64,000 nucleotides of DNA from an uncultured Gammaproteobacteria bacterium (lineage in GTDB: Bacteria; Pseudomonadota; Gammaproteobacteria; Steroidobacterales; Foliamicaceae). The notes beneath the pieces were generated by a model. The model saw only the letters and a list, made by a program, of their open reading frames with translations, was not told the origin of the DNA and did no database searches. The translations under genes were made by a program, and so were the position numbers. The stretch spans positions 2,309,556 to 2,373,555 of the forward strand of contig OX639965.1 in the NCBI GenBank assembly GCA_951828235.1, read 5' to 3'. Below are positions 1 through 64,000 of this stretch, piece by piece. Each line of letters starts with the position of its first letter. Positions within the stretch are counted from its first letter, which is position 1.

Positions 1-1629
1 ATGGGTGGAGCGCCTGATGAGCGCTCGCTCTGCAAGAAAATCTGAGGTTTGTTTGTTGAATGCATGGCGCGCCTGGATGTCCCAGCCCAAGTCCATCGTG
101 TAATCCGTCTCCGTATCAAATTGTGGCCAATCGGGAAGACCAGGGCCGTTAGGATTGCCGGTCTTGGCGAAATTCAGCCAGTAACCTCGAACGATTTCGC
201 CAAAGCGCCTGTCCTCATCGTTCAGTTCCACCGCCACGGGCCGGTGGTAGTCGGGCTGATCCCAAATGTGACCGAAAAGATAGGGGACCTCCATGCCATG
301 CGGTGCGCCAGGCGTAGTTGATCGCAGGCTTTCCGGAAGATACGTGACATGGTAGTGCCATGCCGGTGCGGAAACAGAACGCATTTCCTTTGCCAGGTGT
401 CGGGTAGAGGCAATAAACAAGCCCTCGCCAAACCACCTTTGCGAAACGCCAATTCGCGTCCATTTGTCATCGAATATTGCAAGATCATCTTCGCTCAAAC
501 CCTTGAGCAGGGAACTTGCCATAAACCACTTTGCAATCAGGGGAACGTTGTCGATCTGGTTCCATTCCCAGTTGCTGACGCCAGTCATGTAAGGGACGTT
601 GTGTTGACGCCCCTGTTCGAACATTCTCGCGATATCACCCGGTACCAGGTTGCCATCAATGACGGGATTAAGTACAAGGTCGGGCGGCGGATATTCGATC
701 AGCGTCTCGATCGGAAGTGATCGTAACGCGCTGGCTACCTCATCGGAAGTGCCGGAGAGTCCAACATGTTCAGCGAATTCAACGCCCACGTCTTCCATCG
801 ACGCGTAAGCCGCGCCCGGAAGACTGCGTTGGGACAGATGACGGGAGCAATCCAGTTGGACGGCACTGCCCTGCGCAATGGCTCTATGGAACAATCCCCT
901 TGATTGCGGCGTGATCATCAGGAAGTTGACCATGACGCCACCTGCCGAATGACCGAAAATTGTAATGCTTTCCGGGTCGCCGCCGATTGCTTCAACATTG
1001 TCGTTGACCCATTGAAGTGCGGCTATGGCGTCCATAAGCGAATAATTTGCGAGCAATTCGTCGCTCTGGAGTCGGGATAGGGCGGGATGCGCGAACTGAC
1101 CCAACAATCCCAGGCGGTAATTTGGGGTGACAACAATTACACCTTCAGAGGCGAGATCGTCACCGGTCCACACGGGCCAGCTTGACGACGCGTACTTCCA
1201 GGCGCTGCCGTGAAAATACACCATGACGGGTAGTTTTTCCCCCGCGGCGTGCTTGGGTCGCCAGATATTCAGAGTGAGACAATCTTCACTAGTCCCGACT
1301 GACCGAAGATGTTCTTTGCCCCACTCCGGGCGGCTATCAGGAATGGTTTGCGGGCAGGCGTGACCAAACTCGCCGGAGTTTCTTATTCGGGCGTACGCTG
1401 CGAAGGGCTGCGGAGGGCGCCAACGCAATGCGCCAACAGGCGGGGCCGCATAAGGAACGCCCTTCCAGGCCAGGACATCATCCTCGATCACACCGCGAAA
1501 CTGACCACTTGTAGTTTCAATCAGTGTTTCGTCGGACTGGCTATTCGCGCTTCTTATGCAAGTAATGTTGGTCAGCACTATTGCGCACATGACCATCAGG
1601 CGCATTAGCTTTGGTGTCTTGCGAATCAT
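1..1629 (-). CDS. Type-B carboxylesterase, 3' end outside window
   Basis: The reverse strand is open from an ATG at 1629 to the window edge, about 543 residues, with no stop seen. It is an alpha/beta-hydrolase of the carboxylesterase type B family. The family signature SEDCLTLNIW lies near residue 90. The nucleophile elbow reads GHSAGG (Ser about 228) where GESAGG is usual. The catalytic His is in PHGMEVPYLFG (about 444). The hydrophobic N-terminus MRLMVMCAIVLTNITC suggests export. It hydrolyses carboxylic esters, but the substrate is unknown. It starts 45 bp after the multicopper oxidase stop on the same strand, so it is probably the last gene of that operon. GTG codons just upstream are alternative starts. 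Judged by family length, only a short C-terminal piece is missing. Confidence 0.85.
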   Translation of the reverse strand, partial: MIRKTPKLMRLMVMCAIVLTNITCIRSANSQSDETLIETTSGQFRGVIEDDVLAWKGVPYAAPPVGALRWRPPQPFAAYARIRNSGEFGHACPQTIPDSRPEWGKEHLRSVGTSEDCLTLNIWRPKHAAGEKLPVMVYFHGSAWKYASSSWPVWTGDDLASEGVIVVTPNYRLGLLGQFAHPALSRLQSDELLANYSLMDAIAALQWVNDNVEAIGGDPESITIFGHSAGGVMVNFLMITPQSRGLFHRAIAQGSAVQLDCSRHLSQRSLPGAAYASMEDVGVEFAEHVGLSGTSDEVASALRSLPIETLIEYPPPDLVLNPVIDGNLVPGDIARMFEQGRQHNVPYMTGVSNWEWNQIDNVPLIAKWFMASSLLKGLSEDDLAIFDDKWTRIGVSQRWFGEGLFIASTRHLAKEMRSVSAPAWHYHVTYLPESLRSTTPGAPHGMEVPYLFGHIWDQPDYHRPVAVELNDEDRRFGEIVRGYWLNFAKTGNPNGPGLPDWPQFDTETDYTMDLGWDIQARHAFNKQTSDFLAERALIRRSTH

Positions 1630-1674
1630 CCGAATCACGCTGTCCAAGTTCCCGTTTACATCACCACTCAAGTC

Positions 1675-3576
1675 TCAATCTGGCTCAATCACCACGAGTT
1701 CAGTGATCATGCCCAGACCCGCATGGTTGAAGATGTGGCAGTGAAATAACCATCGGCCGGCGCCACCGCCCGGCTCGCCGGTTTCGATGTAGGGTCGGTC
1801 TTCCAGCCGAACTCGCATTACGAGGATGTGGTTCGGGGGAACGTCCACCGTGTCCACGAACTCGGACGGATACTCAAAAACGACAGTTTCTTCTGCATCT
1901 CTGCGCTCTATCAGGCGAACGGGCTGAAAGGAAAAACCATGCAGATGCATCGGATGATGCATCTGCGTGCGGTTATGGAGCCGCAATTCAAGAAGATCGC
2001 CCAGACGTGCCCAGCGGCTCGAGTAGACATGAGGAACTGCGCGAAAATCGACTGCTTCTGTGCCCTCAAGCTGAATGCCGTGAATTCCATCCATGGATTC
2101 GCGCATACCGACGATCGCTAAACTGATTGTCTCGTCAGACAGGCCTGGCTGTGGCTCATCAAAGGTGTAAGGATCCAGGAGATGATCTTTGATTTCCTCA
2201 TTACGGATATCCACGACCGGATCGTTGATCGCCGGATGGACTCTCAACGGATCGCCAGCTTCAATTGCGAAAACGGGACTCCCGGTATTCTCGACGATCC
2301 GAAAATGGGCTACCGGTACGGTCGGTATGTTGCCGTAACCATTCGGGTATTCCTGAGTGCCGTAATGGCGAAAATCCAATGTCCAAAGCGTGAGTACGTC
2401 TCCAACCCTGGCGCCATCAGGTACTTGTAAGACGACGTCCTTTCGCGTCGCATTCGAAAGGAGAATCTCGCCGCCGTCGAATTTGAAGTCCAGACCCTGC
2501 TGCACACCGCCCTCAAGACGCACATAGTCCAATAGTCCGCCTTCACCGCCTATGCGATAGAGAGGGACTTTTGCTCCCTTTTGGTCAGTGAGACGCAGCC
2601 GAAAGTAACGGGCAACGGAAGCATTCAGGATTTGCAGGCGCACCCCTTGACCGGCCCGCACATCAATAAAGTCATCACCATCCTCCACGGCACCGGGAGC
2701 GTCCGGAGAGCCATCCCGTGGGGCTGCCCTCAGCCCATTCGTCAAAACCAGCTGCCCCTCATTGACGCGGCAATCGAACTTCGGGCCACAGTTGACGGGC
2801 GGCATTACATTGGGAATCTCTCCGGCAGCGAGAGGGCCCGAGTCGAGGAGATTACCGTGATTGTCCCGTGGTGTTTCGCAAAGGTCTTTCGGTGTGGGGT
2901 AAGCGGAGTGCCCGGCAAAAGGGCCGTACTGGTTGCTGAAGGCCCAGGGTTTGTGCGGGTCCTCGGGGAAAGTTGCGAAATCGTTCTTGCCGGGTTCCTT
3001 GCAGACCGTCGTATCCGACAACATCAAGGTATGCGTTTGCGAGGGAAGTACACCAAGCTCAGTCAGCGCCCGGTCTGCATGGTCGGTGACGATGATCGGT
3101 CCGAAAAGTCCCTTGAACTCTTTGTTTGCGGGCATGGAGTGAGAGTGGTACCAGAATATTCCGGGGCGGGTCACGCGGAACCTGTAAGTAAAGGTCTCGC
3201 CGGTCCCAACCGGATTTTGCGTTACGGTCGTGCCGTCATTTGGGTTGTCGAGTTCGATGCCATGCCAGTGCACGGTCATCGGTTCGTCGAGGCGGTTTGT
3301 GAAATGGGCAATGACCTTGTCGCCGACCTGCAGGCTCAATTCCGGACCAGGCGTCCCGCCGTTGAATGTGTAGGCATTTGCCATCAAGCCGTTACCCGTA
3401 AGGTCGACGGGCAATTTTTCTGCGACAAGTTCGAATTCAAGTACGGTCGGTGAAGCGTCCAGATCCTCAACCGTCGGCAACGAGCCAGATCCGGTAGCGC
3501 TGTTTGCCGTTTGTGGCTCCAATAAAGCGGCGCAGGCCGCAAATGCAAAGCCAGCCATCTTCAAGGGACGACTCAC
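1675..3576 (-). CDS. Secreted multicopper oxidase (laccase-like)
   Basis: 633 residues with an N-terminal signal-like stretch (about 1-27). All four copper-binding segments of three-domain multicopper oxidases are present: HWHG (103-106), HSH (144-146), HHPMHLHG (about 546-553) and HCHIFNHAGLGM (612-623). The last supplies the type-1 Cys and a Met in the axial position. The family oxidises phenols, metals or other donors while reducing O2 to water, and would act in the periplasm or outside. The start codon overlaps the stop of the upstream gene by ATGA, so the two are probably translationally coupled. The natural substrate cannot be read from the sequence. Its neighbours suggest an oxidative catabolic role rather than a copper-resistance operon, since no copA/copB-type partner is seen. 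Confidence 0.93.
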   Translation of the reverse strand: MSRPLKMAGFAFAACAALLEPQTANSATGSGSLPTVEDLDASPTVLEFELVAEKLPVDLTGNGLMANAYTFNGGTPGPELSLQVGDKVIAHFTNRLDEPMTVHWHGIELDNPNDGTTVTQNPVGTGETFTYRFRVTRPGIFWYHSHSMPANKEFKGLFGPIIVTDHADRALTELGVLPSQTHTLMLSDTTVCKEPGKNDFATFPEDPHKPWAFSNQYGPFAGHSAYPTPKDLCETPRDNHGNLLDSGPLAAGEIPNVMPPVNCGPKFDCRVNEGQLVLTNGLRAAPRDGSPDAPGAVEDGDDFIDVRAGQGVRLQILNASVARYFRLRLTDQKGAKVPLYRIGGEGGLLDYVRLEGGVQQGLDFKFDGGEILLSNATRKDVVLQVPDGARVGDVLTLWTLDFRHYGTQEYPNGYGNIPTVPVAHFRIVENTGSPVFAIEAGDPLRVHPAINDPVVDIRNEEIKDHLLDPYTFDEPQPGLSDETISLAIVGMRESMDGIHGIQLEGTEAVDFRAVPHVYSSRWARLGDLLELRLHNRTQMHHPMHLHGFSFQPVRLIERRDAEETVVFEYPSEFVDTVDVPPNHILVMRVRLEDRPYIETGEPGGGAGRWLFHCHIFNHAGLGMITELVVIEPD

Positions 3577-4595
3577 TCTGCGCGGCGAGCTGTCATGCGT
3601 CCGGCGGTCCAGGAGTTGACCTGGGGTTCAGGGGGCTGAAAGATCGGTGGGCCGGCGTCAAGGCGTATTTCCTTGGTCCAGTATCCTTCAAGCGTAACGA
3701 CCTGCCGTGAGGCATCAGTCACCACTTTCAGCAGAAGGTTGTCGAGGCCGTAGTCCTGCTTGTCGCTGCCCCAGACGGTTTGGCCCTTGAGGCAAGAGTC
3801 GCCGCCGACGTTGTCCCTGCACGCCTGGCCCTCAACCACAGCGGTTGACTGAGCGCCGATATTTCCTCCCAGGGCTTCACCTCGTGCAATAGATGCGCTG
3901 CCCGGTGTTTGCCAGTCACCCTGAGCGTTTTGGCCGGTTTCGATCTTTTGGGCATGCTCTGCAGGAAAACAATCGTCCGGATGATCGGCAAGGCAGATCT
4001 GCGAAGGGAAGCCCCTTGACGCAATGACGTAGTCAAACCCGCCGTGAGCATTGCGCGTGGCGGAATCCACGGCCGTCGGCGCAATCGTATGAGTAATGTT
4101 CTTCCACGAGTGAACCGCGCGCGGCTGTGCGTTGACGTTACCGCCCTGCACTGAACGGATTTCCGGAATGTTTGTAATCAAACTGCGAGCCGCAGGTCCC
4201 ACGATCAGTGTCGCGCTTATCAGATCATCCTCCGGGTCGCCCGACGATTGATCGTCAAGCGTGACAGTCCCGGTCATCAATGGGGCGTGGCGGGCATCTC
4301 CCGCCGACGGCACGTAAAGCGGGTCGGCCAATTCGCTATCAATTTCGAAATAGACGGCATTCGAAACCGGACCGACCCATGGCAATGGATTGCCCACAAG
4401 TTCCTCAGTTACGCGGCTGTAGGAGCAATCGCTCAAGTAGAAGAATTTTGACAAATGCAAGCAATTGTTTTCCTGGCTGTTGTTGAATTTGCCTTCAACA
4501 TTGGTTGTAACCGATCCGGCGACGGCTGATTCAGTACCAGCAAACGCAATGAGAACGATCACTGCAGTCGTGGCCAATCTACCGATGGATTGCAT
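3573..4595 (-). CDS. Secreted protein of unknown function, coupled to multicopper oxidase
   Basis: About 340 residues. The chosen ATG at 4595 follows a GGAGGGG Shine-Dalgarno and opens directly into a signal peptide (MQSIGRLATTAVIVLIAF, cleavage near AVAG). An in-frame ATG at 4652 would put 19 polar residues ahead of it, which is less likely. The mature part has several Cys residues (for example NNCLHLSKFFYLSDC) and no motif I recognise. It overlaps the oxidase start by four bases, so the two products are probably made together. It could be an oxidase partner, a substrate-binding protein or an enzyme of an undescribed family. The gene is clearly real from its signal peptide, ribosome site and tight packing; the function is open. 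Confidence 0.8.
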   Translation of the reverse strand: MQSIGRLATTAVIVLIAFAGTESAVAGSVTTNVEGKFNNSQENNCLHLSKFFYLSDCSYSRVTEELVGNPLPWVGPVSNAVYFEIDSELADPLYVPSAGDARHAPLMTGTVTLDDQSSGDPEDDLISATLIVGPAARSLITNIPEIRSVQGGNVNAQPRAVHSWKNITHTIAPTAVDSATRNAHGGFDYVIASRGFPSQICLADHPDDCFPAEHAQKIETGQNAQGDWQTPGSASIARGEALGGNIGAQSTAVVEGQACRDNVGGDSCLKGQTVWGSDKQDYGLDNLLLKVVTDASRQVVTLEGYWTKEIRLDAGPPIFQPPEPQVNSWTAGRMTARRAE

Positions 4596-4624
4596 ACCAG
4601 CACGTCCCCTCCAAGATTGTGTGC

Positions 4625-5035
4625 TCACGCTTCCATGGGCTCTGCAAACCACCAGCGATGGCCCTGGAAATCTTCGGCCAAATAAATGCGGTTGCCGTAA
4701 TCCCGGTCGCCGGGCTCAATGTGAATCTTCGCTCCCGCGGCCCGTGCCTGCTTGCAATGCTCTTCTACATCGTCAACGTAAACGTGAAGCGTCTGAGTAT
4801 TTGTGCCGTTAATGGAACGGGGACTCTTCAGTTCCCTAACCTTGGCTGCATCTCCGACCATGATCATGCCGTCCCCAAACACCAGTTCCGAATGCTGAAG
4901 TTTGCCGTCTGGTGACTGGATCTTGAGTCGAACCTCGAAGCCGAAGGCTTCACAAAGCCAGTCCATCGCAGCGACCGGGTCATCGTAGTAGACGTTCGAT
5001 GCAATACGTGTGTAACCATCAGGGATTGGTTTCAT
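4625..5035 (-). CDS. VOC-family (glyoxalase/PhnB-like) protein
   Basis: 136 residues from the ATG at 5035, preceded by GAAGGAG at good spacing; a longer in-frame reading from 5146 has no such support. The sequence shows the paired beta-alpha-beta-beta-beta pattern of the vicinal oxygen chelate superfamily, with NVYYDDPVAAMDWLCEAFGF at the N-terminus and DYGNRIYLAEDFQGHRWWFA at the C-terminus. Members are glyoxalases, ring-cleavage dioxygenases, epimerases or drug-binding proteins. This one resembles the PhnB-like group, for which activity cannot be predicted. It lies 40 bp after the TauD-type gene in the leftward operon. Confidence 0.85.
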   Translation of the reverse strand: MKPIPDGYTRIASNVYYDDPVAAMDWLCEAFGFEVRLKIQSPDGKLQHSELVFGDGMIMVGDAAKVRELKSPRSINGTNTQTLHVYVDDVEEHCKQARAAGAKIHIEPGDRDYGNRIYLAEDFQGHRWWFAEPMEA

Positions 5036-5075
5036 ATTGAAGTCTCCTTCTCGAGCGCTTGAGCCTGTAGTCTTG

Positions 5076-5939
5076 TCAGGGACGTGGCGGCTCCTCAGCA
5101 GCAATGGATACGCGGTGAAACAGTCGGCGCCCGTCGAAATGATCATCGATGCGCTTATGCGCTGTGCATCGATTGTCCCAAATGCATACTGATCGGGGGT
5201 CCCAATTCCAGCGACATTGAAATTCGGGCTTGGCGATATGTTTTCTCAGAAACCGCAAGATCGCGTCACTCTCGTCGTTCTCAAGATCATTGATGTGACG
5301 GGTACGGAAAGGGTCGACAAAGAGTGCTGACCTCCCGGTCTCAGGATGCGTGTGAACCACGGGGTGGTTGATGGGCGGATGCCAAAACATATCCAACATC
5401 CGTTTCATTGCCGGCTCGGCACTGATGAAGCGTTCGACCATAGCGAAATCGAGCTTCGGAAACGTAGCCGTCTTTCCGGTCAACAGTTTCTTCATGCTGT
5501 CCGACAGATGGTCGTAGGCGTCGTACATATTTACCCAGATCGTGTCTCCGCCGGCTTCTGGCGTCTCCAGACAAAAGAGCACGGCTGCCTTGGACGGTAT
5601 GTCTCTTGAGGAAACATCGATATGAATCGTGTCTGTCGGCGGCGCATTTTCCATCCATGCGGTCTGCTCGAAGATCTCGATGTCCGGCTCTTCCTTGACT
5701 CTGAGTTCCGGAGGAATGAACGGAAGAATCTCGGGCTTGCCAAACAGAGAGGCGAACGCCTTGAACTGAGAAGGAGCCAAAGTCTGATCGCGAAAGAAGA
5801 GCACCTGATGCTCTAGCCAGGCGTCGTGGAGCTGACTCACAACCGCAGCGTTCAGGGTATGGGAAAGATCCAATCCCGTGACTTCCGCGCCCAGTGCCCC
5901 GGCCAGAGGTCGAAGATCAAAATTCTGGTCCGTCATCAC
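5076..5939 (-). CDS. TauD/TfdA-family Fe(II)/2-oxoglutarate dioxygenase
   Basis: 287 residues, the usual family length. The metal-binding facial triad is visible as HID in the IHIDVSS segment (about 106-108) and the distal His in NRCTAHKRIDD (about 261), followed by the 2-oxoglutarate-binding Arg region GRRLFHR. The segment HPVVHTHPETGRSALFV is typical of TauD/TfdA enzymes. These hydroxylate a substrate while decarboxylating 2-oxoglutarate, often releasing sulfite or cleaving an ether. It is the first gene of the leftward operon, so expression probably starts at the divergent promoter region 5940-6227. The substrate is unknown, and no sulfonate transporter accompanies it. Confidence 0.92.
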   Translation of the reverse strand: MMTDQNFDLRPLAGALGAEVTGLDLSHTLNAAVVSQLHDAWLEHQVLFFRDQTLAPSQFKAFASLFGKPEILPFIPPELRVKEEPDIEIFEQTAWMENAPPTDTIHIDVSSRDIPSKAAVLFCLETPEAGGDTIWVNMYDAYDHLSDSMKKLLTGKTATFPKLDFAMVERFISAEPAMKRMLDMFWHPPINHPVVHTHPETGRSALFVDPFRTRHINDLENDESDAILRFLRKHIAKPEFQCRWNWDPRSVCIWDNRCTAHKRIDDHFDGRRLFHRVSIAAEEPPRP

Positions 5940-6063
5940 AATACCTCCGTTATTCGCATTGCATCAGGGGTGACTCACTGGACCAGCGCTGCTGCTGGCC
6001 AGAAAACCGGCGTTTATTGATCGTTGCCGCATTTCCTTTTACCGGGCACCACGCCGATAAAAG

Positions 6064-6076
6064 ATACCAAGTAGTA
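6064..6076. promoter_or_regulatory. Candidate TetR operator, copy 1 (leftward promoter)
   Basis: ATACCAAGTAGTA, the exact reverse complement of the copy at 6203-6215. Read leftwards it lies between a possible -35 (TTGTGC) and runs into a possible -10 (TATCTT) of the promoter serving the dioxygenase-oxidase operon. Its position relative to the -10 matches that of the second copy. Operator function is inferred from symmetry and from the neighbouring TetR gene. Confidence 0.6.
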
Positions 6077-6202
6077 TGAAATAAGCACAAGAACTTACTA
6101 TACGGTTTGTTTTTGGCCTGTCAATTGGACCTTTTATCAAATGAATGCCAAGAAACGTCCCACTTTGTGTAACGTAATGGTCGCATATTTCAAACAATAA
6201 TT

Positions 6203-6215
6203 TACTACTTGGTAT
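6203..6215. promoter_or_regulatory. Candidate TetR operator, copy 2 (rightward promoter)
   Basis: TACTACTTGGTAT, which overlaps a good -10 box (TATACT, 6213-6218) for the rightward regulator-receptor transcript. It is the mirror image of 6064-6076, with 126 bp between the two. A regulator bound here would block the promoter directly. The rest of 5940-6227 holds no gene that I can see. Confidence 0.6.
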
Positions 6216-6227
6216 ACTTAGGCCGAT

Positions 6228-6950
6228 ATGGAGGTTGAGACTTTGACAGACTTAGCGATTCAAACGGAGGCCGTGCGCGGCAAGAGGCAGCGGAACAGAG
6301 AGCAAAACAAGCGGGCTATGTTGAACGCTTTTGAATCTATCCTTGTGCGGGACGGAATTCACAATCTGCGGACACAGACACTGATGGACGAAGCGGGCTT
6401 GGGAAAGCCTGCCCTGTACAGCTATTTCGGTGGCATGTCCGGCCTCCTCAAGGCCTGGCTGAAGAAGAATCCGCTTTGGCCACAGGCGACCGATCTCGTG
6501 GACGGACACGAATACGGCGAGCTCGACCGACTGCCGGTCATGGAACGCATTCGATTGAGCCTTATTGGCGCAGCCAATCATTGGCACGAGAATGAAGCTG
6601 TAGCGCGGCTCATGGCAGAGGAACTCTCGGGGCCCACACCCTTCTCGAAAACGCTGGCTGAGCTCCGGCGGCAAAAACAGGATGAGGTCACCCAAGATCT
6701 GGCGAGCGACGCGGAAGTTCTCGCGCGAGACAATTGGAGAATACTCGTCGTTCTCTATGCTGCGGTGTCGTTCGCCTCAATGCGGCGGCTTTCGGATACG
6801 CAATACCTGAACCTTGAGCTTCACACGGACGAAGGCTGGAAGGACTTCCTGTCCATGATTTCCGAATTGATTGACGATCTCGCGCTTGCGGCCACCGTAA
6901 AACAGGCCGCAAGAGAATCGGTCGAACGCCAGGAGAGCAAATCCCGATGA
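6228..6950 (+). CDS. TetR-family transcriptional regulator
   Basis: 240 residues from ATG 6228. A helix-turn-helix typical of TetR proteins spans about 35-75 (TLMDEAGLGKPALYSYFGG), followed by an all-alpha ligand-binding part with no recognisable ligand signature. A second possible start is TTG 6243: GGAGG at 6230-6234 sits 8 bases before it, and the likely -10 at 6213-6218 would leave almost no leader for ATG 6228. The gene is divergent from the dioxygenase operon and immediately precedes the TonB-dependent receptor, so it is the obvious local regulator of both. Confidence 0.9.
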   Translation: MEVETLTDLAIQTEAVRGKRQRNREQNKRAMLNAFESILVRDGIHNLRTQTLMDEAGLGKPALYSYFGGMSGLLKAWLKKNPLWPQATDLVDGHEYGELDRLPVMERIRLSLIGAANHWHENEAVARLMAEELSGPTPFSKTLAELRRQKQDEVTQDLASDAEVLARDNWRILVVLYAAVSFASMRRLSDTQYLNLELHTDEGWKDFLSMISELIDDLALAATVKQAARESVERQESKSR

Positions 6951-7027
6951 AGATGCTCATCGGCATGGCGCGCAGCAGGCTGACTGCGTATCCCGCAGCT
7001 TGGGGGACATTATCAAGGGGGTATGTC

Positions 7028-9475
7028 ATGGCCAAAATCCAAACAAAGATCGGGTTAGTCGCAGCAACGATGCTTGCTGCTTCGGGGTACGCGGGGCTTG
7101 CGAATGCTCAGGAAGGCGCCGCAGCACTGGAGGAAATCGTCGTCACCGCGCGCAGGGTCGAGGAGCGGCTGCAGGACGTGCCGTTGGCTATCTCGGCATT
7201 CAGCGCCGCCGAAATCGCATCCGCGTCGATCGAGAATCTTGATGACGTGGCAAATTTCACGCCGGGCATGACCTTTTCCAATTTGTTTGGCGAGTTTCTT
7301 CCCGTACCCGTGATTCGGGGCATCGCGCCCACGGCGGTCCAGGGCCGGGAGAACAATGCGGCGATCTTCGTTGACGGCGTGTTTATCTCCGGTCGCGAAG
7401 GACTGAACTTCAGTCAGCTCGACCTCGAGCGCATTGAGGTGGTCAAGGGGCCCCAGGCGGCCATGTATGGCCGTAACAGCTTCAGCGGCGCGATCAATTT
7501 CGTCACCGCACGACCGACGGACGAGCTTCAGGGCAAGGCGGAATTGACTTTCGGGGACAACGGTCGAGTCGTATTGTCGGGTGCGGTAAGTGGCCCCATC
7601 ATCGAGGGCAAGATGCGCGGTCGACTCGCGATCATGAAGAATGAATGGGACGGTTCCTACGAGAACCAGGTGACCGATGGTCCGGACATCGGCGGATTCA
7701 ACTACGACACCTTCCAGGGCAGCCTTCATTTCACGCCAACGGAGCAATCCGAGATAGGCCTGTCACTTTATGTCTCGAACGATGACATCGACAATTCCGC
7801 CGTGAGCGCCCTGACGATGAACTGCGAGAACACCAGCGCCCGGGGCGAGAGACTGGCAAATTATTGTGGTGAGTTACCCTCGATCGCCGAGGACGACTTA
7901 AGCGTGATATCCCGTGCCACCGGCGAGAATCGGGACGTGGTTCGCGGCAGCGTCACCTTGCGACTGGATCACGAGCTCGGAACATTCGCCGCGTCATCGG
8001 GGTATTCCAATGTAGATCAGACTTTTTTTGTGGACGGCTCCCGTGGCGATGGGACAACGAGGCTCGCCTATCAGTCGCGATTCTCGCCGTTTCCGCGTGC
8101 CTATGTGCTCGGCACCTTCGATACGGAATGGCTGCAAATCGGCCCGGGCGATGAGACTGAGGAGTTTAGCCAGGAGATACGGTTCACGAGTCCGGAAGAC
8201 CGCGCCTTGCGCTACAGCGTTGGGGCCTACTATTACACGGTCGATGCGGAGGCCAAGACGAGTGGCGTCGTCTCCTTGACACCGCAGCCATTTGGTTTTT
8301 CCAACTTCTGTCCCTGCGTCGAGTTCTTCCCTGGCGTCGGGTTCGCCGTCCCGGCGTTTCCTGGAACATCGATAGGCGACCTGGCTCTTCGCCAATGGTT
8401 TTCGGGGGCCACTGGCGACGCCCGCGATGAAGTCGAATTTGTAAACGAGACGGACGCGTGGGCCGTATTCGGGTCCGTTGACTGGGACCTGTCCGAACGC
8501 CTGACCGGCCGCGTGGAATTGCGCTACACGGATGAAGACAGGAGAGTCCAGGATTTCGAGGGTGGATATGATCTGAACAACACCTGGGACTTCCTTACCT
8601 GGCGTGCGACCCTGGACTACAAGCCCTCGCAGAACACCATGTTTTACGGATCCATAGCAGGAGCCGAAAAAAGCGGTGATTTCGACTTTGATACCGATAC
8701 GAATATCAACGGCGAAATGGTCTCTGTGGTCAGCTACATCGACCCGGAAAAGAACACGTCGTTTGAGCTGGGCGTGAAGGGCACCTACCTGGGCGGCCGC
8801 TTAAACAGCGACATCGCCGTGTATTTCATCGATTGGTCCAAGATCGTGATCCCGCAACTGGTAGCGGTGGACCCGAACGGAGTCCCGCTGACCGAGCTCC
8901 TGCAGCTGGACATGAATGCCGGCGACGCATCCGTGCAAGGCCTTGAGGCGACGTTGACTTTCGCTTTCACCGACAACCTGACCGGGTCACTGGGCTTTTC
9001 TCTGACGGATTCCGAGTTCGACGACGCCAAGATAGAGTCATTTGCCGACTTTCCCAGCTTCGCACCGGATGGCGACGTGTCCGGTAACGAGTTGTTGCGC
9101 CAGTCCGCGGTCCAGGCGAACGGCACGCTTACCTACCGGCGCGAATTTCGAGGCGATATGGACTGGTATGTGCGTGGTGACGTGCTGCATACCGGCAGTC
9201 AGTGGCTGGGGGCGCCCAACCAGGCGGAAATACCTGCCCATACCTACGTGAATCTGCGCCTGGGACTCGATTCGGAGCGTTTCACACTGGAAGTGTGGTC
9301 GGAGAATCTATTCGATGATGACAAGCCTATAGCAGGGTTCCGCGACGTCTTCTTTGCGAACGCTCTGCCCGGGGGAGGCACTGGCGGCTTCTTCGATACC
9401 TTGTTCCCGTTCCGGATTACCTTGTCTCACCCACGCCGTCGTCAGGTGGGCGTTACCGCACGTTTCCGGTTCTAG
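7028..9475 (+). CDS. TonB-dependent outer-membrane receptor
   Basis: 815 residues from ATG 7028, which follows AAGGGGG (7015-7021) and opens a signal peptide ending near LANAQ. An ATG at 6947 overlapping the regulator stop gives 27 extra residues before the signal peptide and is less likely. EEIVVTARR follows the signal peptide and marks the TonB-box/plug start. The plug domain continues with VPLAISAF and GRNSFSGAINFVTARP, and a long beta-barrel ends in FRF, the usual outer-membrane C-terminus. It imports a ligand using TonB energy. Because it is co-transcribed with the TetR gene and divergent from the dioxygenase-oxidase-esterase operon, it probably takes up that operon's substrate. Confidence 0.93.
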   Translation: MAKIQTKIGLVAATMLAASGYAGLANAQEGAAALEEIVVTARRVEERLQDVPLAISAFSAAEIASASIENLDDVANFTPGMTFSNLFGEFLPVPVIRGIAPTAVQGRENNAAIFVDGVFISGREGLNFSQLDLERIEVVKGPQAAMYGRNSFSGAINFVTARPTDELQGKAELTFGDNGRVVLSGAVSGPIIEGKMRGRLAIMKNEWDGSYENQVTDGPDIGGFNYDTFQGSLHFTPTEQSEIGLSLYVSNDDIDNSAVSALTMNCENTSARGERLANYCGELPSIAEDDLSVISRATGENRDVVRGSVTLRLDHELGTFAASSGYSNVDQTFFVDGSRGDGTTRLAYQSRFSPFPRAYVLGTFDTEWLQIGPGDETEEFSQEIRFTSPEDRALRYSVGAYYYTVDAEAKTSGVVSLTPQPFGFSNFCPCVEFFPGVGFAVPAFPGTSIGDLALRQWFSGATGDARDEVEFVNETDAWAVFGSVDWDLSERLTGRVELRYTDEDRRVQDFEGGYDLNNTWDFLTWRATLDYKPSQNTMFYGSIAGAEKSGDFDFDTDTNINGEMVSVVSYIDPEKNTSFELGVKGTYLGGRLNSDIAVYFIDWSKIVIPQLVAVDPNGVPLTELLQLDMNAGDASVQGLEATLTFAFTDNLTGSLGFSLTDSEFDDAKIESFADFPSFAPDGDVSGNELLRQSAVQANGTLTYRREFRGDMDWYVRGDVLHTGSQWLGAPNQAEIPAHTYVNLRLGLDSERFTLEVWSENLFDDDKPIAGFRDVFFANALPGGGTGGFFDTLFPFRITLSHPRRRQVGVTARFRF

Positions 9476-9511
9476 GCAGGCAACGCGTCAGCGCCTGCGA
9501 CTTCTCGATGC

Positions 9512-9540
9512 GCCTGGGAGCGAGGCCGTCTCGCCCTCTT
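9512..9540. repeat. Dispersed intergenic repeat, copy 1
   Basis: The sequence GGGAGCGAGGCCGTCTCGCC with flanks matches a core seen again at 19601-19630 and 23651-23680. It lies in the gap between two converging genes. Confidence 0.5.
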
Positions 9541-9573
9541 CACAGGGAGTAAAACCGAGCGCGCTTGGTGTCT

Positions 9574-9595
9574 GGAGGGCGGGCGCCCGCCCTCC
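9574..9595. repeat. Perfect 22-bp GC palindrome between converging genes
   Basis: GGAGGGCGGGC is followed directly by its reverse complement GCCCGCCCTCC. It sits 5 bp before the end of the leftward gene at 9601 and after the receptor gene. It could form a bidirectional transcription-stopping hairpin, but there is no T tract. The half-site GGAGGGCGGG recurs at 44664-44673. Confidence 0.6.
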
Positions 9596-9600
9596 CAGGG

Positions 9601-10224
9601 TCAGAACATCATGCCGTGACCGGCGCCTACCATGCTCGCCAGCATCGGAATCGAAAGCAGCGTGTTGGTGCGCGAGAACAGGAAAGCGGTCCGCCGCGCC
9701 TTGTTGATTTCTTCGGCGCTGGCTTCCACGATGCCGAGTACCTTCTTCTGGTTGGGCCAGATGACGATCCACACGTTGAACAGCATGATCGATCCGAGCC
9801 AGGCGCCGATGCCGAGCGTCAGCCCGTACATGGCATCCCCTCCGCCCGATACCAGGCCGAGGGTAAACACGTTGATGGTGTCCTGCTTGTGAAGCAGGAA
9901 GGTGAATCCGGCCAGCCATGTGACCAGGGCGCCCCAGCGGAACCACCAGAGTGCGCGGGGCGCCACGTAGCGGGTAATGGCGGCGCCACTGGGCCCGCCG
10001 TCGTCGGAGGCGGCGTCGGAAAGCGCCTGCACCTGCACGAAATTGAAGTAATACAAAAGTCCTATCCAGGTAATGCCCGCGAACACGTGCAGCCAGATCA
10101 GGAATGAGTTGACGATGTTGGCGCCGGCCATCGAACTGCCGGTGAGCGCCGCGATGGCCATGATGATCAGGGAGAGTACAAGGCCGCCTACGAGCGTGCC
10201 TGTTAGTGTATTCAATGGGTTCAT
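9601..10224 (-). CDS. Membrane protein resembling the N-terminal domain of PuuD urate hydroxylase
   Basis: 207 residues with about five hydrophobic segments. The stretch WLHVFAGITWIGLLYYFNFV and the paired Trp residues in PRALWWFRWGA match the Urate_ox_N membrane domain pattern. The ATG follows GAGGGG at good spacing. Full-length PuuD adds a C-terminal cytochrome-c-like domain, which is absent here, so enzymatic urate oxidation is not implied. Many proteobacteria carry such stand-alone domains of unknown role. It is convergent with the TonB-dependent receptor. Confidence 0.7.
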   Translation of the reverse strand: MNPLNTLTGTLVGGLVLSLIIMAIAALTGSSMAGANIVNSFLIWLHVFAGITWIGLLYYFNFVQVQALSDAASDDGGPSGAAITRYVAPRALWWFRWGALVTWLAGFTFLLHKQDTINVFTLGLVSGGGDAMYGLTLGIGAWLGSIMLFNVWIVIWPNQKKVLGIVEASAEEINKARRTAFLFSRTNTLLSIPMLASMVGAGHGMMF

Positions 10225-10408
10225 AACGTCCCCTCTACGTCAATTTCAAGAGGCCGATTGTGCCACAAACGGATTACCGGCGGATTTGCGACCGGCAGCC
10301 GAAGCGAAGCCGCCGTGTACGGAGCGTGAAGCAGGACTGCCGCTGGCGCTCCAATTCCAGGGGCCGGTATCATCGCTCCGGGTTCTTGTCGAAAAGAGGC
10401 AGCGCATC

Positions 10409-10570
10409 ATGAGCATCGTTCAACGCATTCTCGGGGCGTATTCCGTAGTCATGGCCGCCGTCGTCGGCGTATTGTTTTTCCTGACTCCCGTCTATGACGA
10501 CGGCAGCACCGGCTACCCAACCTGGGTAGTCGTCAACTGGTTCATGGCGCCGGCCGTTTTGACCGCATAT
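10409..10570 (+). pseudogene. 5' half of a small membrane-protein gene split by an IS element
   Basis: The reading frame starts at ATG 10409 after AAGAGG and encodes two hydrophobic segments (IVQRILGAYSVVMAAVV and VVVNWFMAPAVLTAY), then runs into the IS1111-type element. The matching 3' half lies beyond the element at 11965-12223. Joining TAT to CCA across the element restores one frame of about 140 residues with four likely membrane segments. The family is not recognised. Confidence 0.7.
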
Positions 10571-10584
10571 ATGGTCCGCCCCGC

Positions 10585-10850
10585 GTGTGCGCTGGTAAGG
10601 AAGCATGATGGTCAAGCTTAGGTCGGTTGCTTGCATATATCCGGCCTCTTCTGTGGGAGTCATTGATTCCCGGGCCCTGATGGAATCCGCGCACACCCGC
10701 CTCAACACTTGTTCGGTCTCGAAGACCCGTGCGGACAACAGGCTTTGGGCGTGCCGGTTCGACCGTTGTTGCCATCACATTCACTTCACCGCGCGCAACC
10801 GGTAGCAATCTATATTGCAAAGATGGAGTCACCAGCCGTGCCCGCCAACC
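10585..10850 (-). ncRNA. Candidate bridge-RNA region of the IS1111-type element
   Basis: IS110-family recombinases use a bridge RNA encoded in a non-coding end of the element. In the IS1111 group this lies downstream of the recombinase gene, here 10585-10850 on the transposase strand. The length fits. I did not fold it, so loops and exact ends are undefined. Confidence 0.3.
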
Positions 10851-11888
10851 TCAGGCAGCTTGGGTCCGGTGGTCCGTGTGAAAATCCGTGTCCTTGGCCA
10901 GGAGGGCCCAGGCGGTGCGGGCGTTCTTGTTGGCCAGCGCCACGCCGGCGACATTGCGTCCGCGGCGCTGCTCCACCTCAACCGCCCACTTCCGGCGCCG
11001 GTCGGAATGCTTTCCGGCGCACCGCAACACCGAGCGCGCGCCGTGAATCAGCAGTTGCCGTAGATACTTGTCGCCGCGCTTGCTGATCCCCAACAGGACC
11101 GGCTTCCCGCCGGTGCTGCGCTGGCGGGGAACCAGCCCCAGCCACGCCGACAGCTCGCGCCCGTTGCGAAAGTGCGACGCATCGCCCACCGCCGCCACCA
11201 GCGCGGTGGCGGTCATCGGCCCAACACCGGGTATCTGCTGAAGCCGCTTACAGGCGGGCGTTTGCCGGCTGATCGCCTCGATCTGCGCGTCGAAAGCCTT
11301 CACTCGCTCATCCAATCGCGTCAGTTCCTCCGCCAAGTCGCAGACCAACGCCCGGCCTTCACCCGGCAACTCGTTGGAGCCGTCCTCCAAGACTTCATTG
11401 AGCCGCATGAGCATGGCGCTGAGTCCCTTGGGCAACGCAATCCCATACTCCAGCAAGAATCCCTGAATCTGATTGCCATGCGCGGTGCGGTCCTTGACCG
11501 CCAGGGACCGCGCCCGGTGCAGTTGCTGGAGATGCTGCGAAGCCACCGGCTTGACCCCGACAAAACGCATCGAGGGCCGCCCGGCGGCCTCGACAATCGC
11601 ATCGGCGTCGTTGGCATCATTCTTGTTCGACTTGACATACGGCAAGACAAACTGGGGACTCATCAGCCGAGCCGTATGGCCCAGTGCGTGCGCATATCGT
11701 CCCCAGTAGTGGGCGCTGCCGCAGGCCTCCAGCGCCACCTCGCAGGGAACCGGAAGCTTCGCCAGATAGGAACGCAGTCCGACACGGCCGAAGCGCTTGC
11801 GATGGACAATCCGCCCCGATGCGTCCACCGCAGTGACATGCAACACCCGCTTGCCCAAATCAATCCCCACTCGTGTAATGTTGTCCAT
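10851..11888 (-). CDS. IS110-family (IS1111 group) transposase
   Basis: 345 residues. The N-terminal RuvC-like DEDD domain starts with GIDLGKR, continues with EACGSAHYWGR, and includes the acidic KNDANDADA segment at about 92-100. The C-terminal transposase_20 domain has IPGVGPMTATALVAAVG and ends with a short basic tail. It cuts and rejoins DNA with the help of a bridge RNA. The ORF is intact, so the element may still be mobile. Confidence 0.92.
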   Translation of the reverse strand: MDNITRVGIDLGKRVLHVTAVDASGRIVHRKRFGRVGLRSYLAKLPVPCEVALEACGSAHYWGRYAHALGHTARLMSPQFVLPYVKSNKNDANDADAIVEAAGRPSMRFVGVKPVASQHLQQLHRARSLAVKDRTAHGNQIQGFLLEYGIALPKGLSAMLMRLNEVLEDGSNELPGEGRALVCDLAEELTRLDERVKAFDAQIEAISRQTPACKRLQQIPGVGPMTATALVAAVGDASHFRNGRELSAWLGLVPRQRSTGGKPVLLGISKRGDKYLRQLLIHGARSVLRCAGKHSDRRRKWAVEVEQRRGRNVAGVALANKNARTAWALLAKDTDFHTDHRTQAA

Positions 11889-11964
11889 GGTCCGCTCCGT
11901 TTGTGGTTATCAAGAACCGTCATTTTGGCCTCCGAGGCCGTTGAAATGAAGCGGGGCGGACCAT

Positions 11965-12223
11965 TCCATTACTTGTGGCGAGTTTCGTCTGGAAGCTCGG
12001 GCTCGGCAACAGCGGATCAGCTGACGGCGAGCTCAGACGTTTTCTCGAGGTCAACGCGCTCTTCTACAGCGCGCTTGTCCTGGCCCTGTGGTATCTCTCG
12101 AACTGGTTCGGCGACATGGTCGGCAGGGAGGTGCCGTTGCTGTGGTCCTTCATTGATCCCCTGTATGTGGCCGTAACCGGCGCCTGCGGCGTGCGCCTTT
12201 GGCGCGCCGGCGATACCATTTAA
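11965..12223 (+). pseudogene. 3' half of the split membrane-protein gene
   Basis: The open frame continues from the element's right end (CCA TTA CTT GTG...) through KLGLGNSGSADGELRRFLEV and two hydrophobic segments to TAA at 12223. It fits in frame with the 5' half at 10409-10570. A GTG at 11975 could in principle start translation, but no ribosome site precedes it. Confidence 0.65.
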
Positions 12224-12234
12224 GCGAAGCTTTT

Positions 12235-12385
12235 GAGAATCGCGTCCTTCGCCCGGACCCACGAAGCTCGCCTTGGCTTCCGTAAAGCGCGGAGATATGG
12301 CCGAGCACGCCGCACGCGAAGGACAACGAAAGTCGACTGAAGATATTCCATGAGCATCGTAGAAGGCGGTGAGTTTTTCAAGCAT
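12235..12385 (-). pseudogene. Gene remnant, N-terminus of a Cys-containing conserved protein
   Basis: From ATG 12385 the reverse strand reads MLEKLTAFYDAHGISSVDFR, then CPSRAACSAISPRF and AKASFVGPG. I recall a similar start (FRCP..C....PRF..A.ASFVGPEYE) in a family of conserved hypothetical proteins. After about 45 residues the similarity stops and the frame runs into the antisense of the neighbouring gene, so this is probably a 5' fragment. The assignment is from memory. Confidence 0.4.
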
Positions 12386-12419
12386 GCTGCTTCCAGTGTG
12401 CGTCACGGCACGCAACGCT

Positions 12420-12644
12420 CTAGCGGGCGGCCAAAAACTCTGATATATCAATAGCAGCTTGTTGGAGTATGGCGCGAAGGGTGCCTTCCGGCATGTCTCT
12501 CGCGTGGCGCGGCACCGTGACTTTCCTGCCGGACGCATGTCGCCAGACTTCGTGGCTGCCGGGCCCCTGCCGGTCAAACTGGTAACCAAATGATCGCAAG
12601 CGCCGCGCGACCTCTCGGTACCGAAAGCCGGCGAGCCGTCCCAC
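12420..12644 (-). CDS. hicA: HicA-type mRNA interferase toxin
   Basis: 74 residues starting at GTG 12644, whose G is also the last base of the upstream antitoxin stop (TAGTG). The double-stranded-RNA-binding-like fold of HicA is indicated by REVARRLRSFGYQFDRQGPG and the catalytic His region GSHEVWRH, then KVTVPRHARDMPEGTLRAIL. HicA cleaves mRNA when free of HicB. The gene order is antitoxin first, the reverse of the classic hicAB order. Confidence 0.9.
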   Translation of the reverse strand: MGRLAGFRYREVARRLRSFGYQFDRQGPGSHEVWRHASGRKVTVPRHARDMPEGTLRAILQQAAIDISEFLAAR

Positions 12645-12940
12645 TACGGCACGCTGACGGGCACTAACAGTTCTTTTGCTTCTTCCTCCAGTTCAACCAA
12701 TGCGGGCGGCAAGGGATCACCATGCGCAAGACAGGACTCGGCAATTTTCCGGGCCAGACCCTGGGCGATCTCGGTGGTTTCGGCCATCGTGCGGCCTTCT
12801 GCGACCAGACCGGGAACATCTTCGCTTGTTGCCAGGTAGCCACCTTCCTCCAGCGGCTTGATCTGAAGCTTGATCGTAGCTTCATAAGCGCCGCCATAGG
12901 CGGCTTGCTCTTTGTTCGCGCTTTTCGGCTTGTTCGGCAT
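12644..12940 (-). CDS. hicB: HicB-type antitoxin
   Basis: 98 residues from ATG 12940; an in-frame TTG at 13009 would add 23 residues. The RNase-H-like HicB fold is seen in EEGGYLATSEDVPGLVAEG followed by TEIAQGLARKI. It neutralises the HicA toxin encoded immediately downstream with a one-base overlap. The C-terminus is short and acidic (LVELEEEAKELL) and lacks an obvious DNA-binding domain, so whether it represses its own promoter is uncertain. Confidence 0.85.
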   Translation of the reverse strand: MPNKPKSANKEQAAYGGAYEATIKLQIKPLEEGGYLATSEDVPGLVAEGRTMAETTEIAQGLARKIAESCLAHGDPLPPALVELEEEAKELLVPVSVP

Positions 12941-13079
12941 CTTTCCAATTCGCTCTAACGGACCGCGACTTTCCAGACTGGAAGGTCTCCGGTCAGATTG
13001 GGAATTCAAGAACCTAGTTTAATCCTTCAACGGGAAAAATGAACATGGGGAGGTTGCTATTGAAGGCGGGTGCGTAGCC

Positions 13080-13085
13080 TATAAT
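13080..13085 (+). promoter_or_regulatory. Consensus -10 box upstream of grxD
   Basis: TATAAT lies 31 bp before the grxD start. No well-spaced -35 is seen; TTGCTA at 13054 is 20 bp away. Confidence 0.4.
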
Positions 13086-13116
13086 TGTCGAGTTATTCAG
13101 ACGTTTTATCACTACC

Positions 13117-13437
13117 ATGCAGGACAAGCAGTTAGAACAGCGCATCAGCAAGCAGATCGGGGAATTTCCGCTTCTGCTGTACATGAAGGGTTCACCGGAT
13201 TTTCCCCAGTGCGGGTTCTCCGCGCAGGTCGTGGCCGCGCTGAGGCAGTGCGGGAAACGCTTCGCCTACGTGGATATCCTGCAGGATCCCGATCTGCGCC
13301 AGGGTCTGAAGGAGTACTCGAACTGGCCCACCTTTCCGCAGCTTTACGTTCAGGGAGAACTGGTGGGTGGTTCCGACATCGTCACGCAGATGGCTCGCAC
13401 CGGCGAGTTGCGGGAACTGGTTCAGGACCTGGACTAG
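13117..13437 (+). CDS. grxD: Monothiol glutaredoxin Grx4
   Basis: 106 residues, the normal length for Grx4 (GrxD). The active-site CGFS is in PDFPQCGFSAQ, and the glutathione-binding segments WPTFPQLYVQGELVGGSDIV are intact. It binds a [2Fe-2S] cluster with glutathione and hands it to target proteins. It is cytosolic and not in an operon: the next gene converges on it. Confidence 0.95.
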   Translation: MQDKQLEQRISKQIGEFPLLLYMKGSPDFPQCGFSAQVVAALRQCGKRFAYVDILQDPDLRQGLKEYSNWPTFPQLYVQGELVGGSDIVTQMARTGELRELVQDLD

Positions 13438-13446
13438 CCGCCGCCG

Positions 13447-14070
13447 TCAGCGCAGGGCGGGATTGGACTTGTCGTTGATCCGGTTGATGGCTTCGCAGAA
13501 GATCTGTGCGCAGCACTGCGCGTCGTAGAGAGCGGAATGGGCGCGCTCTTCGTTCCATTCCAGCCCGGCGGCCCTGGTGGCCAGGCTCATCACGGTCTGG
13601 CCGAACATCGCGCCGCCCAGCGTGCAGGTATCGAACACGCTGAACCGGTGAAACGGGTTGCGCTTGATACCGCTGCGTTTGATTGCGGCGTTTAGAACGG
13701 CCAGGTCGAAATGCGCGTTGTGGCCCACCAGTATGGCGCGTGAGCAGCCCGTGGCTTTCAGTTCCCGGCGCACGACGCGGAACACGCGCCGCAAGGCTTC
13801 GCGCTCGGGCACTGCGGGCCGTAGCGGGTGGTTTGGCTTGATCCGGTTGATGCGCAGCGCCTCTTCGTCGATTTCGGCGCCTTCGAATGGCAATACGTGG
13901 AGCCAGACGTGCTCGGAAGGCGCCAGTTGCCCGTCGTCGCAGACCGTGAAGAGCACCGCGGAGATTTCCAGCAGCGCGTTGGCCTCCGGGTCGATGCCGC
14001 TGGTTTCGACATCCACCGCGACCGGCATGAAGCCGCGAAAGCGATCTTTCAGGTTCCAGGGAGCTTGCAT
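13447..14070 (-). CDS. rnt: Ribonuclease T
   Basis: 207 residues with the DEDDh exonuclease signature: VDVETSG (Asp/Glu pair, about 19-25), GHNAHFDL (about 120) and HSALYDA (about 183). RNase T trims 3' ends of tRNAs, 5S and 23S rRNA as a homodimer. Convergent with grxD and divergent from aceE. Confidence 0.93.
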   Translation of the reverse strand: MQAPWNLKDRFRGFMPVAVDVETSGIDPEANALLEISAVLFTVCDDGQLAPSEHVWLHVLPFEGAEIDEEALRINRIKPNHPLRPAVPEREALRRVFRVVRRELKATGCSRAILVGHNAHFDLAVLNAAIKRSGIKRNPFHRFSVFDTCTLGGAMFGQTVMSLATRAAGLEWNEERAHSALYDAQCCAQIFCEAINRINDKSNPALR

Positions 14071-14132
14071 GGGAAACGCCGTTAAAGGCCGGGCCGACTA
14101 CACGAAAACATTATTCTTGCCGGCCTGATTGT

Positions 14133-16826
14133 ATGCCAGACGACCCCGTAATTCGCGCCAATCTGCTTCACGACAGCGACCCGCTGGAGACCCGCGAGTG
14201 GCTGGAGTCGATCGATTCCGTCCTGCGCACGCAGGGCCCCGAACGCGCGGCGTTTCTGCTCAACCGGATCACCGACCGCGCCCGCCGCTCGGGCGCGCAC
14301 ATGGCCTATGGCGCCAACACCGCGTATCTCAACACCATCGACCGGGCCGACCAGCCGGAATATCCCGGCGACGTGGCGCTGGAGCGGCGGATCGAGAACT
14401 ACATCCGCTGGAACGCCATGGCGATGGTGGTGCACGCCAACCGCAAGAGCTCGGAATACGGCGGCCACATTGCGACTTACGCCTCGGCGGCGACGCTGTA
14501 CGAGGTGGGCTTCAACCATTTCTGGCGCGCGCCCACCAAGGAGAACCGCGGCGACCTCGTGTATTTCCAGGGTCATTCTTCCCCCGGCATCTATGCGCGC
14601 GCCTTCCTGGAGGGCCGCTTGACCCACAAGCAGCTCGCCCGGTTCCGCCAGGAGGTGGGCGGCGGCGGGCTGTCCTCCTATCCGCATCCCTGGCTGATGT
14701 CGGACTTCTGGCAGTTCCCCACGGTTTCGATGGGCCTGGGCGCGATGATGGCGATCTTCCAGGCGCGCTTCATGCGCTACCTGGAGCATCGCGGCCTCGC
14801 CGAAATGGGCGACCGCCGCGTCTGGTGCATGCTGGGCGACGGCGAGATGGACGAGCCCGAGTCCCTGGGCGCGATCACGGTGCCGGTGCGCGAGGGGCTG
14901 GACAACCTGATCTTCGTGGTGAACTGCAACCTGCAGCGCCTCGACGGGCCGGTGCGCGGTAACGGCAAGATCATCCAGGAACTGGAGGCGGCCTTCCTGG
15001 GCGCGGGCTGGAACGTGATCAAGTCGATCTGGGGATCGCGCTGGGACCCGCTGCTGTCCCGCGACCACAACGGCCTGCTGCGACGGCGCATGGAAGAGTG
15101 CGTGGACGGCGAATACCAGAACTGCAAGGCCCTGGGCGGCGAATACACCCGCGAGAAATTCTTCGGCGCGATCGAGGGCCTCAAGGAGCAGGTGGCGCAC
15201 ATGTCCACCGAGGACATCGAGCTGCTGAACCGCGGCGGCCACGACCGCATGAAGATCTATGCCGCCTACGAGCGCGCCACCAAGCAAACGGGGCGGCCCA
15301 CCGTAATCCTGGCCAAGACCGTCAAGGGTTTCGGGATGGGCGAGGGCGGCGAAAGCCGCATGACCGCCCACCAGGCCAAGAAGCTCGACCTCGAGGCGCT
15401 CAAGGAGTTCCGCGACCGGTTCAATATCCCGGTCCCAAACGAGCAGCTCAAGAGCAGCAAGATTCCGTTCCGCATGCCGGAAGAGGACAGCGAGGAAATT
15501 CGCTACCTGCAGGAGCGCCGCCGCCGGCTCGGGGGTTACCTGCCTCAGCGCGTGGCCAGGGCCGCGCGGCTGAAGGTCCCGGCGCTGAGCAACTTCAAGT
15601 CGATCACCGGCGGTTCCGCCACGCGGTCCATTTCCACCACCATGGCGCTGGTGCGCATGCTGCAGATGCTGGTGCGCGACAAGTCGCTCGGCAAGCATGT
15701 GGTCCCCATCGTGCCGGACGAAGCGCGCACCTTCGGCATGGAGGGCATGTTCAAGCAGCTCGGGATCTATTCGTCGGTGGGACAGCTCTACACGCCGCAG
15801 GACTCCGAGCAGCTCATGGCCTACCGCGAGGACCGCAAGGGCCAGATCCTGGAAGAGGGCATCAACGAGGCGGGATCGTTCTGCTCCTGGCTGGCGGCGG
15901 GGACGTCCTATTCGAACCACGGCCTGCCGATGATCCCGTTTTACATCTTCTACTCGATGTTCGGCTTCCAGCGGATCGGCGATTTCATCTGGGCCGGCGG
16001 CGATTCCCAGGCGCGCGGCTTTCTGATCGGCGGCACTTCCGGGCGCACGACCCTGGCGGGCGAGGGCCTGCAGCACCAGGACGGCCACAGTCACCTGGCG
16101 GCCGCCACGGTCCCGAACTGCCTTTCGTACGATCCGGCCTATGCCTACGAACTGGTGGTGATCGTCCAGGACGGACTGCGGCGCATGGCCGAGCGGCAGG
16201 AAAACGTCTTCTACTACATCACCACGATGAACGACAACTATCGCCAGCCGCCCATGCGCAGGGGCTGGCGGGAAGGTATTCTCAAGGGAATCTACCGGCT
16301 GCCGGGAGACGGGGAGGGCGACGACTCCGCCGAGCGGGTGCAATTGTTCGGGTCCGGCGCCATCCTCAACGAAGCGCTGGGCGCGGCCGATCTTCTGCGC
16401 ACGGAATACGGCGTCGAGGCGGACGTATGGTCGGTCACCAGCTATAACCAGTTGCGCCGCGACGGCCTGGCATGCGAGCGCTACAACCGCATGAATCCCG
16501 GCAAGACGCCGCGCCGCCCGTACCTGGCCGAGGCGCTGGGCGACGCCGCCGGGCCCTTCATCGCGGCCAGCGACTACATGGCGGCGCTGCCCGATTCGAT
16601 CCGGCAATGGGTTCCGGGGACGTTCATTACGCTGGGCACCGACGGGTTCGGCCGCAGCGACGGCCGTTCGGCGCTCAGAAACCACTTCGAGGTGGATGCG
16701 CGTTACATCGGCGCGGCGGCACTCTCGGCGCTGGCCGCGGAGGGCCGGATCGACCCGGGCAAGGTGTCCGAAGCGATGACGAAATGGGAAATCGATCCCG
16801 CGAAGGCCGATCCCGTCACGCTCTGA
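14133..16826 (+). CDS. aceE: Pyruvate dehydrogenase E1 component (homodimeric type)
   Basis: 897 residues, close to the usual length of this class. The thiamine-pyrophosphate motif begins GDGEMDEPES and ends at NCNLQRLDGPVRGN (about 235-275). Other conserved E1 segments are AHQAKKLDLEALKEFRDRF and AGTSYSNHGLPMIPFYIFYS. It decarboxylates pyruvate and transfers the acetyl group to the E2 lipoyl arm. It is the first gene of aceE-aceF-lpd. An ATG 63 bp after the divergent rnt start is used, and no strong ribosome site is visible. Confidence 0.97.
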   Translation: MPDDPVIRANLLHDSDPLETREWLESIDSVLRTQGPERAAFLLNRITDRARRSGAHMAYGANTAYLNTIDRADQPEYPGDVALERRIENYIRWNAMAMVVHANRKSSEYGGHIATYASAATLYEVGFNHFWRAPTKENRGDLVYFQGHSSPGIYARAFLEGRLTHKQLARFRQEVGGGGLSSYPHPWLMSDFWQFPTVSMGLGAMMAIFQARFMRYLEHRGLAEMGDRRVWCMLGDGEMDEPESLGAITVPVREGLDNLIFVVNCNLQRLDGPVRGNGKIIQELEAAFLGAGWNVIKSIWGSRWDPLLSRDHNGLLRRRMEECVDGEYQNCKALGGEYTREKFFGAIEGLKEQVAHMSTEDIELLNRGGHDRMKIYAAYERATKQTGRPTVILAKTVKGFGMGEGGESRMTAHQAKKLDLEALKEFRDRFNIPVPNEQLKSSKIPFRMPEEDSEEIRYLQERRRRLGGYLPQRVARAARLKVPALSNFKSITGGSATRSISTTMALVRMLQMLVRDKSLGKHVVPIVPDEARTFGMEGMFKQLGIYSSVGQLYTPQDSEQLMAYREDRKGQILEEGINEAGSFCSWLAAGTSYSNHGLPMIPFYIFYSMFGFQRIGDFIWAGGDSQARGFLIGGTSGRTTLAGEGLQHQDGHSHLAAATVPNCLSYDPAYAYELVVIVQDGLRRMAERQENVFYYITTMNDNYRQPPMRRGWREGILKGIYRLPGDGEGDDSAERVQLFGSGAILNEALGAADLLRTEYGVEADVWSVTSYNQLRRDGLACERYNRMNPGKTPRRPYLAEALGDAAGPFIAASDYMAALPDSIRQWVPGTFITLGTDGFGRSDGRSALRNHFEVDARYIGAAALSALAAEGRIDPGKVSEAMTKWEIDPAKADPVTL

Positions 16827-16842
16827 CAAGGGAAAAGAAACC

Positions 16843-18180
16843 TTGCCCGAAGTTACCCAAGTTCGCGTGCCCGGCCTGGGCGAGTTCACCGACGTGGAAG
16901 TCGTCGAGGTCACGGTCGCCGCCGGTGAGGAAGTTGCCGCCAACGACCCGCTGATCACGCTGGAAACCGAGAAGGCGGCCATGGATGTGCCCGCACCGTT
17001 CGGCGGGCGCGTGGTCAGCCTGAAGGTGGGCGTGGGCGACAAGGTCAACGAGGGCGATGTGATCGCCGAGCTGGAGGGTGAGGCGCCGGCGGCGGAGCCG
17101 GACGGACCTTCGAGCGCGGCAGCCGAACCCGCCGCAGCACCCGCGCAGGCCGCGGCAGCGCCTGCCTCGCAGGCGGTGGTGGCGCCGACCGCGCCCGCGG
17201 CGGCCCAGCAGCTGCCTTCGGCCCCCGGGACCCTGCCGCCGATCGACGAGGAGGGCTTCTCCAGGGCGCACGCCTCGCCGTCGGTGCGCAAGTTCGCGCG
17301 CGAACTGGGCGTGAACCTGGCGGCGGTCGCCGGATCGGGCGTGAAGGGCCGGATCCGCAAGGCAGACGTCAAGGCCTGGGTCAAGCTGGCGCTGGAACGC
17401 GGCGCCCCCGGCGCCGGGCTGCCGGAGGTTCCGGAAGTCGATTTCTCCGCGCACGGCGAGATCGAGGTAGTCCCGCTGGGCCGGGTGCAGAAGTTTTCGG
17501 GCCCGCGATTGTGGGCGAGCTGGGTGAACCTGCCGCATGTGACCCAGCACGACGAGGCCGACATCACCGACGTCGAGGCGCGCCGCAAGGCGATGAAGGC
17601 CGAGCTGGCCGCCGACGGCGTGCGCCTGACGCTGCTGGCCTTCGTCGCGCGCGCCACCGTGCTGTGCCTCAAGGAGTTCCCGACACTGAACGCATCGCTA
17701 ACCAACGGCGGCGCGGCCCTGGCGCTGAAGAAGTTCGTGCACCTGGGGTTCGCCGCCGACACCGAGCGCGGCCTGCTGGTCCCGGTGATCCGCGACGCCG
17801 ACCGGCTCGACGTAGCCGGGCTGGCGCGGGCCTTCCAGGAGCTTTCCGCCAAGGCCCGCGACGGCAAGCTGGCGCCGGATGAAATGCAGGGCGGCTCGTT
17901 CACCATCTCCAGCCTGGGCGGTATCGGCGGGACCGCGTTCACGCCGATCATCAACGCGCCGGAAGTGGCGATACTCGGCGTCTCAAGGGCCCGCATGGCG
18001 CCTGTTTTCGGCGACGGAGAGTTCCGGCCGCGGCTGATGGCGCCGCTGTCGCTGTCCTACGACCACCGCGTGATCGACGGGGCCACGGCGGTGCGGTTCA
18101 CGACCCGCCTGAGCGCGCTGCTGGCGGACGCGGACCGGCTGCTGGCGCCGGTCGAAGACGAAACGGAGAACGAAGAGTGA
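16843..18180 (+). CDS. aceF: Dihydrolipoyl acetyltransferase E2
   Basis: 445 residues from a TTG start after AAGGGAAAAG. It has a single lipoyl domain with the modified Lys in ETEKAAMDV (about 48), an Ala/Pro-rich linker (about 82-140), a peripheral-subunit-binding domain (about 145-185, containing AGSGVKGRIRKADV), and the catalytic domain ending with SYDHRVIDGA, where His and Asp of DHRxxxG are present. E. coli AceF has three lipoyl domains, but one or two is common elsewhere. It forms the core of the pyruvate dehydrogenase complex. Confidence 0.96.
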   Translation: MPEVTQVRVPGLGEFTDVEVVEVTVAAGEEVAANDPLITLETEKAAMDVPAPFGGRVVSLKVGVGDKVNEGDVIAELEGEAPAAEPDGPSSAAAEPAAAPAQAAAAPASQAVVAPTAPAAAQQLPSAPGTLPPIDEEGFSRAHASPSVRKFARELGVNLAAVAGSGVKGRIRKADVKAWVKLALERGAPGAGLPEVPEVDFSAHGEIEVVPLGRVQKFSGPRLWASWVNLPHVTQHDEADITDVEARRKAMKAELAADGVRLTLLAFVARATVLCLKEFPTLNASLTNGGAALALKKFVHLGFAADTERGLLVPVIRDADRLDVAGLARAFQELSAKARDGKLAPDEMQGGSFTISSLGGIGGTAFTPIINAPEVAILGVSRARMAPVFGDGEFRPRLMAPLSLSYDHRVIDGATAVRFTTRLSALLADADRLLAPVEDETENEE

Positions 18181-19592
18181 AGACGCAACTGGCGGTGTTG
18201 GGCTCCGGGCCCGGAGGTTACACGGCGGCTTTTCGGGCCGCCGATCTGGGTATGGAGGTCACTCTCGTGGAGCGTTATCCCACGCTGGGCGGCGTGTGCC
18301 TGAATGTGGGCTGTATTCCCTCCAAGGCGCTGCTGCACCTGGCGCGGGTAATGGACGAGGCCGAGCATGTCGCGGAGGCGGGCATCCGCTACGCGGCGCC
18401 CGCGCTGGCGCCGACCGAGACGCGCGCCTGGGTCGAGCGGGTCGTGGGCCGTCTGACCGGCGGGCTGGCCGGCATGGCGAAGAAGCGCAAGGTGACCGTG
18501 CTTGAGGGAGCGGGGCGTTTTGCCGGGCCGAACGAACTGGCCGTGGAAACCGCCGAAGGCACCGCAACGCTGGAATTCGAGCAGTGCATCATCGCCGCCG
18601 GCTCGCAAAGCCGCGCGCTGCCCAGCCTGCCGGACGATCCGCGGATCATGGATTCCACCGACGCGCTGCTGCTGGACGATATTCCCGGGCGCCTGCTGGT
18701 AATCGGCGGCGGCATCATCGGCCTGGAAATGGCCACCGTTTACGCGGCGCTGGGCAGCGAGATTACGGTGGTCGAAGCGCTGGACCGGCTGATGCCGGGG
18801 CCGGACGCGGACCTGCTCAAGCCGCTGGAGCGGCGCATCCGCAAGCAGTACTCCGCGATCCACACCGGAGTGATGGTGGCGTCGGCCAAGGCTCTGGACG
18901 CGGGTATCGAGGTTGTGTTCGAGGGCGAGAAGGCGCCGGATCCGGACGTGTTCGACCGGGTGCTGGTGTCAGTGGGCCGCGTGCCCAACGGCGACAGGAT
19001 CGACGCGGAAAAAGCCGGCGTTACGGTCGGCGAGCACGGCTTCATACCGGCGGACAGGCAGCTTCGCACCAACCAGCCGCACATCTTCGCGATCGGCGAC
19101 ATCATCGGCCACCCCATGCTGGCGCACAAGGCCACGCACGAGGGCAAGGTCGCGGCCGAAGCCGCCGCCGGAATGAAGGTCGCTTTCGACGCCCGCGTCG
19201 TGCCGTCAGTCGCCTACACCGACCCGGAAGTGGCCTGGGTGGGTCTGACCGAGACCGAAGCGCGCGAGCAGGGCGTGGACTACGGCAAGGGCGTGTTCCC
19301 CTGGGCGGCCAGCGGCCGCGCCATCTCCATGCAGCGCTCCGAAGGCATGACCAAGCTGCTCTTCGACTCCGGAGACGGTCGCATCATCGGCGGCGGCATC
19401 GTGGGTGTGAACGCCGGCGACCTCATCTCCGAAGTCGCCCACGCCATCGAAATGGGCTCCGAAGCCGAGGACCTGGCGCTCACCATCCACCCGCACCCCA
19501 CGCTGTCCGAATCCGTTGGCATGGCCGCCGAGGCCTACCTGGGCACAATCACCGACCTCTACCTCCCTCGCCGCACGCCGAAGAAGGCGTAA
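18177..19592 (+). CDS. lpd: Dihydrolipoyl dehydrogenase E3
   Basis: 471 residues from a GTG start that overlaps the aceF stop by four bases. The FAD site is GSGPGGYTAAFRAADLG, the redox-active disulfide is in GGVCLNVGCIPSK (about 39-51), the NAD site is GGGIIGLEMA, and the C-terminal His-Glu pair is in HPHPTLSES. It reoxidises the lipoyl arm with NAD+. It completes the pyruvate dehydrogenase operon and probably also serves 2-oxoglutarate dehydrogenase. Confidence 0.97.
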   Translation: MKTQLAVLGSGPGGYTAAFRAADLGMEVTLVERYPTLGGVCLNVGCIPSKALLHLARVMDEAEHVAEAGIRYAAPALAPTETRAWVERVVGRLTGGLAGMAKKRKVTVLEGAGRFAGPNELAVETAEGTATLEFEQCIIAAGSQSRALPSLPDDPRIMDSTDALLLDDIPGRLLVIGGGIIGLEMATVYAALGSEITVVEALDRLMPGPDADLLKPLERRIRKQYSAIHTGVMVASAKALDAGIEVVFEGEKAPDPDVFDRVLVSVGRVPNGDRIDAEKAGVTVGEHGFIPADRQLRTNQPHIFAIGDIIGHPMLAHKATHEGKVAAEAAAGMKVAFDARVVPSVAYTDPEVAWVGLTETEAREQGVDYGKGVFPWAASGRAISMQRSEGMTKLLFDSGDGRIIGGGIVGVNAGDLISEVAHAIEMGSEAEDLALTIHPHPTLSESVGMAAEAYLGTITDLYLPRRTPKKA

Positions 19593-19600
19593 CTGCGCCG

Positions 19601-19630
19601 TGCCCAGGAGCCAGGGTGTCTCGCCCTCGT
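19601..19630. repeat. Dispersed intergenic repeat, copy 2
   Basis: CCCAGGAGCCAGGGTGTCTCGCCCTCG, which shares the CAGGGAGC..GGGCGTCTCGCC core with copies near 9512 and 23651. Located between lpd and the ankyrin gene. Confidence 0.5.
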
Positions 19631-19678
19631 TTCCCCAGTCAGTCCGCGAGCCAGCGGGGCAGGCGCGCATAGAATGGC

Positions 19679-22600
19679 TTGGTCGTGAGTCCACGCTTGG
19701 GAGCATGCTTAAGGCAACTCTGGCCTGTTGCCTGCGTCGTATCCGCAGGCCTGTTGCAGGCGTGCTCCCAAGTCACCCCGTCGGCGCAAGCGAATTGTGC
19801 CGATTGGAATAAACGGGAATTCTTCCAGAAGGCGGACGCGACAAGGGTCCGTAAGTGCCTGGAGGCCGGCGCGGACCCGACCGCAAGGAACAAACTGGGC
19901 GTAACGCCATTGCATGATGCGGTAAGGAGCGAAAGAGCCACCGCCTTGTCCACCATGCTGGTTTCGGCGGGCGCCGATCCGAACGCGCGCGACGAATTCG
20001 GCAACACGCCATTGCATTGGGCTACGGAAGAGGAAGGCTCGGCTCTGATCGAGTGGCTGATATCCGCCGGCGCCGACCCGCACGCACGGGACCGGTGGGG
20101 AATCACCCCCCTGGCGGCGGCGGCGTACTACGGCAATCCCGCTACGGCGGTGCTGCTGCTGGAGGCCGGCGCTGATCCCGACGCGAAGGACATTCAAGAT
20201 GCAACTCCACTGCATCAGGTTGCGAGATATAACCGGAACCCGGCCGTGATGGCCGCATTGCTGGATGCCGGCGCGGATGCTGCTGCGCGAGATGCGGATG
20301 GGTCTACACCCTTGCACAATGCAACGGCCGGCAATCATGGTGACATGTTCATTATGGGCACCGGTGCCCGCGGCGATCGCTACAGAAAGGACGGCGTGCA
20401 TCGCGACTATTGGGCAGACATCATGCATGGGACAAAACGGCACAGCCTCAATCCGGGCATGCTTGCCGCGCTATTGGACGCTGGCGCGAATCTTGAGGCG
20501 CGCGACGAGCAGGGCCGTACACCTCTTTTCAGGGCGGTAGGTTGGAACCGCAGTAACGAGGTGATTGTTACCTTGCTCGAAGCCGGCGCGGATCTCAAAG
20601 CGCGCGACGACCGGGGCAACGAACCTCTGCATGCAGCGGCGAAATACGGAAGCGAAGCGGTCGTGCTGGCTCTTCTGGATGCCGGCGCCGACGCGAATGT
20701 CCGAAACGAGGACGGCGAGACCCCTCTTCATAAGGCGGCGTTCGACAGTGACTATCCGGGTGTTATCGACGCGCTCGTAGATGCCGGCGCTGACCCGAAT
20801 TCGCGGGACGATAATGGCGCAACGCCACTACATGAAGCAATGATTCCCAGCGGCAACCGGGAAATTGTTGACGCCCTTTTGGGACACGGTGCGGACCCGA
20901 ACGCTGGAGATAGCCGAGGCCGCACCCCGCTGCACATAGAGGCATGGGCCAGCGACGGGATTGAGGAGATTGCCGTACTGCTGGATGCCGGCGCTGATCC
21001 GCACGCGCGCGACAAGGAGGGTTCGACGCCGTTGCATCAAGCCGCGTGGGGAGGACGCAACCTCAAGACCATCGTCAGTCTGTTGCAAGAGGGCGCAGAT
21101 CCCAACGTTCAGCACAAGTATCTGACAACGCCCCTGCACGCGGCGGCTAGCAACAGTATTCCTTTAGTTGTGGCGAAGCTCCTGGAGTCGGGCGCCGATC
21201 CGAACGCCCGGGACAACCAGGGCGCCGTTCCTTTGCACTACGCCGCAGAGCGCAACAGGAATCCGGGTGTGATTCCGCTGCTGATTGAAGCCGGCGCCGA
21301 CCCGAACGCGCGCGATCGGCACGGCGCCACGCCGTTGGATGTTTCCGTGCGCGAAAGCGGCAATCCTGCAGTGGCGGCAGCGCTGCGTGAAGCCGGCGGA
21401 AGCCTCAGCACCAGCGAAGAGATTGGCACGCTGGCCGGAAACAACAAGCAGGATCAGGCCGGACGCAAATCAGGGTCGCGCGAAACGGAACGCGCGGACA
21501 CCGGCCCGGGCTCTTTGTCGGTCTGTGCCGATTGGAACACGCCCCAGTTCTTCCAATACACCGGGGCTACACAGGTTCACGACTGTCTGGCCTCCGGCGC
21601 GGATCCAATGGCGCGCGCCGAGAGCGAAATCACTCCTTTGCATTACGCAGCTTCGGTCAGCGAGGATCCCGCGGTATTTGCCGCGCTGCTGAATGCTGGC
21701 GCCGACCTTCACGGACGCAGTCAGTACGGCTACACACCGTTGCATTTTGCGGTATGGGGAAAGGTTCGTTCAGCGGCTGTAGCGGTGCTTCTGGAGGCCG
21801 GCGCCAATCCCAGGGCCGTGACTGAGTCTGGAGCAACCCCATTGCATTGGGTGGCGCAGACTCACGGTGATGTCGGTATTGCCACAGCGCTGCTGGAAGC
21901 CGGGGCGGATCCGAACGCGCAAGACCGGGAGGGTTCGGCGCCCCTCCATTACCTGGCCCGGAGTGGCAAGAGTCCTGCCCTGGCCGTTGCGTTGATTAAG
22001 GCAGGCGCGGACCCCAACGCCAGAGAACAGACATCTGGGGATACGCCCCTGCATACCTCGGCATCGAAGAGCGGCATTGCCATGGTCAATGCTCTTCTGA
22101 ATGCCGGCGCGGATCCGAACGCACGCAACGCAAGAGGTAAAACACCGTTGCATCGTGCCTCGAGTGGGGCTGGCGACCCGGCCATAGTGGCCGCTCTGAT
22201 CGCTGCCGGAGCAGCAGTGGGAGTTCGAGACGAGAGCGGAATGACCCCCCTGCACAGTGCGGCATTGGAAAGTGAGAACCTGGATATCGCGGCCATGCTT
22301 ATCGATGCTGGCCTTTCCCCTCGCGCACGTGACGAAGCGGGCCGTACGCCGCTACATTTGGCGGCCACCTGGAACAGCGCGGCTGTTGCGGCTTTTCTGA
22401 TAGAGGCGGGCGCCGATCCCGACGCGATCGATGATTACGGCCATACGCCATTGCACTACTTGGCCGACAGCAACTTCGAACCCGACATGCTCGCTACGAT
22501 TGACGTGCTGCACAAAGCGGGCGCCGATCCAAACACGCACGAAGAAGTATTCGGATCTACGCCGCTTCATGATGCGGTAGGCCGTGATACACGTCCGAGT

Positions 22601-23623
22601 GGATTACCTCGCAACGCGGATTCCATAACGATTGAGGCGGAGCGAGCGAAGAACGTGGCTCTGCGCCAGGCCCTGGTCGGCGCGCTCATGGACATCGGCG
22701 CCGATCCCGGCGCCCTGGACGATGCAGGCAACACACCGCTGCACAAGGCTGCCGAGGAAAGCAACGACGAAGCGGTGATTTCGTCGCTGATTGAAGCTGG
22801 CGCTGATCTGCAGGCGCTCAATTACCAGGACCAGAGGCCACTGGATCTGGCCGCTCGCGGCAGCGGCAATTCTGCGGTCATTGCTACGCTGCTGGAACAC
22901 GGCGCCGAACTTAATGTCGGCCGCACGACCGCAATCACCCCGTTGCATCACGCGACCTCCGGCGCGGCGGATCTGGCCAATGTGTTGTTACTGCTGGATG
23001 CCGGTGCGGATCCGATGGCCAGGGACATCTTCGGCAATACGCCGCTGCATCGTTTGGAACGCGCGAACAGCCCTGATGTGGTCGTCGCACTAGTGAATCG
23101 CGGCGCCGACCCGAATGCGCGGAATCTGAGTGGGGCCTCGCCCCTGCACACCGTGGCCACATTCAACGACAACCCTGCTGTTATTTCCGCATTGATCGAA
23201 ATGGGCGCAGAACCCGATGCGCGGTCAGAGTGGCATGATACGCCGCTTCACTGGGCTGCCAGCAACCTTAGCTCCAACGTGGTACGCACTCTCTTGGATG
23301 CCGGCGCGAATCCGAACGCCAGTGCACAGTCCGGCGACAGGCCCTTGCATCGAGCAGCGTCCAACAATCCGGATCCTGCCGTGATCAGCGAACTGATTGC
23401 CGCCGGCGCCGATCCCAATGTGTGGGGAAGAGAGAAAACGGCGCCGCTGCACATTGCGGCTCGATGGGGGCGCTATCCGGTCATCGTAGGGGCCCTCCTG
23501 GACGGCGGCGCCGATCCGTTGGCGCTCGACGGAGAAGGCAAAACGCCCTATGAGCAGGCCTTGCTGAACGAAAGCCTCGAAGGCACTGAGGAACTTCAGC
23601 GGCTGAAAGCCGCCAGCGAGTGA
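19679..23623 (+). CDS. Giant ankyrin-repeat protein, two-module, probably a lipoprotein
   Basis: About 1,314 residues from TTG 19679; GTG 19685 is equally possible. The N-terminus has a short basic stretch, a hydrophobic core and LLQAC (Cys about 29), a plausible lipobox. The rest is a near-continuous array of roughly three dozen ankyrin units with the consensus TPLHxAA...LLxAGADPNARD. Two modules each begin with the same cap: CADWNKREFFQ..VRKCLEAGADP (about 40-67) and CADWNTPQFFQ..VHDCLASGADP (about 616-643), joined by a Gly/Ser/charged linker (about 575-615). Ankyrin arrays mediate protein-protein binding. Whether this one faces the periplasm, the surface or a host cannot be told. It is followed by intergenic repeats, not by an operon partner. 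Confidence 0.9.
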   Translation: MVVSPRLGACLRQLWPVACVVSAGLLQACSQVTPSAQANCADWNKREFFQKADATRVRKCLEAGADPTARNKLGVTPLHDAVRSERATALSTMLVSAGADPNARDEFGNTPLHWATEEEGSALIEWLISAGADPHARDRWGITPLAAAAYYGNPATAVLLLEAGADPDAKDIQDATPLHQVARYNRNPAVMAALLDAGADAAARDADGSTPLHNATAGNHGDMFIMGTGARGDRYRKDGVHRDYWADIMHGTKRHSLNPGMLAALLDAGANLEARDEQGRTPLFRAVGWNRSNEVIVTLLEAGADLKARDDRGNEPLHAAAKYGSEAVVLALLDAGADANVRNEDGETPLHKAAFDSDYPGVIDALVDAGADPNSRDDNGATPLHEAMIPSGNREIVDALLGHGADPNAGDSRGRTPLHIEAWASDGIEEIAVLLDAGADPHARDKEGSTPLHQAAWGGRNLKTIVSLLQEGADPNVQHKYLTTPLHAAASNSIPLVVAKLLESGADPNARDNQGAVPLHYAAERNRNPGVIPLLIEAGADPNARDRHGATPLDVSVRESGNPAVAAALREAGGSLSTSEEIGTLAGNNKQDQAGRKSGSRETERADTGPGSLSVCADWNTPQFFQYTGATQVHDCLASGADPMARAESEITPLHYAASVSEDPAVFAALLNAGADLHGRSQYGYTPLHFAVWGKVRSAAVAVLLEAGANPRAVTESGATPLHWVAQTHGDVGIATALLEAGADPNAQDREGSAPLHYLARSGKSPALAVALIKAGADPNAREQTSGDTPLHTSASKSGIAMVNALLNAGADPNARNARGKTPLHRASSGAGDPAIVAALIAAGAAVGVRDESGMTPLHSAALESENLDIAAMLIDAGLSPRARDEAGRTPLHLAATWNSAAVAAFLIEAGADPDAIDDYGHTPLHYLADSNFEPDMLATIDVLHKAGADPNTHEEVFGSTPLHDAVGRDTRPSGLPRNADSITIEAERAKNVALRQALVGALMDIGADPGALDDAGNTPLHKAAEESNDEAVISSLIEAGADLQALNYQDQRPLDLAARGSGNSAVIATLLEHGAELNVGRTTAITPLHHATSGAADLANVLLLLDAGADPMARDIFGNTPLHRLERANSPDVVVALVNRGADPNARNLSGASPLHTVATFNDNPAVISALIEMGAEPDARSEWHDTPLHWAASNLSSNVVRTLLDAGANPNASAQSGDRPLHRAASNNPDPAVISELIAAGADPNVWGREKTAPLHIAARWGRYPVIVGALLDGGADPLALDGEGKTPYEQALLNESLEGTEELQRLKAASE

Positions 23624-23650
23624 GTGCCGGAAGCCCCCGGGAACGGCGGG

Positions 23651-23680
23651 CACCCCAGGGAGCGAGGGCGTCTCGCCTTC
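23651..23680. repeat. Dispersed intergenic repeat, copy 3
   Basis: CACCCCAGGGAGCGAGGGCG followed by TCTCGCC, matching copies near 9512 and 19601. It lies just after the ankyrin gene. Confidence 0.5.
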
Positions 23681-23700
23681 CGCAAGTGCGGTTCCCCCCG

Positions 23701-23718
23701 ATGTTTCCGCGGAAACAT
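23701..23718. repeat. Perfect 18-bp palindrome, copy 1
   Basis: ATGTTTCCGCGGAAACAT is its own reverse complement. Sixteen of its bases recur as a palindrome at 36899-36914. Intergenic between converging genes. The function is unknown; it could be a protein-binding site. Confidence 0.7.
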
Positions 23719-23765
23719 CCCGGACGCACCCGGCGCTGCCGCCGTGTTGGGATGCGGCGCCGGGC

Positions 23766-24146
23766 CTAGTCCTCCAGCAATCCGAACAGGCGGACGGCGA
23801 TGGCGGCCGATGCGGCTGCCGCCAGGAAGGTGCCGTATCGGCCCATAGTCTGGACGAACGTGGACAGCGATTCTGTGAACTGGTCCACGATCGGTCGAAA
23901 GTTCCCGATCAGACCGAGTTCAGCGCTGCCCCAGGCCGCTTCGAGCGCCCCAAAAACCGGGACGGCCGCGATGGCCGCAAGCACGGCGCTTCCGGCCAGC
24001 GCCAGCCAGCGAAGCTGCTCGCGCCGGCGGATGCGCTTCATGACCTCCCCGACAAACCGGGTATCTTCCGCGGGCGGGTCTCCGGCAGCCGCGAACAGCG
24101 CCGCCAGTTCGCGATCATTCGCTCGTTCGTTTTCAGGCTTGTGCAT
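23766..24146 (-). CDS. Small membrane protein, putative anti-sigma factor
   Basis: 126 residues. A charged N-terminal cytoplasmic part (about 1-45, NDRELAALFAAAGD) is followed by a hydrophobic segment (WLALAGSAVLAAIAAVPVFG) and another near the C-terminus (FLAAAASAAIAVRLFGLLE). It overlaps the ECF sigma gene by 14 bases. By position and layout it probably anchors and inhibits that sigma factor, but no zinc-binding HxxxCxxC anti-sigma motif is present, so the role is inferred from context. Confidence 0.75.
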   Translation of the reverse strand: MHKPENERANDRELAALFAAAGDPPAEDTRFVGEVMKRIRRREQLRWLALAGSAVLAAIAAVPVFGALEAAWGSAELGLIGNFRPIVDQFTESLSTFVQTMGRYGTFLAAAASAAIAVRLFGLLED

Positions 24147-24669
24147 CGAAGTGCTCTCTTGCCTTCTTGCTGCCGCGGAGGATCAGCGACTTGACGGTCC
24201 CGAGCGGAATCCCCGTCAGTTCGCTCACCTCACCGTGCGAGTAACCGTAAGCATAATTCAGTACCATGGCGGCGCGCTCCCGCTCCGACAGAATTGAAAG
24301 GACCCGCTGCAACTCCAGGGCGCTTTCCGGCGCCTCTCGTGCAGAGCCGCCCTTAAGCGTTTTCTGATCCAGTTCAAATCGTTCCATCATCTGGTTTCTC
24401 CGGCCCGATGAGCGACGGCTCTGCAGGAACTCGTTGTATGCAATTTTCATCAGCCATTGGGCAAAGCGCGCCGTATCCTTCAGATCCCTGATCCGGGCCC
24501 AGGCACGAACGAAGGCGTCCTGGGCGAGATCGTCCGCTTCGTCATGGTCCCCGCAAAGATGCCGCAGCCACCCCCGCACGCGCCCCTGGTGCCGGGTGAC
24601 CAACTCCCCGTAGGCCGCGTGATCATCGGCCCGGGCGCGATGCACGAGTTGCTGGTCGCTCTCGCGCAT
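24133..24669 (-). CDS. ECF-family RNA polymerase sigma factor
   Basis: 178 residues. Region 2 is visible as YGELVTRHQGRVRGWLRHL and DEADDLAQDAFVRAWARI (about 20-60). Region 4 reads LSERERAAMVLNYAYGYSHG then EVSELTGIPLGTVKSLILRG (about 130-170). It would direct RNA polymerase to a small regulon when released from its anti-sigma factor. It is second in a three-gene leftward operon, 22 bp after the DUF6249 gene. The inducing signal is unknown. Confidence 0.93.
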   Translation of the reverse strand: MRESDQQLVHRARADDHAAYGELVTRHQGRVRGWLRHLCGDHDEADDLAQDAFVRAWARIRDLKDTARFAQWLMKIAYNEFLQSRRSSGRRNQMMERFELDQKTLKGGSAREAPESALELQRVLSILSERERAAMVLNYAYGYSHGEVSELTGIPLGTVKSLILRGSKKAREHFDAQA

Positions 24670-24691
24670 GATGTTTCCCGCAAGGAGGCGA

Positions 24692-25057
24692 TTACTTGGA
24701 GCGTGTCTTCAGAAACCACAAGGCGGTCAGTCCCAGGCCAATAAAAAAGGAAATAGTGCCCGCTACCACCATGGGATTTGGTGCGCCGTTTTCGCCCAGG
24801 AAGAAATGGTAGACCGCCGTTCCCAATCCGAACCCGATCAATGCCAGGCCCCATCGTATGTCCTGGTCCTTTTTGGGTGGACGCTTGGGATTGCTGATCG
24901 TTTCCAGAACTTCGGGCGGCAGTTCCTGGCCCCTTTCGATTGCAGCCCGGATTGTGGCCTGCAAGTCCTGGCGACCGCGATACTTGAAGTACTGGCTTCC
25001 AATGATCGACCCCCCGATCACCAGGAAAAGCGCTATGGGAACAAGAATGTCTTCCAT
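24692..25057 (-). CDS. DUF6249-type membrane protein
   Basis: About 121 residues from ATG 25057, preceded by GAGG; a TTG at 25075 adds six residues. An N-terminal hydrophobic helix (ILVPIALFLVIGGSIIGSQYF) is followed by a charged part with IRAAIERGQELPPEV, then two more membrane segments. This matches the DUF6249 pattern, often found with ECF sigma genes. It is the first gene of the sigma operon. The function is unknown. Confidence 0.75.
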   Translation of the reverse strand: MEDILVPIALFLVIGGSIIGSQYFKYRGRQDLQATIRAAIERGQELPPEVLETISNPKRPPKKDQDIRWGLALIGFGLGTAVYHFFLGENGAPNPMVVAGTISFFIGLGLTALWFLKTRSK

Positions 25058-25173
25058 CGTATGAATTCCTCGCAAGGATTGACGCTACATACTACCGATG
25101 CCCCTCGTGCGGCAATTGGATGCATGCGACGAATCAGATTGGGAAAGGCTGGTCGTCATGACACGATTCCCGT

Positions 25174-25194
25174 GTAGCACGAGAAACGTGCTAC
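25174..25194. promoter_or_regulatory. Inverted repeat upstream of the first VapBC-type pair
   Basis: GTAGCACG, 5-base spacer AGAAA, CGTGCTAC: a perfect 8-bp-arm palindrome 33 bp before the antitoxin start. A typical position for an autoregulatory antitoxin operator. Confidence 0.6.
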
Positions 25195-25227
25195 TATTCT
25201 CTTTCCCTAAGTTCTTTCGGGGACGCC

Positions 25228-25455
25228 ATGAATCTCACCATTACTGTTGATAAAGAGGTGCTCAAGCGCGCCCGTATCCGTGCCCTGGAGCAGGATACGT
25301 CGGTAAATGCCGTGCTGAGAGAGTATTTGAACTCGTATGCCGGCATCGCAGGCACGAAGCGTGAGGCGGTGGATCGCCTCGTGAGCCTGTCGCAGGATGC
25401 TTCGTCCCGCCGCGGCGACAGCGAATGGACGCGCGAGGATTTGCATGAGCGCTGA
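25228..25455 (+). CDS. VapB-type antitoxin (ribbon-helix-helix-like)
   Basis: 75 residues. The N-terminal MNLTITVDKEVLKRARIRAL followed by SVNAVLREYLNSY has the beta-strand/helix/helix pattern of ribbon-helix-helix antitoxins. The C-terminal tail (EWTREDLHER) would cover the toxin active site. It overlaps the PIN toxin gene by 11 bases. It is probably autoregulated at the palindrome 25174-25194. Confidence 0.85.
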   Translation: MNLTITVDKEVLKRARIRALEQDTSVNAVLREYLNSYAGIAGTKREAVDRLVSLSQDASSRRGDSEWTREDLHER

Positions 25456-25870
25456 GGTCGTTTTCGTCGACACCAATGTGCTGGTTTATCTGTTTGACGC
25501 CGATGCGCCGCGTAAACAGGTCCGCGCCCGTGCCGTATTGAACGAAGTCGCGGATAGCGCAATCGTCAGCACGCAGGTGCTGGGGGAATTTCACGTTGCC
25601 GTGACCCGCAAGCTGGCAAGACCGCTTGCGTTCGAACAGGCCCGGGCTGCCGTCGAGGCGCTTTGCGAGTTGCGGGTGCGTCCGATCCACGAGGGCCTGG
25701 TAAGGGCGGCAATTCGCCGCTCGCAAGCATCGCGCTTGTCGTACTGGGACGCTCTGATCGTGGAAACCGCGATTGAAGCCGAGGCGGCCGTATTGCTCAC
25801 CGAGGATATGCAGGATGGTCAGCAGTTCGGGGGTATGCGCGTGGCCAATCCATTCCTGCAGGCTGCCTAG
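25445..25870 (+). CDS. VapC-type PIN-domain ribonuclease toxin
   Basis: 141 residues from ATG 25445. The four PIN acidic positions are visible: FVDTNVLVY (Asp near 9), EFHVAVTRK (Glu), and YWDALIVETA (Asp), followed by LLTEDMQDG. PIN toxins cleave tRNA or rRNA using Mg2+ when the antitoxin is lost. It pairs with the ribbon-helix-helix gene just upstream. Confidence 0.92.
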   Translation: MSAEVVFVDTNVLVYLFDADAPRKQVRARAVLNEVADSAIVSTQVLGEFHVAVTRKLARPLAFEQARAAVEALCELRVRPIHEGLVRAAIRRSQASRLSYWDALIVETAIEAEAAVLLTEDMQDGQQFGGMRVANPFLQAA

Positions 25871-25877
25871 CCCGAGG

Positions 25878-26504
25878 CTATTGCCGGCGGCGGCGCCAGG
25901 CCTGGGCGATGTAGTGATCGAGGCTTACGTGGCGGCCGCCGCCCAGGTAGAACAGGGCCAGCAGCATCACGAAATAGGTCACGCCCAGCACCACGCCGTT
26001 GTTCAGGATCACGATGCTGCCGAACTCGGTGAACCAGCCGGTGTCGCCGTGCAGCGCCTCGCCCTGTTCGCGGAGGATGCGCCGGGCCTCGCTTAACCGC
26101 TCCCTCGCGTCGCCTACGTCTTCACTCGGGAAGGGACTGCGCGGATCGGCGGTAATCTGCCAGCCGTTCTTCCAGTGCACGGTGGTGACGGCGATGGTCA
26201 TCACGAACATCAGCGGGATGCACGCAAGCCGCGTGGCCAGTCCCAGCAGCAGCGCCACCGCGCCGACGACTTCAGTCGCCGTGGCCATAAAGGCCATCAG
26301 TTCGGGCAGCGGATAGCCCAGCCGGTCGAAATACCGGGCGGTAAATTCAAGGCCCCTCTCGGGGTGCCACTTGTTCGTTCCGGCCACCCAGAAAACGGGC
26401 ACCAGGTACAAACGGATCGCCAGGGGCGCCAGCCAGTCGACCGCGTGCAGGCGTTTCATCCCGCCGCAGGCAAACCGGACAATAGAGTTCAGCCAATTAT
26501 TCAT
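25878..26504 (-). CDS. DoxX-family membrane protein
   Basis: About 208 residues from ATG 26504. Four membrane segments with the DoxX pattern: LAIRLYLVPVFWVAGTNKW, then TATEVVGAVALLLGLATRLA, MFVMTIAVTTVHW and a C-terminal pair. A hydrophilic insert (about 130-160) sits before the last helix. DoxX proteins are integral membrane proteins linked to quinone-type redox reactions or metal-RiPP operons. It is convergent with the VapC gene with a gap of 7 bp. Confidence 0.85.
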   Translation of the reverse strand: MNNWLNSIVRFACGGMKRLHAVDWLAPLAIRLYLVPVFWVAGTNKWHPERGLEFTARYFDRLGYPLPELMAFMATATEVVGAVALLLGLATRLACIPLMFVMTIAVTTVHWKNGWQITADPRSPFPSEDVGDARERLSEARRILREQGEALHGDTGWFTEFGSIVILNNGVVLGVTYFVMLLALFYLGGGRHVSLDHYIAQAWRRRRQ

Positions 26505-26647
26505 GGCGCAGCAGAATAGCACGCCCTCGGGGAGGAGCGGGCATTCGGATTCTCGGCATCGAGGGCGAAAGCGCCTTTGCTTTCAAGAGGGGACCAATAC
26601 TTGATTCCGAGGAAATCGAGCTGTAGGATGGGCTGCCTTATTAGTTG

Positions 26648-26663
26648 ATATGGGCACCCATAT
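26648..26663. promoter_or_regulatory. Inverted repeat at the start of the second VapBC-type pair
   Basis: ATATGGG, 2-base spacer, CCCATAT. It overlaps the first base of the proposed TTG start of the antitoxin gene, so a bound repressor would block the promoter or the start region. Confidence 0.55.
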
Positions 26664-26908
26664 TGAAGACTACGATTGAGATTGCAGACGACCTGGTGAA
26701 GACTGCAAAAGCCTATGCGGCACAAGAAAACATTACGCTGCGCGCCTTGATCGAGCGCGGTCTGCGCCTGGCGCTGCGCTCGGACAGTCAGAGCAGGCGC
26801 TTCGCGCTGCGGGATGCCAGTGTAGAGGGTCGAGGTCTCAAGGCGCCTTTCAACGACGCGGACTGGGCTCGGGTTCGCGCGTCGATCTATGAGGGACGCG
26901 GCGGTTGA
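26663..26908 (+). CDS. VapB-type antitoxin
   Basis: 81 residues from TTG 26663 (MKTTIEIADDLVKTAKAYAA), the usual VapB opening; TTG 26645 would add six residues. The helix NITLRALIERGLRLAL and the acidic/aromatic tail NDADWARVRASIYE are typical of VapB proteins. Its stop overlaps the toxin start. Confidence 0.85.
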   Translation: MKTTIEIADDLVKTAKAYAAQENITLRALIERGLRLALRSDSQSRRFALRDASVEGRGLKAPFNDADWARVRASIYEGRGG

Positions 26909-27339
26909 TTGCAATGGACACCAACATCCTGGTGTATGCGCACCGGGCTGATTCGCAGTGGCATGATCGTGCAAAGTCCTGCATCAAATCGCTGGCCCAG
27001 GGGCGCATCAGTTGGGGTTTGCCCTGGCCCTGTGTCCATGAGTTCCTGGCAATCGCCACTCATCCCGGAATCTTTGATCCTCCTTCAACGGTCACGCAGG
27101 CCATTGATCAGGTTAACGCCTGGCTCGAGTCTCCGGTCGCCGTGCTGATAGGTGAAAGTCAAGAGCATTGGGAAATCCTCACCGACTTGCTGCGGGAAGG
27201 CCGGGTTACCGGCCCCCTGGTCCATGACGCACGCGTTGCAGCGGTATGCATTGCGCATGGAGTTACGGAGTTGTGGACGGCTGATCGTGACTTCAGCCGC
27301 TTTCCTGGCCTGGGAACCCGCAATCCCCTGCAGGGTTAA
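26905..27339 (+). CDS. VapC-type PIN-domain ribonuclease toxin
   Basis: 144 residues from TTG 26905, with ATG 26914 as alternative. PIN acidic motifs: AMDTNILVYAHR, HEFLAIATHP, VHDARVAAVC and WTADRDFSRFPGL. It forms the second PIN toxin-antitoxin pair within 2 kb. The family (about 140 residues with the WTADRDF motif) differs from the first toxin, so the two pairs are not a recent duplication. Confidence 0.92.
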   Translation: MIAMDTNILVYAHRADSQWHDRAKSCIKSLAQGRISWGLPWPCVHEFLAIATHPGIFDPPSTVTQAIDQVNAWLESPVAVLIGESQEHWEILTDLLREGRVTGPLVHDARVAAVCIAHGVTELWTADRDFSRFPGLGTRNPLQG

Positions 27340-27359
27340 CGGCGAGAAAGCCCGATCCA

Positions 27360-28427
27360 TTGGCTGAGTACGACGTTGCAGTGGTCGGGGCCGGGTTTGC
27401 CGGGCTGGCCTGCGCGCGGGAGCTTGCGGGCAGCGGCCTGAAGGTGCTGGTGATCGAGAAGAAGCGCAATGCCGGCGATCACATTCACACCACCGGCATC
27501 CTCGTCAAGGAAGCGCAGGACGAGTGGGCGGCGCCGGCGAACCTGGTGCGGGCGATCAGGCGCGTGCGCGTGTATGGGCCCAGCTTGCGCTCGGCGGTGG
27601 TGGAGCGGGACGACTATTTCTTCCTGGCCACGGATACGGCCGGGCTGCTCGGCTGGCTGCAGGAAGAAACGCGAAAATCAGGCGTGGAAGTCCGCATCGG
27701 CGAAACCTTCCGTGGCGCCCGGCGGGAAAATGGCCACTGGGTGCTTGAGGAATCCGGGGCGGTATGTCGATTCCTGGTAGGCGCCGACGGCGCGCGCTCG
27801 CCGGTCGCCCGGCTCATGGATCTGGGCCGCAACACGCAATATCTGAAGGGCGTCGAGTACGCATACGAACCGCTGGACCAGGCCGAGCTGAGCCTTCACT
27901 GCTTTGTCGATCCGGAGTTCGCTCCCGGCTACATCGGCTGGGTGCTGCCTGGAGTGGGCGTCACGCAGGTGGGGCTGGCGTGTCACTCTCGGCATACGGT
28001 CGATCTTCGCGGGTTCATCCGGCGCATCGATCCCCTGTTCGGCCTGTCGAAGCGCAGGGTCCTGGAGAAGCGGGGCGGGATCATTCCCATCGGCGGCCTG
28101 CTGCGCAACTTCTACGGCGAGGGCGTACTGCTGCTCGGCGACGCGGCCGGAATGGTGTCGCCGCTGACGGCGGGCGGGATCCATCGCGCCTATCTGTACG
28201 GACGGCTCGGCGCGCAGGCGATTGCGCACCACCTGCAGGCGGGTGGGCCACATCCGGGAGAAGTGATCCGCAAGGGCTATCCGGGCCGCCCCTGGCAACA
28301 CGCGGCCCGATGGGTGTACGACCATCTGCCCGCGGGCGCGATGCTGGAGGCCGCGCTGCGCATGCCGCGCGTGTTCAGGCGCGTGGCGGGTAAGATCTTT
28401 TTCGATCGCATGAGCTGGCCGGAATGA
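27360..28427 (+). CDS. FAD-dependent oxidoreductase, geranylgeranyl-reductase-like
   Basis: 355 residues from a TTG start. The Rossmann FAD site is VVGAGFAGLACARELAGSG (8-26), and the second FAD motif is VGADGARSPVARL (about 140) with GVLLLGDAAGMVSPLTAGGI (about 255-274). The last is characteristic of the geranylgeranyl reductase / aromatic hydroxylase group. Such enzymes reduce isoprenoid double bonds or hydroxylate aromatics. The substrate is unknown here. It overlaps the next gene by ATGA. Confidence 0.88.
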   Translation: MAEYDVAVVGAGFAGLACARELAGSGLKVLVIEKKRNAGDHIHTTGILVKEAQDEWAAPANLVRAIRRVRVYGPSLRSAVVERDDYFFLATDTAGLLGWLQEETRKSGVEVRIGETFRGARRENGHWVLEESGAVCRFLVGADGARSPVARLMDLGRNTQYLKGVEYAYEPLDQAELSLHCFVDPEFAPGYIGWVLPGVGVTQVGLACHSRHTVDLRGFIRRIDPLFGLSKRRVLEKRGGIIPIGGLLRNFYGEGVLLLGDAAGMVSPLTAGGIHRAYLYGRLGAQAIAHHLQAGGPHPGEVIRKGYPGRPWQHAARWVYDHLPAGAMLEAALRMPRVFRRVAGKIFFDRMSWPE

Positions 28428-29209
28428 ACGAGGAAGACAAGGCCGGGGCGCAGCCTGCCCCGGTCGGTCTGAGGGCCCAGATCGACCTGCCGGCGCCGGT
28501 GGCGGTGTGGGTGCTCGGGGCGCACGCAATTGCCTTGTTGACGCCACTGCTCTTGCTTTGGGTGGTCTACGCAAACTGGGACTACGTTGCGGAACAAGCC
28601 AACGTACCCGCGCTCTTCTATGTGGCCGTGGCCTTCATGATGGCGTCGGGGGCGTTTGAGTTCGCCCAGAACACCGCGGACCGCTGGTACCTGCTGCCGG
28701 GCATGGGCAGCACGACCAGCCCGGCGCTGGCGGACTTCCTGTTCTACATGTGCAACGCGCTGAGCATGATGGCGCTGATCACCGCCTGCGTGGGCGTCAT
28801 CTGGTGGCTTCTGGCGGTCTGTGCGCTATTGGCCGGGGTCTTCGCTTTTCTTTACCTGACCGGGCGGCCGCCATACATGGCTTTCGGGGTACTTGGTTTT
28901 ATCTCCACGTTTGCGCTTTATTTCACCTTCGGAAATCCCATCGTGTTCCTGCAGATGGTTACCGGGCAGCTCACCTTGTACTTCTTCACGCTGCTGCTGA
29001 AGACGCGCGCGCAGGCGCTGCACGGCTGCGTGGCGCTGGTCAGCACTTCGGGGTTGTGGGTGATTGCCTGGGCGATCCACGGCAGCGCGCAGGGGAGGCC
29101 GCAAAGTTGGGTGCTGCTGGTCGTGCTGGCCGTGGCCGCGGGCGGGCTGGCTCTCGCTCTGAAGCCGCGGCTGGGCAGGCTGAGGGCGACGCCGCGCCGC
29201 CAGGGTTAG
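28424..29209 (+). CDS. Integral membrane protein, unknown family
   Basis: 261 residues with about seven hydrophobic segments, starting AVWVLGAHAIALLTPLLLLW. A conserved-looking FEFAQNTADRWYLL lies after the second helix. I do not recognise the family. It is translationally coupled to the geranylgeranyl-reductase-like gene and may serve the same lipid or isoprenoid pathway. Its end overlaps the convergent DUF2063 gene by 4 bp. Confidence 0.8.
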   Translation: MNEEDKAGAQPAPVGLRAQIDLPAPVAVWVLGAHAIALLTPLLLLWVVYANWDYVAEQANVPALFYVAVAFMMASGAFEFAQNTADRWYLLPGMGSTTSPALADFLFYMCNALSMMALITACVGVIWWLLAVCALLAGVFAFLYLTGRPPYMAFGVLGFISTFALYFTFGNPIVFLQMVTGQLTLYFFTLLLKTRAQALHGCVALVSTSGLWVIAWAIHGSAQGRPQSWVLLVVLAVAAGGLALALKPRLGRLRATPRRQG

Positions 29210-29964
29210 CGGCGGGCGCCGAGCAGCACTCCGATGCGGCGGAAGCGGCGGAGCTGCGCTTCGCCCTGCTTGATCAATGGGGGCCGGGCATCCGCCGGCG
29301 CCTGCTGCATCATGTTTTCCAGCAGCTCGGCGCCTGTTTGCGTGCTGCCGTCGAGGATCATGGCCAGCAGCCCCGCGGAAAGCACGCCCAGTTCTTCGGT
29401 CCGCATGCGGCCTGCGCTGTCGCGCCTCAACAGGAGGAAGGAAGGCACGTCGGGAGGCGCATCATCCAGCTTTTCGCTCTTGCCGCGGTGCACGGGGTAG
29501 CGCAGGGTAAGCAGGCGCAGTAGCGGCGAAGGCGCGGGGACGCCGGCAATGACGTCGCCTTCGGGGTCGATCTCCGGGTTCGGCGCCGGGTCGGCGGCAT
29601 TGCGCAGTCTGCGCTTCTCCGATTCGTAGAGCAGGAGTTCGCCCAGCCACTGGGGGTCGTTCGCGCGATTTGGCTGGGCCTTGCGGTACCAGGCGTGCAG
29701 TTCGCCGGCCATTCGCGGGAAATACGGTGTTTCGGCACGGTGTTCGCGCAAAAAGTCCCGAATGAGGTCGGAAAACGCCGCCTTTCCGAGTTGCTTGCGC
29801 GCCACCGGGAAATTGGCTCCCAGCAAGCGTGACACGTTGCCGAACACGAGGCGCCGATAGATGGCGAGACGCCGGTCCTCGGGGCCTTCCGGCGGCGGGT
29901 TGGCCTGGGGGTCGCGCAGGTGGGCGGTCAGCTGCCGCTGCAGGGCCTGAAAGTCATTGGTCAT
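29206..29964 (-). CDS. DUF2063 protein (BufC/MbnC-like partner)
   Basis: 252 residues. The N-terminal DUF2063 domain (about 5-95) shows LAIYRRLVFGNVSRLLGANF and FLREHRAETPYFPRMAGEL, and the C-terminal part is less conserved. These proteins partner DUF692 iron oxidases and help bind the peptide substrate. It overlaps the DUF692 gene by ATGA. Confidence 0.88.
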   Translation of the reverse strand: MTNDFQALQRQLTAHLRDPQANPPPEGPEDRRLAIYRRLVFGNVSRLLGANFPVARKQLGKAAFSDLIRDFLREHRAETPYFPRMAGELHAWYRKAQPNRANDPQWLGELLLYESEKRRLRNAADPAPNPEIDPEGDVIAGVPAPSPLLRLLTLRYPVHRGKSEKLDDAPPDVPSFLLLRRDSAGRMRTEELGVLSAGLLAMILDGSTQTGAELLENMMQQAPADARPPLIKQGEAQLRRFRRIGVLLGARR

Positions 29965-30788
29965 GCGCTGGCGCGCTGGACGTCGCGGATTCGGGTTACC
30001 TCGGCCAGCAGTTCCGGCAGGGGCGGCTGGTTGAAGTCGCGTTCCAGGACGGTGGGACGGGGGCCCAGGCGCCGGTAGGCGTATTCGAGCAGGTCCCAGA
30101 CTTCCTCCTTGACGGACGCGCCGTGCGTATCGATCAGCAGGTCCGGCGCTTCGTCGTAGTGGCCCGCGGTGTGCAGGTACAGCACCCGATCAGCGGGAAT
30201 GGCGTCGAGGAAGGCGCGCGGGTCGAAACCGTGGTTGGTGCTGTTTACATACACGTTGTTGACATCGAGCAGCAGACCGCAGTCCGCTTCTTCCAGCACC
30301 GCGGTCAGGAACTCGGCATCGTCCATTTCCGCGCCCATCGATGCGTAGTAGGACACGTTTTCCACGGCGATTCGCCGGCCCAGGATGTCCTGCACCCGCC
30401 GGATTCGCCCGGCCACATAGCGAACGGCTTCGCCGGTATACGGGATCGGCAGCAGATCGTAGAGCTGGCCCTCGTCGCCGGTGTAGCTCAGGTGCTCGGA
30501 ATAGAGCCGCACGCCGTATTCGTCCATCCAGGCGCCCACGTCGCGCACCAGCGTCTCGTTGAGGGGATGGGGGCCGCCGATCGACAGCGAGAGGCCGTGG
30601 GCGATGACCGGCCAGCGCTCGGTGAAGAAACCGAGCCGGCTGCCGAGCGCGCCGCCCACGCCGATCCAGTTTTCGGGGGCCAGCTCGAAGAAATCGACTT
30701 CTTCGGGCGGTTCTTTCGTGAACGGCTTGAGATAGGGGCGGCGGAGGCCGAGGCCGGCGCCGGAGATTCCATCGATTGCGGGGGTCAT
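29961..30788 (-). CDS. DUF692 multinuclear non-heme iron oxidase (BufB/MbnB-like)
   Basis: 275 residues from ATG 30788, preceded by GGGAG; an ORF start at 30887 would overlap nth. TIM-barrel metal-binding motifs are visible: HGLSLSIGG, YSEHLSYTG, ENVSYYAS, LLLDVNNVYVNSTNHG, HTAGHYDE and LERDFN. Family members modify Cys or other residues of short precursor peptides (methanobactin, bufferin, TglH systems). It lies 14 bp after nth, at the tail of the cox operon. No precursor peptide gene was found next to it. Confidence 0.92.
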   Translation of the reverse strand: MTPAIDGISGAGLGLRRPYLKPFTKEPPEEVDFFELAPENWIGVGGALGSRLGFFTERWPVIAHGLSLSIGGPHPLNETLVRDVGAWMDEYGVRLYSEHLSYTGDEGQLYDLLPIPYTGEAVRYVAGRIRRVQDILGRRIAVENVSYYASMGAEMDDAEFLTAVLEEADCGLLLDVNNVYVNSTNHGFDPRAFLDAIPADRVLYLHTAGHYDEAPDLLIDTHGASVKEEVWDLLEYAYRRLGPRPTVLERDFNQPPLPELLAEVTRIRDVQRASA

Positions 30789-30802
30789 TCGTCTCCCGGA
30801 TT

Positions 30803-31444
30803 CTACTCGTTGGGGCGCAGGCGCTTCGGGTATTCGCAGAGGTCGGCGATCACGCATTCGTGGCAGCGGGGCTTGCGCGCCTGGCACACGTAGCGGCCGT
30901 GCAGGATCAGCCAGTGGTGGGCGTGCTGCAGGTATTCCTTCGGGGTCAGGCGCATGAGCCGCTTCTCAACCTCGAGCACGTTCTTGCCCGGCGCGATCCG
31001 GGTGCGGTTGGAGAGGCGGAATACGTGCGTGTCCACGGCGATCACCGGCACGCCGAAGGCGGTGTTCAGGATCACGTTGGCGGTCTTGCGGCCGACTCCG
31101 GGCAGCGCTTCCAGCGCCTCGCGCTCGCGCGGGACCTGCCCGCCGTGCTTCTCGAGCAGAATCCCGCTCAGGGCCACCAGGTTGGCCGCCTTGGCGTTGA
31201 ACAGGCCGATCCGGCGGATGTGCCTGCGGATGCCCGCCTCGCCCAGCGCCAGCATGGCTTCGGGCGTGTCCGCCTCGGCGAATAGAGTCTTCGTGGCCTG
31301 GTTTACGCTGACGTCGGTGGCCTGGGCGGACAGCACCACGGCCACCAGCAGCTCGAAAGGCGAGCCGTAGGCAAGCTCCGTCGTGGGGCGCGGATTGGCC
31401 CGGCGCAAGCGCCGGAAGATCTCCGCTCGCTTTTCGGCGTTCAG
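30803..31444 (-). CDS. nth: Endonuclease III
   Basis: 213 residues if it starts at CTG 31444, which overlaps the upstream cytochrome stop (CTGA) and aligns with residue 1 of E. coli Nth. No ATG or GTG lies nearby; TTG 31408 would shorten it by 12 residues. The helix-hairpin-helix is LEALPGVGRKTANVILN, the catalytic Lys is in that segment, the Asp is in VDTHVFR, and the [4Fe-4S] cluster has four Cys in CQARKPRCHECVIADLC. It removes oxidised pyrimidines from DNA. Confidence 0.93.
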   Translation of the reverse strand: MNAEKRAEIFRRLRRANPRPTTELAYGSPFELLVAVVLSAQATDVSVNQATKTLFAEADTPEAMLALGEAGIRRHIRRIGLFNAKAANLVALSGILLEKHGGQVPREREALEALPGVGRKTANVILNTAFGVPVIAVDTHVFRLSNRTRIAPGKNVLEVEKRLMRLTPKEYLQHAHHWLILHGRYVCQARKPRCHECVIADLCEYPKRLRPNE

Positions 31445-32043
31445 CGCTTGGCCGTGACCAGCCCCGGCTGGCTTGCGTAGAACTCGGACAATTCGTTCAG
31501 CTGCTCGTCGCTGAGCATGTTGAGGAAGGCGTTCATCGAAATGTCGCTGCGATCGCCGTTCAGGTACTGACGGATGGTCTCGTTCAGGTAGTCGGCATGC
31601 TGGCCGGCCAGGTGCGGAAACTCGGTCGTGATGCTGACGCCGTTTACCCCGTGGCAGGATACGCAATAGATGCCGGACTCGGGTGGCTGGACCTCGGTGT
31701 CGGCCTCTACGGCTGCCTCTTGTCCAAAGAAGGCGCCGATGTCCTTGAGGTCCTGTTCGCTCAGGTCGGCGGCCTGGGCGTGCATGCCGTCATGCACGCG
31801 ATCGTCGCCCGCGTAGCCCTTGAGCGCCTTGATGATGTAGTTGGGGTTCTGACCCCCCAGGCGAGGCACGTGGTAGGGCGGGTAGGTGGTCATGTTGCCT
31901 TCGATTCCGTGGCAGCCCAGGCAGGGATCGGAGAGTATGCGCCCGCGTTCCGGGTCGCCCGCATTCGGGTCGTCCTGGGCCGCCAGTTGCGAGGACATGG
32001 CCGCCGCCACCAGCAAGGTCGCCGCCAGCAATTTCTTGTTCAT
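31441..32043 (-). CDS. Diheme c-type cytochrome, c4-like
   Basis: 200 residues from ATG 32043, opening a signal peptide (MNKKLLAATLLVAAAMSSQL). Two haem sites, CLGCH and CVSCH, and Met-containing segments in each half (DGMHAQAADL, SMNAFLNMLSD). Cytochrome c4 carries electrons to terminal oxidases, and this gene follows coxC directly, so that role is likely. Confidence 0.92.
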   Translation of the reverse strand: MNKKLLAATLLVAAAMSSQLAAQDDPNAGDPERGRILSDPCLGCHGIEGNMTTYPPYHVPRLGGQNPNYIIKALKGYAGDDRVHDGMHAQAADLSEQDLKDIGAFFGQEAAVEADTEVQPPESGIYCVSCHGVNGVSITTEFPHLAGQHADYLNETIRQYLNGDRSDISMNAFLNMLSDEQLNELSEFYASQPGLVTAKR

Positions 32044-32060
32044 GCTCTGAGTAGCCTCCG

Positions 32061-32939
32061 CTATAGCACGTAAACGAAGATGAACAGGCACACCCACACC
32101 ACGTCAACGAAGTGCCAGTACCAGGACACCGCCTGGAAGCCGAAGTGTTCGTTGGGCGTGAAATGCCCCTTGAGGATGCGCAACCAGGTCACCGTGAGCA
32201 TGATCGCTCCCAGCGTGACGTGCGCGCCATGGAACCCGGTCAGCATGAAGAACGTGGAGCCGTAAATACCGGTGCTGAGCCTGAGATCGAGATCCTGGTA
32301 GGCATGCACGTATTCCACGGCCTGGAAGTACAGAAACAGGCCACCCAGCAGGACCGTCAGGAGGGTGCCGATGTTCAGCAGCCTGCGGTTGTTGTTCTTC
32401 AGCGCGTGATGCGCGATCGTGATCGTGACGCTGGATGTCAGCAGCAGCGCCGTGTTCAGAAGCGGCAGGCCGCCCCAGCCCATGGGCTTGAAGCCGCCTT
32501 GGGCGTCGCCGCCGATATCGCCGGGGCCGTTGGTGGGCCATTCCGTTTCGAATCCGGACCACAGCAGGCTGTTGGTGGCCTCGCCGATTCCGTCGCCGCC
32601 CAGCCATGGAACCGCCAGCACCCGCGCGTAAAAGAGCGCGCCGAAGAAGCCGACGAAGAACATGACCTCGGAGAAGATGAACCACGCCATTCCCTGGCGG
32701 AACGAACGGTCAACCCGCCCGCTGTACAAACCGGCGATGTTCTCCTTGATCACGGTACCCAGCCAGCCGAACATCATGAACGTCAGCCCGACCAGGCCCA
32801 GCAGCAGCACGGCCCTTCCCGCGTCCGAATTGTTCAGCCACATCGCCCCTCCGAGCGCCATGACGAACATGGACACCGAGGCCACAATGGGCCAGGGACT
32901 GCCATGCGGTATGTAATACTCCGCCTTGGAATCGGCCAT
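32061..32939 (-). CDS. coxC: Cytochrome c oxidase subunit III
   Basis: 292 residues from ATG 32939 after GGAGGAA. Seven membrane helices with subunit III signatures: FSEVMFFVGFFGALFYARVL, HHALKNNNRR and GFHGAHVTLGA, ending WYWHFVDVVWVCLFIFVYVL. It is part of the aa3-type oxidase operon. Confidence 0.96.
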   Translation of the reverse strand: MADSKAEYYIPHGSPWPIVASVSMFVMALGGAMWLNNSDAGRAVLLLGLVGLTFMMFGWLGTVIKENIAGLYSGRVDRSFRQGMAWFIFSEVMFFVGFFGALFYARVLAVPWLGGDGIGEATNSLLWSGFETEWPTNGPGDIGGDAQGGFKPMGWGGLPLLNTALLLTSSVTITIAHHALKNNNRRLLNIGTLLTVLLGGLFLYFQAVEYVHAYQDLDLRLSTGIYGSTFFMLTGFHGAHVTLGAIMLTVTWLRILKGHFTPNEHFGFQAVSWYWHFVDVVWVCLFIFVYVL

Positions 32940-32950
32940 CAAATTCCTCC

Positions 32951-33499
32951 TCAACCGGGCTCCGCGGTAAACAGGGTGTATGCCAGCGTCACGGTTTCGA
33001 CGTGCGCCGGCAGTGCAGGATCAATCGTGAAGCGCATCGGCAGTTCGCGCGCTTCGCCGGCGGCGAACGGCTGCGCCTCGAAACAGAAGCAGACCTGCTT
33101 TGAAACGTGGCTTACCGCCTCCAGCGGCCGCACGCTGGGCCGGGTGACGGAAATGACGTCGTGCCCGAGCAGGTTGCGGGCGAAAAAGGCGGTCTCGGCC
33201 GTGCGTCCGGGCGTGACTTCGATGCTGAGTTCGCCGGGCTGAAAGTCCCAGGCCGCCGGGTTCATCGTGTTGGTCAGAAACTCCACGGTGACCGTGCGTT
33301 GGTCGTCGATCTCCAGGGCGTGGGCGGCGCCGGCCGGCAGGGTTGCCCGGCTCAGGCGTTCCGAGTCCAGCCCGGTGAGCTCGCAGAAGACTTCATACAG
33401 CGGTACCAGCAGGAAGGCGAAGGCGAACATGCCCACCACCGTGCCGCCGAGGGTCAGCACCAGGCGGCGGTTGCCGCCCTTGGGCCCGGCCGGCTTCAT
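32951..33499 (-). CDS. ctaG: Cytochrome c oxidase assembly protein Cox11/CtaG
   Basis: 182 residues from ATG 33499, which overlaps the stop of the small upstream ORF (ATGA); ATG 33517 is an alternative inside that ORF. One N-terminal membrane helix (LVLTLGGTVVGMFAFAFLLV), VPLYEVFCELTG, and the copper-binding CFCF in SKQVCFCFEAQPF. It delivers CuB to subunit I. Confidence 0.94.
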   Translation of the reverse strand: MKPAGPKGGNRRLVLTLGGTVVGMFAFAFLLVPLYEVFCELTGLDSERLSRATLPAGAAHALEIDDQRTVTVEFLTNTMNPAAWDFQPGELSIEVTPGRTAETAFFARNLLGHDVISVTRPSVRPLEAVSHVSKQVCFCFEAQPFAAGEARELPMRFTIDPALPAHVETVTLAYTLFTAEPG

Positions 33500-33609
33500 G
33501 CGCCGCTCCTCAGCCATTGCGCCAGGATGAAGCCGCCGTAGAACGCCGCCGCCAGCAGGATCAGCAGGGCGGCGTGGACGCGCTTGCGGGACTTCGCGAA
33601 CATTTGCAT
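33496..33609 (-). CDS. 37-residue membrane peptide in cox operon
   Basis: ATG 33609 to TGA 33496, between coxA and ctaG. A basic N-terminus (MQMFAKSRKRVHAA) is followed by a single hydrophobic helix (LLILLAAAFYGGFILAQWL). Its stop overlaps the ctaG start. Short one-helix peptides occur at this place in other proteobacterial cox operons (cytochrome oxidase small assembly proteins), and this one has the same layout. Confidence 0.65.
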   Translation of the reverse strand: MQMFAKSRKRVHAALLILLAAAFYGGFILAQWLRSGA

Positions 33610-33618
33610 GCGGGACAG

Positions 33619-35190
33619 CTAGACCTTGGGCGCCGTCTCAAAGGTGTGGTACGGCGCCGGCGAGGGCACGGTCCACTCCAGGCCCTGCGGCTCGTCCCAG
33701 ACCTTTTCGGTGGCCTTTTCTCCACCCTTGACGCACTTGATCAGCATCCACACGAACAGCAGCTGCGAGAGGCCGAAACCGAAGGCGCCGATGGTCGAGA
33801 TCATGTTGAACTCGGTGAACTGCACGGCGTAGTCCGGGATGCGGCGCGGCATGCTGGCCAGTCCCAGGAAGTGCTGCGGGAAGAACAGGACGTTGACGAA
33901 GATGGTCGAAAGCCAGAAGTGCCACTTGCCCAGGGTCTCGTTGTACATGTGCCCGGTCCACTTGGGCAGCCAGTAGTAGACGCCGGCGATCACGCCGAAG
34001 ATGGCGCCCGGCACCAGCACGTAGTGGAAATGCGCCACAACGAAGTAGGTGTCGTGATACTCGATGTCCGCGGGCACCAGCGCCAGCATCAGTCCCGAGA
34101 ACCCGCCGATGGTGAACAGGACGACGAAGGCGATGGCGAACAGCATCGGCGTCTCGAAGCTGATCGAGCCACGCCACAGCGTGGCCAGCCAGTTGAAGAT
34201 CTTCACCCCGGTCGGCACCGCGATGAACATCGTCGAGATCATGAAGAACAGCAAGCCGGCCTGCGGCATGCCCACCGTGAACATGTGGTGCGCCCACACG
34301 ACGTACGACAGGAACGCGATGGCCGAAGTGGCGATCACCATCGAGGTGTAGCCGAACAGCGGCTTGCGCGCGAAGGTGGGAATGACCTGCGAAATGATCC
34401 CGAAGGCCGGCAGGATGAGGATGTACACCTCGGGGTGGCCGAAGAACCAGAAGATGTGCTGGAACATCACCGGGTCGCCGCCGCCGGCCGCCAGGAAGAA
34501 GCTGGTGTCGAAGTAGCGGTCGGTAAGCAGCATGGTGATCGCGCCCGCCAGCACCGGCATGGCGCCGATCAGCAGGTAGGCCGTGATCAGCCAGGTCCAC
34601 ACGAACAGCGGCATCTTCATGAAGCTCATGCCGGGCGCGCGCATGTTGGTGATCGTCACGATGATGTTGATCGCGCCCAGGATGGACGAGGCGCCCAGCA
34701 TGTGCAGCGAGAACACGACGAAGGGGAAGGCGTCGCCGGTCTGCAGGATCAGCGGCGGGTAAAGCGTCCAGCCGCCTGCCGGAGCGCCTCCGGGCATGAA
34801 GAGCGTGCTCAGCAGCAGCAGGAAGGCCGGCGGCAGGATCCAGAAGCTCCAGTTGTTCATGCGCGGCAGCGCCATGTCCGGCGCGCCCACCATCAGCGGG
34901 ATCTGCCAGTTGGCCAGGCCCACGAAGGCCGGCATCAGCGCGCCGAAGATCATCACCAGCGCGTGCATGGTGGTCATCTGGTTGAAGAAATGCGGGTCCA
35001 CCAGTTGCAGGCCGGGCTGGAACAGCTCGGTGCGGATGATCAGCGCCATGGTGCCGCCGATCAGGAACATGATCAGGCTGAACACCAGGTACAGCGTGCC
35101 GATGTCCTTGTGGTTGGTGGTGGTCAGCCACCGCCACATGCCCGAGGCGTGCGGGCCGTCGTGATGTTCTTCGTGTGTCGTATCGCTCAT
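33619..35190 (-). CDS. coxA: Cytochrome c oxidase subunit I
   Basis: 523 residues, twelve-helix haem-copper oxidase. Haem and CuB ligands are in [37 protein letters not shown] and VVAHFHYVL. The Tyr cross-linked to His is in HPEVY, typical of A-family oxidases. It reduces O2 and pumps protons in the inner membrane. Confidence 0.97.
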
Positions 35191-35206
35191 GTTCGCTTAC
35201 CCTGGG

Positions 35207-36094
35207 TTATCGGGCGGATGCGCCGCCGGCCGCGGCGGTCGATGCCTGGCTGATGGCGGCTTCGGCTTCGGCTTCGGGCTCGGGCTCGGGCTCGGCCGGC
35301 GCCGTCAGCCCGGCCACCCATGCGTCGAATTCGTCCTGCGCCAAGACCTCGACCACGATGGGCATGAACCCGTGTCCGCGCCCGCACAACTCCGCGCACT
35401 GGCCGCGGTAGGATCCCGGCTTTTCGGCTTTGAACCAGGTTTCGTTGATCGTGCCGGGCACCGCGTCGCGCTTGACGTAGAACTCCGGCACCCACCAGGC
35501 GTGGATGACGTCGTTGGAAGTGAGCTGCAGCTTCACCTTCTTGCCCACCGGCACCACCATCGGCTTGTCGACGTCGCGCAGGTAGTGCTCGTGCAATTCA
35601 AGGCCAGCGCCCCGTATCGACGCGGCGTTGCTGGCGTCGTCGATGTTGCTGAAGAAGCTGATGCCGTGGTCCAGGTACTCGTAGCGCCATTTCCACTGGT
35701 AGCCGGTGACCTTGATCCTGAGGTCCGCTGCCTGCGTGTCCTCCATCTCGATCAGCACCCGGGCGGTGGGGATTGCCAGGCCGACCAGGATCAGAACCGG
35801 GATAACGGTCCAGATGATCTCGGCCTTGGTGCTGTGGCTGAACTTCGCGGCTTGCGCGCCCTGCGACTTGCGGAACTTGACCAGCGAATAGCCGAGCGCC
35901 CCGAACACGATGATGCCCATGACGACACAAATGATCAGGGCCATGTGGTGCAGGCCGCGCACCTTGTTTCCGAGTTCCGTGGCGCTGGCGGGGAAGTCCA
36001 GGGCCCAATCCGCGGCCGCCGGTCCGGCCATGGCCAGCGCGACCGCGGCGATTCCCAGGAACAGCCAGCGGCCTTGTGCCTTGCTGCAATTCAT
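35207..36094 (-). CDS. coxB: Cytochrome c oxidase subunit II
   Basis: 295 residues from ATG 36094, which follows AAAAAGGAG and overlaps the upstream stop (TGATG). Signal peptide, two membrane helices, then the CuA domain with DVIHAWWVPEFYVK and GQCAELCGRGHGFMPI. The C-terminus is a long acidic/Ala tail (EPEPEPEAEAEA) with no haem site, so it is not a fused cytochrome c type. Confidence 0.96.
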   Translation of the reverse strand: MNCSKAQGRWLFLGIAAVALAMAGPAAADWALDFPASATELGNKVRGLHHMALIICVVMGIIVFGALGYSLVKFRKSQGAQAAKFSHSTKAEIIWTVIPVLILVGLAIPTARVLIEMEDTQAADLRIKVTGYQWKWRYEYLDHGISFFSNIDDASNAASIRGAGLELHEHYLRDVDKPMVVPVGKKVKLQLTSNDVIHAWWVPEFYVKRDAVPGTINETWFKAEKPGSYRGQCAELCGRGHGFMPIVVEVLAQDEFDAWVAGLTAPAEPEPEPEAEAEAAISQASTAAAGGASAR

Positions 36095-36588
36095 CAAACA
36101 GTTGCTCCTTTTTCTTCCGTGGCAACCGGCAAGCGCGTCAATTCGCGCAAACGCCGGCACAACGATTGCCTTTCTTCCTCCGTCAGGCAGGCAGCCAACT
36201 CACAGGACGTGCCGCCGGCTCCCAAAAAAAGGCGCCCAGGCAAGGCAGGACTCGCACCCGGTTCGATCCAGGCTCGGGTCCAGGGCCGGGGGAATTCTAC
36301 ATGCTCCTGACGTCCGGCATAACCCCTGCGTACGTGCACGTGGCGTTTGCCGAAACGGACGGTCTCGCGATAGCGGCCGCGACGCACGGTAATGGCCAGC
36401 GCGGCGCCCAGAACGGCCAGTTCCAGGCCGGCGAAAGGCAGGATCAGCCAGTAGCCCCGAAGCGCCCAGGCCCCCGCAATTCCGAGCACCGGGAGCGTCA
36501 TCGCGACGAACAGCCAGAACGCGCCACGGCCGGTGAAATTGCTGTTGGGGCGGATTACGATTCGGGGAGCGGAATCACCTGTGCTCAT
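36094..36588 (-). CDS. DUF2244 membrane protein
   Basis: 164 residues with two adjacent helices (AFWLFVAMTLPVLGIAGAWA and GYWLILPFAGLELAVLGAAL), then a soluble part with WTRAWIEPG and GRLFLGAGGTSCELAACL. It is DUF2244, frequently the first gene of cox operons. A possible -10 (TACAAT) lies just upstream on this strand. Confidence 0.85.
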   Translation of the reverse strand: MSTGDSAPRIVIRPNSNFTGRGAFWLFVAMTLPVLGIAGAWALRGYWLILPFAGLELAVLGAALAITVRRGRYRETVRFGKRHVHVRRGYAGRQEHVEFPRPWTRAWIEPGASPALPGRLFLGAGGTSCELAACLTEEERQSLCRRLRELTRLPVATEEKGATV

Positions 36589-36611
36589 CGAGTCCCGATT
36601 GTACCTGGGAG

Positions 36612-36628
36612 AGCGGGCATCGCCCGCT
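36612..36628. repeat. GC hairpin upstream of the cox operon
   Basis: AGCGGGC, 3-base loop, GCCCGCT, lying just before the DUF2244 gene. Similar in style to the other GC-rich intergenic palindromes of the window. Confidence 0.4.
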
Positions 36629-36701
36629 AGGGTTCACGACATCCGGGACTATGCTGATTCGGCTGGGACGCAGTCGCCACGGTATTCCACGGGGCAGCTG
36701 T

Positions 36702-36850
36702 TCAGGTATACCCCGCCTGCAGGCACAGGTTGTCGATAGCGATGTTGTAGTCCATGCGCTCGCCGCCCCAGCCGCAGCGCGCGGTGTGGGCGTCGATAGC
36801 CAGACCGCGGGCGACATTGAAGGCCGCCAACTGCTCCGCGCCGTCCACCG
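36702..36850 (-). pseudogene. C-terminal remnant of a DUF222-type HNH endonuclease
   Basis: On the reverse strand the last about 47 residues read EQLAAFNVARGLAIDAHTAR, then CGWGGERMDYNIAIDNLCLQ, ending at TGA. This resembles the tail of DUF222/HNH endonucleases (..GLxIDAxTA...W.GE.MDY..A...L). No HNH motif or upstream part is present, so it is a fragment. The rest of 36589-36991 holds only palindromes. Confidence 0.45.
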
Positions 36851-36898
36851 CGGAGGCGCTTCCTGACTCTGCGGAGGTGCTTCCGGGCTTTTCGCAGT

Positions 36899-36914
36899 TG
36901 TTTCCGCGGAAACA
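36899..36914. repeat. Perfect 16-bp palindrome, copy 2
   Basis: TGTTTCCGCGGAAACA, identical to the centre of 23701-23718. Intergenic, 78 bp before the S9 peptidase start. Confidence 0.7.
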
Positions 36915-36991
36915 TTTTCCGTGCGGCATGCCCGGCCTGCTCAATCCCGGGATGCACTATGCTTGCCACCCCTTCTCAAAATCGCGTGAAC

Positions 36992-39022
36992 ATGAAACTT
37001 CGCATTGCTCTAATCCTGCTGCTTACCGCGCCGGCCCTCGGGGCCGGCAAGCCCAGCTTCGCGCCCGAGGACGTGTTCTCGCTGGCCTACGCCAGCAACC
37101 CGCAGGTGAGTCCCGACGGCTCCTTCGTGGTCTACACGCGCAACTTCATGGACATCATGGAGGACCGGCGCCGGTCCAACCTGTGGCGCATTGATATCGA
37201 CGGGCAGAACGCGCGGCCGCTCACCACCGGGGCTGTAAACGACAGAGGCGCGCGCATCGCCCCCGACAACGAACGCGTGGCTTATCTTTCCAGCGACGGC
37301 CGCGGCGTGCAGATTTTCATACGCTGGATGAGCAGCGGCGAGACGCTGCAGGTCACGAGGCTGGACCGCGCGCCCCGCAATCTCGCCTGGTCGCCCGACG
37401 GCCAATGGCTGGCGTTCGCCCTGCTGGTGCCCTCCAAGCCTCCCACGATGGGCTCACTGCCCGCCAAGCCCCAGGGCGCGAACTGGGCCCAACCCGCGGA
37501 AGTCGTGCAGCGCGCCATTTACCGGGCGGACGGGGCAGGGCGCCTGCCGCACGGATACACGCATCTCTTCGTCGTCTCGGCGCAGGGCGGGGCGCCCCGG
37601 CAGCTGACCTCGGGCGATTACCACGACGGCGGCTCGATCGCCTGGTCGCCCGACAGCTCAAGCCTCTATTTCTCCGGCAACCGCAACGAAGACGCCGAAC
37701 TCAACCCGTCCAACACCGAGATCTACCGGGTCGGCCTGGACGGCGGCGATGTCGAGGCCCTGACCGACCGCCACGGTCCGGACAACTCCGTGGCCGTTTC
37801 GCCGGACGGGACGATGTTGGCCTCGACCGGTTATGACGACCGGGTGCGCAGCTACCAGGTCACGCGCCTCTATACGATGAACAGCGATGGCAGCGGGCGG
37901 CGCGAACTGCTGCCGGACCTCGACCGTGACGTCTCGCGGCCGCGGTGGTCCGCCGACGGCGAGGGCCTTTATTTCGCCTACGAAGACAAGGGGCTGACCC
38001 GGCTGGCCTACGTGGATTTGAGCGGCAGACTCACCGACGTCACGGGCGAGCTGGGCGGCTTGGCGCTGACCCGTCCCTACACCGGCGCGCAGTTTTCCCT
38101 GGGCGGCAACGATACCTACGCGATTACCCGCGGCGACGCCCTCTCGCCCGCCGATATCGCCGTCGGCCGCGGCACCGAGCCGCCCCGCCGGCTGACCCGG
38201 CTCAATGCCAACCTGCTCGACTATCGCGAGCTGGGGCGGGTGGAGGAGTTCTGGTACCGGTCAAGTTTCGACGGCAAGGACATACAGGCCTGGGTGGTCT
38301 GGCCGCCTGGCTTCGATCCGGCGAAGAAATACCCGCTGCTGCTCGAGATTCACGGCGGCCCCCACGCCGCCTACGGCCCGCATTTCTCCGTGGAAGTGCA
38401 GCTCTTCGCCGCCGCCGGCTACGTGGTGGTATACGCCAACCCCAGGGGCAGTTCCAGCTACGGGGACGCCTTCGGCAGCTACATCCACCACAACTATCCC
38501 AGCGAGGACTACGACGACCTGATGTCAGCCGTGGACGCAATCATCGAACGCGGCGCGATCGACCCCGATCGGCTCTACGTGACGGGCGGAAGCGGCGGCG
38601 GCGTGCTCACCGCCTGGATTGTCGGCAAGACCGACCGTTTCAGGGCGGCGGTCGTGGCCAAACCGGTGATCAACTGGATCAGCTTTGCCTTAAGCGCCGA
38701 CTACGCGCCGATTTTCTCCAAGTACTGGTTCCCGGCCCTGCCCTGGGACGACCCCATGGGCTACTGGGAACGCTCGCCGCTGTCGCTGGCCGGCGAAGTC
38801 GCGACGCCGACCATGCTCCTGACGGGCGAGGAGGACTGGCGCACGCCCATGTGGGAATCGGAGCAGTACTACCAGGCGCTCAAGCTGCGCGGCGTTGAGA
38901 CGGCGCTGGTGCGGCTGCCGGGCGCCTCGCACAGCATCGCCGCGCGGCCCAGCCAGTTGCTGGCCAAGGTCAGCGCGATTCTGGAGTGGTTCAAGCGGTA
39001 TGAGGGCGAATCAGGTGACTAG
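36992..39022 (+). CDS. S9-family (prolyl-oligopeptidase-like) secreted peptidase
   Basis: 676 residues from ATG 36992, opening a signal peptide (MKLRIALILLLTAPALGAGK). The N-terminal half is a beta-propeller with repeats such as NLAWSPDGQWLAFAL and IAWSPDSSSLYFSG. The C-terminal hydrolase has the Ser nucleophile in GGSGGGVLTAW, Asp in LLTGEEDWRTPM and His in GASHSIAARPS. It cleaves short peptides in the periplasm. It overlaps the convergent dehydratase by 4 bp. Confidence 0.94.
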   Translation: MKLRIALILLLTAPALGAGKPSFAPEDVFSLAYASNPQVSPDGSFVVYTRNFMDIMEDRRRSNLWRIDIDGQNARPLTTGAVNDRGARIAPDNERVAYLSSDGRGVQIFIRWMSSGETLQVTRLDRAPRNLAWSPDGQWLAFALLVPSKPPTMGSLPAKPQGANWAQPAEVVQRAIYRADGAGRLPHGYTHLFVVSAQGGAPRQLTSGDYHDGGSIAWSPDSSSLYFSGNRNEDAELNPSNTEIYRVGLDGGDVEALTDRHGPDNSVAVSPDGTMLASTGYDDRVRSYQVTRLYTMNSDGSGRRELLPDLDRDVSRPRWSADGEGLYFAYEDKGLTRLAYVDLSGRLTDVTGELGGLALTRPYTGAQFSLGGNDTYAITRGDALSPADIAVGRGTEPPRRLTRLNANLLDYRELGRVEEFWYRSSFDGKDIQAWVVWPPGFDPAKKYPLLLEIHGGPHAAYGPHFSVEVQLFAAAGYVVVYANPRGSSSYGDAFGSYIHHNYPSEDYDDLMSAVDAIIERGAIDPDRLYVTGGSGGGVLTAWIVGKTDRFRAAVVAKPVINWISFALSADYAPIFSKYWFPALPWDDPMGYWERSPLSLAGEVATPTMLLTGEEDWRTPMWESEQYYQALKLRGVETALVRLPGASHSIAARPSQLLAKVSAILEWFKRYEGESGD

Positions 39023-40005
39023 GGTGTGGGCCCCGCCACCCAGGGCAGTTTGTCCAGATCGACATTGCCGCCCGACAGGATAATCCCGACGCGCCTGCCT
39101 TCGAATTCATCGGGTTGCGTGAGCAGAGCGGCCACCGCGACGGCGGCCGACGGCTCGATGATCAGTTTAAGGCGCTCCCAAATCAGCCGCATCGCGTCGA
39201 CAATCGACGCTTCGCTGACCGTAATGATTCCGGTGACATGGTCCCGGATGATCGGAAACGTGATTGTCCCCAGCGCGGTCAACAGTCCGTCCGCAATCGA
39301 CGTTTTCCCCGTGACCGGCATGATTCGACCCGATTTCAGGGATTGCCGGGCATCGTCAACGTTGCGTGGCTCGGCTCCGAACACCCGTGTGGCCGGGAAC
39401 AGGCTCCTGGCCGCCAAAGCCGTGCCGCTCAAGAGCCCGCCGCCCCCCACCGGCGCAATCACCGTGTCGATCTCGCTGACCTGCTCGAACAACTCCAGTG
39501 CCGCGGTTCCCTGTCCGGCGATGACCCGTGCGTCGTCGAACGCGTGAACAATCGCTGCCTGCGTCCTTTCCGCGATCTCGGCCAGCGCCTCCTCGCGCGC
39601 CTGAAACGTCGGCTCGCAATAGACGATCCTGGCGCCATAGCCGGCAACGGCCTGTTTCTTGATCTCCGACGCATTGTCGGGCATGACGACCGTCGCAGGA
39701 ATGCCGCGCCTGCCGGCAGCCAGCGCCAGCGCCGCCGCATGGTTTCCCGAAGAGTGCGTGACCACGCCGCGCCGGGCCTGTTCGTTCGACAGGGAAAAAA
39801 CCGCGTTGGTAGCGCCGCGCGCCTTGAACGCGCCGGCTTTCTGCAGGTTCTCGCACTTGAACAAGACCTGGGCGCCCGAGATTTCGTTGACCGTATTGCT
39901 GGTGAACACGGGCGTTCGATGAACATGCGGCCGGATACGTTCGGCTGCCTGCCGAATGTCCTCGATGCGGGGAATGGCATCGTCGGCATTCACTTCCTGG
40001 GACAT
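39019..40005 (-). CDS. PLP-dependent threonine/serine dehydratase or racemase
   Basis: 328 residues from ATG 40005; the ORF start at 40071 is less likely. Fold-type II PLP enzyme: the Lys that binds PLP is in AFKARGATNAV, the substrate loop is SSGNHAAALALA, and the phosphate loop is GGGGLLSGTA. The length lacks the C-terminal regulatory ACT-like domain of IlvA, so it is of the short catabolic/serine-racemase type. Confidence 0.9.
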   Translation of the reverse strand: MSQEVNADDAIPRIEDIRQAAERIRPHVHRTPVFTSNTVNEISGAQVLFKCENLQKAGAFKARGATNAVFSLSNEQARRGVVTHSSGNHAAALALAAGRRGIPATVVMPDNASEIKKQAVAGYGARIVYCEPTFQAREEALAEIAERTQAAIVHAFDDARVIAGQGTAALELFEQVSEIDTVIAPVGGGGLLSGTALAARSLFPATRVFGAEPRNVDDARQSLKSGRIMPVTGKTSIADGLLTALGTITFPIIRDHVTGIITVSEASIVDAMRLIWERLKLIIEPSAAVAVAALLTQPDEFEGRRVGIILSGGNVDLDKLPWVAGPTP

Positions 40006-40157
40006 GTCGTAAGCCCTTGATTGGCGCGGCGGAAATTGTATGTTCCGCGGGGCGGAAGCGGGGCGCAACAAGCGGGGCGCAAACTCTTTGCATCGCGCGC
40101 GGCTTTTGGTACAGTTCGCGCCTGTTGCCCGAAGTGCACCGAAATCGCTTCTTATCG

Positions 40158-40811
40158 ATGAAAAAAATCGCTCTGATTGGCCTGCTGGCTTTCGCCGCTC
40201 CGCTTCTGTCCTCCGCCGACGAGCCGGACCTCGAGCGCGGCGCGCAGTTGTATTTCTTCTGCGGCACCTGCCACGGTCAGGCGGGCGAGGGCAATGCGCT
40301 GCTCAACACGCCGGCGGCCGGCAAGCAGGACATCTGGTACGTCGAGCGGCAGCTCGTCAATTACCGTGAGAATCTGCGCGGCTACTGGGGCCCCCTGGAG
40401 GACATCTACGGCAACCAGATGAAGAACATGGCCATCGCCCAGGTGCCGGACGAGCAGTCGATCATCGACATGGCGGCCTACATGCATTCGCTGGAACCGC
40501 CGACGCTGCCCGTGACCGTGGACGGCGACCCGGAGGAAGGGCGCAAGATCTACGAGGAAACCTGCATCGCCTGTCACGGACCGAACGGCGAGGGCTCCAC
40601 CCTGCTGGGATCGCCGCGCATTTCCAACCAGTTCGACTGGTATCTGCTGCGGCAGCTCGACGATTTCTTAAGCGGCGCCCGCGGCCAGCAGCCCGACGAC
40701 ATCTACGGGACGCAGATGCGCTACATGGCGCAGGTGCTCGACACCGAGCGGAAGCGCAAGGACGTGATCGCGTACATCGCCACCTTCAAGTTCACCGACC
40801 AGCCCGACTGA
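40158..40811 (+). CDS. Diheme c-type cytochrome
   Basis: 217 residues from ATG 40158, opening a signal peptide (MKKIALIGLLAFAAPLLSS). Haem sites CGTCH and CIACH, each half with a Met-containing segment (YGNQMKNMAIAQV, YGTQMRYMAQVL). It resembles the cytochrome at 42229, so they are probable paralogues. Likely a periplasmic electron carrier for the cox oxidase. Confidence 0.92.
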   Translation: MKKIALIGLLAFAAPLLSSADEPDLERGAQLYFFCGTCHGQAGEGNALLNTPAAGKQDIWYVERQLVNYRENLRGYWGPLEDIYGNQMKNMAIAQVPDEQSIIDMAAYMHSLEPPTLPVTVDGDPEEGRKIYEETCIACHGPNGEGSTLLGSPRISNQFDWYLLRQLDDFLSGARGQQPDDIYGTQMRYMAQVLDTERKRKDVIAYIATFKFTDQPD

Positions 40812-40812
40812 C

Positions 40813-41757
40813 CTAAGAATTTTCCGCGATGTAGTGGGCGGCGGCCAGGTCCTGGGCCACGTTGCCCAGGCTCTTGTAGAGCGTAATCTCGTCTTCGTCG
40901 CGGCGCCCCTCGATGACGCCGTCGATCACCGCGCCGATTTCGCCGGCCAGGTCGTCTTCGGCAAGAAGTCCTTCCTCGATGGCCAGCAGGATGTCGCCGG
41001 CCTCCTTCATCGCGAAGTCCGTGATTTCCGTAAATACGCGCGCACGGCCCATGGCCTCGCCGTCGGCCTCCCGCGTCGTGGGCGAATGCGATCCCACCAG
41101 GTTGACGTGGCAGCCTTCCGCCAGCCAGCGGCCTTGGATGACCGGTTCGCCGGCGGCGCTCACCCCGCAGACGAGGTCCGCGCCGCTCACCGCTTCGCGG
41201 GCCGTCTCAAACGCGGTCAGCGCCACGTCATCGCTTGAGTGACGGGCGGCGAAGCGGCCCGCCTTCTCCATGCTCGGCCCCCACACGCGAACTTCGCGCA
41301 CCGGTCGTACGCGGCGCATCGCTTCGAGGTGCGTCTCGGCCTGCACGCCGTAACCCACCAGCGCCAGGACGGAAGCGCTTGCGCGGGCCAGTGCGCGGGT
41401 GGCGGCCCCGCTGGCCGCAGCCGTTCGAATCGCGGTCACCGAAGCGCCTTCCACCAGCGCGGCCGGCGCGCCCGTTTCGCGGTCGAAGAGCAGGATGCAT
41501 CCCTGGATCATGGGCAGCCCGCGGGCGGGGTTGCCCGCAAGGAGGCTCACGATCTTGGCCCCGAACGCGGAAGGGGCGTCGCCCGGCATGATCCCCATGG
41601 CGCCCTTGCCGCCGGCGACAGGAACAAAGGACCGCAGCGGTGGCGTGATCTCGCCCCTACTGATCGCCGCCTGGGCGTCCGCCATCAGGTCGATGCAGGC
41701 GTCCATGCGCAATACGCTGCGCACGGTGTCCGCATCGAAGTAGGGAATGTCCGTCAT
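40813..41757 (-). CDS. Ornithine cyclodeaminase / mu-crystallin family protein
   Basis: 314 residues. NAD-binding Rossmann part with ALVGYGVQAETHLEAMRRV, preceded by ASVTAIRTAAASGAATRAL and the substrate-side PGDAPSAFGAKIVS. Family members include ornithine cyclodeaminase, alanine dehydrogenase and ketimine reductase, and the substrate cannot be told here. Start overlaps the upstream stop (ATGA). It ends 1 bp from the convergent cytochrome gene. Confidence 0.9.
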   Translation of the reverse strand: MTDIPYFDADTVRSVLRMDACIDLMADAQAAISRGEITPPLRSFVPVAGGKGAMGIMPGDAPSAFGAKIVSLLAGNPARGLPMIQGCILLFDRETGAPAALVEGASVTAIRTAAASGAATRALARASASVLALVGYGVQAETHLEAMRRVRPVREVRVWGPSMEKAGRFAARHSSDDVALTAFETAREAVSGADLVCGVSAAGEPVIQGRWLAEGCHVNLVGSHSPTTREADGEAMGRARVFTEITDFAMKEAGDILLAIEEGLLAEDDLAGEIGAVIDGVIEGRRDEDEITLYKSLGNVAQDLAAAHYIAENS

Positions 41758-42188
41758 TCGACCGGGCTTTCGTGCGCCTTGCCGAGGTAGAGCGAAGGTC
41801 CGTAGACCTGCGTCCCGTCAACCTCCAGCCGGACCCGGTAGCGGCCCGGCTCCGGAAACGTCACGTCCTCCAGCGGCAGGTTGAGCTGGGTTCTCGGCGG
41901 TGCGGCGGAACCGGGCGACTCTTCGACCTCGCTGAAGCCCTGGATGGTGAAAACGGCCTTGTCGCCGGGGTCCAGCAGTTCGATCAGGAACGGCACGCGC
42001 CCGCGCTCTCCGTCGTTCCAGCTCACCAGCCCCGCAAGTCGCATGCGCGGCTGGCGCGCGGGAAACGACGGCGCGCGAAGCTCGTCGAAGATGCCGCGCA
42101 CCTCAAGCTGGCCGGACTCGTCCGAACCGGCCCGGTGACAGAAAAAAAGTGTGCACTCCACGCGTGCAGTGTACCCACCGTTCGGCAT
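41754..42188 (-). CDS. DUF6941-like small protein
   Basis: About 144 residues from ATG 42188; GTG 42161 is also possible, and the long upstream extension of the ORF overlaps a divergent gene. It reads VECTLFFCHRA near the start, then an Ig-like beta pattern with LVSWNDGERGRVPFLIELL and FPEPGRYRVRLEVDG. It resembles the DUF6941 pattern. Unknown function, coupled to the downstream dehydrogenase-type gene. Confidence 0.6.
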   Translation of the reverse strand: MPNGGYTARVECTLFFCHRAGSDESGQLEVRGIFDELRAPSFPARQPRMRLAGLVSWNDGERGRVPFLIELLDPGDKAVFTIQGFSEVEESPGSAAPPRTQLNLPLEDVTFPEPGRYRVRLEVDGTQVYGPSLYLGKAHESPVE

Positions 42189-42228
42189 AAAATACGCCGG
42201 TTGTTTGCCAGTGAAGCAGAGGAACAGT

Positions 42229-42999
42229 ATGAAGCGCTTTGCGTGTTTGATGATCAGCGCCGCCGCCATGGTCGCGGCCGGAACCGCCTTCGCCGCCGGC
42301 GACGCCGCGCGCGGCGAGGCCGAATTTGAAGTCTGCGCCGTATGCCACGGCGAGCAGGGCGAGGGTTTTGAGAAGTACGGCGCGCCGAAGATCGGCGGCC
42401 AGGAAGACTGGTACGTGATCACCAGTCTCAAGAATTTCCGGGCCGGGCTGCGCGCCAGGGACAACTGCGACGTGGCCGACGTGGCCGGCACCCTGGAGCG
42501 GGCCAAGGCCCAGTCGCCCGACTACGCCGAGATCGAGGCCGAACTGGCGACTCATTTCGAGGGCGGACTGCCCTCCGGCGGCGCCTGCAGCCAACCGTCG
42601 AACGACGTTTACGGGCCGCTGATGCGCGCCATCGCGCTGACACTGGCCGACGACCAGGCCGTCGAGGACCTGGCGGCGTACCTGCTTACGCTATCGCCGC
42701 CGAACCCGCCGGCGACGATCGAAGGCGATCTCGCTACGGGCACCATCGGCTACGCGACCTGCATCGCCTGCCACGGCGCGGCCGGTGAGGGCAACCAGGC
42801 GCTCAACGCGCCGGCCGTTGCGGGGCAGCACGACTGGTACACGATACGGCAGATGGAGCACTACATCGCAGGTATTCGCGGCAGCGACCCGCGCAACATC
42901 TTCGATACGCAGATGCGCCCGATGGCGATGGTCCTGCCCACGCCCGATGCGATCCGGAACGTAACCGCCTACATCAACTCGTTCACCGCCGGCGAATAG
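42229..42999 (+). CDS. Diheme c-type cytochrome, c4-like
   Basis: 256 residues from ATG 42229 with a signal peptide (MKRFACLMISAAAMVAAG). Haem sites CAVCH and CIACH, and Met ligand candidates in VYGPLMRAIAL and DTQMRPMAMVL. It is a third diheme cytochrome within 11 kb and a likely paralogue of the one at 40158. Probably a periplasmic electron carrier. Confidence 0.92.
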   Translation: MKRFACLMISAAAMVAAGTAFAAGDAARGEAEFEVCAVCHGEQGEGFEKYGAPKIGGQEDWYVITSLKNFRAGLRARDNCDVADVAGTLERAKAQSPDYAEIEAELATHFEGGLPSGGACSQPSNDVYGPLMRAIALTLADDQAVEDLAAYLLTLSPPNPPATIEGDLATGTIGYATCIACHGAAGEGNQALNAPAVAGQHDWYTIRQMEHYIAGIRGSDPRNIFDTQMRPMAMVLPTPDAIRNVTAYINSFTAGE

Positions 43000-43060
43000 C
43001 TCCGCTCGACGCGGGCTTGTGACACGCCCCTCGCGGGCGTCCTACCGCCAAGTCTGAACG

Positions 43061-43089
43061 GACCGCTGCGGCAATCCGCCGCTGCGGTC
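43061..43089 (+). terminator. Strong hairpin after cytochrome gene
   Basis: GACCGCTGCGGC, short loop, GCCGCTGCGGTC (one mismatch), followed by ATCATTCTTTAC. A likely terminator, although the T tract is weak. Confidence 0.55.
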
Positions 43090-43232
43090 ATCATTCTTTA
43101 CTCAGAATCTTGGAAAAGACGATATCTACTTGTTAATAAAAGGGTAATCTCCACTTCTACTCCTGCCCCGGCCGGTGCGAAACGCGCGGGCGTATGATCG
43201 GGAATAGCTTTATTTCCTGGGAGGAAACAATT

Positions 43233-43499
43233 GTGGAAATGTCTGGACCTTTTGTTGATATCGTAATCGCCGTGGTCGTCGCGCTTGTCATGTCGAAGGG
43301 GCTCAAGGTGGTGACCCGCGACGGTGACATCTGGACAACGCTCGCCCGCATCGCGCTGTGCTACGTTGGGGCCGTGTGCGGCGGCGACATGCTGGCCGGT
43401 TCGTTCACCGGTATGGGCGTTGATGTCCTGGGTTCCCTGCTCGGTTCCGTGGGGCTGTATCTCATCGTGACCGAGATCCTGAGGAGCCTCAAGGCATAG
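43233..43499 (+). CDS. Small integral membrane protein
   Basis: 88 residues from GTG 43233, 8 bases after GGGAGG; ATG 43239 is the alternative. Three hydrophobic segments: VDIVIAVVVALVMSK, ARIALCYVGAVCGGDML and LGSLLGSVGLYLIVTEIL. The topology is like GlsB/YeaQ small membrane proteins, but the match is weak. The upstream gap 43000-43232 holds only the hairpin. Confidence 0.7.
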   Translation: MEMSGPFVDIVIAVVVALVMSKGLKVVTRDGDIWTTLARIALCYVGAVCGGDMLAGSFTGMGVDVLGSLLGSVGLYLIVTEILRSLKA

Positions 43500-43507
43500 G
43501 CGCAACG

Positions 43508-44647
43508 TCAGGACGCCTGCTTGAACGGGGTGTGCTCGCCGGCGATTTCCACGTAGCGCGCCACCTGTTCGCGCTCGGAGGACAGGTAGCCGCTTAGCGC
43601 GTCGGCGAAGCCTGCGTGGCGCACCCAGTGTGTGGAATACGAGGTGGCCGGCGCGAACCCGCGCGCCAGCTTGTGTTCGCCCTGCACGCCGGAATCGAAG
43701 AGCCTGAGCCCCTCGCGGATGCAGTATTCGATCCCCTGATAGTAGCAGGTCTCGAAATGCAGGCTGTGGTAGTAGCCGGTACTGCCCCAGTAGCGGCCGT
43801 AGAGGGCGTCGTCGCTGCGGAAACAGATGGCCAGCGCGACCGCCTCGCCGTCGAGCTGCGCCAGGAAGACAACGAGTGATTCCGGCATGTCACGCGTAAC
43901 CAGTTCGAAAAACTCTCGGTTCAGGTAGGGATACTGGCCACGCTTGAGGTAGCTCGCGGCGTACAGCGGGTACAGCGTCTTCCAGAGTTCCGGCGTGAGC
44001 GAGTCGCCGTTTAGCGTTTCAAATTGAATTCCGGCTTCGCGCACGCGCCGCCGTTCGCGGTTGACCTTCTTGCGCTTGGCTGAGCTGAAGGTTGAGAGGT
44101 AGTCCGAAAAATCCTCGTAGCCCTCGTCCTTCCAGTGAAACTGGCAATCGGTTCTGAGCATCATGCCTTTTTCTTCCATCCACTCGGCATCCTGCGCGGA
44201 CGGGAACAGGCAATGCAGCGAGCTGGCTTCCATCCGATGCGCCAGCTCTACGGCGCCGGCCAGCAGCAGCGATCGGCGCTCGACTTGTTGCCCGCCGTTG
44301 CCGGCGCACAGAAAGCGGGGTCCGGCCACCGGCGTGAACGGCACGGCGTTGAGCAGCTTGGGATAGTAGTCGTAGCCGGCCCGCTGGTAGGCCGCCGCCC
44401 ACGCCCAGTCGAACACGAACTCGCCGCGCGAGTGGTTCTTGAGATACAGGGGCATGGCGCCGACGGCGTTGCCCTTGTCCTTGAGCAGCAGGTGGCACGG
44501 CTGCCAGCCGGTTTCAGCGGAAACACAGCCGGAGGCTTCCAGCGCGCTCAGGAACTCGTGGCGCAGGAACGGGTGGGCCCCGCCGGCCAGCGCGTTCCAT
44601 TCGCCGGCCGCGACCTCGCCGATGCTGTCGAGCACCTGTATCCGCAT
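43508..44647 (-). CDS. FemAB-like GNAT acyltransferase (PF04339 type)
   Basis: 379 residues. The opening HPFLRHEFLSALEASGCV and the C-terminal ARGFAPATSYSTHWVRHAGF are typical of the peptidoglycan-recognition/FemAB_like family, with YLSTFSSAKRKKVNRERRR in the middle. A Gcn5-type double domain. It may transfer an aminoacyl or acyl group, but the substrate is unknown. Confidence 0.88.
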   Translation of the reverse strand: MRIQVLDSIGEVAAGEWNALAGGAHPFLRHEFLSALEASGCVSAETGWQPCHLLLKDKGNAVGAMPLYLKNHSRGEFVFDWAWAAAYQRAGYDYYPKLLNAVPFTPVAGPRFLCAGNGGQQVERRSLLLAGAVELAHRMEASSLHCLFPSAQDAEWMEEKGMMLRTDCQFHWKDEGYEDFSDYLSTFSSAKRKKVNRERRRVREAGIQFETLNGDSLTPELWKTLYPLYAASYLKRGQYPYLNREFFELVTRDMPESLVVFLAQLDGEAVALAICFRSDDALYGRYWGSTGYYHSLHFETCYYQGIEYCIREGLRLFDSGVQGEHKLARGFAPATSYSTHWVRHAGFADALSGYLSSEREQVARYVEIAGEHTPFKQAS

Positions 44648-44660
44648 GGGCTATAGGTTA

Positions 44661-44681
44661 ACTGGAGGGCGGGACGCCCTC
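44661..44681. repeat. Dispersed GC repeat between two leftward genes
   Basis: ACTGGAGGGCGGGACGCCCTC shares GGAGGGCGGG with the palindrome at 9574-9595 and has its own GAGGGCG/CGCCCTC stem. Confidence 0.45.
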
Positions 44682-44689
44682 GCTCACGG

Positions 44690-45649
44690 CTAAAGTGGAT
44701 TGGCGTCGCAGAACTTCTCCGCGTCAAGCGCCGCCATGCAGCCGGTGCCCGCGGAAGTGATCGCCTGGCGGTAGACAGAATCGGCCACGTCGCCCGCGGC
44801 GAAAACGCCCGGCACGCTGGTGGCGGTGAAGCCACCCGAATCGCCGCCCCGCGTGATCAGGTAGCCGTCCTTGTGCTCGAGCGAGTCCACGAACAGGCTC
44901 GTGGCGGGATCGTGCCCGATGGCAATGAAAACGCCGTCCACCTTGAGGTCCTCGATCAGACTTTCTTCCTTCGTGCTCCTGATCTTCACGCCGGTGACCT
45001 GGTCGCCGTCGCCGAGGACTTCCTCCAGCACCCGGTCCCAGCGGATGTCGATCGGGCCATCGTCGCCGGCGCGCTCGAAGAGTTGCTGCTGCATCATTTT
45101 CTCGGCGCGCAGCGCGTCGCGGCGGTGGATCAGCGTGACGCTGGAGCAGATGTTCGACAGGTACAGCGCTTCCTCGACCGCCGTATTGCCGCCGCCCACC
45201 ACGACCACGGGCCGGTCCCGGAAAAAAAAGCCGTCGCAGGTGGCGCAGGCCGACACGCCCTTGCCGAGGTAGTTCTGCTCGCTCTCCAGCCCCAGGTAGC
45301 GGGCCGTGGCGCCGGTGGCGATGATCAGCGACTCGGCGCGGTATGCGTCGAGGCCGCCCTTGAGCGTGAACGGCCGCTGTGACAGGTCCACCTCGTCGAT
45401 GTGGTCGTAGACCACCTCGGTGCCCAGCCGTTCGGCGTGCTCGCGCAACTCGTCCATGAGCTGCGGCCCGAGCAGTCCCTCGCGGCCCCCGGGCCAGTTG
45501 TCGACATCGGTGGTGGTCATCAACTGCCCGCCCGGTTCGCTGCCGGTGATCAGTACCGGCGACATGTTGGCGCGGGCCCCGTACACGGCCGCGGAATAGC
45601 CGGCGGGACCGGATCCGAGAATGAGGAGTCGACTGACGGAATTCGGCAC
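44690..45649 (-). CDS. trxB: Thioredoxin reductase
   Basis: 319 residues from GTG 45649. FAD site [16 protein letters not shown], active disulfide CATCDG (about 136-141), NADPH site [14 protein letters not shown] and the C-terminal FAD segment [20 protein letters not shown]. It passes electrons from NADPH to thioredoxin. Divergent from ftsK by 58 bp. Confidence 0.96.
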
Positions 45650-45707
45650 GGCGGCAAGTTTATCCGGGTTTCTATTCGGCAACCACCGGAATAAGATTAG
45701 CCGCCAA

Positions 45708-47908
<2,201 letters not shown>

Positions 47909-47909
<1 letters not shown>

Positions 47910-48544
47910 TGCGCGCCAGGCGATGGATCGTGCTGGCGGTGCTCTTGCCGGCAGCGTTCGCCCTGGCGCAGGACGCAGGGGAAACGGGCGGCGATGGCGT
48001 CCTCAACCGCTTCTTCCACGACGTCAAGCACCTCCAGGCCGACTTCACCCAGCTCGAATACGACGGCGAAGGCGTGTTCCAGCGCGAAAGCACCGGCCGC
48101 CTCTACCTCGCCCGCCCCGGCCACTTTCGGCTCGACTACCTTCAGCCCGACGAGCTGATCATCTGGGCCGACGGCGAGCACCTCTCGATGTTCGACAAGG
48201 AACTGGAGCAGGTGACCGTCTACAAGCAGACCGATCAACTCAAGGAATCCGCCGCCGCGCTCCTGGCCGGCGACGCCTCGGTCCTGGAAAACTACGACGT
48301 GATCGAGGCCGAATTCGCCGACGGGCTGCAATGGTTCGACCTGACCGGAGACGACGCGGAAGAGGGCGACCTGCGCCTGGCGCTGCGGGGAAGCCTGCCC
48401 GCGGTGCTGGAGTTCGCCGACGACCTCGGCAGCCGCGTGCGCATGCTGCTTTCCGGCCTGGACCTCGACAGCGAACTTGACGACGCCGTTTTTGCCCCGA
48501 CAATTCCGCCCGGCGTAGACATTTTCGAAGCGGCCGAATCGTGA
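47909..48544 (+). CDS. lolA: Outer-membrane lipoprotein carrier LolA
   Basis: 211 residues; its ATG overlaps the ftsK stop (TAATG). Signal peptide ending FALAQ, then the LolA pattern [17 protein letters not shown] and [15 protein letters not shown], with a beta-rich body. It ferries lipoproteins through the periplasm from LolCDE to LolB. Confidence 0.94.
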
Positions 48545-49812
48545 TCGATCCCAGACTATTGCGCGAGCAGCCCGACCTCGTGGCGCGCAACCTCGCGCGG
48601 CGCGACGCATCCTTCGACGTGGCCGCTTACGCCGAGCTGGACGCGCGCCGCAAGCACTGGCAGGTGCATGTGGAAAAGCTGCGCGCCGAACGCAACAAGA
48701 TCTCCAAGCAGATCGGCGTGGCCGCCCGCGAAGGCGGCGACGTGGACGCGCTGAAGGCACAGGTAGGGGAGGCAACCCAGGGCCTGGCGGACGCGGGCGG
48801 CGAGCTCAAGACCGTGCAGGCCAGCCTGCGCAAGATCGAGCTTGATCTGCCCAACCTGCTCGACGAAGCCGTCCCGGACGGCAAAGACGAAAGCGCCAAC
48901 CGCGAACTGAAGCGATGGGGCGAGCCGCGCCCCGGAGGCGACGATGTTCAAGACCACGTGGCTCTCGGCGAAGCGCTGGGCCAGATGGACTTCGGCGCCG
49001 CCGCACGCTTGGCCGGCGCGCGCTACACCGTCCTGACCGGCGAACTCGCAAGCCTGCACCGCGCCCTGATCCAGTTCATGCTGGACCTGCACGTGCGCGA
49101 ACACGGCTACACCGAAGCTTACGTCCCCTACATCGTCAACCCCGAGTCGCTGGTCGGCACCGGCCAGCTACCCAAGTTCGAGCAGGACCTGTTCGGCATC
49201 GAAAGCGAACGCTCCGGCTACCTGGTTCCCACCGGTGAAGTCCCGCTCACCAACCTGGTCGCCGGCCAGATCACGGACGAGGCCGAGCTGCCGCTCAAAT
49301 ACACCGCGCACACCCCCTGTTTCCGCTCCGAAGCCGGCGCCTACGGCACGGACACCCGCGGCATGCTCCGCCAACACCAGTTCGAGAAGGTGGAGCTGGT
49401 GCAGATCACCCACCCGGACGGCTCGGATGATGCGCTGGAAGAGCTGACCCACCACGCCGAAATCGTGCTGGAGCGCCTGGAACTGCCGTACCGCAGGGTG
49501 GTCCTGTCGTCAGGTGACACCGGCTTCTCCGCCGCCATCACCTACGACCTGGAAGTCTGGCTGCCTGGCCAGGACCGCTACCGCGAAATCTCCTCTTGCA
49601 GCAACTGTCGCGATTTCCAGGCCCGGCGCATGAGCGCCCGCTGGAAGGGCAGGGACGCACGCGGCTTCGTGCACACCCTGAACGGCTCCGGCATCGCCGC
49701 CGGCCGTGCCCTCATCGCCGTCATGGAAAACTACCAGCAACCCGACGGCAGCATCCTCATCCCCGAGGTCCTAAGGCCCTGGATGGCCGGCGCGGCTAAA
49801 ATCACTGCCTGA
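48541..49812 (+). CDS. serS: Seryl-tRNA synthetase
   Basis: 423 residues from GTG 48541, overlapping the lolA stop. N-terminal coiled coil (about 30-105), then class II motifs: motif 2 [20 protein letters not shown] and motif 3 [18 protein letters not shown]. It charges tRNA-Ser, whose gene follows 12 bp later. Confidence 0.97.
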
Positions 49813-49824
49813 TCCTCGATCATC

Positions 49825-49911
49825 GGAGAGGTGGCAGAGTGGTCGAATGCGGAGGTCTTGAAAACCTCTGACGGTTTACGCCGTCCGTGGGTTCGAATCC
49901 CACCCTCTCCG
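49825..49911 (+). tRNA. tRNA-Ser (anticodon UGA)
   Basis: Acceptor GGAGAGG (49825-49831) pairs with CCTCTCC (49904-49910), discriminator G at 49911. The anticodon arm GGAGGTCTTGAAAACCTC carries TGA in its loop. A long variable arm (ACGGTTTACGCCGT region) and the T loop GTTCGAATC are typical of serine tRNAs. CCA is not encoded. The 3' end marks the border to the island. Confidence 0.96.
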
Positions 49912-49916
49912 TGCCC

Positions 49917-51659
49917 ATGAATTTTGGTCGAAAGGAACCTTGCGGATGCATTGCAAGTGGTGCGGCCAATCGTTCGAGCCAAAGTCAAATCGCGCAGTTC
50001 GACAAATCGCCCGATATTTCTTGTCGCAGAGTCTCCCTTTTGCAACAGGCGGGTCGCCTAGAAGAGTTTAGATTGTTCGGTTCTCCAATAAGGCTTTTCA
50101 TTGGGCTGACGTTTTGTCTAGCGAATATGGCATGCTTCGCTGGCCATGCGAGACCTTCCGAAACTGAGAGAGTGGTTTCCATGCTGTTCAACGTGATGGA
50201 GCAGATTGAGGCGCAGGGCGAGGAAATACGAAATCGGAACAAAAAAGTGTCATGGAACGATTGGAAATCTCACATATTTTCGCAGATTGGATCGGGAGAA
50301 CAACCACGCAACCTTCAGAACACACTTGAGATGATCGAGGACGGTTTCATAAATTCCCATAGCTTTATTCGTAGCTCAAGTCACGTACCTAGGCCGACAC
50401 AGCGCGCAAGGTATCTAAACGTCGAACTGTCCACACCTTCGTTGGACTTTTACTTTTCTTCGCCTCACCTACCTCGACAAAAGGTAACACACGTCAATGG
50501 GGTTCCAATCTCGGAACTGGTTGACGATTACGTGAACTATCGATGTGACCTTGCTTTCATAGTCAGCTGCAACTTTCAATTGGCGGAGCGCTTAGAGTTT
50601 GGCATCTTCCTTCGACCAAATGGCGATGATCCTATACAGTCCTTCAACGGAAAACCGTGGATCAACAGGCACCCAATCGACTCGTACACCGTCGAAGACA
50701 ACTGCGTTTTGTTTAAGCGCAACACAGCTTGGACCATGCTCTTCGATGACAATGCAGTGTGTCTTTTCCGTAGGGAAGACGTTTTACTCCTCCGAATAAG
50801 GCATTTCCAAAGCAAAATGAGTTCATCGGTCGACGATATCTATTGCCTCAGCAATCACGCCGAAAGTTCAATGTGCTCCAGCGTTAACCAATTTCAATCC
50901 GCGATTGAAAAGTTGGGAGTGACCAGCGCAATGCGTCTAGTCGTTGATTTGCAAGGCAACCGAGGAGGGGGAGAGAATACGGCTTGGGTTGCCGCGCTCG
51001 TGCACAAGGGGTTCACCGACAATCCCATTCGTTACCGGTGCAATCGAGAGATGCTTAGTGACCCGAAGGTGCGGAGCTCCATATTTTATGGCTCTGATCG
51101 TGCTGAGTCTTGGTTCAATGAAGTACTGACCCATGATCAGCGGAGTTGTTTCGGTGTGACTTTTCTTCCCGTTAGAGCGGATTTCTGTCGCGCCGATGCA
51201 AGGTGTCAATTGCGGACAATGCTGCCCAGAAGCAGCACCCCTCAGTTCTCGAGCATCACCCTTGTGGTCGATGAAGACTGCGCAAGTTCCTGCGACGACT
51301 TCGTTGTGCGCCTCAAGCTCTTTGGCGATGCAGCGGTAGTCGGTGTGCCGCCAAGGTCAGACTCGACGTATGCCAGGGTTCGCGGCGCAATCGGGTATTC
51401 CTCAAATGGAAAGCTCGAATACCAGCTTTACCCTAGAGCAAACTCCACAGATTCGACTTTTAGACCAATAGTCGACTTCCAACTTCCAGTATCTCGCACA
51501 ACGGATTCGTCAGGTGATTTGGTTGATGGCAAGTCTCCACTAGATCTACTGCTGCCGCTGCCTGTGGAACAATACCATCGACGCTGGGAATACCGTGTCG
51601 AGCAAGCTACAACCGGCGCGCCAACTCGCCGAACGGCTGGCCGGCCTCGTGCTCCTTGA
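49917..51659 (+). CDS. S41-like peptidase-fold protein, C-terminus altered
   Basis: Up to 580 residues from ATG 49917, which lies 6 bp after the tRNA and has no ribosome site. TTG 50073 after GAAGAG would start directly at a signal peptide (GSPIRLFIGLTFCLANMACF) and may be the true start. The C-terminal half resembles C-terminal-processing peptidases: MRLVVDLQGNRGGGEN, then ITLVVDEDCASSCDDFVVRL, where the catalytic Ser is expected. The last 18 or so residues run into an IS3 remnant, so the original C-terminus was replaced. Codon use and base composition differ from the core genes. Confidence 0.7.
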   Translation: MNFGRKEPCGCIASGAANRSSQSQIAQFDKSPDISCRRVSLLQQAGRLEEFRLFGSPIRLFIGLTFCLANMACFAGHARPSETERVVSMLFNVMEQIEAQGEEIRNRNKKVSWNDWKSHIFSQIGSGEQPRNLQNTLEMIEDGFINSHSFIRSSSHVPRPTQRARYLNVELSTPSLDFYFSSPHLPRQKVTHVNGVPISELVDDYVNYRCDLAFIVSCNFQLAERLEFGIFLRPNGDDPIQSFNGKPWINRHPIDSYTVEDNCVLFKRNTAWTMLFDDNAVCLFRREDVLLLRIRHFQSKMSSSVDDIYCLSNHAESSMCSSVNQFQSAIEKLGVTSAMRLVVDLQGNRGGGENTAWVAALVHKGFTDNPIRYRCNREMLSDPKVRSSIFYGSDRAESWFNEVLTHDQRSCFGVTFLPVRADFCRADARCQLRTMLPRSSTPQFSSITLVVDEDCASSCDDFVVRLKLFGDAAVVGVPPRSDSTYARVRGAIGYSSNGKLEYQLYPRANSTDSTFRPIVDFQLPVSRTTDSSGDLVDGKSPLDLLLPLPVEQYHRRWEYRVEQATTGAPTRRTAGRPRAP

Positions 51660-51751
51660 GGATCGAAATGATCTGCTCTTCGGTGAATCGCTTGCGCTTC
51701 ATCCGAGGACCTCCCTCGGTTCGAATGGCCCAGAGAAGGGGGCAAGTCCAC
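51610..51751 (-). mobile_element. Remnant of an IS3-family element
   Basis: The reverse strand from ATG 51702 reads MKRKRFTEEQIISILKEHEA then GQPFGELARRL and stops, the usual start of an IS3 OrfA. Upstream to 51751 lies TGGACTTGCCCCCTTCTC, a plausible element end. The rest of the element is missing. It abuts the 3' end of the S41-like gene. Confidence 0.7.
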
Positions 51752-51915
51752 GATTGTCAGAAATCACATCCGATGTGGCCCAGTTTTTGGGAGTACCCTC
51801 AGCCTTCAGGACGGGCCGTGTCATACTACTTGCCCGGCCCGTTCGGCGGCGACGGCCACGGCCTGTCTGGCCAAGCGAGCCGTAGCAAACTTTGATCGTT
51901 GGGAGTAAAAGAAAT

Positions 51916-54900
51916 ATGGCGGTGTACACCTACTTTGATGGCGAGAAGCTCCCGCTTAAGAAGGCCGTAGATAGCTTCATCGCAAGAGCAGATCCAAAAC
52001 AGCTCGAACGGATCGGCCTAGTGCTTGAAGAGCAGACGTCTTCAGCCAGCTGGCGAATTCAAAGCGAGCCGGCGGCGCTTGAAGGAAACATGACCATTGC
52101 GCGTCAGCACCAAATCGTTGCCCATCACGCCTACCGCATCAAAGATAGCCACAGACCATTTCTGATCTCAGACCGAATTCTAGTTACTTTCGAAGAGCCA
52201 CCCACGGAAGGGCAGGTGTCGTTCTTGATCAACGACTACGCCCTGGAACTAGTCGAGACGCTTTCGGGCCGGGAGTACGTACTCCGTCTAAGCAACGATA
52301 CAGGAATCAACCCAGTTAAGCTCGTGGTACAGCTCAGCGAGGCCGGACTCCCGAATGTCGAAACAGTGAACCACGATCTCAATATGATCTTCCGGCTGCA
52401 GAACTCGTCTGCCACGCCAATGCCCCCTCTTCCGAGCGATCCAGCTTTCAGGCGGCAATGGCACCTGCATGACCATGTCAAGGAAACAGATATCGATTAT
52501 CGCAGTTCGACCCGCTGCCTAGATGCGTGGAAGCTGCTGGACTCTTACGGTGAACGGGACGTTGTTATTGGCATCACCGACAGTGGTTGTCAACTCGATC
52601 ATCGCGACTTCAATGGGCCAAGCAAGTTTGCTGATTGGGGATATTGGGACGGCAACAAACTAGTACACTCCAGCAGCATTGGAGCCGATCCTGCAAAGAT
52701 GTATGATGCGGGCCAGAACCACGGCACATCCTGTGCCGGCGTGGCCGCCGCGGAAGCAGACGGCGTATTAACGGTTGGCGCCGCTCCCGCGTGCCGACTA
52801 CTACCAATCAAATGGCCCTCTAACGGTTCAATACTATTCATCAGCGTGGCCCGTATGGTGAAGATGCTGAGTTTCATCGCTGACAAGGTTGACATTCTCT
52901 CGAACTCGTGGGCGGCGGCGCCCCACTCTAAATGGCCGCGCAACGTAACCGATCGCATTCGGGAACTGGCGGTTTCCGGCGGCCGTCGCGACAAGGGCAT
53001 ACTCTTTCTCTGGGCTGCGGGCAACAACAACTGCCCGCTACAACACAGTGGCAGTGTAGACATTCCCTACACAAGCGGCTGGTGTCCTAATCCAAATGGC
53101 CCACCCTCCTGGTGTGGTGTCCTTACCAGCACCACCTTCAGCAACGACTTGGCCGACATACCCGGGGTTATGCATGTTGCAGCGATGGCGAGCACCGCCA
53201 AGCGCAGCCACTATTCCAACTACGGTCGAGGGATTGACATCTGCGCTCCGTCAAACAACGCACACACATATCGGCGCGGCTACGTCCAGGGACGCGACAT
53301 CTCCACCACAACGGGACCGTCGAGCGCCAACCGTCTCGCTGAAGTGACGCATGGGTTTGGTGGCACATCTAGCGCAACTCCTCTCGTAGCGGGAATTGCG
53401 GCACTTACTATTTCCGCGAACCGTAACCTGACAGCATTACAGGTGCAGAAATACCTAACGTCGACTGCGAGCAAGAACCTGCGCCTCACGGGGTATCCTA
53501 AAACGCTGCCCGCGACGTACGATCCAGATACGTCGTGGGATGTTTCGCCTGTGACACCCTACGACCGGGGTAGCTTCGACGCCCAGGGATGGAGCCCGTG
53601 GTTCGGCTTTGGAAAGGTTGATGCCCTTAAAGCCGTGGGGTTGGCCAAGTTCAATGTTGTAACCACTCTTCTGACTCCGAAAATTGCATTCCAAGATGTT
53701 CCGGAACGTGATTTGACCTGGAGAGCGATCATTTGGGAATGCATCGGATTCAGCCACGTGACCTTCGAGGTTGTGAACGGTCCGGACGCGCCATTCTTTT
53801 TGCTTCTCGGCAGGCAACAAGTGACTGTTCGGCCGCGGGCCGACGAGGCCACTAGAGCGCGGCTCTGGTTGGGCTATACCGGAAATCGGGTGGGAGATGG
53901 TCATGAGAGTACGATCACGATACGATGCCAAGAGACAAACGAAGAATGGACTTTGGAGATTTCCGCAAATGTCATCAAACGCCCCTCCGCCGCGGTAGTA
54001 CTTGTACTTGATAAGTCGATGTCCATGGGGTGGGCACCCGACCGCGACAAACCGGTTTCGGGCAAGCCAAGGCGCGTTGACCTACTTTCCGAAGCCTCAT
54101 GGAATCTCGTTAACCTTGTCCCAGAAGGCACTGGTATAGCGGTAGTCTGCTTCAACCACGTCGCGGATCTTGCACTGTCTCTTGCCAGAATAGTGGGTGC
54201 TAGTTCGAGCAAGGTGCGTGAATCGGTTCGTAAAGTAATTGCGTCCGTCTCACCGGCCGGCAGAACCTCAATCGGTAACGGTGTCAAACTGGCTTTGGAA
54301 GAGCTGTCAAAAGCACAGCGGTTGGGGATATATGACAGTACGTCTTTGATAATCTTGACCGACGGACAAGAAAACAGCGGGCGGACAATCAAGCAAGTCT
54401 TGAACGACGTTGGCGACAGGGACAATATTTTTGCTGTTGGCCTTGGTGAACCAAATGTCATTGATCCCGACAAATTGGCCTTGTTAACGAAAAGCGCGCT
54501 GGAGGCCGGCAAAGAGGGCTATGTACTTCTAACTGGCGCACTCACACTGGATACGCACCTCATCTTGACCAAGTACTATCAGCAAATCCTAGCTGGCATC
54601 GTGAACTGGGAAGTCGCACTAGATCCCGAGCAGCGCTTGACGAACAGTAATTCTGAGGTCTTGATTCCGTTCAACCTGTCGTCCTTGGATCACAGCGTGG
54701 ATGTTATTTTGTTAACGTCTCGCGGAATGACTCACGAAGTCGTCTTTCTTGATCTGATTTCACCTGAAGGAAAGAAGATCACACCGAGCGAACTCCCAAA
54801 AGGTGTCGAGTATTTCAGGAAGAGTTCGTCTATGGTCTATTATCGCTTCACACTGCCCCTTGTAGAGAAGTATCAGCCATACAGAATTGTTGGGTCACCT

Positions 54901-55338
54901 GGATGTTGGAACGCGCGGGTGTACTCCTATTCCGATAAGATTGGAGATGATGGGCAACTATTTGCGCTTAGTGTCCTAGTCAGATCGGAAATCCGCATGA
55001 CTACAAGCCTCACACAAACTGATGCGGAAGATGGAGGTACAAGGATGGATATCGTCGCAACCTTGACGGAGAACGGTCAGTCGCTCGCGGGGCGCGCTAA
55101 TTTGGTTGCTTACATCGACGGGCCAGGGGTACGAGACCAGTTGTATCTTGTTGAGACTGACGCTGGCGGAGAGCTGTTCGAAGGACAATTTTCCGCAAGA
55201 AAATCTGGACTCTACATATGCCGGATCGTCGCCACAGGTAGGAATTCACTTGATGAGGAGTTTACTCGTGAGCAGCTCCAGATTGGTGCAGTCTATGATG
55301 TCGATTCGCCACCGGACGAGGGAGAGGTGAGGGGTTAG
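51916..55338 (+). CDS. Subtilase-vWA fusion protein
   Basis: 1,140 residues from ATG 51916 after GGGAG. No signal peptide is visible. The N-terminal part (about 1-190) resembles a subtilase prodomain. The S8 protease domain has Asp in GITDSGCQLDH (about 222), His in NHGTSCAG (about 269) and Ser in GTSSATPLVAG (about 485). A vWA domain follows, with MIDAS residues in LVLDKSMSMG (about 699) and then TSIGNGVKLALEEL and ILTDGQENSG. The C-terminal 300 residues look like beta-sandwich domains. All catalytic residues are intact. Subtilase-vWA fusions occur in predicted conflict or self-defence loci, but no established system is recognised here. Confidence 0.85.
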   Translation: MAVYTYFDGEKLPLKKAVDSFIARADPKQLERIGLVLEEQTSSASWRIQSEPAALEGNMTIARQHQIVAHHAYRIKDSHRPFLISDRILVTFEEPPTEGQVSFLINDYALELVETLSGREYVLRLSNDTGINPVKLVVQLSEAGLPNVETVNHDLNMIFRLQNSSATPMPPLPSDPAFRRQWHLHDHVKETDIDYRSSTRCLDAWKLLDSYGERDVVIGITDSGCQLDHRDFNGPSKFADWGYWDGNKLVHSSSIGADPAKMYDAGQNHGTSCAGVAAAEADGVLTVGAAPACRLLPIKWPSNGSILFISVARMVKMLSFIADKVDILSNSWAAAPHSKWPRNVTDRIRELAVSGGRRDKGILFLWAAGNNNCPLQHSGSVDIPYTSGWCPNPNGPPSWCGVLTSTTFSNDLADIPGVMHVAAMASTAKRSHYSNYGRGIDICAPSNNAHTYRRGYVQGRDISTTTGPSSANRLAEVTHGFGGTSSATPLVAGIAALTISANRNLTALQVQKYLTSTASKNLRLTGYPKTLPATYDPDTSWDVSPVTPYDRGSFDAQGWSPWFGFGKVDALKAVGLAKFNVVTTLLTPKIAFQDVPERDLTWRAIIWECIGFSHVTFEVVNGPDAPFFLLLGRQQVTVRPRADEATRARLWLGYTGNRVGDGHESTITIRCQETNEEWTLEISANVIKRPSAAVVLVLDKSMSMGWAPDRDKPVSGKPRRVDLLSEASWNLVNLVPEGTGIAVVCFNHVADLALSLARIVGASSSKVRESVRKVIASVSPAGRTSIGNGVKLALEELSKAQRLGIYDSTSLIILTDGQENSGRTIKQVLNDVGDRDNIFAVGLGEPNVIDPDKLALLTKSALEAGKEGYVLLTGALTLDTHLILTKYYQQILAGIVNWEVALDPEQRLTNSNSEVLIPFNLSSLDHSVDVILLTSRGMTHEVVFLDLISPEGKKITPSELPKGVEYFRKSSSMVYYRFTLPLVEKYQPYRIVGSPGCWNARVYSYSDKIGDDGQLFALSVLVRSEIRMTTSLTQTDAEDGGTRMDIVATLTENGQSLAGRANLVAYIDGPGVRDQLYLVETDAGGELFEGQFSARKSGLYICRIVATGRNSLDEEFTREQLQIGAVYDVDSPPDEGEVRG

Positions 55339-55339
55339 C

Positions 55340-55700
55340 AACAGGGTGAGGCTCAGTATCTGCAGGATTGTGTAGAGGTCGGTGCAGATGTTGAGCCGTT
55401 TCTTGACGATGGCCACCAGCACATACAAGGAGACGACGCTCTAGAGTTGGGTTTTCACCGCGTTCTCCGAGGCGCCGAAAAAGGACTTGATGCGCAGGTG
55501 CTGCTTGATCCATTTGAAGAACAATTCCACCTGCCACCGATGGCGGTACAGTTCGGCGACGGTTGCCGCCGGCACGGCGAAGTGGTTGGTAAGAAAGTTG
55601 AATCGCCGGTCCGATTGTGCATCGTAATACCCGACTCGGCGCAGTGGCTGAGGATAGCGCGTGCGAGTCTCGATGTGAACCGCCCCGGGTTTCCCGGAGG
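55340..55700 (-). pseudogene. C-terminal remnant of an IS4-type DDE transposase
   Basis: On the reverse strand the frame reads YPQPLRRVGYYDAQSDRRF, then YRHRWQVELFFKWIKQHLRI, containing the catalytic E region, then an in-frame TAG at 55441, then YVLVAIVKKRLNI and LYTILQILSLTL. The first half of the gene is missing and the nonsense codon replaces a Trp expected there. It lies directly against the 3' end of the subtilase-vWA gene. Confidence 0.75.
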
Positions 55701-55890
55701 CTCCATTATTTGCTGTGTAACTACACAGTGGGATTCTGTGTATTGAGGCGCGGTGCATCATCCGGCCGGTTATCCGGTCGGTGGTGAAGTCGTCGCCGCG
55801 GCGCGGTGGCATTCGTTTTTCGGCGGCCCCGCTGTTATGGCCTGGATTCGGACGCGGGTCGCGCTTGGGCGATGTGGATTGGCGCGATGG

Positions 55891-57162
55891 TCAGGCGGCG
55901 GCCGGTTTCTTGTGGGCCCAGATGGAGGGATCGACACCGTGTTTTTTGAGCATGGCGATCCATCGCGGCGCGTTGCGCTTGACCATGAGGGCCTCGTAGT
56001 CGGTGTGCGGGTCGCGGTAGACGCTGCCGTTGGAGAGCATCGCGTGGATGCAGCGCAGCATCTTGTGGGCGGTGGCGACGGTGGCGCGTTTGTAGCCGCG
56101 TCGGACGGTCAGGGCCTTGTGGTAGCCCCGGAACTGGCAGTCGGCGGTTCGGGCGGCGCCGTGGGCGCATTCGACGAGCAGGCTTCGCAGGAAGGGGTTG
56201 CCCTTGCGGGTTGTGCCGGCGCGGCGTTTGCCGGCGCTTTCGTTGTTGCCGGGGCACAGGCCGGCCCAGGCGGCGCACTGCCTTGCGGTGGGGAACACAC
56301 CGATGTCCGGGCCGAGTTCGATGAAGATGGCGCAGGCCGAGGCCTGATCGACGCCGGGCAGGGTGGTCAGCCGATCGATGCGGTCGCGGTAGGGAGTCAG
56401 CCGTTCGTGGATGAGGGCGTCGTAGGCGGCGATGCGTTCGCCGGCGCGGTCGAAGGCGTCCAACTGGTCGTTGAGGATGAACCGGGCCTGGGCGGAGAGG
56501 TTCGCGTCGAGCGCGTCGCACAATTCGCCGAGCCGATGACGGACATGATGGGAGAGTCCGGCGAGGATGTCCTCAGGCGGTTGTGCGGCGGCCAGTCCGT
56601 CGAGGATGCGCCGGCCGTTGGCGCCGAACACATCCGAGAGCAACCCGCCGACGCGCGCGCCGGCGCCGTCGAGGACCTGATGGATGCGGGTGCGCAGCGT
56701 CGCGCGCAGGCGCACCACCTTGCGCCGCTGGCGCGAGAGCTTGCGCAGGTCGCGGAACTCCGCCGGCGGCACGAAGCTCGGCGTGCACAGGCCGAACTGG
56801 CAGATGCGGGCCAGCCAGACGCTGTCGGCGACATCGGTCTTGCGGCCCTTGATCTGCTTGACGCGCTGGGCGTGGACCACGATGGGCTCGACGCCGGCCG
56901 ATTCCAGCGCGTCGAACACGGCCTCCCAGTACACGCCGGTGGCCTCCATGACCGCTGCGGTGACTTCGTGGCGCCCCAGCCATTCGGTGAGTTCTGCCAG
57001 TCCGCTGGGCAAGGCGCTGAACGTGTCGGTGTGGACCTCCGCCTCCTCGCCGGGCCGGGCCAGCCGCACGCTGGCGGTGATCTGCATCTTGTGCACGTCC
57101 AGTCCGGCGGCGCGGGCATGAATGACGTGCAGGGCATCGGTTGGTATTCTTGTCGGTGGCAT
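55891..57162 (-). CDS. IS110-family transposase (IS110 group)
   Basis: 423 residues from ATG 57162 after GGAGG. RuvC-like start GLDVHKMQITASVRLA, then MEATGVYWEAVFDAL and KGRKTDVADSVWLARI. C-terminal transposase_20 with LTTLPGVDQASACAIFIELG and CPGNNESAGKRRAG. It differs from the IS1111-type transposase at 10851. In this group the bridge RNA is encoded upstream of the gene; 57163 onwards contains a hairpin GCAACC/GGTTGC (57228-57245). The element's exact ends were not resolved. Confidence 0.9.
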   Translation of the reverse strand: MPPTRIPTDALHVIHARAAGLDVHKMQITASVRLARPGEEAEVHTDTFSALPSGLAELTEWLGRHEVTAAVMEATGVYWEAVFDALESAGVEPIVVHAQRVKQIKGRKTDVADSVWLARICQFGLCTPSFVPPAEFRDLRKLSRQRRKVVRLRATLRTRIHQVLDGAGARVGGLLSDVFGANGRRILDGLAAAQPPEDILAGLSHHVRHRLGELCDALDANLSAQARFILNDQLDAFDRAGERIAAYDALIHERLTPYRDRIDRLTTLPGVDQASACAIFIELGPDIGVFPTARQCAAWAGLCPGNNESAGKRRAGTTRKGNPFLRSLLVECAHGAARTADCQFRGYHKALTVRRGYKRATVATAHKMLRCIHAMLSNGSVYRDPHTDYEALMVKRNAPRWIAMLKKHGVDPSIWAHKKPAAA

Positions 57163-57227
57163 GGTGCTTCCTCCGTATGATGGTTGTCGATCGAAACGGA
57201 AACGGACGGCCGGCGGATAGCAGACTC

Positions 57228-57245
57228 GCAACCGGTGAAGGTTGC
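57228..57245 (-). ncRNA. Hairpin in the candidate bridge-RNA region of the IS110-group element
   Basis: GCAACC, 6-base loop, GGTTGC, in the non-coding stretch just upstream of the IS110-group transposase, where the family encodes its bridge RNA. Only this stem is evident by eye, so the RNA extent is unknown. Confidence 0.25.
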
Positions 57246-57409
57246 GGTTCGTTTTGCTGTTCGTCCTCGGCCAAGCCGGGCACAACGCGGGGCTCGACGA
57301 CGCCGGCCGGGGACAGTTTGAGAACGGGCTCATAGGGCGCCGAAAATAAAAGCGTCCTCGATCCGATTCCGTAACCGGATCATGCACCGGGACGAAGCGC
57401 CAGCCAACT

Positions 57410-57438
57410 CCGGGGAGGTCGGTTCGCCGCCTCCCCGG
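57410..57438. repeat. 9-bp-arm hairpin between two IS elements
   Basis: CCGGGGAGG, 11-base loop, CCTCCCCGG. Located between the IS110-group and IS3 elements; it may belong to either end. Confidence 0.5.
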
Positions 57439-57503
57439 AATCTCAGTTACATCACCGCGGGGTGTTCAGCGCAGCGAACATGAGGGTTTGAGAGGATGGA
57501 GCG

Positions 57504-57824
57504 ATGGACAGAAGAACGAGATATTCTCCCGAGGTGCGGGAACGTGCGGTGCGGCTGGTGTTCGAGCATGAAGGGGATTATTCCTCGCAGTGGTCGGCCA
57601 TGGTGTTCATTGCGGAGAAGATTGGCTGCACAACGGAGACGTTGCGCCGAGGGGTGCGTCGAGCGGAGACGGACGAGGGTCGCCGCGGGGGTCTGACCAC
57701 GGTTGAGCGTGAGCGGCTCAAGGAGTTGGAGCGCGAGAATCGGGAGTTACGCAGAGCGAACGATATCCTGCGCACGGCATCGGCGTATTTTGCCCAGGCG
57801 GAGCTCGACCGCCGATTTCGATGA
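57504..57824 (+). CDS. IS3-family transposase OrfA
   Basis: 106 residues. Helix-turn-helix start [20 protein letters not shown] and a leucine-zipper-like C-terminal part ([20 protein letters not shown]). It overlaps OrfB by ATGA. In IS3 elements a frameshift joins OrfA and OrfB into the active transposase. Confidence 0.9.
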
Positions 57825-58726
57825 TGGTGGCGTATATCGACGATCACAAGGATCGTTTTGGGGTCGAGCCGATCTGTGCCGTGTTGCCGATCGCCCCATC
57901 GACGTATTACGCGCACCGGGCCCGATCTCAGGATCCAAGCTGCCGCAGTGCTCGGGCGATCCGCGATGCGGCCTTGCGCCCGCAGATCCAGTGCGTCTTT
58001 GAGGAGAACTTCGGCGTGTATGGCGCCCGCAAGGTCTGGAAGCAACTCCACCGGGAGGGGCACACCGTGGCTCGCTGTACGGTCGAACGGCTGATGCGAG
58101 CGATGAGCCTGCGCGGGGCGGTACGCGGGCGTCGGGTCCAAACGACCCGGTCGGCAGTTCAATGCGACGATGGTCGCGACCGGGTGCATCGGATGTTCAC
58201 GGTCTCGCGGCCGAACGCGTTGTGGGTGGCGGACCTGACGTATGTGGCGAGTTGGCGCGGGCTGGTCTACGTGGCCTTCGTGATCGATGCCTTTGCGCGG
58301 CGGATCGTTGGCTGGCGGGTATCCAGCTCGCTGCGTAGCGACCTGGCGCTGGATGCACTGGAACAAGCGCTGTACGACCGTGACATCGACCCGGATCAAG
58401 GCCTGATCCACCACAGTGATCGCGGGGTGCAATACCTCTCGATCCGCTATACGGAGCGGTTGGCCGAGGCCGGCGTCGAGCCCTCGGTCGGCAGCGTGGG
58501 GGACTCGTATGACAACGCGCTGGCTGAGACGATCATCGGGTTATACAAGACTGAAGTCATCCGCCGGCGCGGCCCCTGGCGCCATCTTGAAGCGGTGGAG
58601 CTGGCGACGCTGAAGTGGGTCGACTGGTTCAAGCATCGACGCTTGCTCGAGCCGATCGGCGACATGCCGCCGGCTGAAAAAGAACAGATGTATGATCAAA
58701 ATCAAGAGTGGGCCGAGGTGGCCTGA
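57821..58726 (+). CDS. IS3-family transposase OrfB
   Basis: 301 residues with the rve DDE domain: Asp in [13 protein letters not shown], Asp in [11 protein letters not shown] and Glu in [17 protein letters not shown]. Start ATG 57821 overlaps OrfA. Both ORFs are full length, so the element may be active. Its right end is TGAACCACCCCGGG read leftwards from 58765; the left end was not resolved. Confidence 0.92.
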
Positions 58727-58765
58727 CTAACAGCAAAGAGTCTCCGACAATCCCGGGGTGGTTCA

Positions 58766-59913
58766 CCCTTTAGCGTGCGGATGTCATAGGCGCGGATGTA
58801 GTTCCAGTATTCGCCCCAGTTGTCAAACTCGTGTTGGCTCTTATAGGGAGCAAACCGATCCCGGAACCACTCTAGCAATTTTCCTGATACTGCTCCGTCA
58901 GTAAGCAAATCAGCCACGATCTCTCTTATCAGGTCGAACAACGCCCGGTTGCTCTGCGCTGCGCGCGCAAGCGCTGGTTTCCGACCTTCGGCGTGCCCGA
59001 TGATGGACATGCCCAGACTATGGCACGTACGGACCGTTACGCCGCGTGACGCGCCGGCTCCCAATCTTTTACGGATGCGCCCTTCCATCTCGTTGCGAGC
59101 ATCCCGTGCGAATGCCAGGAGCAGGAGCTCCGACGGGCGCCGATAGCCCTTGCGGATGAGCCACCCGGTCTTGGCGACGATGACCGAGGTCTTGCCGCTG
59201 CCCGCAGCAGCCACGACGAGGTTGCGCCGGTCATCGGAAGCAACCGCACGTCGCTGCTCGTCAGTGAGTGGTCGAACTTCAATCGTATCGAACAGGCCTT
59301 GGGAACGGATGAGTTCATTCGCGACAAACGCCTCATTGGCATGGGCGCGCGCTTCGTCCGGAGATTCCAAGAACCGCAGGATGTCCATCAGCATGTGGAT
59401 TTCCGGCGCGTCGGAGAGCGAATCGGGCCACCTGCCCACTAAGCCTCCCGCAGCCGATTGAGCATCCTTCGCGAGATCGCGAATCGCCTCTACATGCACA
59501 AACTTCGGCGGGTCGGCCAGTTGGGTGACACGGTCATGTATGGAGCGGAGCGATTGGATCTGAGGCGCCAGAGCCCGCCGCCACCAAGCGGCCCTCGCGT
59601 TTTCCAGTGCGTCGGCAAGCGCTTGAGCGTCCCCCCTGAACAAGCCCGAGATCTTGAATGTGCCCGCGCCATGGCGAATCCTCAAGGTGGCCCAGCGGCG
59701 GCCCAGTCGAATTTCCACCGCTTTCACATCGCCCAATGGAACTTGGCGGGTTTTGAATGCAAAGCGACACGTCACAGAATCTACGGTCACAGTGGCGGCT
59801 TTGGCGCTCCACGGCCACACGGCGGCGAACAGAAACGATGCGACGCCGACACGTTTGACGTGTAGCTGCGAATCAGGTTGCAATAGGCGTGCTTCCTTTT
59901 TGTTAACAAGCAC
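58766..59913 (-). pseudogene. Helicase IV-like (UvrD/HelD) gene truncated by IS3
   Basis: From ATG 59913 the N-terminal about 382 residues resemble HelD: a non-helicase front part, then LTDEQRRAVASDDRR, Walker A VAAAGSGKTSVIVAKTGWLI and ELLLLAFARDARNEMEGRI. It breaks off at YIRAYDIRTLKG, where the IS3 end begins (58765). Beyond that the frame reads into IS sequence. The Walker B and the whole second RecA domain are missing, so no helicase activity is expected. Confidence 0.85.
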
Positions 59914-60132
59914 TAGTCACCAATTTCTAGCGAAACTCCGTCATCGCTGCGTATTCCAAAGCAAAGTATCCACCTGTTCTAATCGAAAGTAGCCTCCAGC
60001 TCAACTGGTAACTTTGGCTGAAATAGGCAGGCTTGCGCCCGATATCAGCAACTGAGGACTTTTACTTCGGCATCGGTAACTTTCACTTGAAATCAGTCGT
60101 AACTGCCGCGTGAAATACGAACCTTAAATGAA

Positions 60133-60156
60133 TTACGTATCTTTACGTATCTTTAC
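60133..60156. repeat. 10-bp tandem repeat upstream of promoter
   Basis: TTACGTATCT occurs twice in tandem and is followed by TTAC, just before a -35-like TTGACA. Confidence 0.5.
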
Positions 60157-60183
60157 TTGACAAAGCTCTATATCTGATAAATT
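60157..60183 (+). promoter_or_regulatory. Possible sigma-70 promoter
   Basis: TTGACA at 60157-60162 followed after about 15 bp by TAAATT, 40 bp before the start of the secreted-protein gene. The spacing is short. The rest of 59914-60224 holds no gene. Confidence 0.4.
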
Positions 60184-60224
60184 AGTCAGGTTAAAGCGGG
60201 GAACCACACAGAGGGACAAGATAA

Positions 60225-61478
60225 ATGACCCTTAGCAGACATGTACTGATCGTGGCTTTCAACATCTACGTAAGCGGGCTATGCATTTCGAAACCAGCCG
60301 AAGCACAGCTTTCTGCCGAAGAGAGTTGTCTTGGAGTTTTGAAGTACTCCAAGGTCACCCAAACGGAAGCGGCGACCCTAGACTCCTATGAGGAGATTCA
60401 AAGCGATTACTGTGATGAGCAGGAGCGAGCACGCTCCTCGGGTAGCAGCGCGTCATTCAATGCACGGTGGAAGGTTCTTGGCGCCGGGATGTCCCGAGCC
60501 AACAGTAGTAGCCAAGAAATTTACAGTAAGTACTGTAAGGAAAACGGCACGATTAGGCGTGACGAAGAGACTAGAAACGCCGTTGCCGAGAGTCTATCAC
60601 GCGAAGCCTTCGCAGCCTTTCGGAGTTGCTTGGAAATGCACGCTAATGAGGTTCGATTCGGGTTGGCGAACATTTCCAGGCGCGCGATGGAATACAACAT
60701 CCCGGTGAGGTTTGCTTCTACAGAAGCGAATGCCGACGCTATTCTCACGTACGCGCTTACGCGAGACAACGCTGATGGAGGTACGTCAAACTGTAATTGG
60801 GTCGAGCCCGAGGGGCCTAGCGTCGAAGGCCGTGCAATCACAATGCGCGGCAACACACAGACTTCACTCCATTGCTCTCGCGATGAAACCGCTACTCGCG
60901 ACAACATTGACATTACTGTTCAGCGTATTGACTCTTCCGTAGGAGGAATGGTCTTTCGATGGAGAGCGTACGAACGGCAGGCTGGCGGAAGATGGCTTGC
61001 AGTCGACAAGGTAGGCCAGTTGGAGAAAGAGATATCTACGCTGACTACACGGTTGGACGGATTGAGTCAGGAGTTTGCGCAAGACCAGCAAACATTAGGC
61101 TCGTTGGCGGCGTTCCGAGAGTCTCACGCCCATGTTCCGTTGGCGAAGATGCGGTGGCATAACGTCAAGAACGAACGAATTTATGGCAATGAAGAAAAGG
61201 CAGGTGGGGGTAGCTATTGGTCTCGGGAATTCTTGAATGACCGGGACTACGCCATAGTGGTCTCTGTGGCATCCACACGCCATCCCAGCGGCAATTTTTG
61301 TGAACTCGGCTTCAAGATCAACGGGTTGTGGTTCCGGGGTCCTATCGGCGGTAGTTCCATTTACGCCACATGCGAAATGTCGATGCTGGTTCCACCTCGG
61401 GCAAACTATCAAGTGCAATTCAAGCATTCCGTTTCCACCTGGAATGAACTCTTCCTTCCGAGTCGCACCGAGCACTGA
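60225..61478 (+). CDS. Secreted protein of unknown family
   Basis: 417 residues with a signal peptide (HVLIVAFNIYVSGLC, cleavage near AEA). Several Cys residues, a coiled-coil-like segment (QLEKEISTLTTRLDGLSQEF) and a C-terminal beta-rich part with RHPSGNFCELGFKINGLWF. I recognise no domain. It stands alone in the island between a truncated helicase gene and a DUF4238 gene. Confidence 0.75.
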   Translation: MTLSRHVLIVAFNIYVSGLCISKPAEAQLSAEESCLGVLKYSKVTQTEAATLDSYEEIQSDYCDEQERARSSGSSASFNARWKVLGAGMSRANSSSQEIYSKYCKENGTIRRDEETRNAVAESLSREAFAAFRSCLEMHANEVRFGLANISRRAMEYNIPVRFASTEANADAILTYALTRDNADGGTSNCNWVEPEGPSVEGRAITMRGNTQTSLHCSRDETATRDNIDITVQRIDSSVGGMVFRWRAYERQAGGRWLAVDKVGQLEKEISTLTTRLDGLSQEFAQDQQTLGSLAAFRESHAHVPLAKMRWHNVKNERIYGNEEKAGGGSYWSREFLNDRDYAIVVSVASTRHPSGNFCELGFKINGLWFRGPIGGSSIYATCEMSMLVPPRANYQVQFKHSVSTWNELFLPSRTEH

Positions 61479-61496
61479 TCTGAATTAACCGGGTCG

Positions 61497-61512
61497 GCAG
61501 CCTTTCGGCTGC
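61497..61512 (+). terminator. Short hairpin after secreted-protein gene
   Basis: GCAGCC, 4-base loop, GGCTGC, 18 bp after the stop. No T tract, so a weak candidate. The remainder of the gap to 61790 shows nothing recognisable. Confidence 0.35.
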
Positions 61513-61790
61513 GTTCCTGCGTTCTCGGCGAACACATTTTGGCAAGAACTAGAAGAAGAATCGCGAAAGCACGGGGGGCGAATATCTGCAGCGTGAGATC
61601 CTCCGGAACATGTTTCCCTACTTGCCCCTAGTTTCGCCGTGACAGGGTGCAGACAGCGACTAAAGGGCATTGACGCCTAAAGCCCTGCACGCAAAAGAGT
61701 GTGCTTTGGGGTCTGCTGCGAGGCCGATAGTCTTGCCGCCAAGATTGCCTTTAGGGTGTTTCTAGTAGATTACATGCTGCGAACACGGAA

Positions 61791-61897
61791 ATGAACGAGC
61801 CTCGTCGTCACCACCTGGTCCCTAAGTTCCTACTGAAGAACTTTACGGACGAACGCGGACAGCTTCATTGTTACCGCAGGGACACCAACGAGACTAG
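61791..61897 (+). pseudogene. 5' part of a DUF4238-type gene, split by IS5/IS427-type element
   Basis: ATG 61791 begins MNEPRRHHLVPKFLLKNFTD, the RHHxVPxFxLxNF opening of DUF4238 proteins, and runs to ACT AG at the CTAG target site. The frame resumes exactly at 62748 when one CTAG copy is removed. Confidence 0.8.
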
Positions 61898-62665
61898 GGC
61901 GTGTTAACACTAAGTAACGCATCGACGATAAGCACGAAGACGACGAAGCCGAGGAAGATGACATCAAGCTTCTCGAAGCGCGAGAAGATGCGCCGGAAGC
62001 CCTTCAGCCGCCGGAACAGGCGCTCGACCTCGTTGCGCCGCTTGTACATCTCCCGGTCGTACTCCCAAGGATTCAAACGGTTGCTCTTCGGCGGGACGAC
62101 CGGCACGAATCCGAGATGAAGCGCCAACTGGCGTGTCTGGTTGTCCTCGTAGGCGCGGTCCATCACCAACGCCGGGCGACCGGGCGGTGGTTTTATGCCG
62201 CTTAGCAGCTTGCGGCCTTCGGGCGCGTCGTGCGCGTTGCCTGGAGAGAGCGAGAAGGCGAGTGCCGTTCGAGCATCCGCGGCAACCATATGAAGCTTGG
62301 TGGTCCATCCGCCGCGGGACTTGCCGATGGCTTGCGGACCGTTTTTTTCGCGCCCCCGCACCATCCGGGTGCACCTTGACGCTGGTGCTGTCCAGACCCA
62401 GCGCCTCCACCTTGATGCGCACGATCCGTTCCCGCTGCAGGTGCGCGAACACGCGGTCCAGCACCCCATTTTTGGACCAGCGGTTCATCCGCGTGTAGAT
62501 GGTGTGCCAGTTGCCGAACCGTTTCGGCAGCCCGCGCCATTTGCAGCCGTGCTCGGCCACATAGAGGATCGCGTTGAGCACTTGGAGATTCGAGAGGCGG
62601 ACGTTCCCGCGCTGCTTCGGAAGCAGCGAGGCGATCCGCTCGCACTGGGCCTCGGTGAGTTCCAT
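61894..62665 (-). CDS. IS5/IS427-type transposase, two frames
   Basis: Frame A starts at ATG 62665 (MELTEAQCERIASLLPKQ) and frame B continues to 61894 (GPQAIGKSRGGWTTKLHMVA, catalytic E region RRNEVERLFRRLKGF). The shift lies at seven A residues (plus-strand T run 62342-62348), and a +1 or -2 shift joins them; loss of one A would fuse them. The final stop TAG is supplied by the CTAG target duplication, not by the element. Programmed frameshifting is known in this group, but a degraded copy is also possible. Confidence 0.88.
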
Positions 62666-62747
62666 ATCGTTGATTCTCCTGCGCTTTTCCGCCTACAACA
62701 ACAGGAAATAATGATACCACAAATATCCCTTTATGTGTTAACACGCC
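61898..62747. mobile_element. IS5/IS427-type insertion sequence
   Basis: 850 bp with 13-bp inverted repeats GGCGTGTTAACAC (61898-61910) and GTGTTAACACGCC (62735-62747), flanked by CTAG on both sides (61894-61897 and 62748-62751), the target duplication known for this group. It carries a two-frame transposase on the reverse strand. Confidence 0.92.
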
Positions 62748-63409
62748 CTAGTTCCCTGACACCTAAGCAAGCCCTGTGGGAGGAGTACTTCTACAGCAAG
62801 GAATGGGACAATGGCACTCGATCTCCTGATGCCGAGCATCGATTGAGTAAGTTGGAGAATAGGTTCGCTCGCATTTACGTCTTGCTCAAGGAAGCTGCAA
62901 GAGCCGGCAACACGTTCGAATTATCGGGCAAGAAGCTGGCCACGATACGGCACTTTCTGAGAGTGCAATTCGTAAGGTCGCGAGGCGTACGGAATCTAAT
63001 TGAACAGCTTCCTGCCGAGACGAGGCAAAAGAAGAATGCTTGGATAGACGCGATATTTGATGTTCCTCTTCACCCAAAGATAGAGGCCGCATTAGCGTCG
63101 AAGGGCCTAGTCTTGCAGATCCGTGGAGAAAGCAGGAAGGTCTTTATTGTCGGAGATAGCCCAATATGCGCTCTGAGTTTTGCCTACCAAGGGCGGCAAA
63201 ACTCAGAGTTTTGCATGCCAATTGCAAGCGATGTAGCAATTGCCATGTCAACTACTGTCAATCACCCAATCACGAGGCAACTTAACGACCACCAAGTTTC
63301 CATAATCAATCGGGAAGTCGCGAGGCAAAGCGATACCATCGCGTCGCACTCACCTGTCGTTACCAAATCCTTGCGAAGGGCGCCTGCGAAGGAACCAAAG
63401 AGTGGATGA
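62748..63409 (+). pseudogene. 3' part of the split DUF4238-type gene
   Basis: The open frame from the CTAG copy reads SSLTPKQALWEEYFYSKEWD to TGA 63409 and restores one product of about 255 residues with the 5' part. The family has unknown function. Confidence 0.75.
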
Positions 63410-63454
63410 CAACTGTAACGAATGGTTCCGCCCCAGTATGGCGTCTGTCACGGC

Positions 63455-63988
63455 TTACTTGATTCCGTTTTTCTCCAAAACCTTTTCCATAATCTCGCCA
63501 AAATCATCCCCGAAAAGAAGGGGTAAATACCATGCGGCCCACTCCGAAAACTCGTCCATGGACACCTCCTCATCCCCCGCCGCCTTGCAGGTATATGTAC
63601 CGCTTGGCGATACTTTTTCGCCCGTCCCAGCACCAGAGAAATCATAGCTAGCGCCCGTTCCGTCCGGCTCTATCGAAAAGGAATGTTCCCAACTGCCATC
63701 TTCGTTTAAGTCCCAGTTCCAGCGCAGTGATAATCCGTCTAGGCTGAATGCTGCAGGAAAAGACGCCCCTGCATACTACAGGCGCCCGTATCCGGTTTCC
63801 CCGGGCTTAGTCCCAGCGGAATGCCAAAGCGTTGTGAGCACCCTTCCATTGTTTCGCAAGAACTCCCGGCATTCCCACTTTTCAGCCACGGTCGGCTCAA
63901 CCTCGTTCTCTTCAGAATCAACGCTCTGGTCGGCCGCAATCAATGGCGCGCCCACCAATAGGGCGAAGGCAAATAGATGTGCTCGCAT
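63455..63988 (-). pseudogene. Secreted protein split by an in-frame amber codon
   Basis: ATG 63988 begins a signal peptide (MRAHLFAFALLVGAPLIAAD) and runs to TAG at 63776-63778. The same frame continues without further stops (YAGASFPAAFSLDGLSLRWN, later WYLPLLFGDDFGEIMEKVLE) to TAA at 63455. The full reading would be about 177 residues. One base change in a codon such as TGG would explain the stop. I do not recognise the family. Confidence 0.6.
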
Positions 63989-64000
63989 TGCTATCTATCC

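Follow-up and report, generated by a model that had tools for sequence, protein, structure and literature searches.

The seven genes from a type-B carboxylesterase (EST) to a TonB-dependent receptor (TBDR) entered some species of a bacterial genus associated with sponges as a single block, and the stable core of the locus is an undescribed secreted protein (UNK) and a multicopper oxidase (MCO), invariantly linked in the genomes searched. UNK represents one new protein family in a cassette that is otherwise of familiar type. Taken together, the seven genes may well form a horizontally acquired, TetR-controlled cassette that takes up a single class of organic compound and breaks it down oxidatively; the compound probably has ester groups, ether groups, or both and is phenolic or similarly bulky and hydrophobic. 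The gene identities and divergent layout given in the initial annotation, with TetR and TBDR opposed to the minus-strand genes TauD-VOC-UNK-MCO-EST, were confirmed, and our literature search likewise found no described pathway with this gene set.

The island, its distribution, and its control region

Within the window, by which we mean the whole 64,000-nucleotide stretch analyzed, the island comprises exactly the seven genes from EST to TBDR (9,493 bp). Its GC content of 55.9%, against approximately 62.5%, is lower than in any 9.5-kb stretch from the rest of the window, where the minimum is 57.5%. The island was found in three of the nine genus genomes searched and in a fourth MAG; UNK, MCO, and EST are present in the MAG COS2_bin_10. 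The TauD orthologue and UNK co-occur in G000, G001, and G002, together with MCO where the contig allows, and the same set is jointly absent from six congeners that are 91 to 95% complete. Two relatives, G007 (L124) and G006 (L130), have empty sites, and in G007 only about 10 bp lie between a PuuD-like gene and an SPFH gene. Junction comparison with these empty sites places the right border at 9476..9603 (no strand), where the island abuts the PuuD-like gene, and positions 9493-9516 have exactly the same sequence as the nadC 3' end of the sister species G006. A target-site duplication was looked for at the island ends and not found. As the island is discrete, with empty sites in sister species, the grouping of its genes is far beyond chance, and its low GC content and patchy presence suggest that it was acquired horizontally.

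The proposal that the seven genes act as one unit gained further support from selection and from the candidate operator shared by both promoters. All seven are under purifying selection, with dN/dS values of 0.08 to 0.16 (TauD, 0.09; VOC, 0.08 to 0.12; UNK, 0.12 to 0.16; MCO, 0.12; EST, 0.15 against COS2_bin_10; TetR, 0.12 to 0.14). The TetR-family regulator (6228..6950, plus strand; PF00440, E value of 8e-7) is conserved in G001 and G002. A predicted sigma-70-like promoter for the TauD operon (6097..6124, minus strand; TTGACA-16-TATAGT) matches the consensus at 11 of 12 positions, such a scan alone being no proof of function, and a weak sigma-70-like promoter for tetR-TBDR (6189..6218, plus strand; TTCAAA-18-TATACT) is predicted by the same kind of consensus scan. 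Candidate TetR operator 1, ATACCAAGTAGTA (6064..6076, plus strand), lies just downstream of the operon promoter, while candidate operator 2, TACTACTTGGTAT as read on the plus strand (6203..6215, minus strand), lies over the tetR -10 region and overlaps the weak promoter. The two form a perfect 13-nt inverted repeat with one copy at each divergent promoter, and a scan of the window that allowed one mismatch gave no further copy (mean in shuffles, 0.01). It is perfect in the window alone and degenerate in G001 and G002, and the CTTGGTATACTTA core of operator 2 is kept in L017 and L022. In the proposed cassette, TetR would repress both promoters through this operator pair until an inducer binds.

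The genes had also been described as tightly packed with ATGA overlaps, which is mostly wrong. Conserved starts leave gaps of 40 nt between TauD and VOC, 29 nt between VOC and UNK, and approximately 45 nt between MCO and EST, and the single candidate 4-nt overlap is a GTGA at which the UNK stop codon meets the GTG of MCO. For the receptor, 7028 is the more likely start, since the ATGA at 6947 does not share the reading frame of the receptor gene in the sister species G001.

The secreted protein and its multicopper oxidase

UNK (3573..4595, minus strand; 340 amino acids) has a signal-like N terminus and six cysteines that are invariant in the family alignment. It had no match in Pfam, NCBIfam, or PDB sequences, and structure prediction from three sequences was unusable (pLDDT of 26). 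A search of plasmids returned no UNK and only generic matches to MCO. Among 396 genomes from the order, 12 contain the MCO subfamily; they belong to two families, and in every one of them UNK directly adjoins the oxidase as its fixed partner. The MCO-linked UNK proteins may have a single origin.

The predicted exported MCO (1675..3576, minus strand, starting at GTG 3576 or ATG 3558; PF07732/PF07731) retains all four copper-ligand motifs (positions 103, 142, 541, and 612), including HCHxxxHxxxGM. A lipobox was detected in two of the five sequences checked, and the MCO of the window had no match. Assignment as CopA (123.7 against a curated cutoff of 478.95 bits) or CueO (80.8 against a curated cutoff of 525 bits) was rejected, the score for laccase is below its cutoff as well (TIGR03389; 74.8 against 558.9 bits), and the best PDB bit score, 97, is confined to the first cupredoxin domain. 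The protein is like CopA, CueO, and laccase in all copper ligands and differs from them in its constant pairing with UNK in the genomes searched and in lacking a Met-rich region, with no MxM or MxxM motif found.

These properties bear on whether the locus could instead serve copper (or iron) homeostasis. In that case MCO would oxidize cuprous or ferrous ions, UNK would be its partner and bind metal, the receptor would take up metal or a metallophore, and the remaining genes would be passengers. The type 1 copper site with axial Met would suit such a role, as would the weak similarity of the receptor to siderophore receptors and the frequent import of metal complexes by TonB receptors. However, MCO scores far under the CopA and CueO cutoffs and has no Met-rich motifs, no repeats of a metal motif were seen in UNK, whose 359 amino acids include 7 Cys and 8 His, the island encodes neither a copper chaperone nor an ATPase, and such a role would leave TauD, EST, and the Rieske partners described below unexplained. 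We therefore regard metal homeostasis as improbable.

The surroundings of the pair vary. In 7 of the 10 second-family loci, UNK-MCO adjoins a TBDR, an oxygenase, or both. The oxygenase near the core may be of TauD, VanA-type Rieske, or luciferase-like type, and the receptor varies too; one locus, L060, carries a type-B esterase and TetR beside the pair and is the only other-family locus with an esterase. TauD, VOC, and the esterase are not fixed partners of UNK-MCO. Linkage in homologous loci, which the initial annotation had set as a test of its reading, is invariant for UNK-MCO and not constant for the other genes, and this result speaks in part against that reading. Among the five other-family genomes that gave the closest matches, four carry their EST homologues at other sites, G002 retains TetR-TauD-VOC-UNK-MCO and has lost the receptor and the esterase, and the second family has other oxygenases in place of TauD and VOC. 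The receptor and the esterase are therefore either dispensable or were lost in G002 together with the function.

It could be argued from these losses and displacements, from the restriction of conservation outside the genus to UNK-MCO, and from the status of the receptor as a paralogue of a core-genome receptor that UNK-MCO is the sole functional pair and that the other island genes share no pathway. Such a chance assembly is very unlikely in our view, as gene order and orientation are alike in several species, the operator elements are common to both promoters, every gene shows the low dN/dS noted above, and the pair recurs with a receptor, an oxygenase, and once an esterase in another family. 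Returning to UNK, we tentatively suggest that it might be the founding member of a family of secreted proteins that serve a distinct MCO subfamily, as a dedicated subunit, substrate-presenting or activating, with which a bacterial copper oxidase could attack a bulky or polymeric compound extracellularly. UNK and MCO could then be a portable oxidation module that has recruited different receptors, esterases, and cytoplasmic oxygenases in different lineages.

Receptor, esterase, and cytoplasmic proteins

The TBDR (7028..9475, plus strand, from the conserved start; the mechanical open reading frame begins at 6947) has plug and beta-barrel domains, with PF00593/PF07715 above cutoff. A receptor of the genus core, encoded beside groESL, is its paralogue (73%). 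That genus-wide paralogue was considered as a clue to the substrate, and its neighbors, groESL/aroQ/accBC, include no catabolic genes. Assignment as a siderophore receptor (TIGR01783) was rejected at 116.7 against a cutoff of 223.5 bits. With 79 TonB plug domains in the genome, a receptor beside any gene cluster is common, which counts against the cassette reading. According to an excerpt of a report on Sphingobium sp. SYK-6, that organism is similarly rich in receptors (74), and in its TonB-dependent uptake of lignin-derived aromatics a dedicated receptor, DdvT, imports one aromatic substrate (PMC8599685). SYK-6 belongs to a different taxon, and the same excerpt makes no mention of a UNK-MCO pair (PMC8599685).

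EST (1..~1629, minus strand; PF00135, E value of 1e-96) is a predicted exported type-B carboxylesterase that extends 18 bp beyond the edge of the window, to G000:2309538, and is complete at L002:14539-16185. Its catalytic motifs include the GHSAG serine at 240 and the His of HGME at 458. The closest solved relative is a fumonisin B1 esterase (8s6d, 214 bits). The fumonisin esterase FumD belongs to a catabolic cluster that also contains a TonB receptor and, beside the esterase, a FumI-type aminotransferase, and we know of no TauD, MCO, or UNK in that system. The island has no aminotransferase and was rejected as a fumonisin catabolic cluster. FumD of Sphingopyxis (EC 3.1.1.87) is a type-B carboxylesterase like EST, a likeness at the family level from which the substrate does not follow (PMC6784352).

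The cytoplasmic TauD/TfdA-family Fe(II)/2-oxoglutarate oxygenase (minus strand, 5076..5936 from ATG or 5076..5939 from GTG; PF02668, E value of 2e-56) shares with TauD, RdpA, and the alkylsulfatase AtsK a common fold and the iron and 2-oxoglutarate ligands, which are intact (H106-x-D108, H261, and R276). It matches TauD at an E value of 1e-55 and the phenoxypropionate dioxygenase RdpA at 2e-43, and it was rejected as taurine dioxygenase proper (NF007104; 239.6 against a cutoff of 313 bits). The residues of E. coli TauD that we take to contact the sulfonate of taurine, His70, Tyr73, and Asn95, are not kept and align with Leu72, Ile75, and Thr102. With intact ligands but changed taurine-contact positions, only the type of reaction can be deduced.

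The cytoplasmic VOC/glyoxalase-fold protein (4625..5035, minus strand; PF00903, E value of 3e-13) is 136 amino acids long from its conserved start, the 173-amino-acid open reading frame being overextended. Its sole solved match is TioX (3itw, E value of 2e-16), which binds thiocoraline. The two have the VOC fold in common, and the island differs in its setting of uptake and oxidation rather than a biosynthetic cluster. The resemblance to TioX would also suit a locus that tailors or matures a secreted metabolite made by the cell itself, in which VOC would confer self-resistance, and TauD, MCO, VOC, and esterase proteins all occur as tailoring or resistance enzymes. We find this highly improbable, as no scaffold-forming enzyme (PKS, NRPS, terpene, or RiPP precursor) was seen in the island or among the neighboring genes that were examined, uptake is indicated by the receptor and by the exported esterase, and UNK-MCO recurs with varied oxygenases of catabolic type.

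Proposed function

Three products had been credited with export signals and two judged cytoplasmic. By inspection, UNK and the receptor have signal-like N termini, MCO and EST are less clear, and TauD and VOC have none; these predicted signals would fit processing first outside and then inside the cell. In the cassette that we propose, exported UNK and MCO would be the core, with UNK binding or presenting the substrate or scaffolding the oxidase, which is a guess. MCO would oxidize the substrate outside the inner membrane, and the carboxylesterase would strip ester groups. The TBDR could carry the substrate or its products across the outer membrane, after which the TauD-type oxygenase may hydroxylate or de-etherify the product and VOC may bind or rearrange an intermediate. 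The island contains no ring-cleavage or funnel genes, which counts against aromatic catabolism.

The same enzymes might serve detoxification or counter-defense rather than nutrition, in a symbiont that disarms a bioactive ester or phenol of its sponge host or of neighboring microbes. Oxidase and esterase would inactivate the compound outside, VOC would sequester and TauD hydroxylate molecules that enter, and TetR would sense them. The low GC and patchy presence of the island within one genus align with such a role, as do the apparent derivation of the relatives from coral-reef sponge MAGs and the relationships of VOC to TioX and of EST to a fumonisin esterase, and TetR control is typical of detoxification and catabolism alike. 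However, a TBDR within the unit favors import over exclusion, the island has no efflux pump, and, as in catabolic clusters, TBDR and MFS genes are found in some second-family loci. Detoxification is on balance unlikely, though it merits consideration.

To our knowledge, most bacterial multicopper oxidases have neither known substrates nor dedicated partners, and a strictly linked, lineage-restricted secreted partner is a direct handle on one MCO subfamily. Within one sponge-associated genus, the island represents a discrete functional difference between species. A search for whatever activates a single TetR promoter could therefore identify its inducer, and the sponge or its microbiome may be the source of the substrate.

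Gene content and proposed control of the island

The island comprises a minus-strand series transcribed in the order TauD/TfdA oxygenase (5936-5076), VOC protein (5035-4625), an undescribed secreted protein termed UNK (4595-3573), multicopper oxidase (MCO; 3576-1675), and type-B carboxylesterase (beginning near 1629 and running 18 bp past the window edge), divergent from plus-strand genes for a TetR regulator (6228-6950) and a TonB-dependent receptor (7028-9475). Domain searches and layout confirm this gene set as initially annotated. The ATGA overlaps described with it nearly all vanish once start codons are set by conservation, and in the congener G001 the receptor gene reads in a different frame from the ATGA that closes tetR. 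The four copper motifs of MCO, the HxD...H triad and arginine of TauD, and the GHSAG motif and histidine of the esterase are intact. UNK has no match in Pfam, NCBIfam, or PDB; it carries a signal-like N terminus (signal peptides of the island proteins were assessed by eye) and six cysteines, invariant across six aligned relatives. As dN/dS between species is 0.08-0.16 for all seven genes, they are taken to be in use.

A 13-nt perfect inverted repeat occurs just downstream of the operon's sigma-70-like promoter (repeat, 6064-6076; promoter, 6124-6097, with 11/12 consensus matches) and again overlapping the -10 region of a weak promoter for tetR (6203-6215). No further copy exists in the 64 kb, even when one mismatch is tolerated; shuffled sequence averages 0.01 matches. 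The congeners G001 and G002 retain the core CTTGGTATACTTA on the tetR side, and the operon-side copy is degenerate in both. We infer that TetR represses both divergent promoters.

A discrete insertion within the genus

Within the genus, nine genomes were compared, and only three carry UNK and a TauD orthologue (90-91% identical): the window's genome (G000; one contig of 3.11 Mb, window at C1:2309556-2373555), G001, and G002. MCO was found in G000 and G002; the G001 contig stops inside UNK, short of the MCO position. G007 provides an empty site, with a PuuD-like gene about 10 bp from an SPFH gene, both of which flank the island in the window, and in G006 the PuuD-like gene adjoins nadC with no island between. 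The 9,493-bp island has a GC content of 55.9% versus 62.4-62.6% for its surroundings, under the lowest 9.5-kb window of the remaining sequence (57.5%), and third-position GC is 0.60-0.71 in its genes versus 0.77-0.89 in neighbors. At its right flank, 24 nt (9493-9516) are identical to the nadC 3' end of G006, and the nadC of G000 itself has another, G007-like, 3' end; this combination points to the nadC/PuuD-like junction as the probable recombination site. G002 later lost the receptor, keeping a scar that resembles the receptor 3' end, and its MCO is followed by nadC with no esterase gene in between.

About 0.6 kb past the PuuD-like gene, on the island's right side, lies an IS110-family transposase gene (10851-11888; RNA-guided in NCBIfam). 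A CXXC-protein gene is present there in G001 and G007 and was not detected in the window's first 40 kb. A 207-aa membrane protein partially matching the Urate_ox_N profile (9601-10224) is kept beside the site in the five species examined. Left of the island, an AMP-binding ligase, a UbiD-type decarboxylase, and a PaaI-like thioesterase (L002:8508-12050) occur in island-bearing and island-free species alike, and could be unrelated housekeeping genes or a downstream aromatic-acid step.

The nearest named relatives of G000 are the metagenome bins RHO1_bin_71 (Gammaproteobacteria) and COS2_bin_10, the latter with UNK, MCO, and esterase ordered as in the window. The public record of COS2_bin_10 (contig L016) is titled Rhodobacteraceae, and the contig matches the window's gammaproteobacterial genus gene for gene; the label is contradicted by the shared gene order and by proteins 79-95% identical to those of G000, and the contig or its name is probably misassigned. 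The bin prefixes suggest Rhopaloeides and Coscinoderma, a link read from the names; PMC8163846 includes samples of both.

The UNK-MCO pair across the order

All searches covered samples of relatives' genomes. The MCO profile matches 12 of 396 genomes of the order (E of 1e-80 or better), and UNK directly adjoins MCO in all 12, which belong to the window's genus and to three genera (g15, g20, and g305) of a second family, f15. UNK was found only in members of this order when 369 class and 359 phylum genomes were sampled, and trees of the pairing are compatible with a single origin. Around the pair, locus L020 has GntR, TauD (36% identical), MFS, two VanA-type Rieske oxygenases, a TonB-dependent receptor, and a luciferase-like oxidoreductase; L060 has an esterase (50-51%), TetR, Rieske, and a receptor; L021 has a receptor and a luciferase-like gene; L033 has a receptor; and L018, L057, and L061/L065 (apparently split over two contigs) have a luciferase-like gene. 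None of these partners was found near the pair in L058, L059, and L062, where, as throughout the second family, gene calling relied on a simple script that may miss marginal neighbors. What stays fixed, therefore, is the exported UNK-MCO pair, and the genes for import and inside oxidation differ between loci: the proposed linkage holds for UNK-MCO but not for TauD, VOC, and esterase in the second family.

UNK copies without MCO directly adjoin GH3-family enzymes (L019:9295-12076 and L063:8333-11134) or an AMP-binding enzyme (L064:6745-9286), a second association that recurs in the family. UNK-like N-terminal domains also head long surface-type proteins, several per second-family genome (L023:2-1984, L025:10033-11958, and L026:8862-11789). 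L025, the one scanned, has Ig/cadherin-like repeats, and the other two look similar; a C-terminal hydrophobic stretch followed by arginines is GlyGly-CTERM-like.

Proposed function

Taurine is an unlikely TauD substrate, as the score is below cutoff and Leu, Ile, and Thr replace the taurine-contact residues His70, Tyr73, and Asn95 of E. coli TauD. Copper resistance is similarly unlikely for MCO, given scores far under the CopA and CueO cutoffs and the absence of Met-rich motifs. G000 is very receptor rich: its 3.1 Mb encode 79 TonB plug domains, or one receptor per 39 kb on average, and the presence of a receptor alone is therefore weak evidence. A receptor beside groESL is 73% identical to that of the island, and almost every species of the genus encodes a close relative of it (68-74%). 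TonB-receptor uptake tied to aromatic catabolism is of a known kind, an example being DdvT, the receptor for lignin dimers in SYK-6, which has 74 TonB receptor genes (PMC8599685). Our literature search found no paper describing the island's gene set; the novelty lies in the UNK family, in the strict association of UNK with a single MCO subfamily, and in the island itself.

Close solved relatives include a phenoxypropionate dioxygenase (TauD) and a fumonisin esterase (the carboxylesterase), which an ether- or ester-bearing organic substrate would fit, short of proof. Most likely, the exported UNK-MCO pair and the esterase would modify a compound from outside; the receptor would import it, TauD would oxygenate it inside, and the VOC protein would handle an intermediate.
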